Shown: positions 1 to 64,000 of the stretch, piece by piece
How the letters are laid out: each line of letters begins with the position of its first letter
How positions within the stretch are numbered: position 1 is the stretch's first letter
DNA from: Aquitalea aquatica
GTDB lineage: Bacteria; Pseudomonadota; Gammaproteobacteria; Burkholderiales; Chromobacteriaceae
Direction: 5' to 3'
Assembly (NCBI RefSeq): GCF_013911085.1
Contig: NZ_JACERN010000003.1
Coordinates: forward strand, 62,001 to 126,000
Length of the DNA stretch: 64,000 nucleotides
Notes under the pieces: model-generated
Databases searched by the model: none
What the model was told of the DNA's origin: nothing
The model's input: only the letters and a program-made list of their open reading frames with translations
Translations under genes and position numbers: made by a program

Positions 1-28
1 AGGGCCCGGTCGGCAGACCGGGGCACTG
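1..28 (-). terminator. Possible terminator hairpin downstream of bcp
   Basis: A GC-rich inverted repeat CCCGGTC (5-11) / GACCGGG (16-22) with a GGCA loop lies just past the bcp stop. On the minus strand this is where an intrinsic terminator would be. The expected U-run would lie beyond the left edge of the window, so it cannot be verified. Confidence 0.35.
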
Positions 29-31
29 CGT

Positions 32-484
32 TTAGAGAGTGTTTACAAAGGCAAGAACTTCAGCGGCGTGGCCGGGCACTTTGACCTTGCGCCACTCACG
101 AATAATCATGCCGGCAGCATCGATCACGAAGGTGCTGCGCTCGATGCCCCTTACCTGTTTGCCGTACATGTTTTTCATTTTGATGACATCAAACAGGGTG
201 CAAACCGTTTCCTCCGTATCGGATAGCAATTCAAACGGCAGTTCCAGCTTGGTTTTGAAGTTTTCGTGTGACTTCAGGCTGTCGCGGGAAATACCGACAA
301 TGCTGACGCCTGCGGCAGCAAACTGGCTGTGCAGGTCACGAAAATCCATGGTTTCATTGGTGCAGCCAGGGGTGCTGTCCTTGGGATAGAAGTAAATCAC
401 CAGTGGCTTGGGGGCGGCAGACAGGGAAAGCGTGGTGCCGGCGGTGCCGGACAGGGTGAAGTCGGGGCAGGCGATACCTGACAT
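32..484 (-). CDS. bcp: Thioredoxin-dependent peroxiredoxin, Bcp/PrxQ family
   Basis: About 150 residues with the peroxiredoxin fold. It reduces hydroperoxides in the cytoplasm using thioredoxin or a related donor. The peroxidatic cysteine is C41 in the STPGCTNE motif. The resolving cysteine usually found five residues later in Bcp/PrxQ is missing (the sequence runs GCTNETMDF). Another cysteine, C95 (ETVC), is at the position also conserved in E. coli Bcp, so the protein may act as a 1-Cys enzyme or use C95. The ATG at 484 is chosen because AGGAGT precedes it. The open frame extends upstream to 598 but would overlap the smr gene and lacks family similarity. It lies downstream of trxB-smr on the same strand, a sensible pairing with thioredoxin reductase. 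Confidence 0.93.
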   Translation of the reverse strand: MSGIACPDFTLSGTAGTTLSLSAAPKPLVIYFYPKDSTPGCTNETMDFRDLHSQFAAAGVSIVGISRDSLKSHENFKTKLELPFELLSDTEETVCTLFDVIKMKNMYGKQVRGIERSTFVIDAAGMIIREWRKVKVPGHAAEVLAFVNTL

Positions 485-560
485 GCAAGACTCCTGAAGG
501 TGGTGGTTGATGGGAATGCAACCGCCTTGCTTTGAGCTTAGCGGAAATTTCTTACTATTG

Positions 561-1199
561 TCATCCGGATTCTGAGCCGTATTCCTCGTGCTGGCCACGG
601 CGTATCAGTACCAGCAGCGCGCCGTCTCCCCCCATCTCCTCACTGGCCTGACAAAATGCCAGTACCTCCGGGTGATGACTGAGCCAGGAACGCACCAGTT
701 TTTTCAATATTGGCTGGCCGTTGGAACCAAAACCCTTGCCGTGGATGATGCGCAGGCAAGGGCCGCGCCGACGGGCGCGATGCAAGAATAGCGCCAACGC
801 ATCCTGTGCTTGGTAGCGGTCCATGCCGTGCAGGTCCAGCTGACAGGCTACTGGCCAGTGGCCATTGCGCAGGCGCTTCAGCGTCTGGCTGGGCATGCCG
901 CTGCGACAGAACTGCCCTAGCTGCTCAGCCGGTTCGAACAGGCCAACCATATGGCGCAGCATTTCCATTTCGGAGAGTGTGGAGAGCCGGTGTTGGGCGT
1001 GCCGGTGTTTCGGGTGCGGGCTGGGTTTCTTGGGCTGATGAACATGACGCGGCGGGCTTTTCAGCGGAGTGACATCGCTGAACAGCTGTTTGAAGTCGGG
1101 TTCGGGCGGGGGCGGCGGAGGCGATGCGGGCGCGGCAGACGTGTCACGTTGACGCGTCTGCCGGCGGATTTCCTTCAATGTGTCCTTGAAGGCCTTCAA
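561..1199 (-). CDS. Smr-domain protein (putative nuclease)
   Basis: 212 residues. The N-terminal 70 or so residues are basic and proline-rich with a poly-proline stretch near 27-32, probably disordered. The C-terminal half is an Smr domain with the two signature motifs: LDLHG (121-125) and HGKG (153-156). Stand-alone Smr proteins of this layout (the SmrA/SmrB group) are DNA or RNA endonucleases; E. coli SmrB acts on mRNA at collided ribosomes. Which activity applies here is not visible. The start lies only a few bases after the trxB stop, so the two genes are almost certainly co-transcribed. Confidence 0.9.
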   Translation of the reverse strand: MKAFKDTLKEIRRQTRQRDTSAAPASPPPPPPEPDFKQLFSDVTPLKSPPRHVHQPKKPSPHPKHRHAQHRLSTLSEMEMLRHMVGLFEPAEQLGQFCRSGMPSQTLKRLRNGHWPVACQLDLHGMDRYQAQDALALFLHRARRRGPCLRIIHGKGFGSNGQPILKKLVRSWLSHHPEVLAFCQASEEMGGDGALLVLIRRGQHEEYGSESG

Positions 1200-1203
1200 G
1201 ATA

Positions 1204-2172
<969 letters not shown>

Positions 2173-2272
2173 TTAGGTCGTTGGGTTGTCATTTTAGCAG
2201 CTTTGCCATGACAGGATGGCGCAGGCCGTCTAAACTGATCTGGTAGCATTTGTTGACTTGGGAGGTGAGGGC

Positions 2273-2467
2273 ATGGACGGAATAAGTCAAGTAAGCGGAC
2301 AGAATGTTTCATCGGCGACCGAGATTTTCGCCCTGAAAAAATCCCTGCAGGCCAGCGGCCAGTCGGTGTTGTCTCTGGTGCAAGGTGCGAGTGATACCGG
2401 TACCCAGATTACCCAGGCGGCCTCTAATCCGGCCCATCTGGGACAGAGCGTCGACGTCAGGGCCTGA
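2273..2467 (+). CDS. YjfB-family putative motility protein
   Basis: A 64-residue soluble protein starting MDGISQVSG and ending SNPAHLGQSVDVRA. The short length, the Ala/Gln-rich helical body and the terminal NPxHLGxxVD motif match the YjfB family (named as putative motility proteins; function unknown). The ATG at 2273 is preferred over a TTG at 2258 because GGAGGTGA lies immediately upstream. A Rho-independent terminator follows, so it appears monocistronic. The same C-terminal motif occurs on a different small protein at 24103-24300. Confidence 0.8.
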   Translation: MDGISQVSGQNVSSATEIFALKKSLQASGQSVLSLVQGASDTGTQITQAASNPAHLGQSVDVRA

Positions 2468-2483
2468 GTCGGTAGCAGTCAGC

Positions 2484-2506
2484 AGCGGCGCAAGCCGCTT
2501 TTTTTA
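2484..2506 (+). terminator. Intrinsic terminator after the YjfB-like gene
   Basis: Stem AGCGGC (2484-2489) / GCCGCT (2494-2499) with a GCAA tetraloop, followed directly by a run of seven T. Confidence 0.8.
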
Positions 2507-2556
2507 CGCCTGTAAGAAGTGTGCTGCGAGTACGACCAATCAGCAGGAGGTGCCAT

Positions 2557-3201
2557 ATGCATCGCAAAAATGGAGTTGTCCTGTTGCTTCTGCTCGACTT
2601 GGTCATGCCGGCCGCTGCTGCGGAAAAGCCGCCGCTAGCGGGTTGGGCCAGCTATCAGGCCGGCGATTATGCTGCGGCCTTTCTCATGTTCAAAGCCGGA
2701 GCCGAGCGTGGCGACCGCGTGGCGCAATATGATCTGGCCATGCTGTACTGGCGGGGCGAGGGTGTGTCACGTGACCGGACGCTGGCCCTGAAATGGCTGC
2801 AGCAGGCTGCGGCCGCGCAGTTGTCATCCGCACAGTATGTCCTGGCACAGGTTTATGAGAGCGGCGATGGTCTGCCGCGTGACATGCCGCAGGCGACGCG
2901 TCTGTTTGAGGCCGCTGCCAGGCAGGGGCATCGCGATGCACAGGTTAGTGTGGCCACCCAGTATTACCTGGGGCGTGGTGCCCGGCAGGATTATGCCAGC
3001 GCGGCACACTGGTATCAGGCGGCGGCCGAGCAGGGTGATGTGGGAGCGCAATATCTGCTGGCCAGCCAGTATGAGCATGGGCTGGGTGTGCAGGAGAACT
3101 GGCGTGAGGCAATGCGCTGGTATAAGCGTGCCGGCGCGCAGGGGGATCGCGCAGCCCAGCTGAAAGCCAAGGCATTGGCAGATGGGCATGTCGGACAATA
3201 A
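2557..3201 (+). CDS. Sel1-repeat (SLR/TPR-like) periplasmic protein
   Basis: 214 residues. The N-terminal signal peptide is MHRKNGVVLLLLLDLVMPAA, cleaved near AAA-EK, so the protein is probably periplasmic. The rest is built from about four 36-residue Sel1 repeats (A-x-Y-x-L-A-x-x-Y-x-x-G-x-G-V-x-x-D ... A-x-x-W-x-x-x-A-A), for example AQYDLAMLYWRGEGVSRD and AQYLLASQYEHGLGVQEN. Such repeats act as protein-interaction scaffolds; no enzymatic domain is visible. The ATG at 2557 is chosen because AGGAGG sits at 2545-2550. The frame upstream lacks a good start. Confidence 0.88.
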   Translation: MHRKNGVVLLLLLDLVMPAAAAEKPPLAGWASYQAGDYAAAFLMFKAGAERGDRVAQYDLAMLYWRGEGVSRDRTLALKWLQQAAAAQLSSAQYVLAQVYESGDGLPRDMPQATRLFEAAARQGHRDAQVSVATQYYLGRGARQDYASAAHWYQAAAEQGDVGAQYLLASQYEHGLGVQENWREAMRWYKRAGAQGDRAAQLKAKALADGHVGQ

Positions 3202-3214
3202 CAGAAGTGCAAAA

Positions 3215-3256
3215 ACAAAATAGCAGCGCGGGATGGCTCGCACTGCTATTTTTTGA
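3215..3256. terminator. Bidirectional terminator between convergent genes
   Basis: AAAATAGCAG (3217-3226) pairs with CTGCTATTTT (3243-3252). A-rich and T-rich flanks on both sides let it serve both the Sel1 gene (plus) and the Ser/Thr-rich gene (minus). Confidence 0.8.
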
Positions 3257-3264
3257 TGCTGAAC

Positions 3265-3852
3265 TCAGGCGCTTTCGCTGATGCGGCGGCTGCTGGCTTG
3301 GGTGGATGACTCCAGCAGGGACTGGTTGTTCTGGTACTGCGCCACGGCGATCTGGCCGCTGCTCTTCTGATTTTCCAGTGTGGTCTGTGCCTGATTCTGT
3401 GGCGTGGTGGCCGAGGTGCTGGCGGTGCTTTGTGTGCTGGCTGGTTTGTCCGTGCCACTGGCATTGCTATTGGCAGCCGCCGCTGTGCGCGCACTGCGAT
3501 TCAGGGCAGTGCTGGTGCTGTCATTATTGCTGCGGGTATCGCTACTAGCCTGGCTGGCATTCACCGTAGCGGTGCTGCTGGTACTGGCGCTTTGACTGGC
3601 GGCCAATTGCCGGCCTAGCTCCTGTTCGACTTGCAGACGGTTCTGACTTTGTTGCGAGCGGCTGTTGCTGCTTGGGGCTGGCTGGCTGGCTGCTTGAGCC
3701 TGTAGCTGCTCGGTATTGCCTTGCGTGCGGGTGGACTGCGCCGTACTGGTGGTTTCTGCGCTGCTGCTGGCGGCGCGGGAGTTGCGGCCCTGTTGTAGCA
3801 GGCTGGCTGCCGTGCTGGCGCTACTGCTTTGCAGACGATGGATGCTGTCCAT
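3265..3852 (-). CDS. Low-complexity Ser/Thr/Gln/Ala-rich protein of unknown function
   Basis: 195 residues dominated by S, T, A, Q and N with almost no hydrophobic clusters. No signal peptide, membrane segment or recognisable domain. It is probably intrinsically disordered. The ATG at 3852 is preceded by AGGAG and the gene ends at a clear terminator, which supports real expression despite the biased composition. Two other Ser-rich proteins in this window (17800-18531, 61446-62108) share the general style but no obvious alignment. Not recognised. Confidence 0.7.
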   Translation of the reverse strand: MDSIHRLQSSSASTAASLLQQGRNSRAASSSAETTSTAQSTRTQGNTEQLQAQAASQPAPSSNSRSQQSQNRLQVEQELGRQLAASQSASTSSTATVNASQASSDTRSNNDSTSTALNRSARTAAAANSNASGTDKPASTQSTASTSATTPQNQAQTTLENQKSSGQIAVAQYQNNQSLLESSTQASSRRISESA

Positions 3853-3951
3853 GATCGCAACTCCTGAGGTTTGATGCTAACCCTGTGATTTTAGAACACT
3901 TTGCCCCTGGTTTGCTGGAAAAGTGTAGCGGTGGTCGCGTCCGGTGTGGGT

Positions 3952-4542
3952 TTACTTCAACAAAACCAGTGCCAGCATGCGTTCGGCCAGTTCATCGACA
4001 CTCAACTCACCTTCAGATTTATACCATTGTACGGACCAGTGCAGGCTGCCCAGCAAGGTGCGGCGCAGCAGGCGCGTGTCTTGCTTGACCAGTCCGGCGG
4101 CGGCAGCTTCGTCCAATACTTCCTGCCACAGCGCTTCGTAGCGATCACGCAGCACGATCAGGCCGGGTTTGGCAGCGGCGGAGACGCTGCGCCATTCGTA
4201 CAGCATGACTTCCAGCGCGGCCTGGTTGTCGCCCAGCAGCGAGCTGAGGTGGACGTGAAATAGTGCGGATAGCTTGTCGCGCGGGTTGCGCGCGCGGGCG
4301 ATGGTTGCGCCCAGTTGCTCGGTGGTGGCGCTGATGCCCAGGGCCATCACGGCGACCAGAATTTCTTCCTTGGTGCGGAAGTGATAGAACAAGCTGCCGG
4401 ATTGCAGGCCAACGGCATTACCGAGGTCGCGCACGGTGGTGCGTTCGTAGCCTTGGTCGCGAAACAGTTTGGCAGCAGCGCGCACCAGTTCCATGCGGCG
4501 GCTGTTTTCTTCGGGCTGATTGTTTTTGTCTTGTACGCTCAT
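3952..4542 (-). CDS. TetR/AcrR-family transcriptional regulator
   Basis: 196 residues. The N-terminal helix-turn-helix (about 17-63) has the typical TetR pattern: LVRAAAKLFRDQGYERTTV then VGLQSGSLFYHFRTKEEIL. The C-terminal half is the helical ligand-binding and dimerisation domain (LHWSVQWYK region). It starts 8 bases after waaF and is likely co-transcribed with it. TetR proteins with this N-terminus often control fatty-acid or envelope genes, but no operator or target is visible here. Confidence 0.92.
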   Translation of the reverse strand: MSVQDKNNQPEENSRRMELVRAAAKLFRDQGYERTTVRDLGNAVGLQSGSLFYHFRTKEEILVAVMALGISATTEQLGATIARARNPRDKLSALFHVHLSSLLGDNQAALEVMLYEWRSVSAAAKPGLIVLRDRYEALWQEVLDEAAAAGLVKQDTRLLRRTLLGSLHWSVQWYKSEGELSVDELAERMLALVLLK

Positions 4543-4550
4543 GGTCCAGC

Positions 4551-5603
4551 CTATGTGCTGCGGGTCAGTTGAATGGAAATATTGCCCAGTTCAGGCAGAA
4601 AGCGCTGCGCGGCTTGCCAGGCGAGGTCTGGTTCCAGCTGCTCCAAGCAGTTGGTGTGTTGGTAAGGGCAGTTGCGTTCGAAGCAGGGGCTGCAGTCCAG
4701 ATTGAGACTGACCACGGCGGCCTGTTCGGATAGCGGCGGGGTGAAGTCAGGGCTGGATGAGCCGTACAGCGCAACCAGCGGCTTGCCCAGTGCGGCTGCG
4801 ACGTGCATCAGGCCGGAGTCGTTGCACACGGCCAGCCGGGCCAGTCCCATCAGGTCGATGGCTTCTTCCAGTCCGGTGCTGCCGCATAGATTGATGGCCT
4901 TGCCTGCTGCCAATTGGGCAATCTGCTCACCGATTTCCTTATCCTTGCCCGAGCCGAACAGCCAGACAGCAAAGCCAGCGGCATCAAAGCGTTTGGCCAG
5001 TTCGGCAAAGTGGCGTGCCGGCCAGCGCTTGGCTGGGCCGTACTCTGCACCGGGGCAGAAGGCGACCACTGGGCGGCTGGTGTCCAGTTGCAGACGGCTG
5101 GCAGTCTGTTGCCGGCTTTGGGCATTGGTCACCAGTGCCGGGTGGGCGATGGGGCGTGGCAGCGGTTTGTTGCGGTCTTCGGCCAGCGCGCAGAAGCGCT
5201 CCACCATCATCGGCAATTCCTGCTCGTCCAGTTCGCGACTGTCGTTGAGAATCCAGTAGCGTGACTCACCGATGAAACCGGTACGCAATGGAATGCCGGC
5301 AAACAGCGGAATCAGCGCTGATTTCAACGAATTAGGCAGGATGATGGCCTGATCGAAGCCTTCGGCTTTCAGCTGGCGTGCGGTCTGCCAGCGCTCGCGC
5401 AAGCGCAGGGCTCCGTGGCCGAACGGATTGAGATGCGCTTTGGCGACTTCCGGCATGCGCTCCAGCAAGGGCAGGGTCCAGGCTGGGGCAAATGCGTGCA
5501 GCTCCAGGCCGGGATGGCGTTCGTGCAGGCGCTGATACAGCGGCTGGGCCATGACGCTGTCGCCCACCCAGGAGGGGCCAATGACCAGTATCTTTTTCTT
5601 CAT
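4551..5603 (-). CDS. waaF: ADP-heptose:LPS heptosyltransferase II
   Basis: 350 residues, GT9 family. It adds the second L-glycero-D-manno-heptose to the LPS inner core on the cytoplasmic face of the inner membrane. Diagnostic features are the N-terminal ILVIGPSWVGDSVMAQPLY, a central FCPGAEYGPAKRWP, the NDSGLMHVAAALGKPLVALYGSSSPDFTPP sugar-nucleotide region and the Cys-rich CSPCFERNCPYQHTNCL near the C-terminus, all typical of WaaF. The ATG at 5603 is chosen because MKKKILVIGP is the family N-terminus; a TTG six codons upstream is possible. A terminator separates it from the upstream CHCC gene. Confidence 0.95.
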   Translation of the reverse strand: MKKKILVIGPSWVGDSVMAQPLYQRLHERHPGLELHAFAPAWTLPLLERMPEVAKAHLNPFGHGALRLRERWQTARQLKAEGFDQAIILPNSLKSALIPLFAGIPLRTGFIGESRYWILNDSRELDEQELPMMVERFCALAEDRNKPLPRPIAHPALVTNAQSRQQTASRLQLDTSRPVVAFCPGAEYGPAKRWPARHFAELAKRFDAAGFAVWLFGSGKDKEIGEQIAQLAAGKAINLCGSTGLEEAIDLMGLARLAVCNDSGLMHVAAALGKPLVALYGSSSPDFTPPLSEQAAVVSLNLDCSPCFERNCPYQHTNCLEQLEPDLAWQAAQRFLPELGNISIQLTRST

Positions 5604-5677
5604 GAAGTTTTCCGCTTCCAAATCAGCGCCATCCTGCAGGATGGGGCAGGGTGGCCCTGATTTGGTGGCCGATCAAG

Positions 5678-5706
5678 CGAAAAAGGTGCGGGGGCCCGCA
5701 CCTTTC
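5678..5706 (-). terminator. Intrinsic terminator after the CHCC zinc-finger gene
   Basis: AAAGGTGCGGG (5682-5692) pairs with CCCGCACCTTT (5695-5705). On the minus strand the stem is followed by a short T-run, so it should end the ilvE/zinc-finger transcript. Confidence 0.75.
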
Positions 5707-5728
5707 GCTTGCTGACAGCTGCCGGGGC

Positions 5729-5929
5729 TCAGTGATGATGACCCACCGGGCCGGTCAGCTTGTACTGGGTGCCACAGTAAGGACAGAGCGCTTCGCCAGT
5801 CTTGTGCACGGGCAGGAATACGCGCGGATGTGAGTTCCAGGAGACCATGTCCGGCATTGGGCAATGCAGGGGCAGGTCCTTTGCGGTGACTTCGATGAGG
5901 CGTTGGGTATTTTCTTTCAGTTCAGCCAT
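5729..5929 (-). CDS. CHCC-type zinc-finger protein (NDUFS6-like fold)
   Basis: 66 residues. It carries the zf-CHCC pattern C23 ... H34 ... CPYC, with the C-x2-C pair in EALCPYCGTQYKL. The family resembles the Zn-binding C-terminal domain of the complex I subunit NDUFS6, but bacterial members have no proven role. It sits 50 bases downstream of ilvE on the same strand, with a GC-rich inverted repeat (about 5943-5960) in the gap, and is followed by a terminator. Very common in betaproteobacteria as an ilvE-linked small gene. Confidence 0.9.
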   Translation of the reverse strand: MAELKENTQRLIEVTAKDLPLHCPMPDMVSWNSHPRVFLPVHKTGEALCPYCGTQYKLTGPVGHHH

Positions 5930-5979
5930 GGTCTTTCCTTGTCGGGCCGGCCGCGCCGGCCCTTGCTGCTGGGGTGTGT

Positions 5980-6921
5980 TTACTTGACGTAGGTCAGCCA
6001 GTGTTCGTGTTCGGCGTCGAGGCCTTTCACGATATTGAAGTACTTCTGCTGGATGGCGGCGGTGATCGGGCCACGGCTGCCTTCGCCGATGGCGCGGCGG
6101 TCCAGTTCGCGAATCGGGGTGACTTCGGCAGCGGTGCCGGTGAAGAAGGCTTCGTCCGCGCTATACACTTCGTCGCGGGTGATGCGCTTTTCAATGATTT
6201 CCAAGCCCTGTTCCTGCGCGATCTGCACCACGGTATCGCGGGTAATGCCTTCCAGGGCGGAGGTGAGGTCCGGGGTGTACAGCTTGCCCTTGCGCACGAT
6301 GAAGATGTTTTCACCCGAGCCTTCGGCTACGAAACCGTCCACATCCAGCAGCAGGGCTTCGTCGTAGCCGTCTGCCGTGGCCTCGTTATTGGCGAGGATG
6401 GAGTTCATGTAGTTGCCGTTGGCCTTGGCCTTGCACATGGTGATGTTGACGTGGTGGCGGGTAAAGGACGAAGTCTTGACGCGAATGCCCTTTTCCAGGC
6501 CTTCTTCGCCCAGGTAAGCACCCCACGGCCAGGCTGCTACGATGATGCGCACGTCGTCTTTTTTCGGGGCCACGCCCAGCTTGCCCGAACCATAGAAGGC
6601 CATGGGACGGAAGTAGCAGGATTGCAGCTTGTTGGCTTTCACCACGTCCAGATGAGCCTGGTTGATGTCGTCCTTGCTGAAAGGCAGGTCCATGCCGAGG
6701 ATCTTGGCGGAGCGGAACAGACGGTCGGTGTGATCCTGCAGACGGAAAATCGCCGGGCCTTTGGGAGTTTCATAGGCACGTACGCCTTCGAATACGCCCA
6801 TGCCGTAGTGGAGGGTGTGGGTCAGCACATGGGTGGTGGCATCGCGCCAGTCAACCAGTTTGCCGTCATACCAGATGAATCCGTCACGATCTGCCATCGA
6901 CATCTTGGAGCTCTCCGTCAT
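5980..6921 (-). CDS. ilvE: Branched-chain amino-acid aminotransferase
   Basis: 313 residues, fold-type IV PLP enzyme. It transfers the amino group between glutamate and the 2-oxo acids of Val, Leu and Ile. The Schiff-base lysine is K166 in the KANGNYMNS motif, followed by the family signature around [16 protein letters not shown]. The N-terminal [13 protein letters not shown] and [18 protein letters not shown] stretches are typical of IlvE. The ATG at 6921 is retained; an alternative ATG six codons on is possible. First gene of a unit with the CHCC protein. Confidence 0.96.
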
Positions 6922-6990
6922 TGTGTTTTGTATCCTGCCGATTATACCGTCAGCCGCCGTCTTGTGAACCGTCCGCTGCGAAAAACGCCA

Positions 6991-9672
6991 TCAGCCCAGG
7001 CTGTCCGGTCCGAAAACCTGCAGCCATAGTTGCTGTGCCTGCTGGTAGTGGGCGCGCAGCCGGTCGCTGACTTCCACCTTGCCGCTTTCATTGAGCCGGG
7101 CGGCATGCTGTAGCTTGCGGTAGTCGCGGTAGGCGGCACGGACTTGTTCGGCCAGTTGGTGGCTGATCAGCCCTGCCTCGGCGGCAACCGCCAGCAGCGC
7201 GATATTACCGGTATTGCGGGTGAAGTCGGGCAACTGGCCGGCGTGGGCCAGAATCAGGTATTGCACGATGAATTCCACATCGATGATGCCGCCACGGGCG
7301 TGTTTGACGTCGTATTCCTGTGCCGGATGGCTTTCCAGCATGCGCTGGCGCATGGTCAGCACTTCGCTGCGCAGGGTGCCTGGATCGCGCTGCTGGGTTA
7401 GCACGTCGTGGCGGATGGCTTCGAATCCTTCGCCGATATCGGCTGCGCCGGCGACATAGCGGGCGCGGGTCAGTGCCTGGTGCTCCCATACCCAGGCCTG
7501 TTTTTCCTGATAGCTGCGAAAGGCTTGCAGCGAGCTGACCAACAGGCCGCTGGCGCCGTTGGGGCGCAGGCGCAGGTCGATGTCGTACAAGATGCCGGCG
7601 CTGGTGGCGCTGGTCAGCCAGGTGGACATTTTGCGTGCCAGGCGCGAGTACAAGTCGGTGGCATCCGGGTGATCGTCGTCATACAAGAAGATGATGTCCA
7701 GGTCCGAGGCGTAGCCCAGCTCTTTGCCGCCCAGCTTGCCGTAGCCGATGATGGCGAAACGCGGGGTATCGGTGTGGCGGCTGGGGATGTCCAGCCAGGC
7801 ATGGCGCAGGGTGGCGTCCAGCACGGTGTCGGCCAGCAGGGAGAGCTGGTCGGACAGGGCCTCTACCGTCCACATGCCGGCGATGTCCTGTGCGACCAAG
7901 CGGAAGGCCTGGGCGTGCTGGAAGTGGCGCAGGGTGTCCATCTTGGCTTCTACATCGCCCTCGCATTGTTGCATCTGTTCTTGCAACTGGCTGGCCAGTG
8001 CCGGCCAGTCCGGTGTGGCGTATAGCACGCGGGCATCCAGCAGTTCATCCAGCAGGATGGGGTGGCGGGTCAGATAGTTGGACACCCAGGCACTGGCCGA
8101 GCACAGGGTGGCCAGCCGTTGCAGGGTCTGCGGGTATTCGGTTAGCAGCGCCAGGTAGGAAGCGCGGCGGCTGATGGCTTCCATCAGGTTGATGATGCGC
8201 GACAGGGTGGCCGCCGGGTTGGGGAAGTGGGTGGAGACTTCGATCAAGGGCGGGATCAGCGCGTCGAATTTCTTGCGGCCGGCCAGCGGAATCTGCTGAT
8301 AGCGCTGGCTCTGCGCCAAGGCGCGCAGCTGTCCGGTGACGCCACTCACGTCATCAAAGCCCAGGCCGGAGAGTTGTTCGCTTGGGTCCTGTTCGCAGAT
8401 GTCGCGCCACAAGCAGGATAGGGGGTGGTCCGGCGCGGTCTCGGTTGGCAGGATGAATACTTGTTCGAAGTGGCGGGCGACCTTGCGCCGCTCGCTATTG
8501 AGGGCGTCGAGGAAGTCCTGCCAGCCGGCAAAACCCATGCTGCTGGCGATCTTGCCCTGGTTTTCCTCGCTGGTGGGCAGGGTTTGGGTTTGCTGGTCGT
8601 CCAGGTATTGCAGGCGATGTTCCAGATTGCGCAGGAAGGCATAGGCTTCCTGTAGTTCCTGCACAGCGGCAGGTTCCAGCAGGCGCAGCTCTGCCAGCCG
8701 TTCCAGCGTGGCACGCGTGCTGCGCAATTGCAGGCTTTTGTCGCGGCCGCCGCGAATCAGCTGGAAGACCTGGGCGATGAATTCCACTTCACGAATGCCG
8801 CCTGGCCCCAGCTTGATATTGTCCACCATGTCGCGCCGCGCCACTTCGCGGCGGATTTGTGCATGCAGCTCACGCATGGCGCCATAGGCGTTGTAATCGA
8901 GATATTTGCGATAGACGAAGGGGCGCACCATGTCGGCCAGCCCGGAAATATCGCCGGTGAGTGCCTTGGCCTTGATCCAGGCGTAGCGTTCCCATTCGCG
9001 GCCCTGGGTCAGCAGGTAGTTTTCCAGCGCGGCAAAACTCATCACCAGCGGGCCGGAGTCGCCGTAGGGACGCAGCCGCATGTCGACGCGGAATACCTGG
9101 CCATCCACTGTCACGTCGTTGATCAGGCTGATGATGCGTTTGCCGACCTGGCTGAAATACTCGTGATTGCTGATCTTGCGCGGACCACTGGTTTCGCCGC
9201 CTTCGGGGTAGATGAAGATCAGGTCGATATCGGAGGAAACATTCAGTTCACCGCCGCCCAGCTTGCCCATGCCGATCACGATCAATTGCTGCACTTCTCC
9301 GCTGTCTTCGCCGATAGGCTGGCCGTATTGCGGCAGCGAGCGGCAGGCGCAGGCCAGTGCCTGCTGTACGGCAAATTCGGCTAACAAGCTGATGGTGCTG
9401 ACTACCTCGTCCAGATCGGCCAGCCCGTTGTAGTCACGGCAGATCAGGCGCGCCATCACCGCCTGGCGTAAGCTGCGCAGGGGCGGGGTCATGGCCTCTG
9501 GCGTGTCAAATGCATCCCAATCGGCAAAGTCAGCCATTTCGGCACTGTCAAATGGCTGTGCCAGCCTGTCGCGCAGCAGGATTTGCTGTTCCGCTCGCGC
9601 GCCCAGCAAACGGTCCAGATAAAGTGAAAAGGCACGGCTCTGGGCAATGGCATGATCCGGGTTTGCTGGCAT
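6991..9672 (-). CDS. glnE: Bifunctional glutamine synthetase adenylyltransferase/adenylyl-removing enzyme
   Basis: About 893 residues. Two nucleotidyltransferase domains are visible. The N-terminal adenylyl-removase domain has VIGMGKLGGGELNVSSDIDL near residue 130, and the C-terminal adenylyltransferase domain has IIGYGKLGGKELGYASDLDI near 640. A regulatory helical region lies between them. It switches glutamine synthetase activity in response to PII and glutamine. The ATG at 9672 (MPANPDHAIAQ) is chosen; a GTG at 9705 in the same frame would add 11 residues and neither has a strong ribosome-binding site. Divergent from yhdP. Confidence 0.95.
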   Translation of the reverse strand: MPANPDHAIAQSRAFSLYLDRLLGARAEQQILLRDRLAQPFDSAEMADFADWDAFDTPEAMTPPLRSLRQAVMARLICRDYNGLADLDEVVSTISLLAEFAVQQALACACRSLPQYGQPIGEDSGEVQQLIVIGMGKLGGGELNVSSDIDLIFIYPEGGETSGPRKISNHEYFSQVGKRIISLINDVTVDGQVFRVDMRLRPYGDSGPLVMSFAALENYLLTQGREWERYAWIKAKALTGDISGLADMVRPFVYRKYLDYNAYGAMRELHAQIRREVARRDMVDNIKLGPGGIREVEFIAQVFQLIRGGRDKSLQLRSTRATLERLAELRLLEPAAVQELQEAYAFLRNLEHRLQYLDDQQTQTLPTSEENQGKIASSMGFAGWQDFLDALNSERRKVARHFEQVFILPTETAPDHPLSCLWRDICEQDPSEQLSGLGFDDVSGVTGQLRALAQSQRYQQIPLAGRKKFDALIPPLIEVSTHFPNPAATLSRIINLMEAISRRASYLALLTEYPQTLQRLATLCSASAWVSNYLTRHPILLDELLDARVLYATPDWPALASQLQEQMQQCEGDVEAKMDTLRHFQHAQAFRLVAQDIAGMWTVEALSDQLSLLADTVLDATLRHAWLDIPSRHTDTPRFAIIGYGKLGGKELGYASDLDIIFLYDDDHPDATDLYSRLARKMSTWLTSATSAGILYDIDLRLRPNGASGLLVSSLQAFRSYQEKQAWVWEHQALTRARYVAGAADIGEGFEAIRHDVLTQQRDPGTLRSEVLTMRQRMLESHPAQEYDVKHARGGIIDVEFIVQYLILAHAGQLPDFTRNTGNIALLAVAAEAGLISHQLAEQVRAAYRDYRKLQHAARLNESGKVEVSDRLRAHYQQAQQLWLQVFGPDSLG

Positions 9673-9773
9673 AATGGCGAAGCGCTCGTTTGGGTCCTGT
9701 AACACTTCATTGTATCGGTTTAGCTCATTTGGAAAAGCCCCCGCATCTGTTAGCCAGAGTCCACGTCATCAGT

Positions 9774-12700
9774 TTGCTGCGCAAATCGCTGCAAGCCGTC
9801 GGCCTGTTGCTGCTGTTGGCGACGCTGGTGGTGGGTGGTGGCTTTGCCGTGTTCAACTGGTGGTTCCTGCCACGGCTGGAGCAGTTTCGGCCTCAACTCG
9901 AGCAGAGTTTGTCGCAGGCTACCGGCCGCCAGGTGTCGGTGGCGTCCTTGTCCGGCGAGTGGTTGGGCGTGGCGCCGCAGTTGCAACTGCGTGGCTTGCG
10001 CATTGCTAATCCGGTGACTGCCGATGCGCTGACCCTGGAGCGGGTGGCGGTAGTACCGTCATGGTGGTCGCTACTGTCATGGGAGCCGTTGTTTTCCAGC
10101 GTGACCATCGATGGGCCGAGCGTAGCACTGCTGCGGCGGGTCGATGGTCATGTGCTGCTGAACGGCTTCGACATGAGCGCGCCGGCTGTTCATCCTCAGG
10201 CCGAGGGGAGTGAGCCATCTGCCAACTGGTTGCTCAAACACAGCCGTATCGACATCCGCCAGGCGCGCATCAGCTGGGAAGATCAGGCTTTGGGCTTGCC
10301 GCGGCTGGATCTGCAGCAGGGGCAGCTGACTCTCAGCCAGACTCTGCTGGGCCATCGTCTGCGTTTGTCCGGCCAACCAGTGGCCACCTTGGGTAAGGGC
10401 TTTGACATGGAGCTGGCCTGGCGCGGCGATGATTTTCGCCAGTGGCGCAACTGGGCCGGCAATATGCGCATACGCCTGAACGGCGCACAGGCCGGCGTGG
10501 TGTCGCGCTATATGGAAAAAATTGGCCTGATCAATAGTGGCGAAGGCAGCGGTACGCTGGAGGCTGATTTTGCCGATGGCCATGTCAACAGCCTGAGTGC
10601 CGATGTCAGCATTCACAACGCAGCCTATACCCCCAGGGATGCGCGCACGCTGGTGCTGCCGGCCATCAGTGGCAAATTGCAACTGGAACGGTCCACCAAT
10701 GGCAGCTATGCCATCAATGCCTCCAATTTGACCCTGGCCAGTGCCACCGGATTGGCCTTCGATAAATCCACCATTCGTGGTGACTGGATGCCGGGCGAGC
10801 AGGGGCAGGGCAAGCTGACGCTGGATAATGTCAATGTTGCCCATCTCACCCCGTTTATCCATGCATTGGGTGGCGATGGCAACTCCTTGTTTGCCCGTTT
10901 CGCGCCCAGTGGTCATCTGAAAAATCTGTCGCTGAGTTGGAAAGGACCGCTGCAGTCGCCACGGCAGTATGCGGTGGCCACCCGTTTCGAGCAGTTGGCC
11001 TGGCAGGCATTTTCTTCAGTGCCCGGTGTCAGCGGTGTTAGCGGTGAGCTGGATTTTGGCGAGCAAGGTGGCCAGTTGCTACTGAGCAGCCGGCATGCGG
11101 CGCTCAATTATCCGGCTGTGTTTCCGCAGTTGCTCGACTTCGACCTGCTGGATGGCCGCGTGGACTGGCGTAATCACGGTGAGCAGACCGAGGTTGAATT
11201 CCACGATGTGGCTTTTGCCAATGCCGACCTCAGCGGCCATTTCGGCGGTCGTTACCAGCATGACGGCAAGGGGCCGGGAGTGGTCGACTTCACCGCCGAT
11301 GTCGACAAGGTGGCCGCCGTGCGTGTGCCGGCTTATCTGCCGCATGCGGTCGGGCAGGACACCTTGCGCTGGCTGAATGCCGCCCTGCAGGGCGGTACGG
11401 CCAGCAATGTACGCATGATACTGAAGGGTGATCTGGCCAACTTCCCCTTTGCCGGTGGCAAGGGCGGGCAGTTCAGTGTGGATGCCAAGATAGATCAGGG
11501 CCGTTTGCTGTATGAAAAAGGCTGGCCAACCATCGATAATATCCAGGCGGATCTGGGTTTTCATAATGAACAGATGCTGATCTCGGCGCGCAGTGCCAGC
11601 ACGCTGGGCGTGCCGCTGAGTGCTGTCAAAGTAGGGATTGATGACCTGGGGGCGGCCAATTCCACGCTTAGCGTGCAGGGGCGGGCGCAAGGGCCGCTGG
11701 CCAGCATGTTGAAATTCACCACCAGCAGTCCGGTTGATGGCTGGCTGGATGGTTTTACCGGTGGTATTCAGGCTGGTGGCAAGGCGGCACTGGATCTGCA
11801 TCTGGGCATTCCATTATCCGGCAAGCAGCCGGTCAAGGTGCGGGGCGACATTCTGCTGTCCGGCAATCAACTGGCGTTCAAGGGTTTGCCGATTCCACCG
11901 GCCAGTAATGCGCATGGCACGCTGAGTTTTACCGAGTATGGCGTGGAGTCCAAAGGCGTGCAGTTTGCCGCGCTGGGCGGCCAGTTCCAGCTCAAGGCAA
12001 GTAGTACCCCGGCCGGGCGCATGAATTTTGACATTCATGGCGACGCCGACAGTCATCAGGCACTGGGCCTGTATCTGCCCTTGCTGGCGCCTTATGTCAG
12101 TGGGCATTCGCCGTTTTCGGTGCAGTTTGTCGTGCAAAAGGGGCTGGAAAACCTGACGGTGCAATCCGGCTTGCAAGGTAGCGCCATTACGGCACCGGCA
12201 CCGCTTGGCAAAGCTGCTGCGGATAGCTTGCCGCTTTCCTTGCGCTTTGCGCCGGGCAAAACTCCACAGCAGCCATTCCGGCTGGATTTTGACGCCGGCA
12301 GCGTTGCCAGCGGCAGCCTGTTGCTGGATGGCCATGGCAATCTGAAAAGTGGCGTGGTCGCTGCCGGGCGTGCCATCGGCAAGCAACCTGACGAGGGGCT
12401 GGCGTTGCGGCTGGCGGCACCACAAGTCGACCTGCAGCGCTGGGTGGCGGCTATTGCCAGCCCGGGCGGAGGTCAGGGCGGTGTGACGGCAGTCAGACAA
12501 ATCGACCTGCCGCTGCAGATCGAACTGGAGAGTCCGCAGCTGGACGGATGGGGCGGCAGCTTGCATCAGGTCAAGGCCAGCCTGAGTAACCGGCGTGTAC
12601 GTAATGGCTGGTCGCTGGATGTACGTGCGCGGGAGTTGAGTGGCAGCGTCGATTATCTGCCTGCCGGCAGCGGCCTGCTGCGCGCCAATCTGGCTTACGC

Positions 12701-13607
12701 CATTCTGCGGCCATCGGACAAGGGCGGTGCGGACGAGACCGACGCGGGCATGATCGACAAGGGTGACTGGCCGGAGCTGGATATTCGTGTCGGCGACCTC
12801 ATTTACCAGAACAAGACCGTCGGCAAGCTGGAGCTGCATGCTCGCCGTGAAGGGCGGGACTGGCTGCTCAATCCCTTACACTTGCAGGCAGCGGAAGGCA
12901 GCCTGCAGGGCAGTGCCCGGGTGCGGCGTGGAGAAGCCGGCAAGGAGGTGCAGGCCCGCTACCAGCTGGATAGTAGTGATGTGGGCAAGCTGCTGGCGCG
13001 CATCGGCCTGCAGGATACCTTCCGCAAGGGTGAGGGCAGCCTGTCTGGCACCATGAGCTGGCCGGGCGGTTTGTTTGATGTCAGTGCCAGCCGCCTGTCC
13101 GGCGAGATGACGCTGGCGCTGAAAAATGGCCGTTTTGCCAAGGTCGATCCCGGCGTGGCGCGCCTGCTTGGTGTGCTCAGCCTGCAGTCGCTCAGCCGTC
13201 GGGTGAAACTGGATTTTACTGATGTGTTCAGTGACGGCTTCGCCTTCGACACCATCACTGGCAATGCCCGGATCAGCAAGGGTGTGTTTGTTTCTGATAA
13301 TGTGCACATGAAGGGGCCGGCTGCCGATGTCGCACTCAGTGGGCAGGTGAATCTGGCCAGTGAAACCCAGGATGTGCGCATCAGGGTGCAGCCGCATCTG
13401 GCCGAGAGCGTGGCGCTGGCTGCCGGTGCCGCACTGCTCAATCCGGTGGTGGGGGTTGCCGCGCTGGCCGCACAAAAAGTATTGCAGGACCCGTTCGGCA
13501 AGATATTGTCGGTTGACTACGCCATTACCGGTTCCTTTGCCAACCCCAAGATTGACAAGCTGGCAGCGGAACCTTTGAGAAACACCAAGCGGATACTCTC
13601 GCCATGA
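9774..13607 (+). CDS. yhdP: YhdP-family AsmA-like protein (lipid-transport/envelope protein)
   Basis: About 1,277 residues from this start. One N-terminal transmembrane helix (AVGLLLLLATLVVGGGFAVF) is followed by a long periplasmic beta-rich region, with the AsmA-like C-terminal segment around VARLLGVLSLQSLSRRVKLDFTDVFSDGF. Members bridge inner and outer membranes and move phospholipids (E. coli YhdP, TamB and YdbH are partly redundant). The start is uncertain: the frame is open from 9690, no in-frame ATG precedes the membrane helix, and a TTG at 9774 was chosen for its fit to the signal anchor. The stop overlaps the next gene start by 4 bases. Confidence 0.9.
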   Translation: MLRKSLQAVGLLLLLATLVVGGGFAVFNWWFLPRLEQFRPQLEQSLSQATGRQVSVASLSGEWLGVAPQLQLRGLRIANPVTADALTLERVAVVPSWWSLLSWEPLFSSVTIDGPSVALLRRVDGHVLLNGFDMSAPAVHPQAEGSEPSANWLLKHSRIDIRQARISWEDQALGLPRLDLQQGQLTLSQTLLGHRLRLSGQPVATLGKGFDMELAWRGDDFRQWRNWAGNMRIRLNGAQAGVVSRYMEKIGLINSGEGSGTLEADFADGHVNSLSADVSIHNAAYTPRDARTLVLPAISGKLQLERSTNGSYAINASNLTLASATGLAFDKSTIRGDWMPGEQGQGKLTLDNVNVAHLTPFIHALGGDGNSLFARFAPSGHLKNLSLSWKGPLQSPRQYAVATRFEQLAWQAFSSVPGVSGVSGELDFGEQGGQLLLSSRHAALNYPAVFPQLLDFDLLDGRVDWRNHGEQTEVEFHDVAFANADLSGHFGGRYQHDGKGPGVVDFTADVDKVAAVRVPAYLPHAVGQDTLRWLNAALQGGTASNVRMILKGDLANFPFAGGKGGQFSVDAKIDQGRLLYEKGWPTIDNIQADLGFHNEQMLISARSASTLGVPLSAVKVGIDDLGAANSTLSVQGRAQGPLASMLKFTTSSPVDGWLDGFTGGIQAGGKAALDLHLGIPLSGKQPVKVRGDILLSGNQLAFKGLPIPPASNAHGTLSFTEYGVESKGVQFAALGGQFQLKASSTPAGRMNFDIHGDADSHQALGLYLPLLAPYVSGHSPFSVQFVVQKGLENLTVQSGLQGSAITAPAPLGKAAADSLPLSLRFAPGKTPQQPFRLDFDAGSVASGSLLLDGHGNLKSGVVAAGRAIGKQPDEGLALRLAAPQVDLQRWVAAIASPGGGQGGVTAVRQIDLPLQIELESPQLDGWGGSLHQVKASLSNRRVRNGWSLDVRARELSGSVDYLPAGSGLLRANLAYAILRPSDKGGADETDAGMIDKGDWPELDIRVGDLIYQNKTVGKLELHARREGRDWLLNPLHLQAAEGSLQGSARVRRGEAGKEVQARYQLDSSDVGKLLARIGLQDTFRKGEGSLSGTMSWPGGLFDVSASRLSGEMTLALKNGRFAKVDPGVARLLGVLSLQSLSRRVKLDFTDVFSDGFAFDTITGNARISKGVFVSDNVHMKGPAADVALSGQVNLASETQDVRIRVQPHLAESVALAAGAALLNPVVGVAALAAQKVLQDPFGKILSVDYAITGSFANPKIDKLAAEPLRNTKRILSP

Positions 13608-14410
13608 AACAGAAATTTATCGCTGCTGCCGTGCAAATGGTGTCCGGCACTGATGTTGCCGCCAATCTGGCCACGGCGGCACGGCTGGTAGCCGAGGCTG
13701 CCGCTGCGGGAGCCCGCTTTGTGGTGCTGCCGGAGTATTTCTGCCTGATGGGCAGACAGGATGGCGACAAGGTGGCCATCAGCGAAGAGCTCGGTCACGG
13801 GCCCATGCAGGCGGCGCTGGCTGCCATGGCTCACGACAACCAGGTATGGCTGGCTGCCGGCACCATTCCGCTGCGCTGTCCGGAGCCGGGCAAGGTGTTC
13901 AACAGCACGCTGGTGTTCGACCCCGCAGGGCAGCAGGTGGCCCGTTATGACAAGATTCATCTGTTCGGCTATACCGGCAATGGCGAACGCTATTGCGAAT
14001 CCGACAGCATTCAGGCGGGTAGCACGCCGGTCAAAGTGGACATCGGTCTGGCCGAAGTGGCCTGCGGCATTTGCTATGATCTGCGCTTTCCCGAGCTGTT
14101 CCGCCAACTGGCCCCGTTTGATGTGATGATTCTGCCGGCCGCATTTACCGCGACCACCGGCGAAGCGCACTGGGAAGTGCTGCTGCGCGCCCGCGCCATC
14201 GAAAACCAGTGTTATGTGATTGCCTCCGGCCAGGGTGGCACCCATGAAAACGGCCGCAAGACCCATGGCCAGTCCATGATCATCGACCCCTGGGGGCGCA
14301 TTCTCGCGCAACAGGCCTTGGGCGAAGGTGTGGTACTGGCTGAAATCGACCCCGCATTGCTGCATTCGGTGCGCAGTGGCCTGCCGGCCCTGGCGCATCG
14401 CGTGCTCTGA
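13604..14410 (+). CDS. Carbon-nitrogen hydrolase, Nit-type (deaminated-glutathione amidase-like)
   Basis: 268 residues, nitrilase superfamily. The catalytic triad is visible: E44 (VLPEYF), K117 (RYDKIHLFGY) and C157 (GICYDLRFPE). The CYDLRFPE and DKIHLFG motifs place it in the Nit1/NitA branch, whose best-known reaction is repair of deaminated glutathione; other small amides remain possible. It overlaps the yhdP stop by 4 bases and is followed by tldD after 14 bases, a yhdP-nit-tldD order that recurs in betaproteobacteria. Confidence 0.93.
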   Translation: MKQKFIAAAVQMVSGTDVAANLATAARLVAEAAAAGARFVVLPEYFCLMGRQDGDKVAISEELGHGPMQAALAAMAHDNQVWLAAGTIPLRCPEPGKVFNSTLVFDPAGQQVARYDKIHLFGYTGNGERYCESDSIQAGSTPVKVDIGLAEVACGICYDLRFPELFRQLAPFDVMILPAAFTATTGEAHWEVLLRARAIENQCYVIASGQGGTHENGRKTHGQSMIIDPWGRILAQQALGEGVVLAEIDPALLHSVRSGLPALAHRVL

Positions 14411-14424
14411 CAGAAAGACCCACC

Positions 14425-15867
14425 ATGCAAGACGCATTCCGCATTGCCGATCAACTCCTGCTTGCGCCTTATGGCGTGGACGAGTCCGTGATCGAAGCCA
14501 CCTTCTCACGCATGCGCCAGCATGCTGTTGACTATGCCGATCTCTACTTCCAGTACACCCGCAGCGAGGGCTGGAGTCTGGAAGAGGGTATCGTCAAATC
14601 CGGCAGTTTCAGCATCGATCAGGGCGTGGGTGTTCGTGCTGTTTCCGGCGACAAGACTGCCTTTGCCTATTCCGATGATATCGGTGCCGAAGCGATTGGC
14701 CGTGCAGCCGATGCAGTGCGTGCCATCGGTGCGGTTGGTGGTGATGGCTCGGCCGGGCGTCAATCGCCGCAGCGTGCGCGTGACCTGTACCCGGCTATTG
14801 ACCCCTGTCACAGCCTGGAGGCTGCGGCCAAGGTGGCGCTGCTGGAAAAAGTGGAAAAACTGGCGCGTTCCATCGACCCGCGGGTGATTCAGGTCATGGC
14901 TGGCGTGGCCTCGGAATATGACGTGGTTTACGTGGCGCGGCATGACGGCGTGCGTGCTGCCGATGTGCGCCCGCTGGTGCGGCTGTCGGTGCATGTGATT
15001 GTTGAACAGAATGGCCGTCGCGAGCAGGGCTCCGGCGGCGGCGGCGGCCGCTTTGACCTGACCCGTTTCGATGATGCCCTGGTGGAGCAATATGTTCGTC
15101 AGGCGGTGAACCAGGCGCTGATCAATCTGGAAGCACGGCCAGCACCGGCTGGGCAGATGACGGTGGTGCTGGGTTCCGGCTGGCCGGGTGTGCTGCTGCA
15201 CGAAGCCATTGGCCATGGCCTGGAAGGTGATTTCAACCGCAAGGGTACTTCGGCCTTCTCCGGTAAGCTGGGCCAGCGCGTGGCCGCCGCCGGGGTGACG
15301 GTGGTGGATGACGGTACGCTGGATGGCCGACGCGGTTCGCTGGCTATCGACGACGAGGGTAACCAGACCAACCGTACCGTGCTGATCGAAGATGGCATTC
15401 TCAAGGGCTATATGCAGGATGCGATGAATGCGCGCCTGATGCAGGTGGCACCCACCGGCAATGGCCGGCGCGAATCCTATGCCCACATCCCGATGCCGCG
15501 CATGACCAATACCTATATGTTGGGCGGCCAGCACGATCCCCAGGAAATCATTGCCTCGGTCAAGGATGGCCTGTATGCCGCCAACTTTGGTGGCGGCCAG
15601 GTAGACATCACCAGCGGCAAGTTTGTGTTTTCGGCGTCGGAAGCCTGGCGCATCGAAAACGGCAAGCTGACCTATCCGGTCAAGGGTGCGACCCTGATCG
15701 GCAATGGTCCGGATGTGCTGGGACATGTTTCCATGATCGGTAACGATATGGCGCTGGATCAGGGGGTGGGTGTCTGCGGCAAGGAAGGCCAGAGCGTGCC
15801 GGTAGGGGTGGGGCAGCCTACCTTGCGCATTGATGGCGGCCTCACTGTCGGCGGCACCGCTGGCTAG
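14425..15867 (+). CDS. tldD: TldD metalloprotease subunit
   Basis: 480 residues. The zinc motif HEAIGHGLEGD places H259, E260 and H263 at the active site. TldD partners with TldE/PmbA to degrade unfolded peptides, mature microcin precursors and process the CcdA antitoxin. The length and the C-terminal GNGPDVLGHVSMIGNDM region match the family. The partner pmbA is not in this window. Part of the yhdP-nit-tldD plus-strand run. Confidence 0.96.
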   Translation: MQDAFRIADQLLLAPYGVDESVIEATFSRMRQHAVDYADLYFQYTRSEGWSLEEGIVKSGSFSIDQGVGVRAVSGDKTAFAYSDDIGAEAIGRAADAVRAIGAVGGDGSAGRQSPQRARDLYPAIDPCHSLEAAAKVALLEKVEKLARSIDPRVIQVMAGVASEYDVVYVARHDGVRAADVRPLVRLSVHVIVEQNGRREQGSGGGGGRFDLTRFDDALVEQYVRQAVNQALINLEARPAPAGQMTVVLGSGWPGVLLHEAIGHGLEGDFNRKGTSAFSGKLGQRVAAAGVTVVDDGTLDGRRGSLAIDDEGNQTNRTVLIEDGILKGYMQDAMNARLMQVAPTGNGRRESYAHIPMPRMTNTYMLGGQHDPQEIIASVKDGLYAANFGGGQVDITSGKFVFSASEAWRIENGKLTYPVKGATLIGNGPDVLGHVSMIGNDMALDQGVGVCGKEGQSVPVGVGQPTLRIDGGLTVGGTAG

Positions 15868-15877
15868 CCGGCATTGC

Positions 15878-16684
15878 ATGCTGATGTGGCCGAGCAAGGC
15901 ACTGCATGCCGGCAACGGGTTGTTGCTGGCATGTTTGTTGTTTACAACTGCTGCTATCGCCCAGGATTTTGTCGTGGCGGTGGAAGAGTCGGATAACCAT
16001 CCCTTCGAATACGCCAAGGGGGATGGTGCGGAGCATGGCGGTTTCCACCTGGAGGAAATCGATCAGGTGGCGGCGCGCCTGGGCTGGCATGTGGTGTACA
16101 AACCCATGCCTTGGCAGCGCGCCCTGCGCAGCCTGCAACTGGGGCGGGTGGATGCGCTCAGTTATCTTGCACGCACGCCAGAGCGAGAGGCGTATACCGT
16201 TTTCATGCCGGCGGCCATTCAACACCGGCAGTATGCCGGCTTGTTTGTGCGGCGCAGCCAGCACCGACACTTTCCTGAAAGTAACCTGCCCTGTACCTAT
16301 GCGGGCTATCGCATGGCGGCTGCCAGCAACTACTTTTATGGCGACGTGGTGCAAAAAGCCATGCATTCTTGCTGGCAGGTCGAGATGACCGCCAGCTCCA
16401 AGGAAGAAGTGTTTTCCAAGCTGCTGGCCGGGCGTATCGATATCGCGGTGGCTTATGGCACCTCCTTGCAATCGCTGGCCGCCAATATGCCGGAGCTGGA
16501 CTCGCAGGTGGTGGCCCTGCGCCAGCCGCGCTGGTTGATCGGTGATTTCTACCTCGGCTTTTCCCGCAAGGCGATGTCCGCGCAACGTATTGCCCGTTAT
16601 CTGCAGGCGCAGCAGCAGTTTCGTAGCAGCAGCGACTATCAGCGGCTGGTACGCAAATACAATATGAAGGAATTTCTGCCCTGA
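15878..16684 (+). CDS. Periplasmic solute-binding protein, family 3-like
   Basis: About 268 residues. The signal peptide ends at TTAAIA-QD, so the mature protein is periplasmic. The body resembles the PBPb/SBP_bac_3 fold: FVVAVEESDNHPFEYAKGDG, GFHLEEIDQVAARLGW, and LQLGRVDALSYLARTPERE. The ligand is unknown, and no permease or ATPase gene is adjacent, so it may feed an unlinked transporter or a sensor. The ATG at 15878, 10 bases after the tldD stop, is the first start that leaves a normal signal peptide; the ribosome-binding site is weak. About 170 bases separate it from the next gene. Confidence 0.85.
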   Translation: MLMWPSKALHAGNGLLLACLLFTTAAIAQDFVVAVEESDNHPFEYAKGDGAEHGGFHLEEIDQVAARLGWHVVYKPMPWQRALRSLQLGRVDALSYLARTPEREAYTVFMPAAIQHRQYAGLFVRRSQHRHFPESNLPCTYAGYRMAAASNYFYGDVVQKAMHSCWQVEMTASSKEEVFSKLLAGRIDIAVAYGTSLQSLAANMPELDSQVVALRQPRWLIGDFYLGFSRKAMSAQRIARYLQAQQQFRSSSDYQRLVRKYNMKEFLP

Positions 16685-16857
16685 CACAGCCTGTGCCAGC
16701 CAGCCGCCCCACGGCATGCGCATGTTGTTGCCAGAGCCTGCACCCCGTGCAGCAGGCCATCACCCAGGCCATGCTGCAGTCCTGAAAATTCAAGTATGTC
16801 CCAGTTATTGCCAATAAATGATTGATAACGGTAGCCACCGGCTGCCGGGGGAGGGGA

Positions 16858-17778
16858 ATGATCCGGCTGGAAGATCTGCAGATATTGCTGCACACCGCAC
16901 AACTGGGCAGCCTGTCCGCTGCCGCGCGACTGCTTGATATCAGCCCTGCGGTGGCCAGTGCCGGATTGAAACGGCTGGAAGCAGAGCTACATACCCGGTT
17001 ACTGGTGCGCTCCACCCGTAGCTTGCGTCTGACGACAGATGGCGAGCGCTATCTGACGCATGCCCGTGCGGCCATTGAAGCATTGCAGGCGGGCGAACAG
17101 GCGCTGGCGGCTGGTCAGCAGGCGCTACATGGCCAGCTTAGCTTGTCGATGCCTTCGGATATTGGCCGTCAGCTGTTGTGGCCGTGGCTGGATGATTTCC
17201 TCGCGCTCCACCCGGCGGTGCGTTTGCAACTGCACATCAGTGACCGGCTGGCAGATTTGTACCGCATGCCGGTAGATGTAGCCCTGCGCTATGGCGTGCC
17301 GGAAGACTCCAGCCTGGTTGCCCTGCCGCTGCTGGCCGACAACCGGCGGCTGCTGTGTGCGGCGCCGACCTATCTGCAGCAGCATGGCTGGCCGCAGCGG
17401 CCGGAAGATCTGGCTGCGCATGAGTGTCTGCGATTTGTGCTCGGTGATGCCCTGCATGAGCGCTGGCGGTTTGCCCGGCATGGCGAGTGGTCGGCGGTGA
17501 CGGTGGGTGGCCGACGCAATAGCGACGATGGGGAAATCGTGCGCCGGTGGGCTGTGGCCGGGCTGGGCATCGCCTACAAGTCGCAGCTGGATGTGCTGGA
17601 TGATGTGCGCAGCGGTCGCCTGCAAGCCCTGCTGACGGATTACCAGGCCGAGCCGACGCCTTTGTACCTGGTATGCCCGCATCGGCTGATGTTATCGCCC
17701 TTGATCATGCGGCTGCGTGAGTTCCTGCAACAGCGGTTGCAGGATTATGTGGCAGGAGAGGGCACAAGCCTGCGGTAA
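16858..17778 (+). CDS. LysR-family transcriptional regulator
   Basis: 306 residues. The N-terminal winged HTH is MIRLEDLQILLHTAQLGSLSAAARLLDISPAVASAGLKRLE-like with the usual spacing, then a linker helix and a type-2 periplasmic-binding effector domain. The ATG at 16858 follows GGGGGAGGGGA; the frame is open upstream to 16822. It belongs to the large AaeR/DsdR-like group without an obvious target. The gene ends within an inverted repeat (GGCACAAGCC at 17761 / GGCTTGTGCC at 17782) that has no T-run. Confidence 0.92.
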   Translation: MIRLEDLQILLHTAQLGSLSAAARLLDISPAVASAGLKRLEAELHTRLLVRSTRSLRLTTDGERYLTHARAAIEALQAGEQALAAGQQALHGQLSLSMPSDIGRQLLWPWLDDFLALHPAVRLQLHISDRLADLYRMPVDVALRYGVPEDSSLVALPLLADNRRLLCAAPTYLQQHGWPQRPEDLAAHECLRFVLGDALHERWRFARHGEWSAVTVGGRRNSDDGEIVRRWAVAGLGIAYKSQLDVLDDVRSGRLQALLTDYQAEPTPLYLVCPHRLMLSPLIMRLREFLQQRLQDYVAGEGTSLR

Positions 17779-17799
17779 GCGGGCTTGTGCCGACCGGAC

Positions 17800-18531
17800 T
17801 CAGCCCTGGGTGCTGAGCAGATTGCCGACCGAAGACGAGTAGCTATTGCTCTGGCTATTCTGCAGGTTCTGCAGCAGAGCACTCAGGAAGGACTGCAAAT
17901 TGGCGGAGCTGTTACTGCCAGAACTGCTGCCTGAGCTACTGGAGCTGGTGTCGCTGCTGCCATTGGCTTGCTGCACGCTGCTGAGCAGATTGTTGAAGTC
18001 GCTTTGCAGGGTATTGAGCGCGCTGGAGCTGCTGGTCGTGCTGCTGCCAGAGGAGCTGGCCAGCTGCTGAATCAGACTTTGCAGCTGGCTTTCAGCATTG
18101 CCATAGGCGCTGGTGCTGCTGCTATCCGTACTGCTGTCGGAACTGCTGCTACCGGATTTCAGCGCGCTGAACAGATCATGCATGAAAGTATGCATGGCCT
18201 GCATCGGATTTTGCGTGCTGCTCGTGCTGCTGGTACTGCCATCATTGTCGCCGTCATCATCCGGCGGTGGTGGCGGAGCTTGCAAGCCAGCCAGTGCGCT
18301 ATTACTCGAACCATTGCTGCTGCTGGTGCTATTGCTGCTGGATGGCGGCTGCAAGGAAATACCCAGCTGGCTGAGTGCCTGCTCCACGCTTTGCATGAAA
18401 GCGTCGTTGCCGCCACGGTGCTTGCCGTGGTGACGGGTTTCGCTGCTGCTGGACGTGCTGCTGGTCGATGTGCTGCCAGTCAGCTGGCTGCTGTAAATCG
18501 ACGACGTGCTGCTGATGCCCGAAATACTCAT
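17800..18531 (-). CDS. Ser-rich low-complexity protein of unknown function
   Basis: 243 residues from ATG 18531, which has AGGGAG upstream. It starts MSISGISSTSSIYSSQL. Serine runs alternate with short amphipathic helices (QSVEQALSQLGISLQ, ALNTLQSDFNNLLSSVQQ, NLQSFLSALLQNLQN), and a PPPPPDDDGDND linker sits in the middle. No signal peptide or membrane segment. The alternating helix and Ser-linker layout suggests an exported or surface-associated disordered protein, but this is a guess. Its N-terminus resembles that of the protein at 61446-62108 (MTISSIPGNSLSLY). Not recognised. Confidence 0.7.
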   Translation of the reverse strand: MSISGISSTSSIYSSQLTGSTSTSSTSSSSETRHHGKHRGGNDAFMQSVEQALSQLGISLQPPSSSNSTSSSNGSSNSALAGLQAPPPPPDDDGDNDGSTSSTSSTQNPMQAMHTFMHDLFSALKSGSSSSDSSTDSSSTSAYGNAESQLQSLIQQLASSSGSSTTSSSSALNTLQSDFNNLLSSVQQANGSSDTSSSSSGSSSGSNSSANLQSFLSALLQNLQNSQSNSYSSSVGNLLSTQG

Positions 18532-19083
18532 GATAAGGCTCCCTGTGCTTGCTTGTGACTTGTGCTGTAAAGCCACCTCCAGAGATCAGGACGCGGCATT
18601 GCGCCTGCGTACGGTGCAAGTTTCGGGCCATGTGTAGTGCCTGGAAATGTAAATTTACGTCAGAAAATGTTAAGAAGTGTTAGTAAAAACAGGATTTTAT
18701 CGCGCCTTTGCTAGTATTCCGCCTGTTGCTGGGCAAGCCGGATAGCTGGTATGGCAAGATTTGCCGCCAACGCGGAAGTCAGCACGGGAGTATTGCCGTC
18801 TGATCATGGCTGGTTTGGCCTGGGCGTGTGCACAGTCGGCAAGAGTTGCCGCTGTTGCGGTGGGGCAGCCGCCAGAAGTGAGAGAGGGACCCGGGCAAGC
18901 GGGCGGCGGCTGCTTGAATAGCATGATGCGGGAGCTGGCGGTTAAGGAAGGTTAATAGCCGGTAAAGCGCTATAAATCAGTGTAAAAGCCAGTAAAACTT
19001 CCCCCGCCAGTGGCCGTGATGTGGATCATGTCTGCCGATAGTCCCGGGAGAGCGGGACCTGCATAGAATAATCAGGATGGAAA
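18532..19083. other. Long divergent intergenic region before the CpxRA-like operon
   Basis: 552 bases between divergent genes. The left part is AT-rich (18640-18700) and probably holds the promoter of the Ser-rich gene. The middle (18720-18940) has short open frames on both strands with no ribosome-binding site or family match. The right part contains the phased TAA array (18941-18996), an inverted repeat GTCCCG / CGGGAC (19041-19058) and a possible -10 TAGAAT at 19064-19069. No gene is called. Confidence 0.5.
18941..18996 (+). promoter_or_regulatory. Array of six 10-bp-phased TAA motifs, including a perfect CpxR-type box
   Basis: TAA occurs at 18943, 18953, 18963, 18973, 18983 and 18993, exactly one helical turn apart each time. 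The last two units form GTAAA (18982-18986), five bases, GTAAA (18992-18996), which is the E. coli CpxR consensus GTAAA-N5-GTAAA. It ends 88 bases before an OmpR-family response-regulator gene, so autoregulation by repeated dimers of that regulator is the simplest reading. The binding protein is inferred, not shown. Confidence 0.6.
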
Positions 19084-19770
19084 ATGCGAATACTGCTGGT
19101 AGATGACGATATCGAGTTGGCCGACATGCTGGGCAGCTATCTGGAGCGGGAGTCCTGCCTGGTTCAGAAGGTGAGCGATGGCACCAGTGCCGTGGTACAG
19201 GCTTTGTCCGGCCAGTTCGACCTGATGGTGCTGGATGTGATGATGCCGGGCCTCAGTGGCGTGGAAGTGCTGCGCCGGGTGCGCGAACACAGCATGTTGC
19301 CGGTATTGATGCTGACCGCACGCGGTGATGACACCGACCGTGTGCTGGGCCTGGAGCTGGGGGCGGATGACTATGTGCCCAAGCCCTGCACCCCGCGCGA
19401 GCTGCTGGCACGCATCCGCGCCATTCTTCGCCGTACGGGTAACCAAGTACAGCCGGCACAGGAAAACGATGTCTTGCGCGAAGGCCCGCTCACGATGTGG
19501 CCGGGGGAGCGTCGTGCCCAGTGGGCAGACGAAACGCTGGAACTGACCAGTACCGAATACAGCTTGCTGGAGTTGCTGGTGCGCCATGCCGGCCAGCCGG
19601 TGGGTAAGGATGTGTTGTCCAAGCAGGCGCTGGGCCGGCCGCTGGCACGTTTCGATCGCAGCGTTGATGTGCACATGAGCAGCATCCGGCAGAAGTTGTC
19701 GCGGGTGGCTCCCGGTCGTATCTGCATCCAGACCGTGGTGCGCCGCGGCTATCAGTTTATCAAGGCCTGA
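19084..19770 (+). CDS. OmpR-family response regulator, CpxR-like
   Basis: 228 residues. The receiver domain (1-115) has the acidic pocket D8/D9, phosphoacceptor D51 (LDVMMPG), T78 and K100 (VPKP). The C-terminal winged helix (about 130-226) has the OmpR/PhoB pattern LTSTEYSLLELLVRHAGQPV and RSVDVHMSSIRQKL. The combination with the kinase 2 bases downstream and the GTAAA-N5-GTAAA site upstream points to an envelope-stress type CpxR homologue; RstA-like is the alternative. Probably autoregulated through the TAA array. Confidence 0.93.
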   Translation: MRILLVDDDIELADMLGSYLERESCLVQKVSDGTSAVVQALSGQFDLMVLDVMMPGLSGVEVLRRVREHSMLPVLMLTARGDDTDRVLGLELGADDYVPKPCTPRELLARIRAILRRTGNQVQPAQENDVLREGPLTMWPGERRAQWADETLELTSTEYSLLELLVRHAGQPVGKDVLSKQALGRPLARFDRSVDVHMSSIRQKLSRVAPGRICIQTVVRRGYQFIKA

Positions 19771-19772
19771 GT

Positions 19773-21086
19773 ATGGGACGCCTGTTCTGGAAACTGTTTC
19801 TTATTTTGTGGCTGGCGCAGATCAGCACAGTATTCGGGGTGGGCGCGGTGTTCTGGCTCAGGCATCGCATGGAAAGCGCTGCCGCTATCGAGCAGCAGCA
19901 CCCCATGGATACGGTGGTGCTGGACATGGCAGCAGCGGTGCTGCGACGCGAGGGGGCTGCCGGCTTGCGCGCCCATCTGCAGGACATGGGTGCTAATGCA
20001 CGCAACCATCTATTGGTGCTGGATGATCAGCAGCATGAACTGTTGGGGCGGGCACTGCCTGTGCAGTCGGGGCTGCGGCCCATGCGTGAGGTGACGCTTG
20101 GCAATGCCGCGCATTACCGCTTGCTGCTATTGCCGCCCGGGCCGCCGGGTGGTGTGCCTGGTGGTGAGCCGGGGCACGGTCCGGGTGAGCCCAGCCCCTT
20201 CCCGTTGCTGCCCATTATTGGCGCGCTGCTGGCCAGCTTGTTGTTTGGGGCCATTCTGGCGCGCTATCTGTCCAAGCCGATCAGGCTGATGAGCGAGGCG
20301 TTCCAGTCGGTGGCCAGGGGCGAGATGGATGTGCATCTGGCCAGTGATCTGGGTAGCCGACGTGATGAGCTGGCCGATCTGGGGCGCGATTTTGATGGTT
20401 TGGCCCAGCGCTTGAAGCAGTTGATCAATGGCCAGCGCCGGCTGTTTCACGATGTATCGCACGAGCTGCGTTCGCCGCTGGCCCGGCTGAATGCCGCGGT
20501 GGATCTGGCACGACAGCAGCCGGAAAAGCTGGAGGAGTGGCTGGACCGTATCGAACGCGAATCCGGGCGGATGGATGCACTGGTGGGAGAGATTCTGGCA
20601 TTGGCGCGGCTGGATGCTGAAGCATCACAACATCCGGCGGAGTGCTTGCCGGTGGATGTACTGCTGGAAGAGCTGATTACCGATGCCCAGTTCGAGGCGG
20701 AAGCCAATGGCACCAGCCTGCGGCTGCTGCAAGAGGATGCGGCCGAGGTGATGGCGCAGCCAGAGCTGTTGTCACGCGCACTGGAAAACGTGGTGCGCAA
20801 TGCCATTCATCACACGAGCAAGGGTGGTCCGGTTGCACTGGCGGTGATACGAGGCAGTAGCGAGGTGACCATTGCCGTCAGCGACTGTGGGCCAGGGGTG
20901 CCGGAGCATGAGCTGAAAACCATTTTCGAGCCGTTTTTCCGCAGCGAGCAGAATACCCAGCCCGGTGGTTACGGCCTGGGGCTGGCCATGGCGCAACGCA
21001 TTGTCGAGGCGCACCAGGGCCGGATACAGGCGATCAACCTGCCGCAGGGTGGTTTGCAAGTCAGCATCACCCTGCCGCTGGCCTGA
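19773..21086 (+). CDS. Sensor histidine kinase, CpxA-like
   Basis: 437 residues. TM1 is about 7-27, the periplasmic sensor about 28-145, TM2 about 146-167 (LLPIIGALLASLLFGAILARYL), followed by HAMP. The phosphoacceptor H230 lies in FHDVSHELRSPLARL, and the HATPase domain has N (NVVRNAIHHT), G1 (DCGPGVPE) and G2 (GGYGLGLAMAQ) boxes. The periplasmic loop has a Gly/Pro-rich stretch (LLPPGPPGGVPGGEPGHGPGEP) next to TM2, which is unusual and probably a flexible linker. Starts 2 bases after the regulator stop, so translationally coupled. Confidence 0.93.
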   Translation: MGRLFWKLFLILWLAQISTVFGVGAVFWLRHRMESAAAIEQQHPMDTVVLDMAAAVLRREGAAGLRAHLQDMGANARNHLLVLDDQQHELLGRALPVQSGLRPMREVTLGNAAHYRLLLLPPGPPGGVPGGEPGHGPGEPSPFPLLPIIGALLASLLFGAILARYLSKPIRLMSEAFQSVARGEMDVHLASDLGSRRDELADLGRDFDGLAQRLKQLINGQRRLFHDVSHELRSPLARLNAAVDLARQQPEKLEEWLDRIERESGRMDALVGEILALARLDAEASQHPAECLPVDVLLEELITDAQFEAEANGTSLRLLQEDAAEVMAQPELLSRALENVVRNAIHHTSKGGPVALAVIRGSSEVTIAVSDCGPGVPEHELKTIFEPFFRSEQNTQPGGYGLGLAMAQRIVEAHQGRIQAINLPQGGLQVSITLPLA

Positions 21087-21092
21087 GCAGGT

Positions 21093-21518
21093 TTAGCCGC
21101 GTGAGCGCAGGCCGCCCGAGCTGCCCAGTTCGCTGAGCAGGCGGGTGGTGGTACTGCCGCTCAGACGGAAGGGGTCCAGTACCGGGCTGGAGGAGTGCCG
21201 CAGCAACAGCGCGGCATTTTTCTTGTCGATGGGGGCCTGCGCCATCGACCAGCTGGCGAATTCGCGCTGATCGATTTCCTGGTAGGCCAGCAGCGTGACA
21301 TCGCGATGCCGGTTGTCGCGGCAAATATGCTGGTACAGGGCATTCACTTCGGCACGGCCACCTTCCAGTGCCTGCACAAAGACATCGTCGCCATAGCACA
21401 GCACGCCGGTTATGCCGCTTTGCGGATTGTGCTGGTGGGCGGCGTCCAGGATCTGTTTCACCAGATCGCTGGTGATCGGGCTGCAGCTGCGGCTGGCGTA
21501 AATGAGTCGGACGAGCAT
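21093..21518 (-). CDS. BLUF-domain blue-light photoreceptor
   Basis: 141 residues. The BLUF fold (1-92) binds FAD and senses blue light. Key residues are present: Y7 (LIYAS), N31 (HN), Q49 (FVQALEG) and W90 (WSM), matching the Tyr-Gln-Trp photoswitch network of AppA/YcgF-type domains. The C-terminal 45 residues form a short Ser/Arg-rich tail with no effector domain, so it must signal through a partner. It starts 2 bases after the folE stop with GAGGAAAC as ribosome-binding site, hence co-translated with GTP cyclohydrolase I. Confidence 0.93.
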   Translation of the reverse strand: MLVRLIYASRSCSPITSDLVKQILDAAHQHNPQSGITGVLCYGDDVFVQALEGGRAEVNALYQHICRDNRHRDVTLLAYQEIDQREFASWSMAQAPIDKKNAALLLRHSSSPVLDPFRLSGSTTTRLLSELGSSGGLRSRG

Positions 21519-21520
21519 GG

Positions 21521-22228
21521 TCAGTTTCCTCTGTGCATCAGCGACAGGAATTCCCGGCGCAGATTGGCGTCGCGCAGGAAAGAGCCGCGCATCACGCTAT
21601 TGGTCATTTTCGAGTTAGTGTCTTTCACGCCGCGCCAGTGCATGCAGAAATGGTCTGCCTCCATGACGATGGCCAGGCCATCCGGTTGCAGCTTGTCCAT
21701 CAGCAGGTCGGCAATCTGCATCACTGCTTCTTCCTGGATTTGCGGGCGGGTCATGACCCAGTCGATCAGCCGGGCGTATTTGGACAGACCAATCAGATTG
21801 GAATGCTCATTCGGCATCACCCCGACCCAGACCCGGCCCATGATGGGGCACAGATGGTGGGAGCAGGCGCTGCGTACCGTGATGGGGCCGACAATCATCA
21901 GCTCGTTGAGCTGTTCGATATTGGGGAATTCGGTATTCGGCGGGCTGGCTACATAGCGGCCACGAAACACCTCGCGCACAAACATCTTGGCCACACGGCG
22001 GGCTGTGTCCTGGGTGTTGTGATCGTTGACCGTATCGATGACCAGGCTTTCCAGCACACCCTGCATTTTCTCTGCCACTTCCTGTTGCAACAGGTCCAGC
22101 TCATCGTCGTGAATGAAGTCGGCAATATTGTCATTGGCGTGAAAGCGCACGCCTGCCTGTTGCAGGCGATAGCGTATGCGAGATGAAGCGCTGGCCGTCG
22201 TCATGGCCTTGTCGTCCGGTTTACTCAT
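21521..22228 (-). CDS. folE: GTP cyclohydrolase I
   Basis: 235 residues. It converts GTP to 7,8-dihydroneopterin triphosphate, the first step of folate and pterin synthesis. Zinc and active-site motifs are RSACSHHLCPIMGRVWVG and ADHFCMHWRGVKD. The C-terminus (HWRGVKDTNSKMTNSVMRGSFL) differs from the usual VQKQSSSTVTSAM of the main folate enzyme, so this may be the second, photolyase- or pterin-associated paralogue that some proteobacteria carry. The start MSKPDDK (22228) is chosen; the frame is open to 22597 but the upstream part has no FolE similarity. Alternative ATG at 22204. Confidence 0.95.
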   Translation of the reverse strand: MSKPDDKAMTTASASSRIRYRLQQAGVRFHANDNIADFIHDDELDLLQQEVAEKMQGVLESLVIDTVNDHNTQDTARRVAKMFVREVFRGRYVASPPNTEFPNIEQLNELMIVGPITVRSACSHHLCPIMGRVWVGVMPNEHSNLIGLSKYARLIDWVMTRPQIQEEAVMQIADLLMDKLQPDGLAIVMEADHFCMHWRGVKDTNSKMTNSVMRGSFLRDANLRREFLSLMHRGN

Positions 22229-22484
22229 GGTGGGGGTGGCCCTATCTGGATGGCTGGCGTGTTCTGGGTAAGGGGCGTTGCAAGTCGCTACAGCGGTGGT
22301 GCCAGGCCTGAAGTGCCAACCGCTGTTAGCCGTGATGTGTGCGGCACCGCCTGTCCGCTGCTCGTGGCTGCCGCTTGCTGCTGCGGCAGCTGGAAGCCTT
22401 GTGCTGAATGGTAATGCGCTTGGCCGGTAGGGGAAAGGAAAAATCCGACCCTGGCGGTTTAGATGGTGTCGGCGCGGGTGGCTT

Positions 22485-22685
22485 TCAAGAGGACGTAGCG
22501 GTTTTGTGCTGCCGGTACAGGCAGGGCTGGCCAGATGCCTCCAGCACATCCTGGCAGGGCTGACGCTTACTCTTGATCTGCAAGGCATGACAGGCATAGG
22601 GGAAGCGGGCGTCGTGGCTGATGTAATAGTGGCGGCAGCCCTGACAGCGCTGACGAGCAGCAGGGAGGTGGCTGGTGGTGGACAT
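22485..22685 (-). CDS. Small conserved Cys-rich protein
   Basis: 66 residues with the pattern C-x2-C-RHYYIS-x-D-x-RFPY-x-C ... KSKRQPCQDVLEASGQPC. This matches a widespread family of short proteobacterial proteins (C-x2-C-x-H-[FY]-x9-10-P-[YH]-x-C), sometimes mislabelled as uracil-DNA glycosylase; no function is established. Four or five conserved cysteines suggest a small metal site. The ribosome-binding site is weak. It lies 256 bases upstream of folE on the same strand, with nothing recognisable between. Confidence 0.7.
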   Translation of the reverse strand: MSTTSHLPAARQRCQGCRHYYISHDARFPYACHALQIKSKRQPCQDVLEASGQPCLYRQHKTATSS

Positions 22686-22878
22686 CGGCTAGTGTGGCTG
22701 GTGGTTGTGGGTGGATTGTGCCGCGAGTGCTGTTGAATGTGAATATTTGTTTTAAATGGTGATGTCGGCTGTCATTTTTGATATAAAGCTGGATTGCCCT
22801 TGCTGTTTACGCCCGATTCTTCCGGTGGCGCGTGGGCCTGGTTTCTCCGGCGGCTCAAAGCGGCTGACATACATCACT

Positions 22879-24072
22879 ATGAATATCAACCCCGTATTGG
22901 TACTGGCACCCATCTTTCTCACCACCGAGTTGCTGAGTCTGGCGCTGTGCATGGTGCTGGCTTCGCTGCGCAGCAGCGGGCTGCCCGGTGTGCGCCAATG
23001 GCTGCTGGCCAATGTGGCCGTGGTGGTCTACCTGCCATTGCTGGGTTTGCGCGACATCATCCCCGATGCCATTTCCATTGTGTTTGCCAATGGCATCGCG
23101 GCGCTGTCGGCGGCTTGTTATTACGCTGGCTGCGCCCATTTCCTGGGGCGGCCACCCCGTTGGAAATACCTGTTTGCTGGCGCCGCGCTGCAAGTGCTGG
23201 CAGTGGCTTACTGGCGTTACGGTGTCAACAGCCTGCCGTTGCGGGTGATGGCGATTTCCGGCTATGGCGCGGTGGTGTGCACCGCCACCGCCTGGCTGAT
23301 GCTGCGGCATTACACGGGCCGCCGCAACAGTGTGCACTACCGGCTGCTGACTGGCCTGTCCTGCCTGTTTGCCGTGGCACAAATAGCGCGCAGTATTTAT
23401 TTCGGCATGTTGCACCCCGAACCGACCAACATCATGTTGGCCAGTGGCTGGAATGTGCTGCTGCTATGCATAGGTGCCGCCATCATGCCGGCGCTATCCA
23501 TGGCGGCGGTGCTGATGTTGCACGAGGCGCTGCAGACCGAGGCAGAGGAGGCCGCCAACCGCGACTTCATGACCGGCGCCTTGTCACGCAAGCATCTGTT
23601 CGCCACCGGTCAGCAGTTTATCCTGCAGGCGGCGGCTACCCGCCGTCCGCTGACCCTGCTGCTGATTGATCTGGATCATTTCAAAACCATCAATGACACC
23701 TATGGCCATGCGGCGGGCGATGAAGTACTGCGCGCCTTTGCCGACATGGTGGGCGAGCATTTGCGTGGCCGCGACGTGCTGGGGCGGCTGGGTGGCGAGG
23801 AGTTTGCCGTATTGCTGCCGGATGCCAGCGTCACCTCGGCCCAGTTGGTGGCCGAACGGCTACGCATGCGGGCGCAGCAGCATCGGGTGGTCAGCAGCTT
23901 TGGCGAGTGTCACTACAGCATCAGCATCGGCGTGGCCGGCTGGCAGAGTGGGGAAAGCTTCGACCAACTCTGCCAGCGTGCAGATCAGGCCTTGTATCAG
24001 GCCAAGAACAGTGGGCGCAACCGGGTCCATACCAGCCAGGTCGTGCCAGAGCTGCGGCCGCAGTCGGCCTGA
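22879..24072 (+). CDS. Membrane diguanylate cyclase (GGDEF)
   Basis: 397 residues. Six or seven transmembrane helices (about 5-210) form a sensor of unknown ligand. A short linker helix (HEALQTEAEEAANRD) leads into the GGDEF domain: DFMTGALSRKHLF, LLIDLDHFKTINDTYGH and the active GGEEF (RLGGEEFAVLLPD). It should make c-di-GMP from two GTP. No RxxD inhibitory site directly before GGEEF (the residues are RDVLGRLGGEEF, where RDVLG does not fit RxxD at the standard distance). The ATG at 22879 leaves TM1 intact; no clear ribosome-binding site. Confidence 0.92.
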   Translation: MNINPVLVLAPIFLTTELLSLALCMVLASLRSSGLPGVRQWLLANVAVVVYLPLLGLRDIIPDAISIVFANGIAALSAACYYAGCAHFLGRPPRWKYLFAGAALQVLAVAYWRYGVNSLPLRVMAISGYGAVVCTATAWLMLRHYTGRRNSVHYRLLTGLSCLFAVAQIARSIYFGMLHPEPTNIMLASGWNVLLLCIGAAIMPALSMAAVLMLHEALQTEAEEAANRDFMTGALSRKHLFATGQQFILQAAATRRPLTLLLIDLDHFKTINDTYGHAAGDEVLRAFADMVGEHLRGRDVLGRLGGEEFAVLLPDASVTSAQLVAERLRMRAQQHRVVSSFGECHYSISIGVAGWQSGESFDQLCQRADQALYQAKNSGRNRVHTSQVVPELRPQSA

Positions 24073-24102
24073 GCCTGCGCCAGGGGGGCATCCGCGGCGG
24101 TT

Positions 24103-24300
24103 TCAGGCCGTGGTGTCGACGCTATTGCCCAGATGGCTGGGGTTGCTGACGTATTCGTAGACACCGACACCAAGGGCGGCGGCGGCGAGCAGCGGGTGGG
24201 CTTCCACCACCGACGCGGCCTCGGTCACGACGGAGGCGGTGGCCTTGAGAATCGCCCCGCCCGATGTGCTGATGAAAGAACCTACCGCCCCCAGAAACAT
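24103..24300 (-). CDS. Small hydrophobic protein with YjfB-type C-terminal tail
   Basis: 65 residues. The N-terminal half is small and hydrophobic (MFLGAVGSFISTSGGAILKATAS). A probable membrane helix is LLAAAALGVGVYEYV (about 37-51). The last residues SNPSHLGNSVDTTA repeat the YjfB signature seen in the motility protein at 2273-2467. The body is not YjfB-like. AAGGGGT precedes the ATG and a sigma-28-like -10 lies upstream. It follows tssA on the same strand after 149 bases. Function unknown. Confidence 0.65.
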   Translation of the reverse strand: MFLGAVGSFISTSGGAILKATASVVTEAASVVEAHPLLAAAALGVGVYEYVSNPSHLGNSVDTTA

Positions 24301-24328
24301 AGCTTTACCCCTTAGTGCATTTCAACTG

Positions 24329-24355
24329 CTATCGGCAGCTGCACAGCGGGCTTGA
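24329..24355 (-). promoter_or_regulatory. Weak sigma-28 (FliA)-like promoter before the YjfB-tail gene
   Basis: On the minus strand GCCGATAG (24336-24329) matches seven of eight positions of the FliA -10 (GCCGATAA). Exactly 15 bases upstream is TCAA (24355-24352) in place of TAAA. The -10 is good, the -35 poor. It would give a leader of about 20-25 bases. Confidence 0.35.
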
Positions 24356-24449
24356 GGCGCTTTACCCGGATTTACACCGGGCAGCAAGCGGCCATTACCA
24401 AAAGCTGGATTGCCAGGCCAGCCATGGCTGGCGGCCCGGCACGGCAGCG

Positions 24450-25541
24450 TCAGTCGGCCTGCTTGCGCACATCCAGTAATTCTTGCAGTTGCGACAGGGT
24501 GGAATCGTCCTTGACCACATGCTGCAACCATTCCTCCAAACTCATTTCCGCCCAGCGTGCCGCACGTTCCGCCAGCGCTGCCACCGGGCTGTGTGGTTCA
24601 TGCACCCGGAAATAGCGGGCAACTTCGCCCAGCATCTGCACGGCTTGTTCGCGGCTGCGGATCTGGCCGTCAAAGTCAGACTGGTGTAGCGGGGCCGGGC
24701 TATGGATGGTGGCGGTGGGCATGGCGGGTCTGCTCTCCTGCGGGGCGGGCTGTGGCCGCGTGGTGGTCGGGGCGGCTTCCGGTGTGGTCTGCTTGCGATA
24801 ACGCAATACCAGGTCCTGGCAGGCGTAGATGGCATTGCGGGCGTCCACCAGGCTGGGGGCATGTTCGCCAAAACGCTGCTCCAGTTTCTGCTCCAGCAGT
24901 TCATAGCACTGATGGGATTGCACCAGTTGCTCGTGCACGGTGGAGAACCAGCCGGCACCACACAGGGTGGCGGCTTTTTCAAAGCTTTCCCCCGGCAGCT
25001 TGCCTTCGGCAATGGCGGCCTCGCGTGCGGCGGCATCCTTCAGCCCCAGATTGTCCACTTCCCGCGATTGCTGCCAGTCGTTCCAGCCATAGCCGCCAAA
25101 TTCGGGCTTCAGCAGCGGCGTGGCACGAATGGCGGCGGCCAGTTGCTGATTCAGCCATTCCAGCTTGCCGATGCGTTCGTCCAGGTCTTGTGGGTCCAGC
25201 TCCGGATAGCCATTGGCCCAGTATTGATCCAGCCAGCCGTTGAGCAGGCTCAGCCCCAGTGGCAGGCTGGCGATGCCTTGTTGCTGCAGCAGGGCTTCGG
25301 CCAGCCAGACAATCAGTTGCAGATCCTTGCTTTGCTGGCTCAGTGCCTGTTCGCACAGCCGTATGACCTTGGGCCATTCGGCGACTTTCAGTGTCTGTTC
25401 CCACTCTCCCTGGGCCAGACCAGGGTCGTCGCTGCGGCGGGCTTCGCGGATCTGGTCGAACAGTACCGAGTAACTGAGGTCTTCACCCGCCGGCTGCGGG
25501 CCGGCAATCGGTGCCAGCAGTTGTTCAAGCTTGTCTTGCAT
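24450..25541 (-). CDS. tssA: Type VI secretion cap/priming protein TssA
   Basis: 363 residues. The N-terminal ImpA_N domain ([32 protein letters not shown]) identifies TssA, which primes sheath and tube assembly at the baseplate or caps the distal end. A Pro/Thr linker (about 250-280) separates it from a short C-terminal VasJ-like domain ending [11 protein letters not shown]. The ATG at 25541 has AGGACA upstream; the frame extends to 25598 without similarity. Last core T6SS gene of this minus-strand block, 75 bases after PAAR. Confidence 0.92.
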
Positions 25542-25616
25542 GAGGTGTCCTGAAAAATGGAGTGGCTGGCCACCCATGTGCCCATGGTCAGCCAGCACTT
25601 TTGTTTTGCGCTGGGC

Positions 25617-25880
25617 TTAGCCTTTGCCTACTTCGGGCATGGTGGAAATCAGTACCGCGCCGCAGCTGGTTTTGTGGCCTTCCAGTGCCACCGGCTTGCC
25701 GCCGACCAGCCAGGAAGAATCGCCCTCGACGATGCTGCAGTTGCTGTGGCCATTGCGCGGGCAGCTGACACTGTCGCCAAGGCAGGCCACCTGCTTGCCG
25801 AACAGGGCGGTGCTGGAGGCAGCGCTCACCACATTGCCGCCGTGATCGGTAGGGTCGCCAAGACGGATGACGCGTTTCAT
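25617..25880 (-). CDS. PAAR-domain T6SS spike-tip protein
   Basis: 87 residues, a stand-alone PAAR with the usual repeats: IRLGDPTDHGGNV, VACLGDSVSCPRNGHSNCSIVEGD and VALEGHKTSCGAVLIST. The His and Cys residues (H13, C40, H45, C48, H69, C73) can build the zinc site that sharpens the cone on VgrG. No effector extension. The start overlaps the stop of the preceding 480-residue protein by 4 bases (ATGA). Confidence 0.93.
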   Translation of the reverse strand: MKRVIRLGDPTDHGGNVVSAASSTALFGKQVACLGDSVSCPRNGHSNCSIVEGDSSWLVGGKPVALEGHKTSCGAVLISTMPEVGKG

Positions 25881-27319
25881 GCGGGTATTTCCTCCACGGT
25901 GGGTCGTATCACGCTCAGGCAGGCTTCATCGTGGCTGAACTGCACCAGCATGACGGGGGCACCCAGCTGGGTGCTGCGGGTAATGGCCTGTGCGGTAAGC
26001 AAGGCGGTGGTGGCGGCACCGACATCACCCCATTCGCGCACGCTGTTACTGGCCTGGTCGATGGGGTGGAGCTCGATCTGATGGCGGCTGAGCGCGCCGG
26101 ACAAGGCTGAAAGGCGGGTGCCACCAACATCGACATCGCCGCTGTTATGGCTGAGCCAGGCCAGGCTGGTGGCGCGGTTATTGTCTGGCTCGGCGTCTTC
26201 CTCGCTGAAGGGGTAGTCCAGCAAGCGGCCGTTGACCAGAGCATTGTCCAGCAGGCTTTGCAACTGGCGGGCCAGCTGCATGGCGCGCATGGCTGCCGGG
26301 CCACGGCTGGCGGTGGCCAACTGGGCCAGCAGGGGCAAGGCTGCCAGTGAAGCCTGAAAGGATGGTGGCACCGGCCCCCATTCCGGCGAGCCGGCAACGG
26401 TATTTTTCTCCCAGTACGGCTGGTAGGGATCGGGCTGGTCATCCACAGGCGTCATGGCACTGGCGGCTGCTTCTTGCTGCGGCAGGTCGCTACGCAAAAA
26501 CAGCATGGCAACCAGTGCAATACCGGGGCGGCCGCGCCATGCCAGTTCCGGGTCCGGGCTGTTTTCCTGCCATGACGCATCGTCCTCCTCAAAGGGCAGG
26601 CCCGGTGCATCGGCAGCTAGTACCACCAGGCCGGGCAGCTCGGGTGTTTGTTGCAGCACTTGCGCCACGCGTTCGGCCAGCGGGCCATTGCCGGGAAGGA
26701 AGCGGCAATCCTGCGCTGGTGCTTGTTGCAGGCCAAGGCTTTGTTGCACGGCTTCTTGCTGGGCAGCCTTGAGGGCTTCAAGTTGCTCGATGCCGGATAG
26801 CGTGGGCAGAACTTCGGTATACAGGGGTAGCCATGCCGCACCGGCGGCCTCGGCATACAGGCGTGACAAGGCCTCCTGCAATAGCGGGGTGATGGCATCC
26901 AGCACGTTGTCTGCTTCGATATCGTCCTGGCTAATGGCTTCCCACTCGTAAGCGCTGTCGGTTTCTGTCAGCCAGTCGGCCTCATCCTTCACTGGCAGTG
27001 CCGTGCCGAACAGCCAGCGGCAGTCTATGGTGTACTGCCTTTCGCGCAGGGCGTTCAGGTGCTGCTGCCGCGCGGCTTCGCGGGTGGCGGTTCTTTCGGC
27101 TTCAGCATTGGCGGCGGCGGCTTGCTGGGCCGCCTGCTCGCGCCGCTGCCGCAACACGCCCCACCAGCGTATTGCCAGCGTGGCCGCGACCGGCGGCACG
27201 ATGTGCAATAGCAAGATGGCCGAAGGGCTGATGCGCTGCCAGCTTAGCGGCAGTACCAGCCATAACAGCCCCCACCAGCCTATGGTGAGGCCCCCAAACA
27301 GGGCGGGTAGTCTCCACAT
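25877..27319 (-). CDS. Unrecognised T6SS-linked membrane protein
   Basis: 480 residues. Two N-terminal transmembrane helices (about 7-24 and 33-52) are followed by a charged Ala/Glu/Arg coiled-coil-like stretch (RQRREQAAQQAAAANAEAERTATREAARQQ) and a soluble domain of about 390 residues. The soluble part contains FLPGNGPLAERVAQVLQQTPELPGLVVLAADAPG and, near the end, a segment LSGALSRHQIELHPIDQASNSVREWGDVGAATTALLTAQAI. I do not recognise the family. It lies 12 bases after clpV and overlaps PAAR, so it is translated with core T6SS genes; a membrane-anchored accessory or spike-loading factor is a guess. Confidence 0.88.
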   Translation of the reverse strand: MWRLPALFGGLTIGWWGLLWLVLPLSWQRISPSAILLLHIVPPVAATLAIRWWGVLRQRREQAAQQAAAANAEAERTATREAARQQHLNALRERQYTIDCRWLFGTALPVKDEADWLTETDSAYEWEAISQDDIEADNVLDAITPLLQEALSRLYAEAAGAAWLPLYTEVLPTLSGIEQLEALKAAQQEAVQQSLGLQQAPAQDCRFLPGNGPLAERVAQVLQQTPELPGLVVLAADAPGLPFEEDDASWQENSPDPELAWRGRPGIALVAMLFLRSDLPQQEAAASAMTPVDDQPDPYQPYWEKNTVAGSPEWGPVPPSFQASLAALPLLAQLATASRGPAAMRAMQLARQLQSLLDNALVNGRLLDYPFSEEDAEPDNNRATSLAWLSHNSGDVDVGGTRLSALSGALSRHQIELHPIDQASNSVREWGDVGAATTALLTAQAITRSTQLGAPVMLVQFSHDEACLSVIRPTVEEIPA

Positions 27320-27331
27320 GGTGCCGGGTCC

Positions 27332-29977
27332 TTAGCTCAGACGCACTTTGATCTGCTCGCCCTTGAGCGAAACGGCGATTTTCTTCACCGGCTTGCCGCT
27401 GGCCATGCGGCCTAGCAGGTCGCTGGAAATCTGCGCCAGCAGGGTGCGGGTCAGGATGGCATCGGCATTGCGCGCACCGCTGTCCACATCCATGCAGCGG
27501 GCAGCGATTTGCTCGGCCAGCTCCTGCGGGAACTCCACCTTGGCGCCATGATTGCTGGCGATGCGCTGGCGGATTTTCTCCAGCTTGAGGGCAACAATCG
27601 CCTGCAGGACTTCGTCGCTGATGGGGAAGTAGGGGACGATATCCAGCCGGCCGAGCAGGGCGGGTTTGAATACCTGCTGCAAGGTGGGCCGCAGGATTTC
27701 CACCAGATCGGCTGCGGTCGGTTCGCGGTTCTCGCCTTCGACGGTGACACCGTGTTCGCACGCCCGCATCACCAGCTCGGTGCCGGTGTTGGAGGTCAGC
27801 AGGATGATGGTGTTCTTGAAGTCCACCTCGCGTCCTTCGCTGTCTTCCAGCTGGCCTTTGTCAAAGACCTGGAAGAATAGCTCCATGACATCGGGGTGGG
27901 CTTTTTCCACCTCATCCAGCAGCACCACGGAGTAGGGCTTGCGGCGTACGGCTTCGGTCAGCACACCACCTTCGCCATAACCCACATAGCCCGGAGGCGA
28001 GCCCTTCAGGCCGGACACGCTGTGCGCTTCCTGGTATTCGGACATATTGATGGTGATCAGATTACGCTCGCCGCCATACAGGGCTTCGGCCAGCGCCAGT
28101 GCGGTTTCGGTCTTGCCCACGCCGGAAGGGCCCACCAGCATGAACACGCCCTTGGGCTTGCCGGGGTCTTCCAGATTGGCCTTGGCGATCTGTACCCGTT
28201 CGGCAATCTGCGCCAGCGCATGTTGCTGGCCGATCACCCGCTCGCCCAGCAGGCTGGCCAGCCGCTGCACCTGTTCCAGCTCATTGCTGACCATGCGGCC
28301 CAGCGGGATGCCGGTCCAGCCGGAGATCACGTCGGCAATGACGCTTTCGTCCACGCATTCGAAGGCCAGCGGCTGTTGCTGTTGCAGGGCGCGCAGTGCC
28401 TTGCGCTTGAGCAGTAGCGGACTGGGCTTTTTGCTGCTGGGCTTGGCGCTGTCGGTCTGCTGTTTCAGGGCTTCGATTTCACTGACCAGCTGTTGCTGTT
28501 CTTCCCAGGCGGCGTGTAGCTGCTGCAGGTCCTGCTGCAGCAGGGCGTGACGGGTCTGCAGCTCGGCAATGCGTTCGGCATGGCCTTCTTCGCGCTGCAA
28601 GGCGGCAATCTCACGCTCGATATTGCCCAGCAAAACGCTGACATCCTCCACCGGACCGGGCTTGCCGGCGCGGGACAGGGCGACGCGGGCGCAGGCGGTA
28701 TCCAGCACGCTGATGGCCTTGTCCGGCAGCTGCCGCCCGGTGATGTAGCGGCTGGACAGGTGCACGGCGGCCGTGATGGCTTCATTGAGGATGTCCACCT
28801 GATGGTGATCCTGCATGGCCTGGGTGAGCCCGCGCACCATCTGCACGGCGATGTCGGGCGCGGGCTCTTCCACTTTCACTACCTGGAAGCGGCGTGCCAG
28901 CGCGGCATCTTTTTCGAAGTATTTCTTGTATTCGGCCCAGGTAGTGGCGGCGATGGTGCGCAGTTCGCCCCGTGCCAGCGCCGGCTTCAGCAGATTGGCC
29001 GCGTCGTTCTGGCCGGCAGCACCACCTGCGCCAATCATGGTATGGGCTTCGTCGATAAACAGAATGATGGGTTGCGGGCTGGCCTTGACCTCGTCGATGA
29101 CCTGACGCAGCCGGTTTTCAAACTCGCCCTTGACGCTGGCTCCGGCTTGCAGCAGCCCCAGGTCCAGCGTGCGCAGAGCCACGCCCAGCAACACATCCGG
29201 TACTTCCTGCAGCACGATCTTGCGTGCCAGCCCCTCGACCACGGCGGTTTTGCCCACGCCCGGTTCGCCGGTCAGGATGGGGTTGTTCTGGCGGCGGCGC
29301 ATCAGGATGTCGATCATCTGGCGGATTTCACCATCGCGCCCGAGGATGGGGTCGATCTTGCCGGCGCGGGCCTGGGCGGTGAGGTCTATCGTGTATTTGT
29401 CGAGGGCCGGGCTGCCACGGCCTGCCGGACGCGCTGCGGCATTGTCTTGCTGCTCGCTGCTGTCGTCGTCGGCTTCCTCGCTGTCGCTGACGCCGCTGGC
29501 TGCTTCGCCGCCGTGCTGGCGCAATTGGCGGTAAGCGCCTTGCAACTGGCTGGCATCCTGGCGGGCCAGGCTGCGCGAGCCGGATTGCAGGGCATTGCGC
29601 AGGGCGTCGTCGCGCCACAGCACCAGCAGCAGGTCCAGAGTGGAGATGCTGTCCTGGCCATATTCCATGCTGGCCAGCAACCAGGCTTTTTCCAGCCATT
29701 GCGGCAGCCAGGCGGACAGCACCGGGTTGCGGGTATTGCCACTGCGGAAGGCATCCAGGGCACTATCCAGCTCGCGGTTGACCTGTGCCACCGGCAGACC
29801 CAGTGCCTGCAGCGCAGACAGCGCGGCATTGTCAGCCTGATCCAGCATGGCCAGCAGGACGTGTTCGATTTCCACTTCAAAATGGGTACGCGCCAGCGCG
29901 CGGCTGGCGGCTTGCTCTACAGCCTGGCGTGCGGTGGGAGTGAGTCGTTCGATAAGGGATTTCAAAGATACCGACAT
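27332..29977 (-). CDS. tssH: T6SS sheath-disassembly AAA+ ATPase ClpV
   Basis: 881 residues. The N-terminal Clp_N domain (about 1-150) is followed by a Ser/Asp/Glu-rich linker ([16 protein letters not shown]), then AAA1 with Walker A GEPGVGKT and Walker [16 protein letters not shown], a middle domain, and AAA2 with [16 protein letters not shown] and [20 protein letters not shown]. The TssH/ClpV identity rests on the N-domain and neighbours. It extracts TssB/TssC from contracted sheaths. Start [12 protein letters not shown] at 29977; 44 bases after tssG. Confidence 0.96.
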
Positions 29978-30021
29978 AGGTTTTCCAATAAGCACAATTC
30001 AAATCAACAAGCCTGCTGCAA

Positions 30022-31047
30022 TTACTGCAGCAGGGCGTAACGCATATCATCCGGGTCGTGCTGTTGTGCGCCCAGCCAGCAACTGCCGCCCAGGCGCAGA
30101 GCATTGTCTGCAGCCAGCCGTGCCGGTGGTACAGCCTGTTTCTGCAATACCAGGCAGACATCCACCGCCAGATTGTGGCCAACGGCAAACTTCAGCAGCG
30201 CCTGCAAGGCCTGCGCCGCCGGGCCTCCCGGTTGCAGGGCGTCGTAACGCTGGCGGTCCATGCTGCCCAGGCGCAGCTGCAGCCTGGTCTGCCTGTCCCA
30301 TACCCGTGCGCCGGCCAGCACCGAAATCCCCAGTTCGCAGGCATGGCCGCCCAGGCGGCTTTGTTCGTCCAGCGGAATATTCATCCATTGGCCGACAAAC
30401 TGCTGCAGGCTGGCGGATACACCGAAAAAGCCTTCCACCAGCGCAACCAGTGCCTGGCCCGACAAGGGCTTCTGGCTGAGCAGGCCGGCAAAGTAGACGA
30501 ACAGATTTTCATCTATGCCATTGTCACCTTGCAATTGCTGGCGCAAGGATTGCAGACCCAAGCCGCTCAAATCCAGCAGATTCCGGCTGAAGTCGTCTTC
30601 TTCACCCGCCTCCACGCGAATCCAGTAGCGGTATTTTTGCCAGGCCGCAAAAAACAGCGCGGCAGAGCGATGGCTGAACAGGTCGAGAAAGGCGTGCAGC
30701 GAGTCGTCCTTGTATTGCTGACGTCGCTCCAGCAGCAGCTCGGTATAGGAGGTGGGCAGTACACCGCTGGGGCCGGTGAGGCCGATGAAGCTCTGCGTCA
30801 TCTCACTCAGCGCATCGCCATCCTCGGCGGCGGCTGCCGGCCGGTAAGACTGCAGTTCGCTGGGTGGAAAACTGAGCGAGGCCAGGGTGCGGAAACGCAA
30901 GCGGGGCGGCAAGGCGGCGCGGCGGCCATCGCGCTTGCGCATACTCAGTCCCAGCAGCCGTACTGCCTGGAAAAAGCTGAACTGGCTGGCGTCTTGCGCC
31001 AGCTCTGCGTTCAGATCACGAGGGCTTCGCCGGCGCGGGCTGGCCAT
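30022..31047 (-). CDS. tssG: T6SS baseplate protein TssG
   Basis: 341 residues. The family N-terminus is FSFFQAVRLLGL, followed by LRFRTLASLSFPPSEL, FIGLTGPSGVLPTSYTE and the ALFFAAWQKYRY motif. TssG joins TssF, TssK and TssE in the baseplate wedge. The ATG at 31047 is preceded by GAGGAGGT and overlaps the end of tssF by 37 bases, a sign of translational coupling. The open frame extends upstream to 31113, but only as tssF overlap. Confidence 0.94.
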   Translation of the reverse strand: MASPRRRSPRDLNAELAQDASQFSFFQAVRLLGLSMRKRDGRRAALPPRLRFRTLASLSFPPSELQSYRPAAAAEDGDALSEMTQSFIGLTGPSGVLPTSYTELLLERRQQYKDDSLHAFLDLFSHRSAALFFAAWQKYRYWIRVEAGEEDDFSRNLLDLSGLGLQSLRQQLQGDNGIDENLFVYFAGLLSQKPLSGQALVALVEGFFGVSASLQQFVGQWMNIPLDEQSRLGGHACELGISVLAGARVWDRQTRLQLRLGSMDRQRYDALQPGGPAAQALQALLKFAVGHNLAVDVCLVLQKQAVPPARLAADNALRLGGSCWLGAQQHDPDDMRYALLQ

Positions 31048-32870
31048 GTCGCTACCTCCTCGTCTTGTTGCACCGTATGCACGCGCAGACGGCTGAAACT
31101 GTTCGGGCTGCAATAAAGTGCGAAGAAACGCTCCAGCACCGAGGCAAACAGGTAAACGCTGCCGCCCACGTAATAGTCGGCATCCAGCGTCAGCTGGATT
31201 TCACTGCCACGCACAAAGCCGGAGAAGTCGCGGCCACTGACCCGGCTGACTGCTGCCTGGCTGCGGATGCCGACAATGCCCTGGATTTGCCGGGTATTCA
31301 CTGCCGAGTCCCCCAGGTTGTACAGGGTCAGCATTTCCTGGATCGCCTGACAGCCGGAATCGACGATGGACAGGTAATTCAGCGACAAATGCGAAATCAG
31401 CCGCCACTGCACCGCCCGTCCCAGCGGGCTGCGCTGGCTGGCGCTGGGCTTGCGCAGCAGCCGTACCCGCTTCACTACCGAATGGCCGGGCAGGGAAAAA
31501 TCCGTGCGCTGGGTAGCCTGGCTGCCACCAAAGGGAATCTGCTCCGGCAGGTCGCGGTTGCTGCACAGCAGGCTCAGGCTCAATACCTCGCTGGCTGGGC
31601 GCACGGCATTGAACTGCAAGTCCACCAGATGCAGTTCCATTTCACTGCCCTTGTCACTCTGGCGGCGCGAGTTTTCACGGCTGGCATGCCAGTAAAAGCG
31701 GGGAGCCTTGAGATGACTGCCATGGCGCGTGGCGTAGAAGGGGGCGACTTCCTCGCTGCGTTCGCCTTCGGCAGATTTCTCCACGCGGACGACCCGCTGC
31801 AGCTGTACCACTTCGTAGGCCAGCGGCTTGCGCGCATCCACCACCACCGGATAGCTGGCTTTCTGATGGGTCACCCGGATGGGTTCGCCCGGCTGCTGGA
31901 ACAGATTGACAATAGGCGTGCAGCCCAGCTTGAGGTGTTGGGCCTGCAACTGCGCCAGCAGCCGATGGTGGCGTTCGCTGTCCGGGTAGCGTTTCAGCAT
32001 GATCTGCACGACCAGCTTGTCGCCAGGCAGCCGGCTGGTCGGCTTGTCCAGTTGCAGCAAGTCGACAAACAGGAATTTGTCCGGATAGCAGAAGTATTCG
32101 GTCAGCAGGCGATAGCCCATGAATGAGCGCTCGTCATACTCCAGCATGCCTTCGTCTTTGCCAAAGCCCACCGGCTGCAGGCAGGAGGCGGGCAGCACCC
32201 GCGTGCGTGCCGGGTCCTCGCTGCCATCGCCCACCCGCACACCCAGCGCATTGGACAGCAGCATTTCATACAGCAGATGCATCAGCGCCGGCTCGCCGTC
32301 TAGGAAAAACCGCAGTGATTGTAGGCCGATATCGCAGAGCGGCAAGCCACCCTGGCTTTGCAGCTCCAGGGTGAGGATGGCGGCGGCATCCGGCGCCAGT
32401 TGCCGCAGATAAGGCGAGGCACTGGTCAGTTCCAGCCGGGCCTTGTCCAGCGTCAGCGGGTACAGGTCTACCGGATAGGCACTGCGGAATTTGCACACCA
32501 CACCCTGCATGGCCGGGGCATGCACCGGCTGGCCACGCTCCACCCGGTAGCGCTTGGCAATTTCCGGCCGCAGGGGGTCGCACTCAAACTGCACGATGCT
32601 GGCCGACGGCACGGGCTGCAGATAGTGCGGGTAGAGCACGTCCAGAAAACTGCCGGCCACTTCCGGGTAGTCATCATCCAGCTTTTTGTGGATACGGGCA
32701 GCCAGCAGCGCAAACGACTCGATCAGCCGCTCGGTATGCGGGTCCTCGCACTGGTCGCCTTCCATGTGCAGGCGACCGGCAATCTTCGGGTAGCGCCGGG
32801 CAAATTCACCGGATAGCTCGCGCAGCTGACCCAGTTCGCGTTCGTAATAGGGGAGGAGGTTTTCTAGCAT
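31011..32870 (-). CDS. tssF: T6SS baseplate protein TssF
   Basis: 619 residues. Starts MLENLLPYYERELGQLRELSGEFARRYPKIA-type, the classical TssF/VasA N-terminus, followed by DPHTERLIESFALLAARIHKKLDDDYPEVAGSFLDVLYPHYL. It forms the (TssF)2-TssG wedge that contacts VgrG. The start lies 6 bases after the lipase stop, which ties effector and core genes into one transcription unit. Confidence 0.96.
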   Translation of the reverse strand: MLENLLPYYERELGQLRELSGEFARRYPKIAGRLHMEGDQCEDPHTERLIESFALLAARIHKKLDDDYPEVAGSFLDVLYPHYLQPVPSASIVQFECDPLRPEIAKRYRVERGQPVHAPAMQGVVCKFRSAYPVDLYPLTLDKARLELTSASPYLRQLAPDAAAILTLELQSQGGLPLCDIGLQSLRFFLDGEPALMHLLYEMLLSNALGVRVGDGSEDPARTRVLPASCLQPVGFGKDEGMLEYDERSFMGYRLLTEYFCYPDKFLFVDLLQLDKPTSRLPGDKLVVQIMLKRYPDSERHHRLLAQLQAQHLKLGCTPIVNLFQQPGEPIRVTHQKASYPVVVDARKPLAYEVVQLQRVVRVEKSAEGERSEEVAPFYATRHGSHLKAPRFYWHASRENSRRQSDKGSEMELHLVDLQFNAVRPASEVLSLSLLCSNRDLPEQIPFGGSQATQRTDFSLPGHSVVKRVRLLRKPSASQRSPLGRAVQWRLISHLSLNYLSIVDSGCQAIQEMLTLYNLGDSAVNTRQIQGIVGIRSQAAVSRVSGRDFSGFVRGSEIQLTLDADYYVGGSVYLFASVLERFFALYCSPNSFSRLRVHTVQQDEEVATWPARAGEALVI

Positions 32871-32876
32871 GCGTTA

Positions 32877-34907
32877 TTAGTGGCTGGATCGAGATATACG
32901 TTGTTGTGCGGACTGCTCTAGTTCCTTGCGCTTGATGTCCGTTACCCGTGGCGAGCGACAGATCAGCTGCTTGTTGCTATTGCCATCGGTGAAGAAAACA
33001 GTGCGGTAACGCAAATAAGTACCGTGTGGTTCACGTTTGGCCAGTGCCGCATGCATGAACCATGCACGGGAGTCATGCACATGCTCGTCGTACAGTGCCA
33101 TCAGCTCCGGGTTTTGGGTCACTGCGTTATACAAGCCCTCACCATCTTCGCGCAGCATGACCAGTTCCTCGCCGCAGTCATCGCTGAATACGCGCGAAAT
33201 GCCGGTAAAGAAGGTGGCCAGACCGCCAATCACATTGAAAGACAGAGTGGTGCGGCCGACATAATCATCAGCAAAATCCTTGGCCCCTTCTTTCAACTGG
33301 GTTTTGTCCTGTGTGGCTTCGTATTCTTTATTGATATTCGGGGTGTAAGTTTTATTGCCATCGGTAGGCTTGCCGTTCTTGACCGGTGCTTCCAGGGTGA
33401 CCGCCTGGCTTTTGCCTTGCTTGCTCTGCTTTTTCCAGGCGTCTTTTTCCGCTTCTGCCTGCCAGGATGGGGTGTCTCTGGAGTGTTGATAGAAGGGGGC
33501 ATTTTCATAGCCAGGGCCACCCTTCTCGTGCAGCCCTCCTGCGTAGCGGGCAATACGCCAGGCGGTGATCTGGGCGGTCTGGAACTGCAGGATGTCTTCC
33601 AGTGAGCTGCTGGCACTGGCTTGTTGACGCCAGGCTTCGAAGCGAGTGATTAAAAGTTCGCTGTAAGTATAAAGTTGGGAGGTTGATTCCTTCATAAAGC
33701 GCCATTGTTCACGTTGCTGCAGCTGGGCAATGCGCTCGGCAGAGCCATGCAATAACTCCTTATTTACTTGCAGTGGTGCTCCGGCATCAAATGCCAGCCG
33801 GTACATATGCAGCAGCGGCAGCTGTGATAGCAACATGCCTTGCCCTTCGCGGGCCTTGCCCTGGTCACCTGGCGGATAGCCGCCGCCAACATCGCTGTGC
33901 ATGCCCGGATACACCCATTCACCCAGCGTGCAGGCCGGATAGCTGCGGTTGGCAATGGCGATGGAGTCCAGTGCAAAGCACAGTCGCTGCTCATGTGCAC
34001 TCACCAGATGGGCGCAGCGCCGGGGCAGATGCGCCTCTGGTGGCAGTTTCATGGTTCCATCTGCCCAGCCCATATGGCCTTCTGCTCCCGGGGCCAGTTC
34101 GGTCAGTCCCACAGCCGCCACGGTATCGAACAGGCCGAGAAATTCCACGCTGAGCGGAATGCCGCACAGGCTTTCGCAGCCGTCGTCCAGCTGTTCGCGC
34201 AAGCGCCAGATAAAGGCCCGTGCTTCGGCCGCCCCGCGTGAGAAGCCGTACACATAAAGCTTGATGCTGAGAATTTCCGGTTTGTAACCGTTTTGGCGTT
34301 TGGTCAGCAAGGGGGCCAGTTGTTGTTGTATCAGCTCCCGGCGTTCCTGCCGGGTGGTGCTGCGTTGTTGTTTCACCCCGTGCTCTGATTCCACATAGCT
34401 ATACTGCATGGCCTTGACTAATGCGTAAGCATCTTCAGCATCCAGTTTCTCATTTTGAGCGCTATAGGCACGGCGCAAGGCATCAATCAGTCGAGTCAGC
34501 CCCCACAGGATGCGGTCCTCGCCACCAGCGGCAAAGCTCAGGCCGCTGCCGGAGGGTTTGCCTTCACCGATCTCCTTGAAAACCGTACCCACTCCCTGCA
34601 TGTAATAGCTGTAATATCCCCAGTCTCTACCATCGAGATAGCCAATTGATGCATTAAACAAGCGCCGCACATTGCTGCTGTTGACCGGATTGGCCTTGTC
34701 ATCCGAGTCGCCATGGTTATTGGTGCCGTCAAAAAACAGGCTGATATTCAGTACCTGCACGCAAGGCGAGGGCTGCCCCTCCTGCCGTGCCTGGCAGTGT
34801 GCTGCATCGACCTGCTGTTGTTGCTGGCTGCGATTGGCAATGACTTCGTCCAGACGGGTGGGTAGATAACCCGCTTCAGGAAAGGCGGGGGCGATCAGTG
34901 CTGGCAT
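32877..34907 (-). CDS. Tle1-like T6SS lipase effector (DUF2235)
   Basis: 676 residues. An alpha/beta-hydrolase of the DUF2235/Tle1 phospholipase group. The nucleophile elbow is YGFSRGAAEAR with S223. NISLFFDGTNNH begins the fold and the second signature is PGMHSDVGGGYPPGD (H337, D339). Tle1 lipases hydrolyse phospholipids of target bacteria after delivery on VgrG. No signal peptide, as expected for a T6SS cargo. It overlaps the upstream DUF3304 stop by 13 bases and is followed 6 bases later by tssF. The middle (about 500-560) is Lys/Gln-rich and probably a flexible insert. Confidence 0.9.
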   Translation of the reverse strand: MPALIAPAFPEAGYLPTRLDEVIANRSQQQQQVDAAHCQARQEGQPSPCVQVLNISLFFDGTNNHGDSDDKANPVNSSNVRRLFNASIGYLDGRDWGYYSYYMQGVGTVFKEIGEGKPSGSGLSFAAGGEDRILWGLTRLIDALRRAYSAQNEKLDAEDAYALVKAMQYSYVESEHGVKQQRSTTRQERRELIQQQLAPLLTKRQNGYKPEILSIKLYVYGFSRGAAEARAFIWRLREQLDDGCESLCGIPLSVEFLGLFDTVAAVGLTELAPGAEGHMGWADGTMKLPPEAHLPRRCAHLVSAHEQRLCFALDSIAIANRSYPACTLGEWVYPGMHSDVGGGYPPGDQGKAREGQGMLLSQLPLLHMYRLAFDAGAPLQVNKELLHGSAERIAQLQQREQWRFMKESTSQLYTYSELLITRFEAWRQQASASSSLEDILQFQTAQITAWRIARYAGGLHEKGGPGYENAPFYQHSRDTPSWQAEAEKDAWKKQSKQGKSQAVTLEAPVKNGKPTDGNKTYTPNINKEYEATQDKTQLKEGAKDFADDYVGRTTLSFNVIGGLATFFTGISRVFSDDCGEELVMLREDGEGLYNAVTQNPELMALYDEHVHDSRAWFMHAALAKREPHGTYLRYRTVFFTDGNSNKQLICRSPRVTDIKRKELEQSAQQRISRSSH

Positions 34908-35449
34908 GTTGGCGAGGCTCCCAGGCGGCGGATGATTTCCATGGCGCGTCCTTCGCCATATGGCAAATGACCCAATACCCTGCTGTGTTCAGTTGAGTCG
35001 ATCAGTGGATAGACCTTGTCACAAGGCAGAAAAATCAGTACCAGAGAAGATACCTTTTGGTAGGGGGGTATAGGCATGGTAATACTGTGCTGGGTGTAGT
35101 TGGCTTCGTGTACCTCGTACCACTTGATTCCCTCGGCGGTGATTGAGCCATATTTCCCTCTTGGTGGCTGCTTCACTCCTCCAGGGTTCTGCCCAGGGTT
35201 TGGGTCCTTGGTCCACTCGATAGTGGCCATCATGCCGGGCTGCCATTTTTTTGGCAGGCTGACACAGCACTCTTCGCCACCACCACCGCCAATGCCCTGG
35301 CCATTAAAGCTGGCATGGACAATGGTGGCGTTTGACATGATGTTGACGACACTGGCTCCTGCACCAATGGTGGCGGGCCGGGCCATGCTTTCGCAGGCGC
35401 TCAGGCTCAGGGTGAGTAATAGCGTGGTAACAACAGTTTTCCATTGCAT
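34895..35449 (-). CDS. DUF3304 lipoprotein, probable Tle1 immunity protein (copy B)
   Basis: 184 residues from ATG 35449. A lipoprotein signal MQWKTVVTTLLLTLSLSAC has lipobox L-S-A-C, so the mature protein is lipid-anchored, where it could block a periplasm-acting lipase. The core ESMARPATIGAGA, IVHASFNGQG, GGGGGEECCVS, WQPGMMATIEWTKDP is DUF3304. It is a close duplicate of the gene at 35537-36103. The stop overlaps the lipase start by 13 bases. The immunity role is inferred from position and from the family's association with DUF2235 effectors. Confidence 0.9.
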   Translation of the reverse strand: MQWKTVVTTLLLTLSLSACESMARPATIGAGASVVNIMSNATIVHASFNGQGIGGGGGEECCVSLPKKWQPGMMATIEWTKDPNPGQNPGGVKQPPRGKYGSITAEGIKWYEVHEANYTQHSITMPIPPYQKVSSLVLIFLPCDKVYPLIDSTEHSRVLGHLPYGEGRAMEIIRRLGASPTCQH

Positions 35450-35453
35450 GGTT

Positions 35454-35549
35454 TCAGTCTCGCTCAAGGTGCGCGGCAGGCGAAGGCAAGGTAGTGCTCC
35501 TGCGCTTACTTGAGTGGTTTGAGCAGGGAGTTTTGATCAGGGCTGGCAT
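35454..35549 (-). pseudogene. Remnant of an effector start between the two DUF3304 genes
   Basis: A 31-codon frame that starts ATG CCA GCC CTG ATC (M-P-A-L-I), the same five codons (one synonymous change) that open the lipase gene at 34907, then diverges and stops just before the copy-B start. It overlaps the copy-A DUF3304 stop by the same 13 bases as the real lipase overlaps copy B. This is what remains if a DUF3304-plus-effector-start segment was duplicated, or if a second effector was deleted. Not expected to be functional. Confidence 0.65.
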
Positions 35550-36103
35550 GTTGCGGAGGCTCCCAGGCGGTGAATGATTTCGGGATAACGATCTTCTCGG
35601 CCACGCAAATTACCAAGCACCCTGCCAAGTTCCTTGGTGTCAATCAGCGGATAGACCTTGTCACAAGGCAGAAAAACCAGCACCAATGCACCTACCTCCT
35701 GGTAGGGCGGTACCGGGATGGTGATGCTGTGCTGGGTGTAGTTGGCTTTGTGAATGGCATACCACTTGATTACTTCGGGTGTTGTCGTGCCATCGGGGTT
35801 GTATCTGGGGGGGTTGATACCGCCTGGATTCGTGTCTGGGCTGGGGTCTTTGGTCCACTCGATAGTGGCCATCATGCCGGGCTGCCACTTCTCCGGCACG
35901 CTGACGCAGCACTCTTCGCCACCACCACCACCCATGCCCTGGCCATTAAAGCTGGCATGGACAATGGTGGCGTTTGACATGGTGTTGACGACACGTGCCC
36001 CCGCGCCAATGGTGGCTGGCCGGGCCATGCTTTCGCAGGCGCCCAGGCTCAGCAGGGTCAGCAGGTAGAGCAAAACTTGTGGAGCCAAGCTGGGGTGTCT
36101 CAT
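35537..36103 (-). CDS. DUF3304 lipoprotein, probable Tle1 immunity protein (copy A)
   Basis: 188 residues from ATG 36103. Signal peptide MRHPSLAPQVLLYLLTLLSL ends in lipobox L-G-A-C. Roughly three quarters of the mature sequence is identical to copy B (same ESMARPATIGAGA core and same Gly-rich EECC motif); the divergent part is the proline-rich segment after WTKDP and the C-terminus. The ATG overlaps the DUF4123 gene stop by 4 bases. Two diverged immunity copies may give protection against variant lipases. Confidence 0.9.
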   Translation of the reverse strand: MRHPSLAPQVLLYLLTLLSLGACESMARPATIGAGARVVNTMSNATIVHASFNGQGMGGGGGEECCVSVPEKWQPGMMATIEWTKDPSPDTNPGGINPPRYNPDGTTTPEVIKWYAIHKANYTQHSITIPVPPYQEVGALVLVFLPCDKVYPLIDTKELGRVLGNLRGREDRYPEIIHRLGASATCQP

Positions 36104-36897
36104 GGAGCCTCCCGGCGTAAATAGCTTTCCACCAGCGGCATGCGTTCTGGTTCTGACCATAGTTTGGCCTGGTCAGCGGCGTATTGGGCGGCTACCAATC
36201 TTTTCATCAGCTCTTCTTCTGAGTCCAGGCCATACATCGCAGGTAGCAGCAAATGGTTCTGCCGCCAGGTTTCAGCGGCATGCCATAGCGACAAGGTGTG
36301 AATCTGTTCGGGCAATAAGTTCAGGTTTTCATCTGGTGGCTGTGCGGGTGCTGTGTCTGCGTGTGGCAGTTGCAGGCTGCGGGCGTGGCCGTCTCTATCC
36401 AGCCAGTGCCATTGCTGAGCGCAGCCCAGCAAGAAGTGTTGTTGCATGGGTAGCAGGCAGGCGCAGACCGGGGCAAACAGGCGAGGATCATAAAAGCGCA
36501 GCACGCCCTGTTGCCGGCCTTGATCCCACTTCACCTGCAGGCAGGCTGTCAGATGTGTTGCCAGTGCCTCAAAATCGCAAGTGCTCAGCAGAGCTAATAA
36601 CCTGGGCTGACCTTGCCATTTATCCAGTCGGCGCTGCCATTTTTCCAGCAGGGCTGGTGTGTGCAGCGCTAGCCGGATCAATACCGGGCCTTCGTCGGCG
36701 GCATCGGCATGTGGGGTATCCAGCAACAAGGCGCGTGGTGGGTGCATGACGGGTAAATGGCGTTGCCAGCCATGGTTGATGCCCGATTGGTCAACGATGA
36801 AATCCAGCCATTCCAGGTCGGCGTCAAGGGCTTGCTGGCATAGCATGGTCAGCCAGTCATGAGTGGTTGGCCGAGGCGAAATCAGCAGCTGCTTCAT
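36100..36897 (-). CDS. DUF4123 T6SS effector-loading adaptor (Tap/TEC)
   Basis: 265 residues. The N-terminal DUF4123 domain covers WLTMLCQQALDADLEWLDFIVDQSG through LLALLSTCDFEALATHLTACLQVKWDQGRQQGVLRFYDPRLFAPV; the LRFYDPR motif is the family hallmark. The C-terminal helical part binds cargo. Such adaptors load a specific effector on the cognate VgrG and are not secreted. Its position between vgrG and the immunity/lipase genes predicts that it serves this lipase. The start overlaps the vgrG stop (ATGA at 36897-36894). Confidence 0.9.
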   Translation of the reverse strand: MKQLLISPRPTTHDWLTMLCQQALDADLEWLDFIVDQSGINHGWQRHLPVMHPPRALLLDTPHADAADEGPVLIRLALHTPALLEKWQRRLDKWQGQPRLLALLSTCDFEALATHLTACLQVKWDQGRQQGVLRFYDPRLFAPVCACLLPMQQHFLLGCAQQWHWLDRDGHARSLQLPHADTAPAQPPDENLNLLPEQIHTLSLWHAAETWRQNHLLLPAMYGLDSEEELMKRLVAAQYAADQAKLWSEPERMPLVESYLRREAP

Positions 36898-39545
36898 TTG
36901 GCATTCACCAACGGGTTGGCTTGCTGAAAGGCATTGGCCATACAGCTTTTGCAAACGGTATTGGGAAAACGAGGAAACGGCAGATTCAGGCTATCCGGCC
37001 CGCTCCAGTCATGGCTGCCGCCCTTGAAACTGACGGTGCCGGGGGCGTGCAGCTCGATCTTGCCATCCTTGATTCGCACATATGCGCCACCGCTGGTCAG
37101 CAGGATTTCCTTCTTGCCATTGAATTGCTGCTTGCCCTTGGCCGAGGTAATGGTCAGGTCCTTGTCCGCGGTCAGTTCCATCGCATCACTCTGCGCCTGC
37201 ACCTGCACCTTGCCCTTCGCGGCAATCAGCTTCAGCGCGATCTGGTCTTTCACCCCCGCCACAAACAGGCTGATGTGCTGGCCGACGTTGTGCAGCCAAC
37301 GGCGGCCGGTGGTGTGGTTGCTGTCGCGCTGGGCGATGAGGTTGAGGTTGCTGCCGGCAGAGATTGTCTGGCTTTGTTCAGTGAGGCTCGCGATGCCGGC
37401 CGGGGCGGACAGGATGAGTAGCGGCTGTTGGCCGGCCTGGTCTTTTGCCGTTTTGCCGTCCTTGTCGGTATTGCTGCCGGCTTCCCAGGCTTTGACGGCG
37501 GCGGCGTGGTGTTGCAGGTGGCCGCTGTCTTTCTTGCCGTCTTTGCTGTTGTCCGGTTTGATGCCGTCCGGCCCGGTTTCCATGGTGTCGGCCAGTTGGC
37601 CGGTAGCGACTTCGGCCAGGCTCTGGCTGAGGCTGAGGGCGGCGTCGAGCTGGCTTTGTGCATGCTCGCGCGCCAGCTGTTTGCCGCCAGCTCCGTTTTG
37701 CGCTTCGGTGCTGATGAGCAGGCCGTGGCCGGCACGGATGGCGCCGTGCTGGTCGGTGCGCAGTTCGAAGCCTTCACCGCGCGGCTGGGCTTTGCCATTG
37801 CTGCGCGGGTGGGTGAGGAAGCCCTGGTTGAGCTGGGTTTTGCCGGGCTCGGAACTGAGCTTTGCCCGTACTTCGCCGGGGGTATCGTCGAACAGCAGCT
37901 CGTTGTACTGGCCGCCCTGGTGTTCTTTGGATTTGATGCCGGACAGGGTCTTGTTGGCTGGTAGTGCACCCGCGCCACTGAAAGCCGGGGTGGCGTGGCT
38001 GCCGTTGTACAGCACGCCGACGATGACCGGGCGGTCGATATCGCCTTCAATAAAGTCGATCAGCACTTCCTGGCCAATGCGCGGGATGAACTGGTGGCCC
38101 CAGCCTGCACCGGCGCTGGGCATGGCCACGCGCAGCCAGCAGGAGGAGCTGTCGTCCAGATTGGCGCCGATGCTCGGGTGTTCGTCCGGCCGCTGCCAGT
38201 GGAACTGCACCTTGATGCGCCCCAGTTCGTCGGTATGCACTTCTTCGCCAGCCGGGCCGACCACGGTGGCGGTCTGTACCCCTTTAGATGTCGGCTTGGC
38301 CTGGCTGCTGTGGGCGTAGGCCGGAGTCAGCGGGATGCCACGGCGCTGGGCGGTAATCTGGGTCTGGAAGGGGCTGCTGTTCTGGCTATCAGTTGATGTG
38401 GTGTCAGCACCGTTTGCCAATAAATTACGCAGGCTGCTGGCCAGATCGCCCGGCAGATTGTTGTTGGCGCGGAAGGTCTGGCCGGTGACGACAAATTCGC
38501 GCTGTTCGCTGCTGTCGGCTTCGTGTGCCGGGTGCTCGTCCAGGCGGAACCACTGGCCGGCTTGCAGGCTGCGTACCGAACCGCTGCCGCTAAACTGCTT
38601 GGCCTGCACATCGTGCGCCTGCTGGCGCAACTGGGCGTACTGGCTCAGCTGCTCGGCATCACTGGCGTAGTACAGCGACTGCGGGTCGTAATCCTGCAGC
38701 GTGGATTGCAAGGCATCGCCACTGCGGCCTTGCTGGATGCGGGTCTGGTCGCCGGTGTGCTGGGTGCTCACCGGCTGGTAGTCGAAACTGGCCAGTGCCA
38801 CATTGCCGGACACTACCTGCCGCGCCGCCGACCAATCCGTCAGGCCGTCTTCTTCCTCGGTGGCATCGCTGCGATGGAAACGCACCCGCTCGCTGGCGGC
38901 CGGCGGCAGGCTGAAGGCGTCGTCGAATACCACCAGCTTGACCTGCGGATGCTCGCCATCGACATGCTCGAAACGCCAGGCATAACCCTCTTCGTGCAGC
39001 AGCCGCACGATGAAATCGAAATCGCTCTCGCGATACTGCAGACAGTAACTGCGCGGGCTGGCCGTGGCGGTGTGGAATTCCAGCGTCTGCACCTGGGCAA
39101 ACACCGGGTTGTTGGCCTGATGCTCAGCCAGAATCTGCTTGACGATGTCGGGGACGGATAGGTCCTGAAACACCCGCGAGGTACGGCGCAGGCGCAGCAG
39201 GGCAAACGGCGGTTCGATAGTCAGGCCATACTTGGCAAAACCGCCATCACTACCCAGCAACTCGGCGCGCGACACCACGCCACAGCGCACTACCTCGCTG
39301 CCGTCGGCATCCAGCACGCCGAGACGGGCCGCTACTCCGAGCAGCGATTTGAGCTCGATATTGCCATCCGGCGACAGACAGCTCAGCTGATAACGATAGG
39401 CTTCCGATACGCCCTCGCTGCCGTCCAGGGTGTGCGGCAGCAGCTGCTCGGCGGCGATCTGCCCACCATCCAGCTGCAGGGTAAGCAGGCGCTGGTGCTG
39501 GGAAAAGGCGGCGGCGAAGCTGGCGAGCAGGGTGGAAAAGTCCAT
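36894..39545 (-). CDS. tssI: T6SS spike protein VgrG
   Basis: 883 residues. The gp27-like base covers about 1-400 (RRTSRVFQDLSVPDIVKQIL, YCLQYRESDFDFIVRLLHEEGYAW). The gp5-like OB fold follows (VHTDELGRIKVQFHWQRPDE, SCWLRVAMPSAGAGWGHQFIPRIGQEV), then FDDTPGEVRAKLSSEPGKTQLNQGFL and a DUF2345 region (about 640-800). The last 60 residues after GTVSFKGGSHDW end in NTVCKSCMANAFQQANPLVNAK, a likely docking tail for the adaptor. No fused catalytic domain. First gene of the block, preceded by a possible promoter and two palindromes. Confidence 0.96.
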   Translation of the reverse strand: MDFSTLLASFAAAFSQHQRLLTLQLDGGQIAAEQLLPHTLDGSEGVSEAYRYQLSCLSPDGNIELKSLLGVAARLGVLDADGSEVVRCGVVSRAELLGSDGGFAKYGLTIEPPFALLRLRRTSRVFQDLSVPDIVKQILAEHQANNPVFAQVQTLEFHTATASPRSYCLQYRESDFDFIVRLLHEEGYAWRFEHVDGEHPQVKLVVFDDAFSLPPAASERVRFHRSDATEEEDGLTDWSAARQVVSGNVALASFDYQPVSTQHTGDQTRIQQGRSGDALQSTLQDYDPQSLYYASDAEQLSQYAQLRQQAHDVQAKQFSGSGSVRSLQAGQWFRLDEHPAHEADSSEQREFVVTGQTFRANNNLPGDLASSLRNLLANGADTTSTDSQNSSPFQTQITAQRRGIPLTPAYAHSSQAKPTSKGVQTATVVGPAGEEVHTDELGRIKVQFHWQRPDEHPSIGANLDDSSSCWLRVAMPSAGAGWGHQFIPRIGQEVLIDFIEGDIDRPVIVGVLYNGSHATPAFSGAGALPANKTLSGIKSKEHQGGQYNELLFDDTPGEVRAKLSSEPGKTQLNQGFLTHPRSNGKAQPRGEGFELRTDQHGAIRAGHGLLISTEAQNGAGGKQLAREHAQSQLDAALSLSQSLAEVATGQLADTMETGPDGIKPDNSKDGKKDSGHLQHHAAAVKAWEAGSNTDKDGKTAKDQAGQQPLLILSAPAGIASLTEQSQTISAGSNLNLIAQRDSNHTTGRRWLHNVGQHISLFVAGVKDQIALKLIAAKGKVQVQAQSDAMELTADKDLTITSAKGKQQFNGKKEILLTSGGAYVRIKDGKIELHAPGTVSFKGGSHDWSGPDSLNLPFPRFPNTVCKSCMANAFQQANPLVNAK

Positions 39546-39554
39546 GGCGTCTCA

Positions 39555-39628
39555 TCACGTCTGCTGACGTGAATCTTCACATTCTGTTGAAAGTTCAACA
39601 GTTTATGCGCCTAACATGCGCCGGACAA
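39555..39628 (-). promoter_or_regulatory. Candidate vgrG promoter with two palindromes
   Basis: On the minus strand TTGTCC (39628-39623), 17 bases and TAAACT (39605-39600) form a plausible sigma-70 promoter (four of six in each box). Immediately downstream, overlapping the -10 by two bases, is CTGTTGAA-AG-TTCAACAG (39584-39601), a perfect 8-bp-arm palindrome. Nearer the start codon is TCACGTC-TGCT-GACGTGA (39555-39572), which could pair in the mRNA close to the ribosome-binding site. The first looks like an operator, the second like an operator or a hairpin. Confidence 0.45.
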
Positions 39629-39755
39629 GGTGGAATGGCATGAATGCGTAGTTCTACTGAGTGCTACACATGGTTTTGTTGGTGACGAGGAGGCTGGGTG
39701 ATGCCTGCGGATGGTGGCTGGAGGATAGAGGTCTGGCGCTCATTCATGCTTAAAG

Positions 39756-39869
39756 AGCCGCTAACAAAAAACCGGCTGCTGCGTTGCGCCTCCTTGTCTT
39801 CCGGGCTCCTTGTACGGTCTTGGTCGGCGCGCCTTACAACAGGGACGCTACGCTATTTTGTTGGCCGCT
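39756..39869. repeat. MITE-like repeat, copy 1
   Basis: 114 bases bounded by imperfect terminal inverted repeats AGCCGCTAACAAAA (39756-39769) and TTTTGTTGGCCGCT (39856-39869). Inside are GCGTTGCGCC and, near the right end, the block CTACGCTATTTTGTT. The same ends and internal blocks recur at 53925-54032. No coding capacity. Flanking target duplications are not obvious. Confidence 0.65.
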
Positions 39870-39876
39870 ATAAATG

Positions 39877-39903
39877 AAAACGCCGTGGTAGGCCACGGCG
39901 TTG
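39877..39903 (-). terminator. Intrinsic terminator of sdaA
   Basis: AACGCCGTGG (39879-39888) pairs with CCACGGCGTT (39893-39902). On the minus strand the stem is followed by a TTTTC run, 24 bases past the sdaA stop. Confidence 0.8.
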
Positions 39904-39926
39904 TGTTTGTTGTTGCTTGGCCCTGC

Positions 39927-41327
39927 TCAGCATTCCACCACGTTGACCGGTACTTCGATCACATTGATGGCCAGCCCGCCACGGGCGGTTTCCTTGTACT
40001 TGGTGCTCATGTCGCGCCCGGTGTCGCGCATGGTCTTGATGACACGATCCAGCGACACGCAGTGCTGGCCGTCGCCGCGTAGCGCCATGCGGGCGGCGTT
40101 GATGGCCTTGATCGAGGCCATGGCATTGCGTTCGATGCAGGGGACTTGCACCAGGCCGCCCACCGGGTCGCAGGTCAGGCCCAGGTTATGCTCCATGCCG
40201 ATTTCCGCCGCGTTTTCCACCTGTTCCGGCGTGCCGCCCATGACTTCGGCCAGTGCACCGGCGGCCATGGAGCAGGCCGAGCCCACTTCGCCCTGGCAGC
40301 CGACTTCCGCGCCAGAGATGGAAGCATTGAGCTTGAACAAGATGCCGATGGCGCCGGCGGTCAGCAGGTAGCGCACGATGCCGTCTTCGCTGGCGCCCGG
40401 GACAAAGCGTGAATAATAGTGCATGACTGCCGGGATGATGCCGGCGGCGCCGTTGGTGGGGGCGGTGACGACGCGGCCACCGGCGGCGTTTTCCTCATTC
40501 ACGGCCAGCGCATACAGATTGACCCAGTCCATCACGGTGAGCGGGTCGCGCAGAGCGGCTTCCGGTGCGGCCAGCAGCTTCTGGTACATGTCAGCGGCGC
40601 GGCGTTTTACCTTCATGCCGCCGGGCAGAATGCCTTCGCGCTGGCAGCCGCGTTTGACGCAGGCCTGCATCACGCCCCAGATGGTGAGCAGGTCGCGACG
40701 GACTTCTTCCTCGCTGCGCCAGGCCAGTTCGTTTTCCAGCATGATCTGGCTGATGCTCTTGCCCTGTTCCTTGCACAGGGCCAACAGTTCGGCGGCGGTA
40801 TTGAAGGGGTGCTTGAGTTCGGTGACACCGGGTGGGGTGAAACCGGCTTCGATGGCGGCTTCATCTACTACAAAACCACCACCCACCGAGTAATAGGCGC
40901 GCTTGGACAGACTGTTGCCGGCGTCGTCGTAGGCTTCGAAAATCATGCCGTTGGGGTGGTAGGGCAGGGTCTTGCGCTTGTGCAGGATCAGGTCGTCACT
41001 CTCGTTGAAGGCGATGGCGTGTGTGCCCAGCAGGTTCAGCTGCTTGTTGTTGCGGATTGCTACCAGCAGGTCTGGTACGGCGTCGGTATCCACCAGGTCG
41101 GGCAACTCGCCGGCGAGGCCCAGCAGTACGGCGGTATCCGAGCCGTGGCCCTTGCCGGTGGCACCCAGCGAGCCATACATCTCGCTACGTACGCGACTGG
41201 TGGCTGCTAGCAGGCCGTCTTTTTCCAGCCGGGCAACAAACTGGCGGGCGGCGCGCATGGGGCCGACGGTGTGCGAGCTGGACGGGCCGATGCCAATCTT
41301 GAACAGGTCGAAAACGCTGATAGCCAT
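39927..41327 (-). CDS. sdaA: L-serine ammonia-lyase (iron-sulfur type)
   Basis: 466 residues, single-chain type. The N-terminal domain starts [24 protein letters not shown]. The C-terminal catalytic domain has the cysteines that hold the [4Fe-4S] cluster and the signature regions [40 protein letters not shown] and [10 protein letters not shown]. It deaminates L-serine to pyruvate and ammonia. Its mRNA leader carries a tandem glycine riboswitch, so it is probably induced when glycine (interconvertible with serine through GlyA) is abundant. Confidence 0.96.
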
Positions 41328-41644
41328 ATTGCTCTCTTGTCTGCTGCGGGCAGGCCGTCTGGTGGCTCTGCCGGTGTTTCGGATGCGGGCCGCTTGTTAT
41401 TTGAAAGGACCCGTTGATGTGTGTGTCAGCCTGTCATGTTTTGTGTGCGTGGACTGTTCTGCTTCCGGCCATCAGGCGTCGTGAAGCGTCCGGTCCGCTG
41501 CTTGTCCACGGCGGGACATGCCGTGGTTCGGGACTGCTCATGGCGGCTGGCGCAGGGATGGCAGGCAGGAGGGGCGAGGGAAGGGCAGGCTTCATCGCTC
41601 GCAAACCGGGCAGGCCGACGCATGCTGACATGAATGCAGTCACT
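41328..41644 (-). other. sdaA leader between riboswitch and start codon
   Basis: 317 bases of transcribed leader. It holds a stem CCACGGC / GCCGTGG (41506-41526) without a T-run, and GAGAG just before the sdaA ATG. A 69-codon frame (41434-41643) opens just after the aptamer but lacks a convincing ribosome-binding site and any family resemblance. Where the riboswitch acts (termination or initiation) cannot be decided from this stretch. Confidence 0.5.
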
Positions 41645-42028
41645 GCCCCCTCTGTCCTTTTGCCTGAGAGATTGCGACAGCGTGGGCTGTCTCAGGCTGC
41701 TGACAAAGTAATTTGATAGGATTGCGCAGGACCGGGCAAAGCCGGGCCTGCCGGCTTACCGATTGATTCCGCAGCCTTCCTATCTATTCCCCTTTCCCCC
41801 CGCCCTTGCCCTCACTATTGAAGAAGGGAACCTCGCTTTCTTTTCAGAAAGCGCGAGGGGTTTGTCAACAATCTTCGACAACGTGTGCTGTCTTTTCCTT
41901 CGGCGAGGCCGGGCGCGATGGCACGGTCCTTCTCTCCAGAGAGCCAGACGACGGCGCGGTTCTTTTGCCTGAGAGTTTCTGGGGCGATACCCCTTCGGCG
42001 TCACCGCAAAGGTGATCTCTCCCGCGCC
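41645..42028 (-). promoter_or_regulatory. Tandem glycine riboswitch with an expanded second aptamer
   Basis: On the minus strand two glycine aptamers are arranged head to tail. Aptamer I (42028-41953) has P1 GGCGCGG / CCGCGCC, the GCCGAAGGGG core and ACTCTCAGGCAAAAG. Aptamer II (about 41946-41645) has GGAGAGAAGGACC, CGCCGAAGG and ATCTCTCAGGCAAAAGGACA. Its P3 stem GACAGC (41892-41887) / GCTGTC (41681-41676) encloses about 205 bases where a few tens are usual; the insert includes a strong hairpin CCTCGC ... GCGAGG (41831-41858). It lies 318 bases before sdaA on the same strand. Confidence 0.9.
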
Positions 42029-42128
42029 ATCCAGTACGGCTGGCTGGCACTGTAGATAAGCTGCCCAAGCCTGTCAACGCCAATATTGGCGCGTGTTTCA
42101 ATGTGCAGTTGCAGCATGCTGCGGGCAA

Positions 42129-42160
42129 TAAAAAAAGCCGCCTGCAAGGGCAGGGCGGCT
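42129..42160 (-). terminator. Intrinsic terminator of the SDR gene
   Basis: On the minus strand AGCCGCC (42160-42154) pairs with GGCGGCT (42142-42136), followed by seven or more T (42136-42129). Confidence 0.85.
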
Positions 42161-42179
42161 AAGGCGGGGCAAGTGTGAA

Positions 42180-42821
42180 TCAGTGGGCAACAGTAAAACG
42201 CTGGCGGCTATGGCGCGGCGTTTCCACTTCGTCGGCGATGGCTACGGCGAGATCGGCCACGCTGATGCCGGAAGGTGCTTCACCATCCATCAGCAGTTCC
42301 TCACCACCCAAGCGGTACTGACCGCTGCGCTCGCCCGGAGCCAGCAGGGCCGGCGGCGACAGGAATACCCAGTCCAGCGCGGTTTCGCTGCGCAGGCTGT
42401 TGAGTGCCTGGCGTGCGCCTTCGGCCCCTTCCTTGTATTCGGCCGGGAAGTGCGGGGTGTCGATCAGTTGCAGGCCTGGTGCCACGAACAGGCTGCCGGC
42501 ACCGCCCACTTCCAGAAAGCGTGTCACTCCGGCCTGCTTCACCCCGGCGACGATGGCGTCGTGGCCCTGGATGAACAGGGTGCGAATGTCGCTCTTGTCC
42601 CAGCCGGGGTTGAAGGCGCTGATTACCACGTCGTGGCCGGCGACGGCGCTGGCAATGGCGGCGGCGTCATAGGCATTGGCCTTGATGGCCTGCAGCTGTG
42701 CATGTTGTGGCAGGCGTTCCGGACGGCTGACGATGGCGGTCACTTGATGCTGGCGAGCCAGCAGTTCTTGCAGAATGGCCGAGCCAACAAAACCGGTAGC
42801 GCCGATCAGTGCGATTTTCAT
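42180..42821 (-). CDS. NAD(P)-dependent epimerase/reductase-like SDR
   Basis: 213 residues, atypical SDR of the NmrA/YwnB-like group. The dinucleotide motif is GATGFVG (8-14) near the N-terminus. It continues with VISRPERLPQHAQLQAIKANAYD and FLEVGGAGSLFVAPGLQLIDTPHFPAEYKEGA. The substrate is unknown; such proteins often act as redox sensors or quinone/flavin reductases. Divergent from a LysR regulator 102 bases away, the classic arrangement for a regulator and its target. Followed by a strong terminator, so monocistronic. Confidence 0.9.
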   Translation of the reverse strand: MKIALIGATGFVGSAILQELLARQHQVTAIVSRPERLPQHAQLQAIKANAYDAAAIASAVAGHDVVISAFNPGWDKSDIRTLFIQGHDAIVAGVKQAGVTRFLEVGGAGSLFVAPGLQLIDTPHFPAEYKEGAEGARQALNSLRSETALDWVFLSPPALLAPGERSGQYRLGGEELLMDGEAPSGISVADLAVAIADEVETPRHSRQRFTVAH

Positions 42822-42923
42822 CTTGCTTTCCTTTCGATAGTGGATGGCAGCAACTGTAATCGCTTGCGGATCTGTTGATAATCCGCCGATACTGGCATTA
42901 ATAAATTAGCTGGACTTAATAAT

Positions 42924-43829
42924 ATGGAAATATTGCGGCGCATGGCGGTGTTTGCCACCGTGGTGGAGCAGGGCTCGATGATTGCGGCCTCGCGTGAGTT
43001 GGGCATGACACCTTCGGCGGTGAGTCAGCACATCAGCAAACTGGAGGCCGAACATGGTGTGTCCTTACTGCACCGGACCACACGCAGCCTCACCCTCACC
43101 GAAGCCGGCAGCCTGTTCTATCAGGGCTGTGCCGACATGCTGGCTGCTGCGCGTCTGGCCGAGCAACGCCTGAGCGAGCTGCGCGATGCGCCAGTGGGCG
43201 AATTGCGGCTGGCGGCCCCCACCGGCTTTGCCGGCCCCATGCTGACCGAGGCGCTGGCGCCGCTGCTGGCGGCGCACCCGCGGCTCAGCCTGAAGCTGTT
43301 TTTCCATGATGAGATGATTGATCTGGTGCAGCACCGCATCGATCTGGCCTTGCGCGCGGGCGACTTGAAAGATTCCAGCCTGGTGGCCCGTCATCTGGCC
43401 GACTGGGATAGCGTGCTGTGCGCTGCACCGGCCTATCTGGCCCGCCATGCGCCGATTACCCAGCCACAGCAGCTGACCGAGCACCAATGGGTGATGCTGG
43501 ATCACGAACGCAGCCAGAGCTGGCTGAGCATGGAAAATGCCGAAGGGGTGGTAGTACGGCCCGAGGTGAGGGTTCGGGTCAGCAGCAATAATATCCTGGC
43601 GGCGCGGCAGTTTGTGCTGGCCGGAATGGGCTTGTCTATCCAGCCGGAGCCGGAAATCAGGCAGGAGCTGGCCGATGGCCGCTTGCTGCGCATCCTGCCC
43701 GAGTGGCGCTTGCCGGCGCTGGGCATTTACGTGGTGACACCCAGGCGCGACGCGCAGCCGGCCAAGGTGCGTTATGCCATCGACGCGCTACGTCAGCGTA
43801 TGCAACAGCGCACCCCCGTGGCGGCGTGA
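42924..43829 (+). CDS. LysR-family regulator divergent from the SDR gene
   Basis: 301 residues. N-terminal HTH: MAVFATVVEQGSMIAASRELGMTPSAVSQHISKLE; effector domain of the type-2 PBP fold. CrgA/AaeR-like subgroup. The 102-base divergent region is AT-rich close to the start (TTAATAAATTAGCTGGACTTAATAAT split across 42897-42923) and probably contains both promoters and the LysR site. It is likely to control the SDR gene. Confidence 0.93.
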   Translation: MEILRRMAVFATVVEQGSMIAASRELGMTPSAVSQHISKLEAEHGVSLLHRTTRSLTLTEAGSLFYQGCADMLAAARLAEQRLSELRDAPVGELRLAAPTGFAGPMLTEALAPLLAAHPRLSLKLFFHDEMIDLVQHRIDLALRAGDLKDSSLVARHLADWDSVLCAAPAYLARHAPITQPQQLTEHQWVMLDHERSQSWLSMENAEGVVVRPEVRVRVSSNNILAARQFVLAGMGLSIQPEPEIRQELADGRLLRILPEWRLPALGIYVVTPRRDAQPAKVRYAIDALRQRMQQRTPVAA

Positions 43830-43869
43830 ATGGCCTGCATGATGGTCACGGCGGGTGCGTGCGGGCACG

Positions 43870-44976
43870 TTAGAGCTTGTTATGGCAAGGCTGCTGTTCC
43901 AGCTGGGTCAGTAGATCCATCACCTGATCAGATGCTTCTTCCATGCGTTGCAGCGCCTGTCTGGCCTTGGCGAAATCCTTGGCGTGGAAGGCGTTCAGTG
44001 CTTCCTTGCCGGCGTTGTGCACATTGGCATGCGGGGTTTCCAGCTGCATGAACTGGCTGTTTCCCTTACATTCCTGTGCGCCACGGCCTTCGTAATACCA
44101 CTTGCCCAGACGGCAATGCTGGTGTGAGGACACTTTGTCTGCTGCCAGGTCGTGGTAGCCGATGAAGGCCTTGTAGATGTCCAGCTTGAACACCACATGG
44201 TCGAGCTTGACCACCTCCATGAAGCTGGTATTGGTGCCCTGGGCGATGACCCGCGCCATTTGCTCGCTGACATCCACCATGCTGCGGATGGCGGCGGCGG
44301 TTTCCAGCCCGGTGTCGCGGTAGCCGGCCACTTGGCCGGCGGCTTCGGTAACTTGCAGCTTGGTGCTGAGCGAGGCGCTTTCCACGTCGGTGACCAGCGT
44401 GGAAATTTCATTGGTGGCATTGGCTGTGCGCTCGGCCAGCTTGCGCACTTCGTCGGCTACCACGGCAAAGCCACGGCCCTGCTCACCCGCACGGGCGGCT
44501 TCGATAGCGGCGTTCAGCGCCAGCAGATTGGTCTGTTCGGCGACATCCTTGATCAACTGCACAAACTGGCGGATCTGGCTGGTCTTGCTGTTGAGCGAAT
44601 CCATGGATTCGGCGGTTTTCTGCTGGGCCTGGGCAATTTCATCAAAGCTGTGTGCCAGCGTATCCACTGCGCCACGGGTGTGGTGCAGGGTGGTGACCGC
44701 ATCGGCCGCTGCGCCGAAATTGTTTTCCATCAGTGCCGCCAGTTCGGCGAAGGAACCACGAATGCTGGACAGGCTGATGCAGAAGTCGCCAAAGGGCTCG
44801 ACATAGCTCTGATTGCGCTGGGCCTGGCTCTGTTGTGCGCTGATTTGTGCTTCGGCCTGTTGGCGTGCCTGTTCGCTGTCCTGTAACTGCCGTTGGCTTT
44901 GTTGCAGCGCGCTTTCCAGTTCGGTCACCCGATCTTGCAGTTGCTGTATGCGTTTTTTGTTGCCTGATCCAAACAT
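43870..44976 (-). CDS. Soluble chemoreceptor with C-terminal CZB zinc domain
   Basis: 368 residues, no transmembrane segment. The N-terminus is a coiled coil ([32 protein letters not shown] split by charge). The MCP signalling tip is [37 protein letters not shown]. The C-terminal CZB domain has the zinc ligand pattern [25 protein letters not shown] and PHANVH. CZB chemoreceptors sense zinc, HOCl or related oxidants through the Zn-Cys pair. Probably in a cytoplasmic chemoreceptor array. Confidence 0.94.
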
Positions 44977-45355
44977 TCTTTGATGTCCCCCTGATAGCCA
45001 GCTTGTTCTATTTGAAGATCGGTTGATTCATTTTAAACACTTTACAGCTTTTTGCCTGCGCCTGGCAAAGGCAAAACGTTCACCACAAAACGGCACTGGC
45101 AGTAAATTGGCTTTTTCTTGCGAGTGGCTAGTGGTTTTTTAAATTCAATGATTTAAATGATAAGGACGGCGGGTGCTGGGGTCTTTGCGTCACATCAGAT
45201 GATTTTCATAAACACCTTGTCAGTTATCACTTGGTGGTACTCGGTCAATGGCTGATTTTTGATAAGTAATGCGTTTTTTCTTGCTTAGTTTTGCCAGGAC
45301 AGCTTGCTAGATTGGTGTGCATCAACAAAACCCACACCCATTACTGGAAAGCATG
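44977..45355. other. Divergent intergenic region before tauA
   Basis: 379 bases, noticeably AT-rich. On the plus strand TGGCAGTAAATTGGCT (45097-45112) has the GG-N10-GC spacing and nine of twelve conserved positions of a sigma-54 promoter (TGGCACG-N4-TTGCW). Further right are two TTTAAA boxes 15 bases apart (45139-45160). No clear sigma-70 promoter or terminator was found. A sigma-28-like site for the chemoreceptor has wrong spacing (see rejected). Confidence 0.35.
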
Positions 45356-46345
45356 ATGAACTACGCCAAACTGCCCCGTCTTAGCCTGATTGCTGCTTCG
45401 CTCACCCTGCTCAGCGGCTTCACCCTGGCTGCCGATACTGTCACCGTCGCCTACCAGACCGGCATCGACCCCACCAAGATTCCGCAAGCCGACGGTACTT
45501 ATGAAAAGGCCACCGGCAGCCAGATCAACTGGCGCAAGTTTGAAAGCGGCTCGGAAGTGATTGCCGCCGTGGCCTCCGGCGATGTGGTGATTGGCAATCT
45601 GGGCTCCAGCCCCTTGGCTGCGGCGGCCAGCCGTGGCCTGCCCATCGTGACCTTCCTGGTAGCCGATGAAATCGGTGATGCCGAAGCCCTGGTAGTGCGC
45701 AATGGCAGCAAGATCAGCAAGCCGCAAGACCTGATCGGCAAGAAAGTGGCCGTGCCCTATGTATCCACCACCCATTACAGCCTGCTGGCCTCGCTGAAGC
45801 ACTGGAAGGTCGATCCGACCAAGGTGAATGTGCTGAACCTGCGCCCGAGTGAAATTACCGCAGCCTGGCAGCGTGGTGATATTGATGCCGCCTATGTGTG
45901 GGACCCGGCACTGGGCAAGATCAAGGCCAGTGGCAAGGTGCTGACCAGTTCGGCGCAAGTGTCGAAGTGGGGTGCGCCGACTTACGATATCTGGATCGTG
46001 CGCAAGGATTTTGCCGCAGCGCACCCGGAATTCGTCAACAAATTTGCCAAGGTGTCGCTGGATGCCATTGCCGGCTACGTGGCCAATCCCAAGGCCTTTA
46101 TTGCCAACAAGGACAATATCGACAAGATAAGCCGCCTGACCGGTGCGGCCGCACCTGATGTGATTGCCGGCTTGCAGGGCAACCGCTTCCTCACCCAGCA
46201 AGAGCAGATTGCCCTGCTGCAAAAGCCCTTCGTGCAGGCCGTGGCCAATACGGCGGCCTTTTTGAAGTCGCAGGGCAAGGTGGACAGCCTGCAGCCTGAT
46301 TACACGCCTTATGTCAGCAACCAGTTTGTCAAAGCGGCGAAGTAA
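45356..46345 (+). CDS. tauA: Taurine ABC transporter, periplasmic binding protein
   Basis: 329 residues. Signal peptide [22 protein letters not shown]. The mature start [21 protein letters not shown], the [34 protein letters not shown] segment and [18 protein letters not shown] are typical of TauA. It captures taurine and other alkanesulfonates for TauBC. The second of two adjacent ATGs (45353, 45356) is chosen for its spacing to GGAAA. First gene of tauABCD. Confidence 0.95.
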
Positions 46346-46347
46346 TC

Positions 46348-47139
46348 ATGACCATTCTCTCCGCCAACAAGGTGAGCGTGCGCTATCCCGGCCAAGCCCG
46401 TCCGGCACTGGCCGGGGTGTCGCTGGCCATCGGCCCGGATGATCTGACCGTTGCGCTGGGTCCGTCCGGCTGCGGCAAGACTACCCTGCTCAACCTGTTC
46501 GCCGGCTTCGTTCAGCCCGATAGCGGCACGATCAGCTTTGCTGGCCAGCCGGTGACCGGGCCGGGGGCCGAGCGGGCGGTGGTGTTTCAGCATGATGCGC
46601 TACTGCCCTGGCTGAATGTGCGTGACAACGTGGCCTTTGGCCTGCGCCTGCAAGGCGTGGCCAAGGCCGAGCGGCTGGCGCGGGCCGACGAGGTACTGCG
46701 CCTGGTTGACCTGCCCGAAGCCGGCGGTCGCTATAGCTGGCAGCTGTCCGGCGGGCAGCGTCAGCGGGTGGGCATTGCCCGGGCACTGGCCAGCCATTCG
46801 CAGGTGCTGTTGATGGACGAGCCATTTGGTGCGCTGGATGCCTTTACCCGCGAGCAAATGCAGGAGCTATTGCTGAAAGTGTGGCAACAGGCGCGCCGTC
46901 GTATCTTTCTGATTACCCACGATATCGAAGAGGCGCTGTTTTTGGCCACCGAACTGGTACTGATGTCGCCGGGGCCTGGGCGCATCGTCGAGACCCTGCG
47001 GCCGGGCTTCAGCCAGCGTTACCGGGATGGCGAGTCGGCGCGTGCCATCAAGTCCGACCCGGCCTTTATCGCCCTGCGTGAGCAATTGCTGACCACGCTG
47101 TTTGATCATCGCCGCCAGGCCGAGGAGATTGCCGCATGA
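46348..47139 (+). CDS. tauB: Taurine ABC transporter, ATPase
   Basis: 263 residues. Walker [17 protein letters not shown], signature [16 protein letters not shown], Walker [13 protein letters not shown] and switch histidine in [14 protein letters not shown]. It powers import through TauC. The start is 2 bases after the tauA stop, and the end overlaps tauC by 4 bases. Confidence 0.96.
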
Positions 47140-48017
47140 ATGCACTGGAAAACACCCTGGAGCAGAAACTGGCGGCGGTGGCTGCCAGCAAGCCGGTACC
47201 GGACGAGATCGTGCCTGACCCCGCCGTATTGCGCAGCGGGTGGTGGGCCCAGTATCGCCGTGGCTGGCTGAGCCTGCTCAGCCTGATTACCGTACTGGGT
47301 GGCTGGTGGGGCCTGTCGCACAGCGGCATTGTGCCGCCGCTGTTTTTGCCCTCACCGGAAGCGGTGCTGGCCAAGCTGGTCACGGTCAGCACTCAGGGCT
47401 TCATGGATGCCACGCTGTGGCAGCATCTGGCAGCCAGCTTGCAGCGCATCGTGCTGGCGCTGGCCGCCGCAGTATTGCTGGGTATTCCGCTGGGCGTGCT
47501 GATGGGTGTCAGCCCGGTGGCACGTGGCCTGCTCGATCCGCTGATCGAAGCCTATCGCCCGGTGCCGCCGCTGGCCTATCTGCCCTTGATCGTCATCTGG
47601 TTCGGCATTGGCGAATTGTCTAAGGTATTGCTGATATTCCTGGCCGTGCTGGCACCGGTGATTATCGCCACCAGTCACGGCGTGGCACAGGTAAGCCGTA
47701 ACCGCCTGCGTGCAGCGCAGACGCTGGGCGCCAGCCGCAGCCAGCTGCTGTGGTTTGTCATCCTGCCGGAAGCGCTACCGGAAATTCTCACCGGCATCCG
47801 CATTGGCCTGGGTACCGGCTGGTCCACCCTGGTGGCCGCCGAACTGGTAGCCGCCACCCGCGGGCTGGGTTTTATGGTGCAGTCTGCCGCCCAGTTCCTG
47901 GTGACCGACGTGGTGATTCTGGGCATCGTGGTGATCGCCGTCATCGCCTTTGCGCTGGAACTGGGGCTGCGGCTGCTGCAACGCCGTCTGGCTCCCTGGC
48001 ATGGCCAGCAGGATTAA
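47136..48017 (+). CDS. tauC: Taurine ABC transporter, permease
   Basis: 293 residues. About six transmembrane helices of the BPD_transp_1 fold, with the EAA-loop [47 protein letters not shown]. The N-terminal 45 residues are cytoplasmic. ATGA overlap with tauB. Confidence 0.95.
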
Positions 48018-48071
48018 CCTTAGCGCCACTGCCGTGCGGTGGTGGCCACGACTGAATGTTGCAAGGAATAC

Positions 48072-48908
48072 ATGATGAGTTTGACGCTTACCCGTTTGTC
48101 CCCGGCGCTGGGTGCCATTGTCGAAGGCGTGGATCTGGCGCAGCCGCTGACCGACAGCCAGCAGCAGGAGATACACCAGGCGCTGCTGCAGCACCAGGTG
48201 CTGTTCTTCCGTGAGCAGGACATCAGCCCGCGCCAGCAGCGTGATTTTGCCGCTCGCTTTGGCGATCTGCACACCCACCCCATCTACCCGCAGCATCCGG
48301 ATGCGCCGCAGGTGATGATTCTGGATACCGACGCGTTCGACCTGAAAGACAATGCCATCTGGCATACCGATGTCACCTTCATCGAAACCCCGCCGGCAGC
48401 TGCGGTGCTGGCGGCGCGCCAGCTGCCGGAGTTTGGTGGCGATACCCTGTGGGCCAGCAGCTTTGCCGCCTGGGATGCGCTGTCCGACCGCCTGAAAGCC
48501 TTGCTTGATGGCCTTACCGCCACCCACGACTTTACCAAGACCTTCCCGCTCAAGCGTTTTGGCCTGACGCCGGCCGACCGCGAGAAATGGGAGCAAACCC
48601 GGCGCGACAATCCGCCGCTGAGCCACCCGGTGGTGCGTACCCACCCAGAGAGCGGTCGCAAGGGCTTGTTTGTGAATGGCGGTTTCACTACCGAAATCAA
48701 CGAATTGCCTGAAGAAGAGGGCGCAGCCTTGCTGGCTTTCCTGCTGGCTCATCAGGCAAGGCCAGAGTTCAGCATCCGCTGGCGCTGGCAGGCCGGGGAC
48801 GTGGCTTTCTGGGACAATCGTTCCACCAGCCATTATGCGGTGGACGATTACCGCCCGACGCGCCGCATCATGCACCGTGCCACCATTCTGGGCGACAAGC
48901 CGTTCTAA
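48072..48908 (+). CDS. tauD: Taurine dioxygenase (Fe(II)/2-oxoglutarate)
   Basis: 278 residues. It hydroxylates taurine to release sulfite and aminoacetaldehyde, using O2 and 2-oxoglutarate. The facial triad is H98-x-D100 (WHTDVTF) and H254 (STSHYA), and R265 in [16 protein letters not shown] binds 2-oxoglutarate. The ATG at 48072 (or the next codon but none, 48075) has AGGA upstream. Followed by a perfect bidirectional terminator. Completes a sulfur-starvation operon. Confidence 0.96.
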
Positions 48909-48935
48909 GTCAGTGTGTTGCGCGGCTGAAATGAC

Positions 48936-48961
48936 AAAAGCCACCCCGCGGGGTGGCTTTT
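48936..48961. terminator. Bidirectional terminator between tauD and dbpA
   Basis: AAAAGCCACCCC / GGGGTGGCTTTT with a GC centre is a perfect palindrome with A and T tracts, serving both convergent genes. Confidence 0.9.
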
Positions 48962-48982
48962 ACATGGCTGGCAGCTGGGGGC

Positions 48983-50368
48983 TTATTCGACAAAACGCAT
49001 CTTGAACAAGCGGCCCTTGATCTTGCTGACCGACAATTGTTCGAAGGCTTGCTGGGCGATGTCGCGTTGCAGGGCAACAAAGCTGGCGCCTTCCAGCACG
49101 TTGATCTTGCCGACATGGCTGCCGGCAATGCCGCCTTCGCCGGTCAGTGCACCCAGGATATCGCCGGGGCGCAGCTTGTCACGTTTGCCGCCGGCAATTT
49201 CCAGCGTCACCATGGCCGGAATCAGCTGGCCGCCCGGAGCCGGGGTCAGTTCGGTGACTTCGGCCCAGGTGAGCGGGGCTTTCTGGTAATCCTCGATTTG
49301 CACCAGACGACGCGCATCGTTTTCGCAGGTCAGGGTCATGGCCAGGCCATGCAGCTCGCCGCGACCGGTACGGCCGATACGGTGAATGTGGATTTCCGGG
49401 TCGTGGCTCACGTCCACATTGATCACCAGATCCAGCTCCTTGATATCCAGGCCACGGGCGGCCACGTCGGTGGCCACCAGCACGGTGGTGCTCTTGTTGG
49501 CAAAGCGCAGCAGGATCTGGTCGCGGTCGCGCTGTTCCAGATCGCCATACAGGGCCAGTGCCGAGAAACCACGGTTTTGCAGGTCTTTCACCAGCTCCTT
49601 GCAGCGTTCCTTGGTATTGCAGAAGGCCAGCGCCGAAGCCGGGCGCACATGCTGCAGGATGCGGGTGACGGTTTCCAGGCGGGTTTCCGGCTTGACCTTG
49701 TAAAACCATTGTTCGATATGGTCGCCGCTGTGCAGGGCCTGTACTTTCACTTCTACCGGCTGGCGCAGGAACTGCGCGCTGGCCTTGCGGATGGTGTCCG
49801 GGTAGGTGGCCGAGAACAGCAGGGTCTGGCGGGTACGCGGGCAGGCGCGCACGATGCCGACGATTTCTTCGATGAAGCCCATGTCAATCATGCGGTCGGC
49901 CTCGTCCAGCACCAGCATTTTCACATTGGACAGATCCAGCGACTGGCGGAACAGATGGTCCTGCAGCCGGCCAGGCGTGCCCACCACGATGTGCGCGCCG
50001 TGTTCCAGCGAGCCGCGCTGCGGGCCCATGGGCGAGCCGCCCGTGAGGGTGACTACCTTGATATTGTCGATGCCGCGGGCCAAGCGGCGGATTTCCTGCG
50101 CCACCTGGTCGGCCAGTTCGCGGGTAGGGCAGAGCACCAGGCCCTGCACGGCGAACCAGCGCGGATTGATGCCGGCCAGCATGCCAAGGCCGAAGGCTGC
50201 CGTTTTGCCGCTACCGGTCTTGGCCTGGGCGATCAGGTCGCGTCCTTCCAGAATCACCGGCAGGCTTTCGGCCTGGATGGGGGTCATGCTGTGATAACCC
50301 AGGCTGTCCAGATTGGAAAGCAGGGCGGCAGGCAGCGCGGTGAGGCTGGAAAAGGCGATTTTTTTCAC
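48983..50368 (-). CDS. dbpA: ATP-dependent RNA helicase DbpA
   Basis: 461 residues. DEAD-box motifs: Q motif PIQAESLPVIL, I AKTGSGKTAAFGLGML, II VLDEADRMIDMGF, III SATYP, VI HRIGRTGRG. The C-terminal RNA-binding domain (GGKRDKLRPGDILGALTGEGGIAGSHVGKINVLEGASFVAL) docks on hairpin 92 of 23S rRNA during 50S assembly. The GTG at 50368 (VKKIAFSSL) gives the usual length; the frame is open to 50530, but the upstream part looks non-coding. Confidence 0.95.
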   Translation of the reverse strand: MKKIAFSSLTALPAALLSNLDSLGYHSMTPIQAESLPVILEGRDLIAQAKTGSGKTAAFGLGMLAGINPRWFAVQGLVLCPTRELADQVAQEIRRLARGIDNIKVVTLTGGSPMGPQRGSLEHGAHIVVGTPGRLQDHLFRQSLDLSNVKMLVLDEADRMIDMGFIEEIVGIVRACPRTRQTLLFSATYPDTIRKASAQFLRQPVEVKVQALHSGDHIEQWFYKVKPETRLETVTRILQHVRPASALAFCNTKERCKELVKDLQNRGFSALALYGDLEQRDRDQILLRFANKSTTVLVATDVAARGLDIKELDLVINVDVSHDPEIHIHRIGRTGRGELHGLAMTLTCENDARRLVQIEDYQKAPLTWAEVTELTPAPGGQLIPAMVTLEIAGGKRDKLRPGDILGALTGEGGIAGSHVGKINVLEGASFVALQRDIAQQAFEQLSVSKIKGRLFKMRFVE

Positions 50369-50503
50369 GGACTTGGCGATGTAACGACAGAAAGGGTGGG
50401 CAGTGTAACAGCTGCGGCGGCATTGTCCAAACAAGCCTTGCTGCACGTGGGGTAAAGCTGACGGCTTGTGGCATTTTTTGCTGTGTGCTGAATGACTTGG
50501 CAC

Positions 50504-50537
50504 AAGAAAAAACGCCAGTGAGCGGCTCACTGGCGTT
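50504..50537 (-). terminator. Intrinsic terminator of the haem chemoreceptor gene
   Basis: AACGCCAGTGAGC (50511-50523) pairs with GCTCACTGGCGTT (50525-50537). On the minus strand it is followed by TTTTCTT, 20 bases past the stop. Confidence 0.85.
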
Positions 50538-50556
50538 GTCGGTGGTGTTATCCGGC

Positions 50557-52185
50557 TTATACCTTGAAGCGGGCTACCGAGTCGTTCAGTCCTGCGGCCA
50601 GGCTTTCCAGCTCTTCTGCCGAGCGCACGGTGTGCTGGATGGCGTTGTCGTTGGTGCTGGCCAGTTCGGCAATGCTGTCGATATTGCGGGTGACGCGCTG
50701 GCTGGTTTCGCGCTGCTGCTCGGTCACCTGCACGATCTGGCGCAGACCATTGCGTACGGCGGTGGCCGAATCGCTGGCCGATTCCAGCACGCTGGCCACT
50801 TGTCCTGCCGACTGGTGGCTGGCTTCCAGCGAGGTCAGGCTGGCGGCCACCGCCTGGCGTACCGCTTCGGTCTTGTGGTTGAGCGCGCCAGTGACGGTGT
50901 CGATTTCGCGGGCGGACAGGGCGGATTTTTCCGCCAGCTTGCGCACTTCATCGGCCACCACGGCAAAGCCGCGCCCGGCTTCACCGGCGCGGGCTGCTTC
51001 AATGGCGGCATTCAGCGCCAGCAGATTGGTCTGTTCGGCGATGTCGCGCACCTGTTGCGTCATGCTGGTGATGGAGCTGGTGGATTTCACCAGCTCGGTT
51101 TCCGCCTCGGCCATCATTTCCACCGCCTGCTGCACCTGATTGACCTCCTGTTGCAGCTGGGTGAGGTTGCGGCGGCCCTGTTCCGAGCGCTGCAGGCTTT
51201 CGTCTGATTGTTCCAGCACCTGTTCGGCGTGGCGTGCGATTTCGCCGATATGCTGTGCCAGCTGCTCCACGGCTTGTGCCGCATCCTGCGACTGGGCGTT
51301 TTGGGTACGTGAACTGTCAGCCAGCTTTTCTGCACCACTGCTGAGCTGGCCGGCAGAGGAGGCTACCGTGCGGGCTGCGCTGCCAACTTGTCTGACCAGA
51401 TCGGCAATCGAGCCCAGCATCTGATTGAACAGGCCGGCGGTCTGGCCGATTTCATCCTGATGGCGCACTTCCAGCCGGCGGGTAAGATCGCCTTCGCCCT
51501 TGGCCAGTTCCGACAGGCCACCGGCCATGGCTTGCAGCGGCCGGGTGACGAAGCTGCGAATAAAGAAGAAGACCACCGCCATCAGCGGCAGCGAGGCGAC
51601 GACGGCGAACAGAATGCTCTGGTTGCGGAACTGGGTGACCGAGGCATAGGGTTTTTCCAGCGAAATACGCATGCTGACCGCACCCAGCGGTGTACCGGCA
51701 CTCACCTGGTGGCAGCCCATGCAGTTCTTGCCCAGATAATTGGCTGATGCACGCGCCGGGTACACCACATGCAGGTGTTCGCCCAGTTGCGGGGTGGATT
51801 CGATGGCGATAAACGGCTGACCACTGGCGAGCGCCCCTTTTTCTGCCTCATCTGCCGCATGCGCCTTATCGCCGGCATTGCCGGGGCCAAACTGCTTGCT
51901 TACGGCGTCGCCACGGATCACCCGCAGCTCGCGCACCGCAGATAATTCCTTGATCTGATCCAGGAATACATCACGCTGGCCTACCGTGCCGGTCATCATC
52001 ATGCCGGTGAGGCCGGCTAGCGTCATTTCATTCATGCTGCTGGCCAGATCCTTGGCCTGTGATACGGCGATGTCTCGGCTGACCGTGGTTTCCCAGGCAA
52101 TCAGCCCGCTCCACGCCAGTACCAGGCAGCACCAGATGGCACTGGTCAGTCTCAGCCAGATTGGCCATTCGGAAAATTTTCTCAT
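50557..52185 (-). CDS. Methyl-accepting chemotaxis protein with periplasmic c-type haem
   Basis: 542 residues. TM1 is about 13-30, the periplasmic domain 31-183, TM2 about 186-210. Then HAMP and the MCP tip [42 protein letters not shown]. The periplasmic domain carries CMGCH (155-159), a covalent haem c site, in a context ([31 protein letters not shown]) typical of DUF3365/Tll0287-like haem sensor domains. It probably steers motility by redox potential or a haem ligand such as O2, NO or CO. Confidence 0.93.
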
Positions 52186-52450
52186 TGCAAACGGGAGCCC
52201 CGCCTCCTTATGTTGTTGCTTATGTTTTTATTGAGCCGTCATGGCCTGTAACAGCGGCCAGCGTAACGTAGGTCATATTAACTGTGCTTGGTTTAAGTCA
52301 AATTTTTTCCCGCGATGGCGGCATTGGCACGATGCGGCTTGGGAGATCGCGTGATTTCTGCAACAATCCCGCCTCAATCAACAGGCAGCACCTTGAATCT
52401 GGCACTTGCGTGCTGCGGTCAGGGTGCTTGGCCACCAGTCAGGAGTCCTC

Positions 52451-53701
52451 ATGCAGCAGCCCACGTCCTCATCCAGTGTCGCCATCATCGGCGGAGGTCC
52501 GTCCGGCCTGATGGCTGCCGAGGTGCTGGCGGCTGTGGGCGTGGCGGTGACGGTGTATGACGCCATGCCGTCGGTGGGGCGCAAATTCCTGCTGGCCGGT
52601 GTCGGCGGCATGAATATCACTCACGCCGAAGCCAAGGCCGATTTCCTCAGCCGCTACCGCGAGCGTGAGGCCGAGCTGAGCGTGCTGCTGCAGGATTTCG
52701 ATGCCGACCAGCTACGCGAATGGGTGCATGGGCTGGGGGTGGAAACCTTTGTCGGCAGTTCTGGCAAGGTATTTCCGCGCGAAATGAAGGCCGCCCCCTT
52801 GCTGCGTGCCTGGCTGTCGCGCTTGCGTGAAGGCGGGGTGCAGTTCCGGGTGCGCCACCGCTGGCTGGGCTGGGCTGCTCACGGCGCCTTGCGCTTCAGT
52901 ACGCCAGATGGTGAATCGGAAGTTCAACACGCTGCCGTATTGCTGGCACTGGGCGGTGGTAGCTGGAAAAAGCTGGGTTCGGATGGCAGCTGGCTGCCCT
53001 TGCTCAGCGAACAGGGGGTTGCCGTGCGGCCCTTGTTGCCGGCCAATTGCGGCTTTGACTGCAACTGGAGTGCGCACTTTGCCGACAAGTTTGCCGGCCA
53101 GCCACTGAAGACGGTGACGCTGGAATTTACCGATCTGGCGGGCAATACCGTGCGCAAGACCGGCGAGTGTGTGGTGACGCACTATGGTGTGGAAGGCAAT
53201 CTGATCTATGCGTTTTCCGCCGCACTGCGCGACACGCTGCTGGCGCAGGGTTCGGCCACCTGTTATCTGGATTTGTTGTCACAGAAAAGCGCCGAACAGG
53301 TACTGAGCGAAGTCGCCCACCCGCGTGGCTCGCGTTCGCTGTCCAGCCATTTGCAAAGCCGGCTCAATCTCAAGGGCGTACGGGCCGGCCTGCTGCGCGA
53401 GTGTCTGAGCAAGGAAGCCTTTACCGATATGAGCGCGCTGGCCGCCGGTATCAAGCGCCTGCCGCTGACCGTATATGCCACGCGGCCCATCGACGAAGCC
53501 ATCAGCACTGCCGGTGGTGTCCGTTTCGAAGCCGTGGACGAGCGGCTGATGCTCAAGGCCTTGCCCGGGGTGTTCTGCGCCGGAGAAATGCTGGATTGGG
53601 AAGCGCCAACCGGCGGCTACCTGCTGACCGCCTGCCTGGCCAGTGGCCGCGCTGCCGGGCTGGGCATGCTGGACTGGTTAGGTCTTGAACGGGCGGTTTA
53701 A
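52451..53701 (+). CDS. BaiN/YhiN-type NAD(P)/FAD-dependent oxidoreductase (TIGR03862-like)
   Basis: 416 residues. FAD-binding IIGGGPSGLMAAEVLA at the N-terminus, GRKFLLAGVGGMNITHAE, SGKVFPREMKAAPLLRAWLSRLREGGVQ and the C-terminal GVFCAGEMLDWEAPTGGYLLTACLASGRAAG. These are the motifs of the HI0933/YhiN flavoproteins; TIGR03862 members have no settled substrate. The ATG at 52451 has AGGAG. The frame without stop continues 55 codons past the TAA (see rejected list). Confidence 0.92.
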   Translation: MQQPTSSSSVAIIGGGPSGLMAAEVLAAVGVAVTVYDAMPSVGRKFLLAGVGGMNITHAEAKADFLSRYREREAELSVLLQDFDADQLREWVHGLGVETFVGSSGKVFPREMKAAPLLRAWLSRLREGGVQFRVRHRWLGWAAHGALRFSTPDGESEVQHAAVLLALGGGSWKKLGSDGSWLPLLSEQGVAVRPLLPANCGFDCNWSAHFADKFAGQPLKTVTLEFTDLAGNTVRKTGECVVTHYGVEGNLIYAFSAALRDTLLAQGSATCYLDLLSQKSAEQVLSEVAHPRGSRSLSSHLQSRLNLKGVRAGLLRECLSKEAFTDMSALAAGIKRLPLTVYATRPIDEAISTAGGVRFEAVDERLMLKALPGVFCAGEMLDWEAPTGGYLLTACLASGRAAGLGMLDWLGLERAV

Positions 53702-54186
53702 CAGTGGCTGCGACCATTTTTCCACGGCAACTATTTAATTGATGGTGACGATGCAGCATGGTTGTGCGCGCCAGCACCTCCACTACCGGTGGTCTGGCAA
53801 GAGAGTGCGCCGCCGGATAACCAGCCTGTGTCGCTGCTGCGCAGTGGTGGTCATGCGGCGCTGGTCTGATGCTGCGTGCATCCTGTCTGCCACTCCCTCT
53901 CCTGCTGCTCTCCACCCACTACGCGCCGCTCACAAAAGCCCTGTTGTGGCGTTGCGCCTTTTGGTCGTACTGCTTGTTTTGTCTGTGTCGGTGCGCTTTG
54001 CCTGGGGCCACTACGCTATTTTGTTAGCCGCACTAAAGCTGCTGCCTGGCTGGTCCGCTTGGCAGTGCCCTTGCCTAATGCTCTGAATTTTTGATGTCAA
54101 TGTCCTTGCTTGGCGGCTATACCGTAGCAATAGCCCGGCATGCCGGCAGCAAGGCTTGATAGCCTTGGCACAATTCAGGGTGGGGT
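53702..54186. other. Intergenic region with second MITE-like copy
   Basis: 485 bases between same-strand genes. It contains the repeat copy at 53925-54032. To its left is a stretch that reads on in frame from the flavoprotein. To its right are 150 bases leading to the hybrid kinase, with GGGG before the ATG and no clear promoter. No gene is supported. Confidence 0.5.
53925..54032. repeat. MITE-like repeat, copy 2
   Basis: About 108 bases. Left end GCCGCTCACAAAA (53925-53937), right end TTTTGTTAGCCG (54019-54030). Shares GCGTTGCGCCT, TCGG-GCGC and CTACGCTATTTTGTT blocks, in the same order and orientation, with 39756-39869. Internal divergence suggests an old family. Confidence 0.65.
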
Positions 54187-57100
54187 ATGCGCCAAAAAAT
54201 AAGCAACAAGGTACTTCAGACCTTGTCTATTAGCCGGGCGGTTTTACTGATTGTCATCTTGTTGGGCGGAATCCAGCTGGCCTGGATTGCCGAGTTGCTG
54301 GTGGTGTCCTGGGCCAACTATCAACAAGCCGAACAGCTGATGCAGTTGAACAATATCAACCGGCAACTGTTCATGGTGGCTGATCTGTCGCGGCGTGAAT
54401 CCATTCAGGCCCGCATTCTGCTGAACCGTAACACGGCACCGGGTGTGGCCGAGCGCGCCGCGTTGTCACGTTTGCAGCAGGGGACGGATTTCTGGGCCGG
54501 GCAAGTGTTGCAGTCCTTCCGGCAGTTGTCGGACGATCGTCACTATGGCGAGCAGTTTTCCGGGCAATTGCAAAATTTCAAACGGCTACGCAATGAAGTC
54601 AATTCCCGGCTGAACGAGTCCTTCGCCCGCGATGAAACCCTCAGCTATGGGCTGGAGCTGGCGATACGCAATGTCCAGGGCACACTGAGTTCCATGATGG
54701 TGGAAACCGGCAACCGCATCGACCTCAGCGGCAGTGCCGACATCAATTTGCTGGACACCATCAAGCAGGATGGCTGGCTGGTGGCGCGCAGCCTGCGGGC
54801 CGCTGCCATGGGGCTGGTGTTGCGGGCAGAGCTTAACTCCATGCTGAGTGAAACCGAGGAGGAGGACCTGCGCGCCCGCTTGGACCTGGCTGGTGTACTG
54901 CTGGAAAAACTGCGCACCGATGCCCGCTATGCCAATGATCCGCGGCTGACGCAGCGCATGCGGCAATTTTCCGCGCTGGCCCTGCAACTGAATATCCAGA
55001 CCAAGCAGCAAACCCAGATATTGCGTGAGCATGGCAACAATCCGCTGGCAGCAGCCCAACTGCAAAGGCAGTTGACGCAAACCCAGGATGCTGCGCGCGA
55101 TACCTTCATGGTTTTGTCCGACATGACTGGCGAACTGATCCAGCAGAATCATCAACACTATCGCCGCCTGCTGCTGCGCGACAGCTTGCTGGGAGCGTTC
55201 TTGCTGGTGCTGGGCGTGGCCTTGCTGTACTTCATGGTGCGCAAGGTGCTGCAGCCGCTCAATCATCAGCAGCGCATGCTGGATGCCGCCGGCGACGCCA
55301 TCATGACCATCAGCGATAGCGGCATGATCCAGAGCGCTGCCGCCGGTGCCGAGCGTATGTTTGATTACCCGATGGGCGGGCTGCTCGGCTTGCCCATCGA
55401 TCAGTTGCTACGCATGGGCGATGACCTGGACAAGGCCATGCTGCTGGCCGGGGATGAGGTGGGCATCAATTTGCAGGGCCTGGGCATGGAACGCAGCGGT
55501 CGCTGTTTTTTTGCCGGGCTGACCTTGACCCGCTTCCAGGACAGCAGTGCCCATACTGTTTATCTGCTGATCGTCCGTAATGAACACGAGCGCAGGCTGG
55601 CCGAACATTCGCTGGAGCGCAATCTGGACATGCTGTCGGCCATTTCCCATGTGGAAAACCTGATGTTGTGCCGCTGGCCGCGCGAGCAGGTGCTGAACCG
55701 GCTGCTGGATGAGTTCAAACGCTTTGCCGCAGCGGCGGATGGCTTCCTGCTGGAGCTGTTCAATGTCAGCGATGGATCGCTGAATATCAATGTGCAGGCC
55801 GGGCAGTGGCCGGCACATTTTCCAGACCTGGCCAGCATCCGGAATGAGCTGGACCCGGTCAGCTACCTGATGTCGGCCCTGGCCAACGAGTCGGCATGGG
55901 CGAGTTTGCCCGTGGTACAGGATGAACAGATTCACGCCATCATCTGCCTGCGCGGCGCGGACCCCTTGCTGGTGGAAAAGGATATCCGGCCCCTGGTCAG
56001 TTCCTGCGCCAGTATTCTGGGTTTCTATGACGAGGAAGACCGTCGCCTGCATTCGGAAGCGCAGCTACGGGCGGTATTGCAGGAAGAAGAGGCGATCTAT
56101 TCCGCTTCGCCGGTCGGCCTGTTGCGGCTGAACGCCAATATGCAGATTGTCCGCGCCAACCGCATGGCCGAAGCGATGTTCCTCCGCGGCCGCGAGCAAT
56201 TGCCGGGCCGGCATCTGATGGAGCTGGTGCTGTCCGACGAAGGCTGGTTCGAACTGACCAGTCAGTTGAATGACATGGTGCAAAAGCAGACCAAGCTAGG
56301 CTGCGAGATCGAATGCAAGAGCGGGCAGGGTGCGCCGATCTGGGTCTTGTTCGAGGGTATGAACCTGTTTGCTGAACAGCCGGAGCAGGGGGCGATTCTG
56401 GCCTGTATCGATATTTCCGAACGCAAGCAGGCCGAGCGCGAGTTGCTGGAAGCGCGCGATCAGGCTAATTCGGCCAATAAGGCCAAGTCGGCCTTTCTGG
56501 CCACCATGAGTCATGAAATCCGCACGCCAATGAACGGCGTGCTGGGCATGCTGGAGTTGCTGGCGATGACTGCGCTGGATGCGGAGCAGAAAGACTCGGT
56601 GGACACCATACAGGAGTCGGCGCGCACCTTGCTGCGGCTGATCGATGACATCCTGGATTTTTCCAAGATCGAGGCCGACAAGCTGGAGGTGGTGATGACC
56701 CCCACTGCGCTGCGGCCCATGTTGGAACAGGTGCATACCCTGTATTCGCAGGCAGTCGCGCGCAAAGGGCTGGAGTTCGTGCTGGAGATCGATCCACGCG
56801 TGGCCGCCGCCGTGGTGGTGGACCCCTTACGGGTACGCCAGATTTTGCAGAACTTCGTCAGCAATGCGGTGAAATTTACTGCCCATGGCCGGATTGCCTT
56901 GCGCGTGCTGTTGCTGGAAGAAGAAGGCCACTCGCAAACCTTGCGTTTTGAAGTGCAGGATAGCGGTATTGGCATCAATGCCGAGGGCCTGGCCAAACTG
57001 TTTCAGCCCTTTACTCAGGCCGAGTCCGATACCTCACGCCGCTTTGGCGGCACCGGGCTGGGGCTGACTATCTGTCGCCGGCTGGCCAAGCTGATGGGCG

Positions 57101-57657
57101 GGGAAGTGAGTCTGGACAGCGCGGTCGGGCAGGGTAGCTGCGCTTCGCTATTGCTGGTGGTGGCCATGGCCGATGCGCATGAATTGGAAGAATCGCTGCA
57201 ACAGCTGCCGGGCGGTGCGGCCAGCCTGGTGAGCAATCAGGACCAGGCGACCCTGCCGATTCTGTTTGCCGAGGATAATCCCACCAACCGCAAGCTGGCG
57301 ACCCTGCAGCTGGAAAAGCTGGGTTACCGGGTGGAACTGGCCGAAGACGGTGCCGAGGCTTATGCCAAGTGGCAGGACGGCCATTTCAGCCTGCTGCTGA
57401 CCGACTGCCAGATGCCGAATACCGATGGCTACCAGTTGGCGCGGCTGATCCGTAATTATGAGGCGGAACACCCGGCCAGAACGCCGACCACCATCATCGC
57501 CTGCACCGCCAATGCCGGAGTGGAAGAGCAGGAAAAAACCAGCGCAGCCGGCATGGATGATTTTCTCACCAAGCCATTATCCATCGTGGCCTTGTCAGCC
57601 ATGCTGGACAAGTATCTGGGGCCAGTGCGACAGGCAGCCGACAGCCGTACGCAGTAG
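54187..57657 (+). CDS. Hybrid sensor histidine kinase
   Basis: 1,156 residues. TM1 is about 18-40, a large helical periplasmic sensor 41-328, TM2 about 330-352. Then PAS-like (about 365-470), GAF-like (about 478-610) and PAS (about 626-735) modules. The HisKA has H776 ([15 protein letters not shown]), HATPase has [18 protein letters not shown] and [15 protein letters not shown], and the C-terminal receiver has D1073 ([13 protein letters not shown]). No HPt domain and no adjacent regulator, so a separate phosphotransferase is needed. The closest general types are BarA/LuxQ-like. Confidence 0.93.
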
Positions 57658-57859
57658 TCCGGCAGCGGCCAAACAGCAGGTTTTCCCCCGGTATACCGCG
57701 CTATGGCCGCCTTTGATGGAAATCAAATAATGCATTTTTTATGCAAGCATCTATGCTGAAAAAACAAGCCGCTGCGGTTTGCAGTCTTGCCGGGCTTGCC
57801 CGCCTGGGTACAGACTGGCAGTGCCAAGTCCCCTCAGTTTGATGTCGGAGATCAGAGCC

Positions 57860-58072
57860 ATGAAACTTGACGATTTCAACCAGGTTGCCGACCTGATCGG
57901 CCTGAAAAAACGCTCGCGCGAAGCTGTGTGGCTGATGGAAGTGGAAGGCATGACCGGCTACTTTGCTGCGCAGCAAATGGATATCAGTGAATCCACCGTT
58001 TCCCGTGCACATACCCGCTTCCGCCTGGCCCTGCGTAAGCTCAATGCCTTGTCCGGGCATCTGCCTTTATAG
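57860..58072 (+). CDS. Small TrfB/KorA-like DNA-binding protein
   Basis: 70 residues. After MKLDDFNQVADLIGLKKRSREAVWLMEVEG comes an HTH: FAAQQMDISESTVSRAHTRFRLAL. The layout (helix bundle, then a HTH that reads like sigma region 4) resembles the plasmid regulators TrfB/KorA, and I infer that family with moderate confidence. The ATG at 57860 has GGAG upstream. A strong terminator follows at 58098-58123, so it is monocistronic. Its target is not apparent; no plasmid replication or transfer genes are near. Confidence 0.75.
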   Translation: MKLDDFNQVADLIGLKKRSREAVWLMEVEGMTGYFAAQQMDISESTVSRAHTRFRLALRKLNALSGHLPL

Positions 58073-58097
58073 AATTTCTCCTGTGTTGTTGACTTGC

Positions 58098-58123
58098 AGC
58101 CCGGCCGCCATGCCGGGCTTTTT
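58098..58123 (+). terminator. Intrinsic terminator after the KorA-like gene
   Basis: AGCCCGGC (58098-58105) pairs with GCCGGGCT (58112-58119), followed by TTTTT. Confidence 0.85.
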
Positions 58124-59038
58124 CTATGTGGCAGTGCTGCTGGCGGCTTGCTGGCGCATCCAGCTCAACAGCGCCTGCAGGCCGGGGTGATCGGCATAGC
58201 TGTCGGGGTAGGCCAGATAGTAGCCGCAACCGGTTTCCAGCACGGTATCGAAGGGTCGTACCAGTCGGCCCTGTTGTAGTTCGTCCTTCAGTAATTCCAT
58301 ATCGCCGATGGCTACCCCAAGTCCGCTGGCCGCAGCCGCCCAGGCCAGGTGGTGCAGGTCCACTACCTGGTGCTTGTATTGCGCCAGCGAGCTGATTTGC
58401 TGGCTGGCCAGCCAGGCCATCCACTCCTCGTAGTCGCGGGTGGTATGAAACAGCGTCTGCCCCGCCAGATCCTCAAGGCAGGTCAGCTGCGCCAGCATGC
58501 CGGGTGCACATACCGGGCTCAGTTTCTCCGCCAGCAGTAACTCGGCCTGCATATTGGGCCAGTGGCCGCGACCAAACAGGATGTAAGCCTGGTCGATGCT
58601 CGGGTCCAGCTCCGAAGGCTCGTACACCATGCTGTCCATGCGCAGCTGGGTAAGCGGGTATTGCTGGTAGAAGCTGCCCAGCCTTGGCATCAGCCAGCGC
58701 ACGGCAAACGTCACATACACCTGTAGTGACAGGATGTCGGTCTGGGTTTTCAGCCGCCTTTCCACTTCTTTCAGTCTTTCCACCACGTCTTGTGCGACTG
58801 GCAGCAGGGTGCGGCCCGATGGCGTGGGCTGTATCTGTCGGCTGTGGCGTTGCAGCAAGGGCGTGCCGTAATGCTCTTCCAGCAGGCGGATCTGCTTGCT
58901 GATGGCGCCTTGGGTCAGGAATAGCCGGCGTGCCGCTTCAGTAAAGCTACCGCTCTGCACCACGGTCACAAAGGCACGCAGGGCGGAGAGCGAGGGAAGG
59001 TGATGGGTGTCGTTCATGACAGAATGGAATAGTTCCAT
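58124..59038 (-). CDS. LysR-family regulator, GcvA-like
   Basis: 304 residues from ATG 59038. HTH LSALRAFVTVVQSGSFTEAARRLFLTQGAISKQIRLLEEHYGTPLL; the effector domain (VYVTFAVRWLMPRLGSFYQQYP) is of the GcvA/AmpR type. A later ATG at 59017 is possible. Divergent from the decarboxylase gene with 75 bases between the starts, so it probably controls that gene. Confidence 0.92.
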   Translation of the reverse strand: MELFHSVMNDTHHLPSLSALRAFVTVVQSGSFTEAARRLFLTQGAISKQIRLLEEHYGTPLLQRHSRQIQPTPSGRTLLPVAQDVVERLKEVERRLKTQTDILSLQVYVTFAVRWLMPRLGSFYQQYPLTQLRMDSMVYEPSELDPSIDQAYILFGRGHWPNMQAELLLAEKLSPVCAPGMLAQLTCLEDLAGQTLFHTTRDYEEWMAWLASQQISSLAQYKHQVVDLHHLAWAAAASGLGVAIGDMELLKDELQQGRLVRPFDTVLETGCGYYLAYPDSYADHPGLQALLSWMRQQAASSTAT

Positions 59039-59113
59039 GCCAATAATTCGTTCGTGCAAATTAGGTGATTTCCGTATGTTTGGCAACAAACAGCACCATC
59101 AAATGGAGACGCC

Positions 59114-60499
59114 ATGCACCACGATTATGATTCCCAACGGCAATACACCCTGCAGCATGACCGCCGCCTGAGCGCCGCTGGCAACCATTTGCAATTCGAA
59201 GGGGTGGATCTGCCAGCGCTGGCCGCACAATTTGGCTCACCCTTGTTTGTCTATTCCGCGCCGGAAATCCGCCGCAATATCGCCGAAATCCAGCAGGCCT
59301 TTGCCGGCCATGCCGCAACCCGTATCTGCTATGCCTCCAAAGCCTGCTCGCTACTGGCCGTATTGCAAGTAGTGCGCGCGGCGGGCATCAGTATTGAAGC
59401 CAACTCCGCCAACGAGATCCGCCGCTGCCTGGCGGCTGGCTTTCTTGGCAGCGACATTGTCTACAACGGCGTGGTCAAGCGTGATGAAGAGCTGGAATTC
59501 GCCATCAGCCAGCAATTGCACGCCATCAATGTGGATAGCGAACAGGAACTGGTCGCCATCGACCGCATCAGCCGTCGCCTGGCGCAGCCGGTGCGCATCT
59601 GCCTGCGGGTGGAGCCCAATGTGAAAGCAGCCACGCATGAGGGACTGATGACCGCTTTCCGCGCCAAGTCCGGTGTGGATCTGGCTGATGCCGAGCGGAT
59701 TTGCCGCCAGGTCGCCGCCATGCCCTATGTCCGCCTGTGTGGCCTGCACATGCATGTGGGCGATCAGGTGCCGGATGCCGAGCCGTTTGCCGCGGCGACG
59801 CGAGTGCTGGTGGATACCGCGCACCAGCTGGAGAAGGCCCTGAATATCCGTTTTGACATGATCAATGTCGGTGGCGGCATCCCCACGCCCTACCGCTATG
59901 CCAGCGACCGTGGCCTGGGAGGCCCGGAAAACATGCAGCCCAATATCGGGGCCGATGAATTTGCTGCGGCAGTGATTCGCGAAGTGCATGCGTGGCGGCA
60001 GGACATCGAAATCTGCATCGAGCCGGGGCGCAAGGTGGTAGGCAGCGCAGCGGTCTTGCTCACCGGCCTGGTCAGCGGCAAACGCAAGACCCTGCTCAAT
60101 GAAGATGGCAGCGTGGAAGGCCAGGTGGACTGGCGCATGCTGGATGCCGGCTTCAACGCCATTCCGGATTACAAGGACTGGTATTTCTATGTCTATAACG
60201 CCAGCCGCATTGCCGACAGCCACAATCAGCCGGTCAAGCTGGGTGGCCCCTTGTGTGATGGTGGCGACTATTTCCGCCACGGCCCGCTGGGTGAGCAGTT
60301 CCTGTTGCCCGAAACCAGCGCGGTGGGCGATGTAGTGGCCTTTCTGGATGTCGGTGCCTATCAGCTGGAAAACCAGACGGTGTACAACGCCCAGCCGCGG
60401 TCGGCAGCGGTGCTGATTGAAGACGCTGCTCATTACCGGCTGATTCGCCGTCAGGAAACCTTCAGTGACATGTTGTTGCTGGAAAAAGGCTTGGATTGA
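59114..60499 (+). CDS. Type III PLP-dependent amino-acid decarboxylase (LysA-like)
   Basis: 461 residues, alanine-racemase-fold decarboxylase. The PLP lysine is K76 (YASKAC). Other motifs: HMHVGDQ, VGGGIPTPY, EPGRKVVG, and the active-site loop CDGGDYF where diaminopimelate decarboxylase has CESGD. The substitution and the linked LysR and amino-acid-binding protein argue against a plain lysA and for another basic or carboxylated amino acid substrate. The ATG at 59114 has GGAG upstream. The next gene follows after a hairpin (GTCACGGC / GCCGTGAC, 60510-60533) with no T-run. Confidence 0.88.
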   Translation: MHHDYDSQRQYTLQHDRRLSAAGNHLQFEGVDLPALAAQFGSPLFVYSAPEIRRNIAEIQQAFAGHAATRICYASKACSLLAVLQVVRAAGISIEANSANEIRRCLAAGFLGSDIVYNGVVKRDEELEFAISQQLHAINVDSEQELVAIDRISRRLAQPVRICLRVEPNVKAATHEGLMTAFRAKSGVDLADAERICRQVAAMPYVRLCGLHMHVGDQVPDAEPFAAATRVLVDTAHQLEKALNIRFDMINVGGGIPTPYRYASDRGLGGPENMQPNIGADEFAAAVIREVHAWRQDIEICIEPGRKVVGSAAVLLTGLVSGKRKTLLNEDGSVEGQVDWRMLDAGFNAIPDYKDWYFYVYNASRIADSHNQPVKLGGPLCDGGDYFRHGPLGEQFLLPETSAVGDVVAFLDVGAYQLENQTVYNAQPRSAAVLIEDAAHYRLIRRQETFSDMLLLEKGLD

Positions 60500-60603
60500 A
60501 GCAGCAAGGTCACGGCCCTTGCCGGCCGTGACGTGATAACAGCAAGCAGTGCGTAGTCCCTTGCAAGAGCGTATGTCCACTTACGTCGTTTGGAGGAATA
60601 AAG

Positions 60604-61389
60604 ATGAAGCTGAAACCCTGGTGTGCCGTGCTGTTGTCCGCTGTCGCCCTGCAGGCTGGCGCGACGGATTTGAATAATCTGCGTATCGGCATGGATGCCA
60701 CTTATCCGCCGTTCGAGTCGCTCAACCCGGCCGGCCAGATCGTCGGTTTCGAAGCCGATCTGGCCGTGGCGCTGTGCAAGGAAATGAAGGCGCGCTGCAC
60801 GCTGATCAATCAGGACTGGGATGGCATCATTCCTGGCCTGATCGCCAAGAAATACGATGTGATCATGTCGTCGATGACCATTACCGCTGATCGGGCCAAG
60901 GCCGTTACCTTTAGCGAGCGCTATTTCCGCACACCGCAACGCCTGATCGCCACCAAGGGCAGTACGCTCAAGTTCACGGCTGAAGGCATGAAGGGCAAGC
61001 GGGTGGGAGTGCAGCGTGGTACCACGGCTGATATGTATCTGAGCAAGTTCTGGGGGCCACGTGGCATGGATGTGGTGCGCTATGAAGACCAGGACAAAGC
61101 CTATGCCGATCTGGTGAACGGCCGGCTGGATGCCAGCTTCCAGGATGAGTTGCAGGTGGAGGCTGGTTTCCTCAAGAGCGAGCCAGGCAAGGCTTTTGCC
61201 TTTGTCGGCCCCTCCATCAACGGTGACAATGCCGCCGAGCGCGAGGTGCTGGGTTCAGGTGCCGGCATGGCGGTGCGCAAGGAAGACAAGGAGCTGGTGG
61301 CGCGTCTGAACAAGGCGATTGCTGCCGTCCGCGCCAATGGCACCTTCAAGAAACTCAGCACGCAGTATTTCGGCCGCGATATTTACTGA
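60604..61389 (+). CDS. ABC-type amino-acid binding protein (HisJ/ArgT-like)
   Basis: 261 residues. Signal peptide cleaved near QAGA-TD. Family 3 signature GFEADLAVALCKEMKARC, and IIPGLIAKKYDVIMSSMTITADRAKAVTFSERY. Lysine/arginine/ornithine or histidine binders have this pattern. No permease or ATPase gene is next to it. Located 104 bases after the decarboxylase on the same strand, so it may deliver that enzyme's substrate. Confidence 0.93.
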   Translation: MKLKPWCAVLLSAVALQAGATDLNNLRIGMDATYPPFESLNPAGQIVGFEADLAVALCKEMKARCTLINQDWDGIIPGLIAKKYDVIMSSMTITADRAKAVTFSERYFRTPQRLIATKGSTLKFTAEGMKGKRVGVQRGTTADMYLSKFWGPRGMDVVRYEDQDKAYADLVNGRLDASFQDELQVEAGFLKSEPGKAFAFVGPSINGDNAAEREVLGSGAGMAVRKEDKELVARLNKAIAAVRANGTFKKLSTQYFGRDIY

Positions 61390-61445
61390 GCGCTACCCGC
61401 CCTCATCAAGCTGGCCACGGTGGTCGGCGCGGTGAGGGCGCTGGT

Positions 61446-62108
61446 TCAGGCATTGCCCGTACTGTTGTCGCTCTGACTGCTGTCCGGCCTGATCAGCGTG
61501 TAGTCGTTATTGCTGGGCAGGCCGTTCTTCTGCCAGTCGTCTAGCGTGGCCATGATGGCGTCGTGGGTCTGGGTGCTGATATCGGGCAGGCTGCCGCCAA
61601 AAGCCTGCTTGGCCTGGTCAAAGCCCAGTTGCACCGCGTCGCGGATGCTGGCGATCTTGCTGGGATCGCTGCCTATGCCTAGTCGGGCAAAATCCAGAAT
61701 GCGCCGTGCGGTGTTCTTTACACCCAGTTCACCATCTTCCGATACCGCCTTGGTGGCTTCTGCCTTGGTTTGCGGGTCTACCGTCAATTTCTGCTCGCCG
61801 CTGACCACCTTGTTCCATTGCAGCCCCTGTTGCTGCACCAGATTGCCCAGCAGTTTGAGGAAATCGGACACTTGCTGGTTGGACTTGGCCAGCAGCGCAG
61901 AAACATCCACGTTTTGCGTTGCCGCGCTGCCGGGCTTGGCATAGGTCAGTGGCTGGCTGCTGCTGTCGTTCTGGCCCAGGCTGACTACTTCATCCACCGT
62001 CAACGTGCTGCTGCTGATGCTGTCACCGGTTTTGCTATCGGTCAGGGTAGTGCTGCTGAGGTTGGCGTACAGCGACAGGCTGTTGCCCGGAATGCTGCTG
62101 ATGGTCAT
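61446..62108 (-). CDS. Uncharacterised protein with a FliA-type promoter (DUF5610-like)
   Basis: 220 residues from ATG 62108 (AGGAGT upstream). The N-terminal half is Ser/Thr-rich (MTISSIPGNSLSLYANLSS). The C-terminal half is helical: VKNTARRILDFARLGIGSDPSKIASIRDAVQLGFDQAKQAFGG, then SLPDISTQTHDAIMATLDDW. The ARRILDFA ... GFDQAKQAFGG pattern reminds me of DUF5610, with low confidence. No signal peptide. The near-perfect sigma-28 promoter upstream puts it in the flagellar regulon, so a motility or flagellum-exported role is likely. Function unknown. Confidence 0.8.
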   Translation of the reverse strand: MTISSIPGNSLSLYANLSSTTLTDSKTGDSISSSTLTVDEVVSLGQNDSSSQPLTYAKPGSAATQNVDVSALLAKSNQQVSDFLKLLGNLVQQQGLQWNKVVSGEQKLTVDPQTKAEATKAVSEDGELGVKNTARRILDFARLGIGSDPSKIASIRDAVQLGFDQAKQAFGGSLPDISTQTHDAIMATLDDWQKNGLPSNNDYTLIRPDSSQSDNSTGNA

Positions 62109-62168
62109 GAGCGACTCCTGCAGAGAGGAAGGTAGGGCCTGCCTGCAAAGCGGCAAGCTGATGTCTCA

Positions 62169-62195
62169 TTATCGGTCGCTGGCGGGAAAATTTTA
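62169..62195 (-). promoter_or_regulatory. Sigma-28 (FliA) promoter
   Basis: On the minus strand TAAAATTT (62195-62188), exactly 11 bases, then ACCGATAA (62176-62169). The consensus is TAAAGTTT-N11-GCCGATAA; each box differs at one position. It gives a leader of about 50 bases before the ATG at 62108. Confidence 0.8.
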
Positions 62196-62263
62196 GTAAA
62201 AATCAATGTAATAAGGCCGGAGCGCCCAGGGGCTGCTCCGGCCTGGTGACGCAAGCTGATGAA

Positions 62264-62812
62264 TCAGGCAGACAGTTTGCCGGCCCAGGCTTGCAGCGCC
62301 TGCAGCTGTTGTACTACCAGCGCTTGCAGACGTTCGTCTGTCAGGTTGCCCTCGGCGTCAAAACCACCGGCAAAGGCGTTGGCAAAGACTTCCGGCTTGT
62401 TCAGCGGGTGCAGGTCGAGGTATACGCAGGTCTGGCGCAAGTGGTATTGCGCACGTGAAGTCCCCATGCCGCCGCCAGCGCCGACAATCGCCACCGGCTT
62501 GCCGGCCAGCAGTGCGTTGTCCGGCTCACGCGAAGCCCAGTCCAGAGCATTTTTCAGTGCCGGAGCCATGGAATAGTTGTATTCCGGGCAGCCCAGCAGC
62601 AGGGCATCAGCACTTGCCAGCTGTGCCAGCAACTGTTGAACCGCAGCGGGCTTTTCACTGATGTCGCTATTGAAAAAGGGAAGCTGGCTGATGTCGGCGA
62701 TCTCGATGCTCACGCCCGCCGGAGCATGGGCTTGCGCATAGCGCAGCAGGCCCATATTGGTAGATGCGCGACGCAGACTGCCGCAAATGGCCAGAACTTT
62801 CAGTGTGCTCAT
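62264..62812 (-). CDS. NADPH-dependent FMN reductase (chromate/quinone reductase-like)
   Basis: 182 residues, flavodoxin-like fold. The FMN phosphate loop is GSLRRASTN (11-19). The PEYNYSMAPALKNALDW motif and the VAIVGAGGGMGTSRAQYHLRQ stretch define the ChrR/YieF-type quinone and chromate reductase group. It is a soluble two-electron reductase likely used against quinone stress. The ATG at 62812 is at the family N-terminus. Divergent from psd. Confidence 0.93.
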   Translation of the reverse strand: MSTLKVLAICGSLRRASTNMGLLRYAQAHAPAGVSIEIADISQLPFFNSDISEKPAAVQQLLAQLASADALLLGCPEYNYSMAPALKNALDWASREPDNALLAGKPVAIVGAGGGMGTSRAQYHLRQTCVYLDLHPLNKPEVFANAFAGGFDAEGNLTDERLQALVVQQLQALQAWAGKLSA

Positions 62813-62936
62813 TAGTTATTCCTCGCTTGGGTTGTTCGAACCAGTACTGATGGTGCTTTATTCTAGTCAGGGCCTGTCTCAATCGCCAGGGATAACGGTA
62901 GGCGGGACAGGGCTACCCGCCAAGGCGGAGCAAGCT

Positions 62937-62966
62937 TTCGCATTCGTGGGCCGGAGCGCTTATAAT
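62937..62966 (+). promoter_or_regulatory. psd promoter
   Basis: A perfect -10 TATAAT (62961-62966) with a partial -35 TTCGCA (62937-62942) at 18 bases. Leader to the GTG of psd is about 26 bases. Confidence 0.6.
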
Positions 62967-62998
62967 GTACGGCTGTCCGCATTCAGAGTATTGAAACA

Positions 62999-63844
62999 GT
63001 GTCCGAACGATTCGCCGTATGGCTGCAATACCTCCTGCCCAAGCAGGCTTTGACTATTCTGGCCGGTAAGCTGGCCAGCGCCGAAGCCGGTGGATTGACC
63101 ACGGCGGTGATCCGCTGGTTTGTTGGCCGTTATCAAGTCAACATGGCCGAGGCGGCCAACGCCGATATCGCCAGCTATCCCAGCTTCAACCAGTTTTTTA
63201 CCCGTCCCTTGCGTGCTGGTGCCCGCCCACTGGCGGCCAGTGCCCTGATTTGCCCGGTGGATGGCGCGATTAGCCAGTTCGGCCCCATCCGGCAGCAACA
63301 TATTTTCCAGGCCAAGGGGCATGATTACTCCACCATCGCGCTGGTGGGTGGGGATGCCGCCATGGCGGCGCATTATCAAAATGGCTTCTTTGCCACCATC
63401 TATCTGAGTCCGCGTGACTACCACCGTATCCACATGCCTTGCGATGGTCGCCTGCTGAGCATGACTTATGTGCCGGGCGCGCTGTTTTCGGTGAATCCGG
63501 CCACGGCACGTGGTGTGCCGGGGCTGTTTGCGCGTAATGAGCGCGTGGTGTGCGAGTTCGAAGGGCCGCATGGCCGCTTTGTGCTGACGCTGGTGGGGGC
63601 CACCATTGTCGGCAGCATGGCTACGGTATGGCATGGCGTGGTGAACCCGCCGCGCCCGGGGCGTGTGCAGCGCTGGGATTATCAGGACCAGCAGATTGTC
63701 ATCCGCAAGGGTGAGGAAATGGGCCGCTTCCAGCTCGGTTCCACCGTGGTGTTGCTGTTCCCGCAGAGCACGGGCTTGCAGTTCAATCCGCAGTGGCAGC
63801 CGGCCAGCCCGGTGCGGTTGGGTGAGGTCATGGCCGACATCTGA
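62999..63844 (+). CDS. psd: Phosphatidylserine decarboxylase proenzyme
   Basis: 281 residues. It makes phosphatidylethanolamine from phosphatidylserine at the inner membrane. The autocleavage motif is LGST with S248, which becomes the pyruvoyl group of the alpha subunit. Family stretches: PSFNQFFTRPLRAGARP, CPVDGAISQFG, YLSPRDYHRIHMPCDG and VGATIVGSMATVWHG. GTG start at 62999. The other Psd genes often follow pssA, which is not present here; it has its own promoter. Confidence 0.96.
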   Translation: MSERFAVWLQYLLPKQALTILAGKLASAEAGGLTTAVIRWFVGRYQVNMAEAANADIASYPSFNQFFTRPLRAGARPLAASALICPVDGAISQFGPIRQQHIFQAKGHDYSTIALVGGDAAMAAHYQNGFFATIYLSPRDYHRIHMPCDGRLLSMTYVPGALFSVNPATARGVPGLFARNERVVCEFEGPHGRFVLTLVGATIVGSMATVWHGVVNPPRPGRVQRWDYQDQQIVIRKGEEMGRFQLGSTVVLLFPQSTGLQFNPQWQPASPVRLGEVMADI

Positions 63845-63867
63845 GCCGTGCCTGAGTGCTGTAATAG

Positions 63868-63894
63868 AAAAACCGCCTGGTCAGGCGGTTTTTT
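63868..63894. terminator. Terminator after psd (bidirectional)
   Basis: AACCGCCTG (63871-63879) pairs with CAGGCGGTT (63882-63890), with A-run and T-run flanks. It can serve psd and the minus-strand gene entering from the right. Confidence 0.85.
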
Positions 63895-63915
63895 CATGGT
63901 GCCAGCGGCGCAGTG

Positions 63916-64000
63916 TTACAGCACATCACCCGGTATACGTACCCAGCCTTCCATCAGTACGCGCGCGCTGCGGCTCATGATGGCTTTGCTCACCTGCCAC
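63916..64000 (-). CDS. C-terminal end of a probable PrpF-like 2-methylaconitate isomerase (partial)
   Basis: The window ends inside this gene. The last 27 residues are readable: WQVSKAIMSRSARVL then MEGWVRIPGDVL and TAA at 63918-63916. The MSRSARVLMEGWVR ending is what I remember for PrpF (2-methylaconitate cis-trans isomerase of the methylcitrate cycle). With so short a piece the call is tentative. Confidence 0.5.
   Translation of the reverse strand, partial: WQVSKAIMSRSARVLMEGWVRIPGDVL

What the first reader, a model, noticed from the sequence alone, without database searches (positions are those of the whole stretch)
61446..62195. Uncharacterised gene under a near-perfect FliA promoter
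TAAAATTT-N11-ACCGATAA differs from the sigma-28 consensus at one position per box and sits about 50 bases before a gene of unknown function. This assigns the protein to the late flagellar/chemotaxis regulon. The Ser/Thr-rich N-terminus without a Sec signal would suit export through the flagellar apparatus.
Basis: partly seen in the sequence, partly recalled or inferred. Interest (0 to 1): 0.6.

Follow-up and report, generated by a model that had tools for sequence, protein, structure and literature searches.

The report
Uncharacterised FliA-linked flagellar accessory gene
A small protein of unknown function in an Aquitalea bacterium appears to be switched on by the flagellar sigma factor, and many of its distant relatives in two phyla carry the same kind of switch and occur mostly in bacteria with flagella, which points to an overlooked family of late flagellar accessory proteins.

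Summary
TAAAATTT-N11-ACCGATAA (62195..62169, minus strand) is the only site in the window within 3 mismatches of the FliA consensus and is joint third in the genome, after sites before fliC and flgK. It lies behind a hairpin and 60 nt before the ATG of a 220-aa ORF with no Pfam family over cut-off. The site is kept in all nine Aquitalea genomes that have the gene; outside the genus mainly the -10 box is kept (7 of 9).

FliA/SigD-like sites are enriched before DUF5610 genes of the wider class (8 of 23 vs 0 of 73 control ORFs) and before clostridial relatives (8 of 23 vs 1 of 116). The genes co-occur with flagellin: 23 of 25 vs 177 of 344 genomes; 20 of 23 vs 76 of 222.

I conclude a late, non-essential flagellar accessory. 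Export through the flagellar apparatus is plausible but unproven; the molecular function is unknown. No held paper mentions DUF5610.

The parts
61446..62108 (-). Coding sequence, 220 aa (23.2 kDa, pI 4.6), divergent DUF5610-superfamily protein
   Evidence: ORF and start; orthologues 76-92% identical in the genus and about 41-57% in two other genera; DUF5610 link
62169..62195 (-). FliA (sigma-28) type promoter: -35 box 62195-62188, spacer 62187-62177, -10 box 62176-62169
   Evidence: conserved upstream of Aquitalea orthologues, mainly the -10 box in other genera
62115..62119 (-). Shine-Dalgarno AGGAG, 6 nt before the ATG
   Evidence: read
62215..62243 (-). Hairpin GGCCGGAGC..GCTCCGGCC followed by a T-rich stretch: probable terminator of the upstream FMN-reductase gene, separating the two transcription units (inferred)
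   Evidence: read; its 11-nt loop is outside the limit of the terminator scan, so it is not in that list
61929..62108 (-). Residues 1-60: Ser/Thr-rich, Arg-free, probably disordered N-terminal region beginning MTISSI (proposed export signal, inferred)
61518..61775 (-). Residues 112-197: conserved, mostly helical core; residues 128-197 are aligned to DUF5610
62264..62812 (-). Upstream neighbour, FMN_red (NADPH-dependent FMN reductase) family; not part of the unit

Best explanation
The gene is a separate class-3 (late) flagellar unit: once the hook is finished and FlgM leaves the cell, FliA-RNA polymerase reads it from 62169-62195. Its product is a small acidic protein of the DUF5610 superfamily, with a probably disordered Ser/Thr-rich N-terminus and a helical C-terminal core. 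I propose that it is an accessory, not essential, late flagellar protein, and that the N-terminus is a flagellar type III export signal, so that it acts at or outside the growing filament. Shown by sequence: promoter match and conservation, family link, enrichment of the same promoter type in distant relatives, co-occurrence with flagellin. Inferred: actual FliA dependence (about 0.88) and export (about 0.45). Unknown: what the protein does there.
For: Joint third-best FliA match of the genome, after those of fliC and flgK. FliA gene present. Site kept at 1-3 mismatches in all nine Aquitalea genomes with the gene, the window's included (14 loci, five genomes fetched twice); exact GCCGATAA or GTCGATAA before the ATG in 7 of 9 orthologues of two other genera. 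23 DUF5610 genes of the wider class: <=4 mismatches in 8 of 23 against a shuffle mean of 0.24 (max 3 of 500 shuffles) and 0 of 73 control ORFs; exact GCCGAT in 9 of 23 vs 2 of 73; one perfect consensus (L042). Clostridial relatives: TAAA + GCCGATA with <=1 of 11 mismatches in 8 of 23 against a shuffle mean of 0.14 (max 1) and 1 of 116 controls. Genus g2 first genes: <=3 mismatches in 10 of 19, <=4 in 18 of 19 within 230 bp (no shuffle control, related genomes); the second tandem gene of L114 has its own TAAAGTTT-N11-GCCGAAAA (read). Flagellin co-occurrence: 23 of 25 vs 177 of 344 (p 4e-5) and 20 of 23 vs 76 of 222 (p 1e-6) (tests). Context in a few relatives: gene next to flagellin and a csrA-like gene (L086), near flagellin (L087), behind FlxA-like and FliD_C-like genes (L097). 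N-terminal pattern 35 of 66 vs 7 of 331.
Against: No expression or secretion data. In the nine orthologues of other genera the two boxes together have 4 or more mismatches at N11, and L025 and L027 have no clear site. Canonical DUF5610 genes of five g10 genomes have no FliA-like site (0 of 5, best 5-7 mismatches), and 15 of 23 wider-class genes and 15 of 23 clostridial genes miss the threshold used. All 61 family genomes have flagellin but 16 carry neither type of gene, so it is dispensable for flagella. Four DUF-positive genomes (G113, G377, G627, G649) show neither flagellin nor rod/hook proteins. Most of the 20 neighbourhoods viewed are not flagellar clusters. Export is not demonstrated, and flagellins themselves do not fit the N-terminal pattern. 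Counts and p values ignore relatedness of genomes.
Confidence: 0.72

Rival explanations
1. FliA-dependent but cytoplasmic: a late regulator, export chaperone or chemotaxis/motor modulator that is never exported.
For: Helical core, acidic, about 20-23 kDa, like many cytoplasmic partners; two clostridial relatives lie behind large receptor-like genes by my reading of the sequences (L095 directly, L094 with a 90-aa ORF between).
Against: Ser/Thr-rich start and recurrent N-terminal pattern resemble some exported flagellar proteins (FlgM resemblance recalled). No known chaperone or chemotaxis family over a curated cut-off in Pfam or NCBIfam (17 subfamily members scanned).
Confidence: 0.3
2. FliA-dependent passenger with no flagellar role, as described for modA and flxA of E. 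coli.
For: [quoted passage not shown] the gene is sporadic and mostly away from flagellar genes in the neighbourhoods viewed.
Against: Same promoter type and flagellin co-occurrence in two phyla, and one decaying copy in a genome without flagellin or rod/hook proteins (G377, in-frame stop).
Confidence: 0.2
3. The promoter match is a coincidence and the gene is transcribed by another sigma factor.
For: 25 matches with <=3 mismatches in the genome, no more than the control pattern gives; 30 of 52 FliA binding sites of E. coli lie inside genes, most without detected stable RNA (PMC4183435 abstract), so FliA-like sites need not drive a gene.
Against: Only five matches with <=2 mismatches; conserved in orthologues whose spacers and leaders differ; enriched in distant relatives; no sigma-70-type site in 61300-62400.
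Confidence: 0.07

Closest known systems
DUF5610 (Pfam PF18433)
   Same: Helical core with a common order of motifs (RI, then GF..A, then a conserved T); FliA-like promoters before many members; profile match E 1.7e-7
   Different: Window protein itself scores below Pfam's cut-off; its core lacks about 13 and 6 residues at two places; by BLAST it is closer to clostridial relatives than to canonical DUF5610
PDB 3SJR, 'Uncharacterized protein' (recalled as CV_1783 of Chromobacterium violaceum)
   Same: Matches the canonical DUF5610 profile A3, E 1.6e-7
   Different: No match to the window subfamily profiles at E<=1; my model of the core was too weak to compare folds
FlxA (PF14282), FliA-dependent protein of unknown role in E. 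coli
   Same: A FliA-dependent gene without known function (PMC4183435); an FlxA-like gene lies two genes before a DUF5610 relative in L097
   Different: No sequence relation looked for or seen
Flagellum-secreted or co-expressed proteins of Campylobacter (Feds, Cia; names recalled)
   Same: Would work alike if exported: non-structural proteins leaving through the flagellar export system (PMC5223770 abstract)
   Different: No sequence relation tested

Membership tests
FliA (sigma-28) regulon | Promoter TAAAGTTT-N11-GCCGATAA at proper distance, conserved among orthologues | tested here: met
   2 mismatches, 60 nt from ATG; conserved in the genus, weaker outside it
FliA (sigma-28) regulon | A FliA sigma factor and other FliA-type promoters in the same genome | tested here: met
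   TIGR02479 over cut-off; sites before fliC and flgK
FliA (sigma-28) regulon | Expression lost without FliA | not testable with these tools
   no expression data
DUF5610 (PF18433) | Score over Pfam's gathering cut-off | tested here: not met
   14.1 bits vs 26.4 for the window protein; reached by the genes of G002, G037, G054, G059, three of them only when neighbouring matches in the frame are added
DUF5610 superfamily (distant homology) | Profile-profile similarity to canonical members | tested here: met
   hhalign prob 93.8, E 1.7e-7 over 70 columns; 11 of 17 subfamily members match PF18433 at E<=0.1
DUF5610 superfamily (distant homology) | Same fold as a solved member | tested here: inconclusive
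   core model pLDDT 64, pTM 0.52; Foldseek: 0 matches with E<=0.001
Flagellar type III export substrate | Disordered N-terminus without Sec signal | tested here: inconclusive
   composition and hydropathy fit; low model confidence over residues 1-128 is weak evidence of disorder, as the alignment was shallow
Flagellar type III export substrate | Flagellum-dependent secretion | not testable with these tools
   needs a secretion assay

The most novel reading that the evidence does not exclude
DUF5610 and its clostridial sister group are one unrecognised family of late flagellar proteins, transcribed by FliA/SigD and exported through the flagellum, shared by Pseudomonadota and Bacillota; in the window's family (Chromobacteriaceae) two versions at different loci replace one another (18 genomes with one, 27 with the other, none of 61 with both).
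Probability: 0.4. Interest if true: 0.75.

Novelty: new member of a known kind. Interest (0 to 1): 0.55.

Why it matters
It would give a first functional context to a domain of unknown function found in 25 of 369 sampled genomes of the class and to an unnamed clostridial family (23 of 245). PF18433 was found in 0 of the 14 named control genomes, which include E. coli and B. subtilis (named); that would explain why the family has been overlooked although the flagellar parts list of model species is well studied. Simple deletions in motile laboratory strains would test it.

Tried and rejected
Structure: AlphaFold2 on the whole protein (7 sequences) gave pLDDT 45 and was not searched; the core gave pLDDT 64, and Foldseek against PDB gave no match better than E 2.6; 3SJR is not among the 50 rows shown of 83. 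No fold conclusion is drawn.

Weak Pfam hits such as IcmF_helical were below cut-off and judged chance; TIGR02677 and OsmC-like NCBIfam hits likewise.

Literature: DUF5610, 0 papers; CV_1783 or 3SJR, one irrelevant paper. Of the listings I opened only PMC3948606 (passages), PMC3720852 (passages), PMC5223770 (abstract and outline) and PMC4183435 (passages).

Plasmid records: one relative, in an Acetoanaerobium noterae record of chromosome size without annotated features in the stretch; it has GCCGATAT before the gene but no well-spaced -35 box. Two canonical members found nothing there.

Rows dropped before counts: L041 and L053 of 25 loci (start not set; interrupted gene), L083 of 24 (too little upstream). 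The control set (0 of 85 with <=4 mismatches, GCCGAT in 4 of 85) could hold copies of the family genes in L100-L105 and repeated ORFs; one search removed them (0 of 73; GCCGAT 2 of 73). Control ORFs are mechanical, longest-first ORFs from ATG, not checked genes. In one search, L112 lies at the end of its locus and could not be judged; ORF choices were wrong for several loci and were redone. Starts of the second tandem genes were set unreliably and are not counted. The reduction to 50 proteins was crude and still holds close pairs.

Full report
THE SITE AND THE GENE. The window lies in an Aquitalea genome (inferred from orthologues at 92% in A. palustris and 88% in A. magnusonii; window = G000:C4:62001-126000). 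On the minus strand, TAAAATTT-N11-ACCGATAA occupies 62195-62169, with one mismatch per box against TAAAGTTT-N11-GCCGATAA. It is the only window match with up to 3 mismatches, where shuffles give a mean of 0.12. Genome-wide, 25 matches with <=3 mismatches are no more than the reversed control pattern gives (27), so weak matches are noise. Five have <=2 mismatches; the two with one mismatch precede a flagellin gene (L001) and flgK (L002), and the window site is one of three with two. A FliA gene is present. The site follows a GC-rich hairpin with a T-rich tail (62243-62215, read) that probably ends the FMN-reductase gene, so the unit is probably transcribed on its own. The -10 box ends 60 nt before ATG 62108, which has AGGAG in front. 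No sigma-70-type site was found in 61300-62400.

CONSERVATION. The protein occurs in 18 of 61 genomes of the family and in 9 of 10 of the genus. In those nine Aquitalea genomes the site has 1-3 mismatches while spacer and leader vary (for example TAAATTTT-ACCTTCCCGTT-GCCGATAA and TCAATTTT-ACTTCCATCCT-GCCGATAT). Of nine orthologues of two other genera at about 41-57% identity, seven have GCCGATAA or GTCGATAA close before the ATG, but the two boxes together have 4 or more mismatches in all nine, and L025 and L027 have no clear site.

FAMILY. Pfam gives DUF5610 at E 0.068, under the cut-off. A relative in a Lachnospiraceae genome (L014, 38% over 127 residues) led to matches in 23 of 245 genomes of its class. 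A profile of the window subfamily plus such relatives aligns with canonical DUF5610 at probability 93.8, E 1.7e-7 (without the clostridial rows 91.3 and 9.6e-7). Genes of G002, G037, G054 and G059 reach Pfam's cut-off, and 11 of 17 subfamily members match PF18433 at E<=0.1. A solved structure of unknown function, 3SJR, matches canonical DUF5610 (E 1.6e-7) but not the window subfamily. In a phylum sample the window subfamily was found in 1 of 378 genomes, its own, so within the Pseudomonadota it looks rare outside Chromobacteriaceae; horizontal transfer from Bacillota is possible, but no tree was made.

THE SAME PROMOTER IN DISTANT RELATIVES. For 23 DUF5610 genes of the wider class (of 25 hits in 369 genomes), 150 bp upstream, N11 spacing: <=3 mismatches in 4 and <=4 in 8, against shuffle means of 0.03 and 0.24; exact GCCGAT in 9, shuffle mean 0.57. 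Cleaned control ORFs from these loci: 0 of 73 with <=4 mismatches, GCCGAT in 2 of 73. L042 has the perfect consensus and L039 one mismatch; L046 has one mismatch but at -152, outside the 150-bp frame. For 23 clostridial genes of 24, TAAA plus GCCGATA: <=1 of 11 mismatches in 8, against a shuffle mean of 0.14 (max 1) and 1 of 116 controls; <=2 in 16, against a shuffle mean of 1.8 (max 7) and 4 of 116 controls. In genus g2 (probably Chromobacterium, inferred; tandem DUF5610 pairs) the first gene has <=3 mismatches in 10 of 19 and <=4 in 18 of 19 genomes within 230 bp (no shuffles made, related genomes), and the second gene of L114 has its own TAAAGTTT-N11-GCCGAAAA at 2002-2028 (read). Against: canonical genes of five g10 genomes have no such site (0 of 5), and L043, from a genome without flagellin, has none either.

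CO-OCCURRENCE WITH FLAGELLA. Class sample: flagellin in 23 of 25 DUF5610-positive and 177 of 344 other genomes (Fisher p 4e-5). Of the two exceptions, G377 carries an interrupted copy (one in-frame TAG). Clostridial sample: 20 of 23 vs 76 of 222 (p 1e-6). Of the five exceptions in all, G669 does have flagellar rod/hook proteins, the other four do not. These tests ignore relatedness. In the window's family all 61 genomes have flagellin, and 16 have neither gene type, so the gene is not needed for a flagellum.

TWO VERSIONS THAT EXCLUDE EACH OTHER. Of 61 family genomes, 18 have the window type and 27 a canonical DUF5610 (strong hits; the ten weak hits fall on window-type genes). None has both; under independence that has probability 1.7e-6, though relatedness inflates this. 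Within g10 (13 genomes) the split is 8 and 5. The two types lie in different neighbourhoods in the 14 regions compared, which suggests replacement in one functional slot rather than allelic variation.

HOW IT MAY WORK. The order of events for class-3 genes is established knowledge: FlgM leaves through the finished hook-basal body and frees FliA. The protein would therefore appear with flagellin and the filament cap. Residues 1-60 are Ser/Thr-rich with no Arg, and the protein has no hydrophobic segment. A start of the pattern M, up to two residues, [IVL][NS]x[IVL] recurs in 35 of 66 family proteins against 7 of 331 other ORFs; on a crudely reduced set, 22 of 50, and one of the seven controls is the FlxA-like neighbour in L097, while the two flagellins in the control set do not fit. 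From memory, FlgM of Bacillus begins alike. Residues 1-60 of the family are richer in S, T, N, Q, G, A than controls (49% vs 36%), and 53 of 66 lack cysteine, against 60 of 331 controls over their first 220 residues. These features suit flagellar export but do not prove it. Contexts beside flagellin and a csrA-like gene (L086), near flagellin (L087), and behind FlxA- and FliD-like genes (L097) fit; most of the 20 neighbourhoods viewed show no flagellar neighbour.

VERDICT. What is new is that the link extends to a domain family of unknown function in two phyla. Expression, export and molecular role remain to be tested.

Noticed in passing
L005 (G000:C45:156676-159702), ORF 1596-2258 +: A second uncharacterised 220-aa ORF of the same genome, without a Pfam or NCBIfam family over cut-off, lies behind TAAAGTTT-N11-GTCGATAT (two mismatches) and begins with a GTG start, MKVTPKQN; it may be another FliA-dependent unknown.
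   Followed up: partly
L004 (G000:C11:42906-45932), site 1501-1527 -, ORF 234-1328 -: A two-mismatch FliA-like site about 170 bp before a gene that looks like a carbonic anhydrase with a signal peptide (my reading).
   Followed up: no
L097 (G542:C2:151000-163000): A clostridial gene group on one strand: FlxA-like (PF14282), FliD_C-like protein, the DUF5610 relative, then a response-regulator-like gene (the last by my reading).
   Followed up: partly
L039, L040, L042, L044, L045, L048-L052, L054, L055: Long DUF5610 proteins (about 350-440 aa) carry an additional C-terminal region of roughly 200 residues to which Pfam gave no name over cut-off in the two scanned (L042, L054).
   Followed up: no
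L113-L131 (genus g2): Two DUF5610 genes in tandem in 18 of 19 genomes of the genus, the second shorter (open frames of about 176-207 aa) and divergent, with its own FliA-like site in L114.
   Followed up: partly
NZ_CP154629.1: A 2.63-Mb circular Acetoanaerobium noterae record filed as plasmid pTPELB2 carries what look like histidine-biosynthesis genes (my reading) and may be a chromosome.
   Followed up: no
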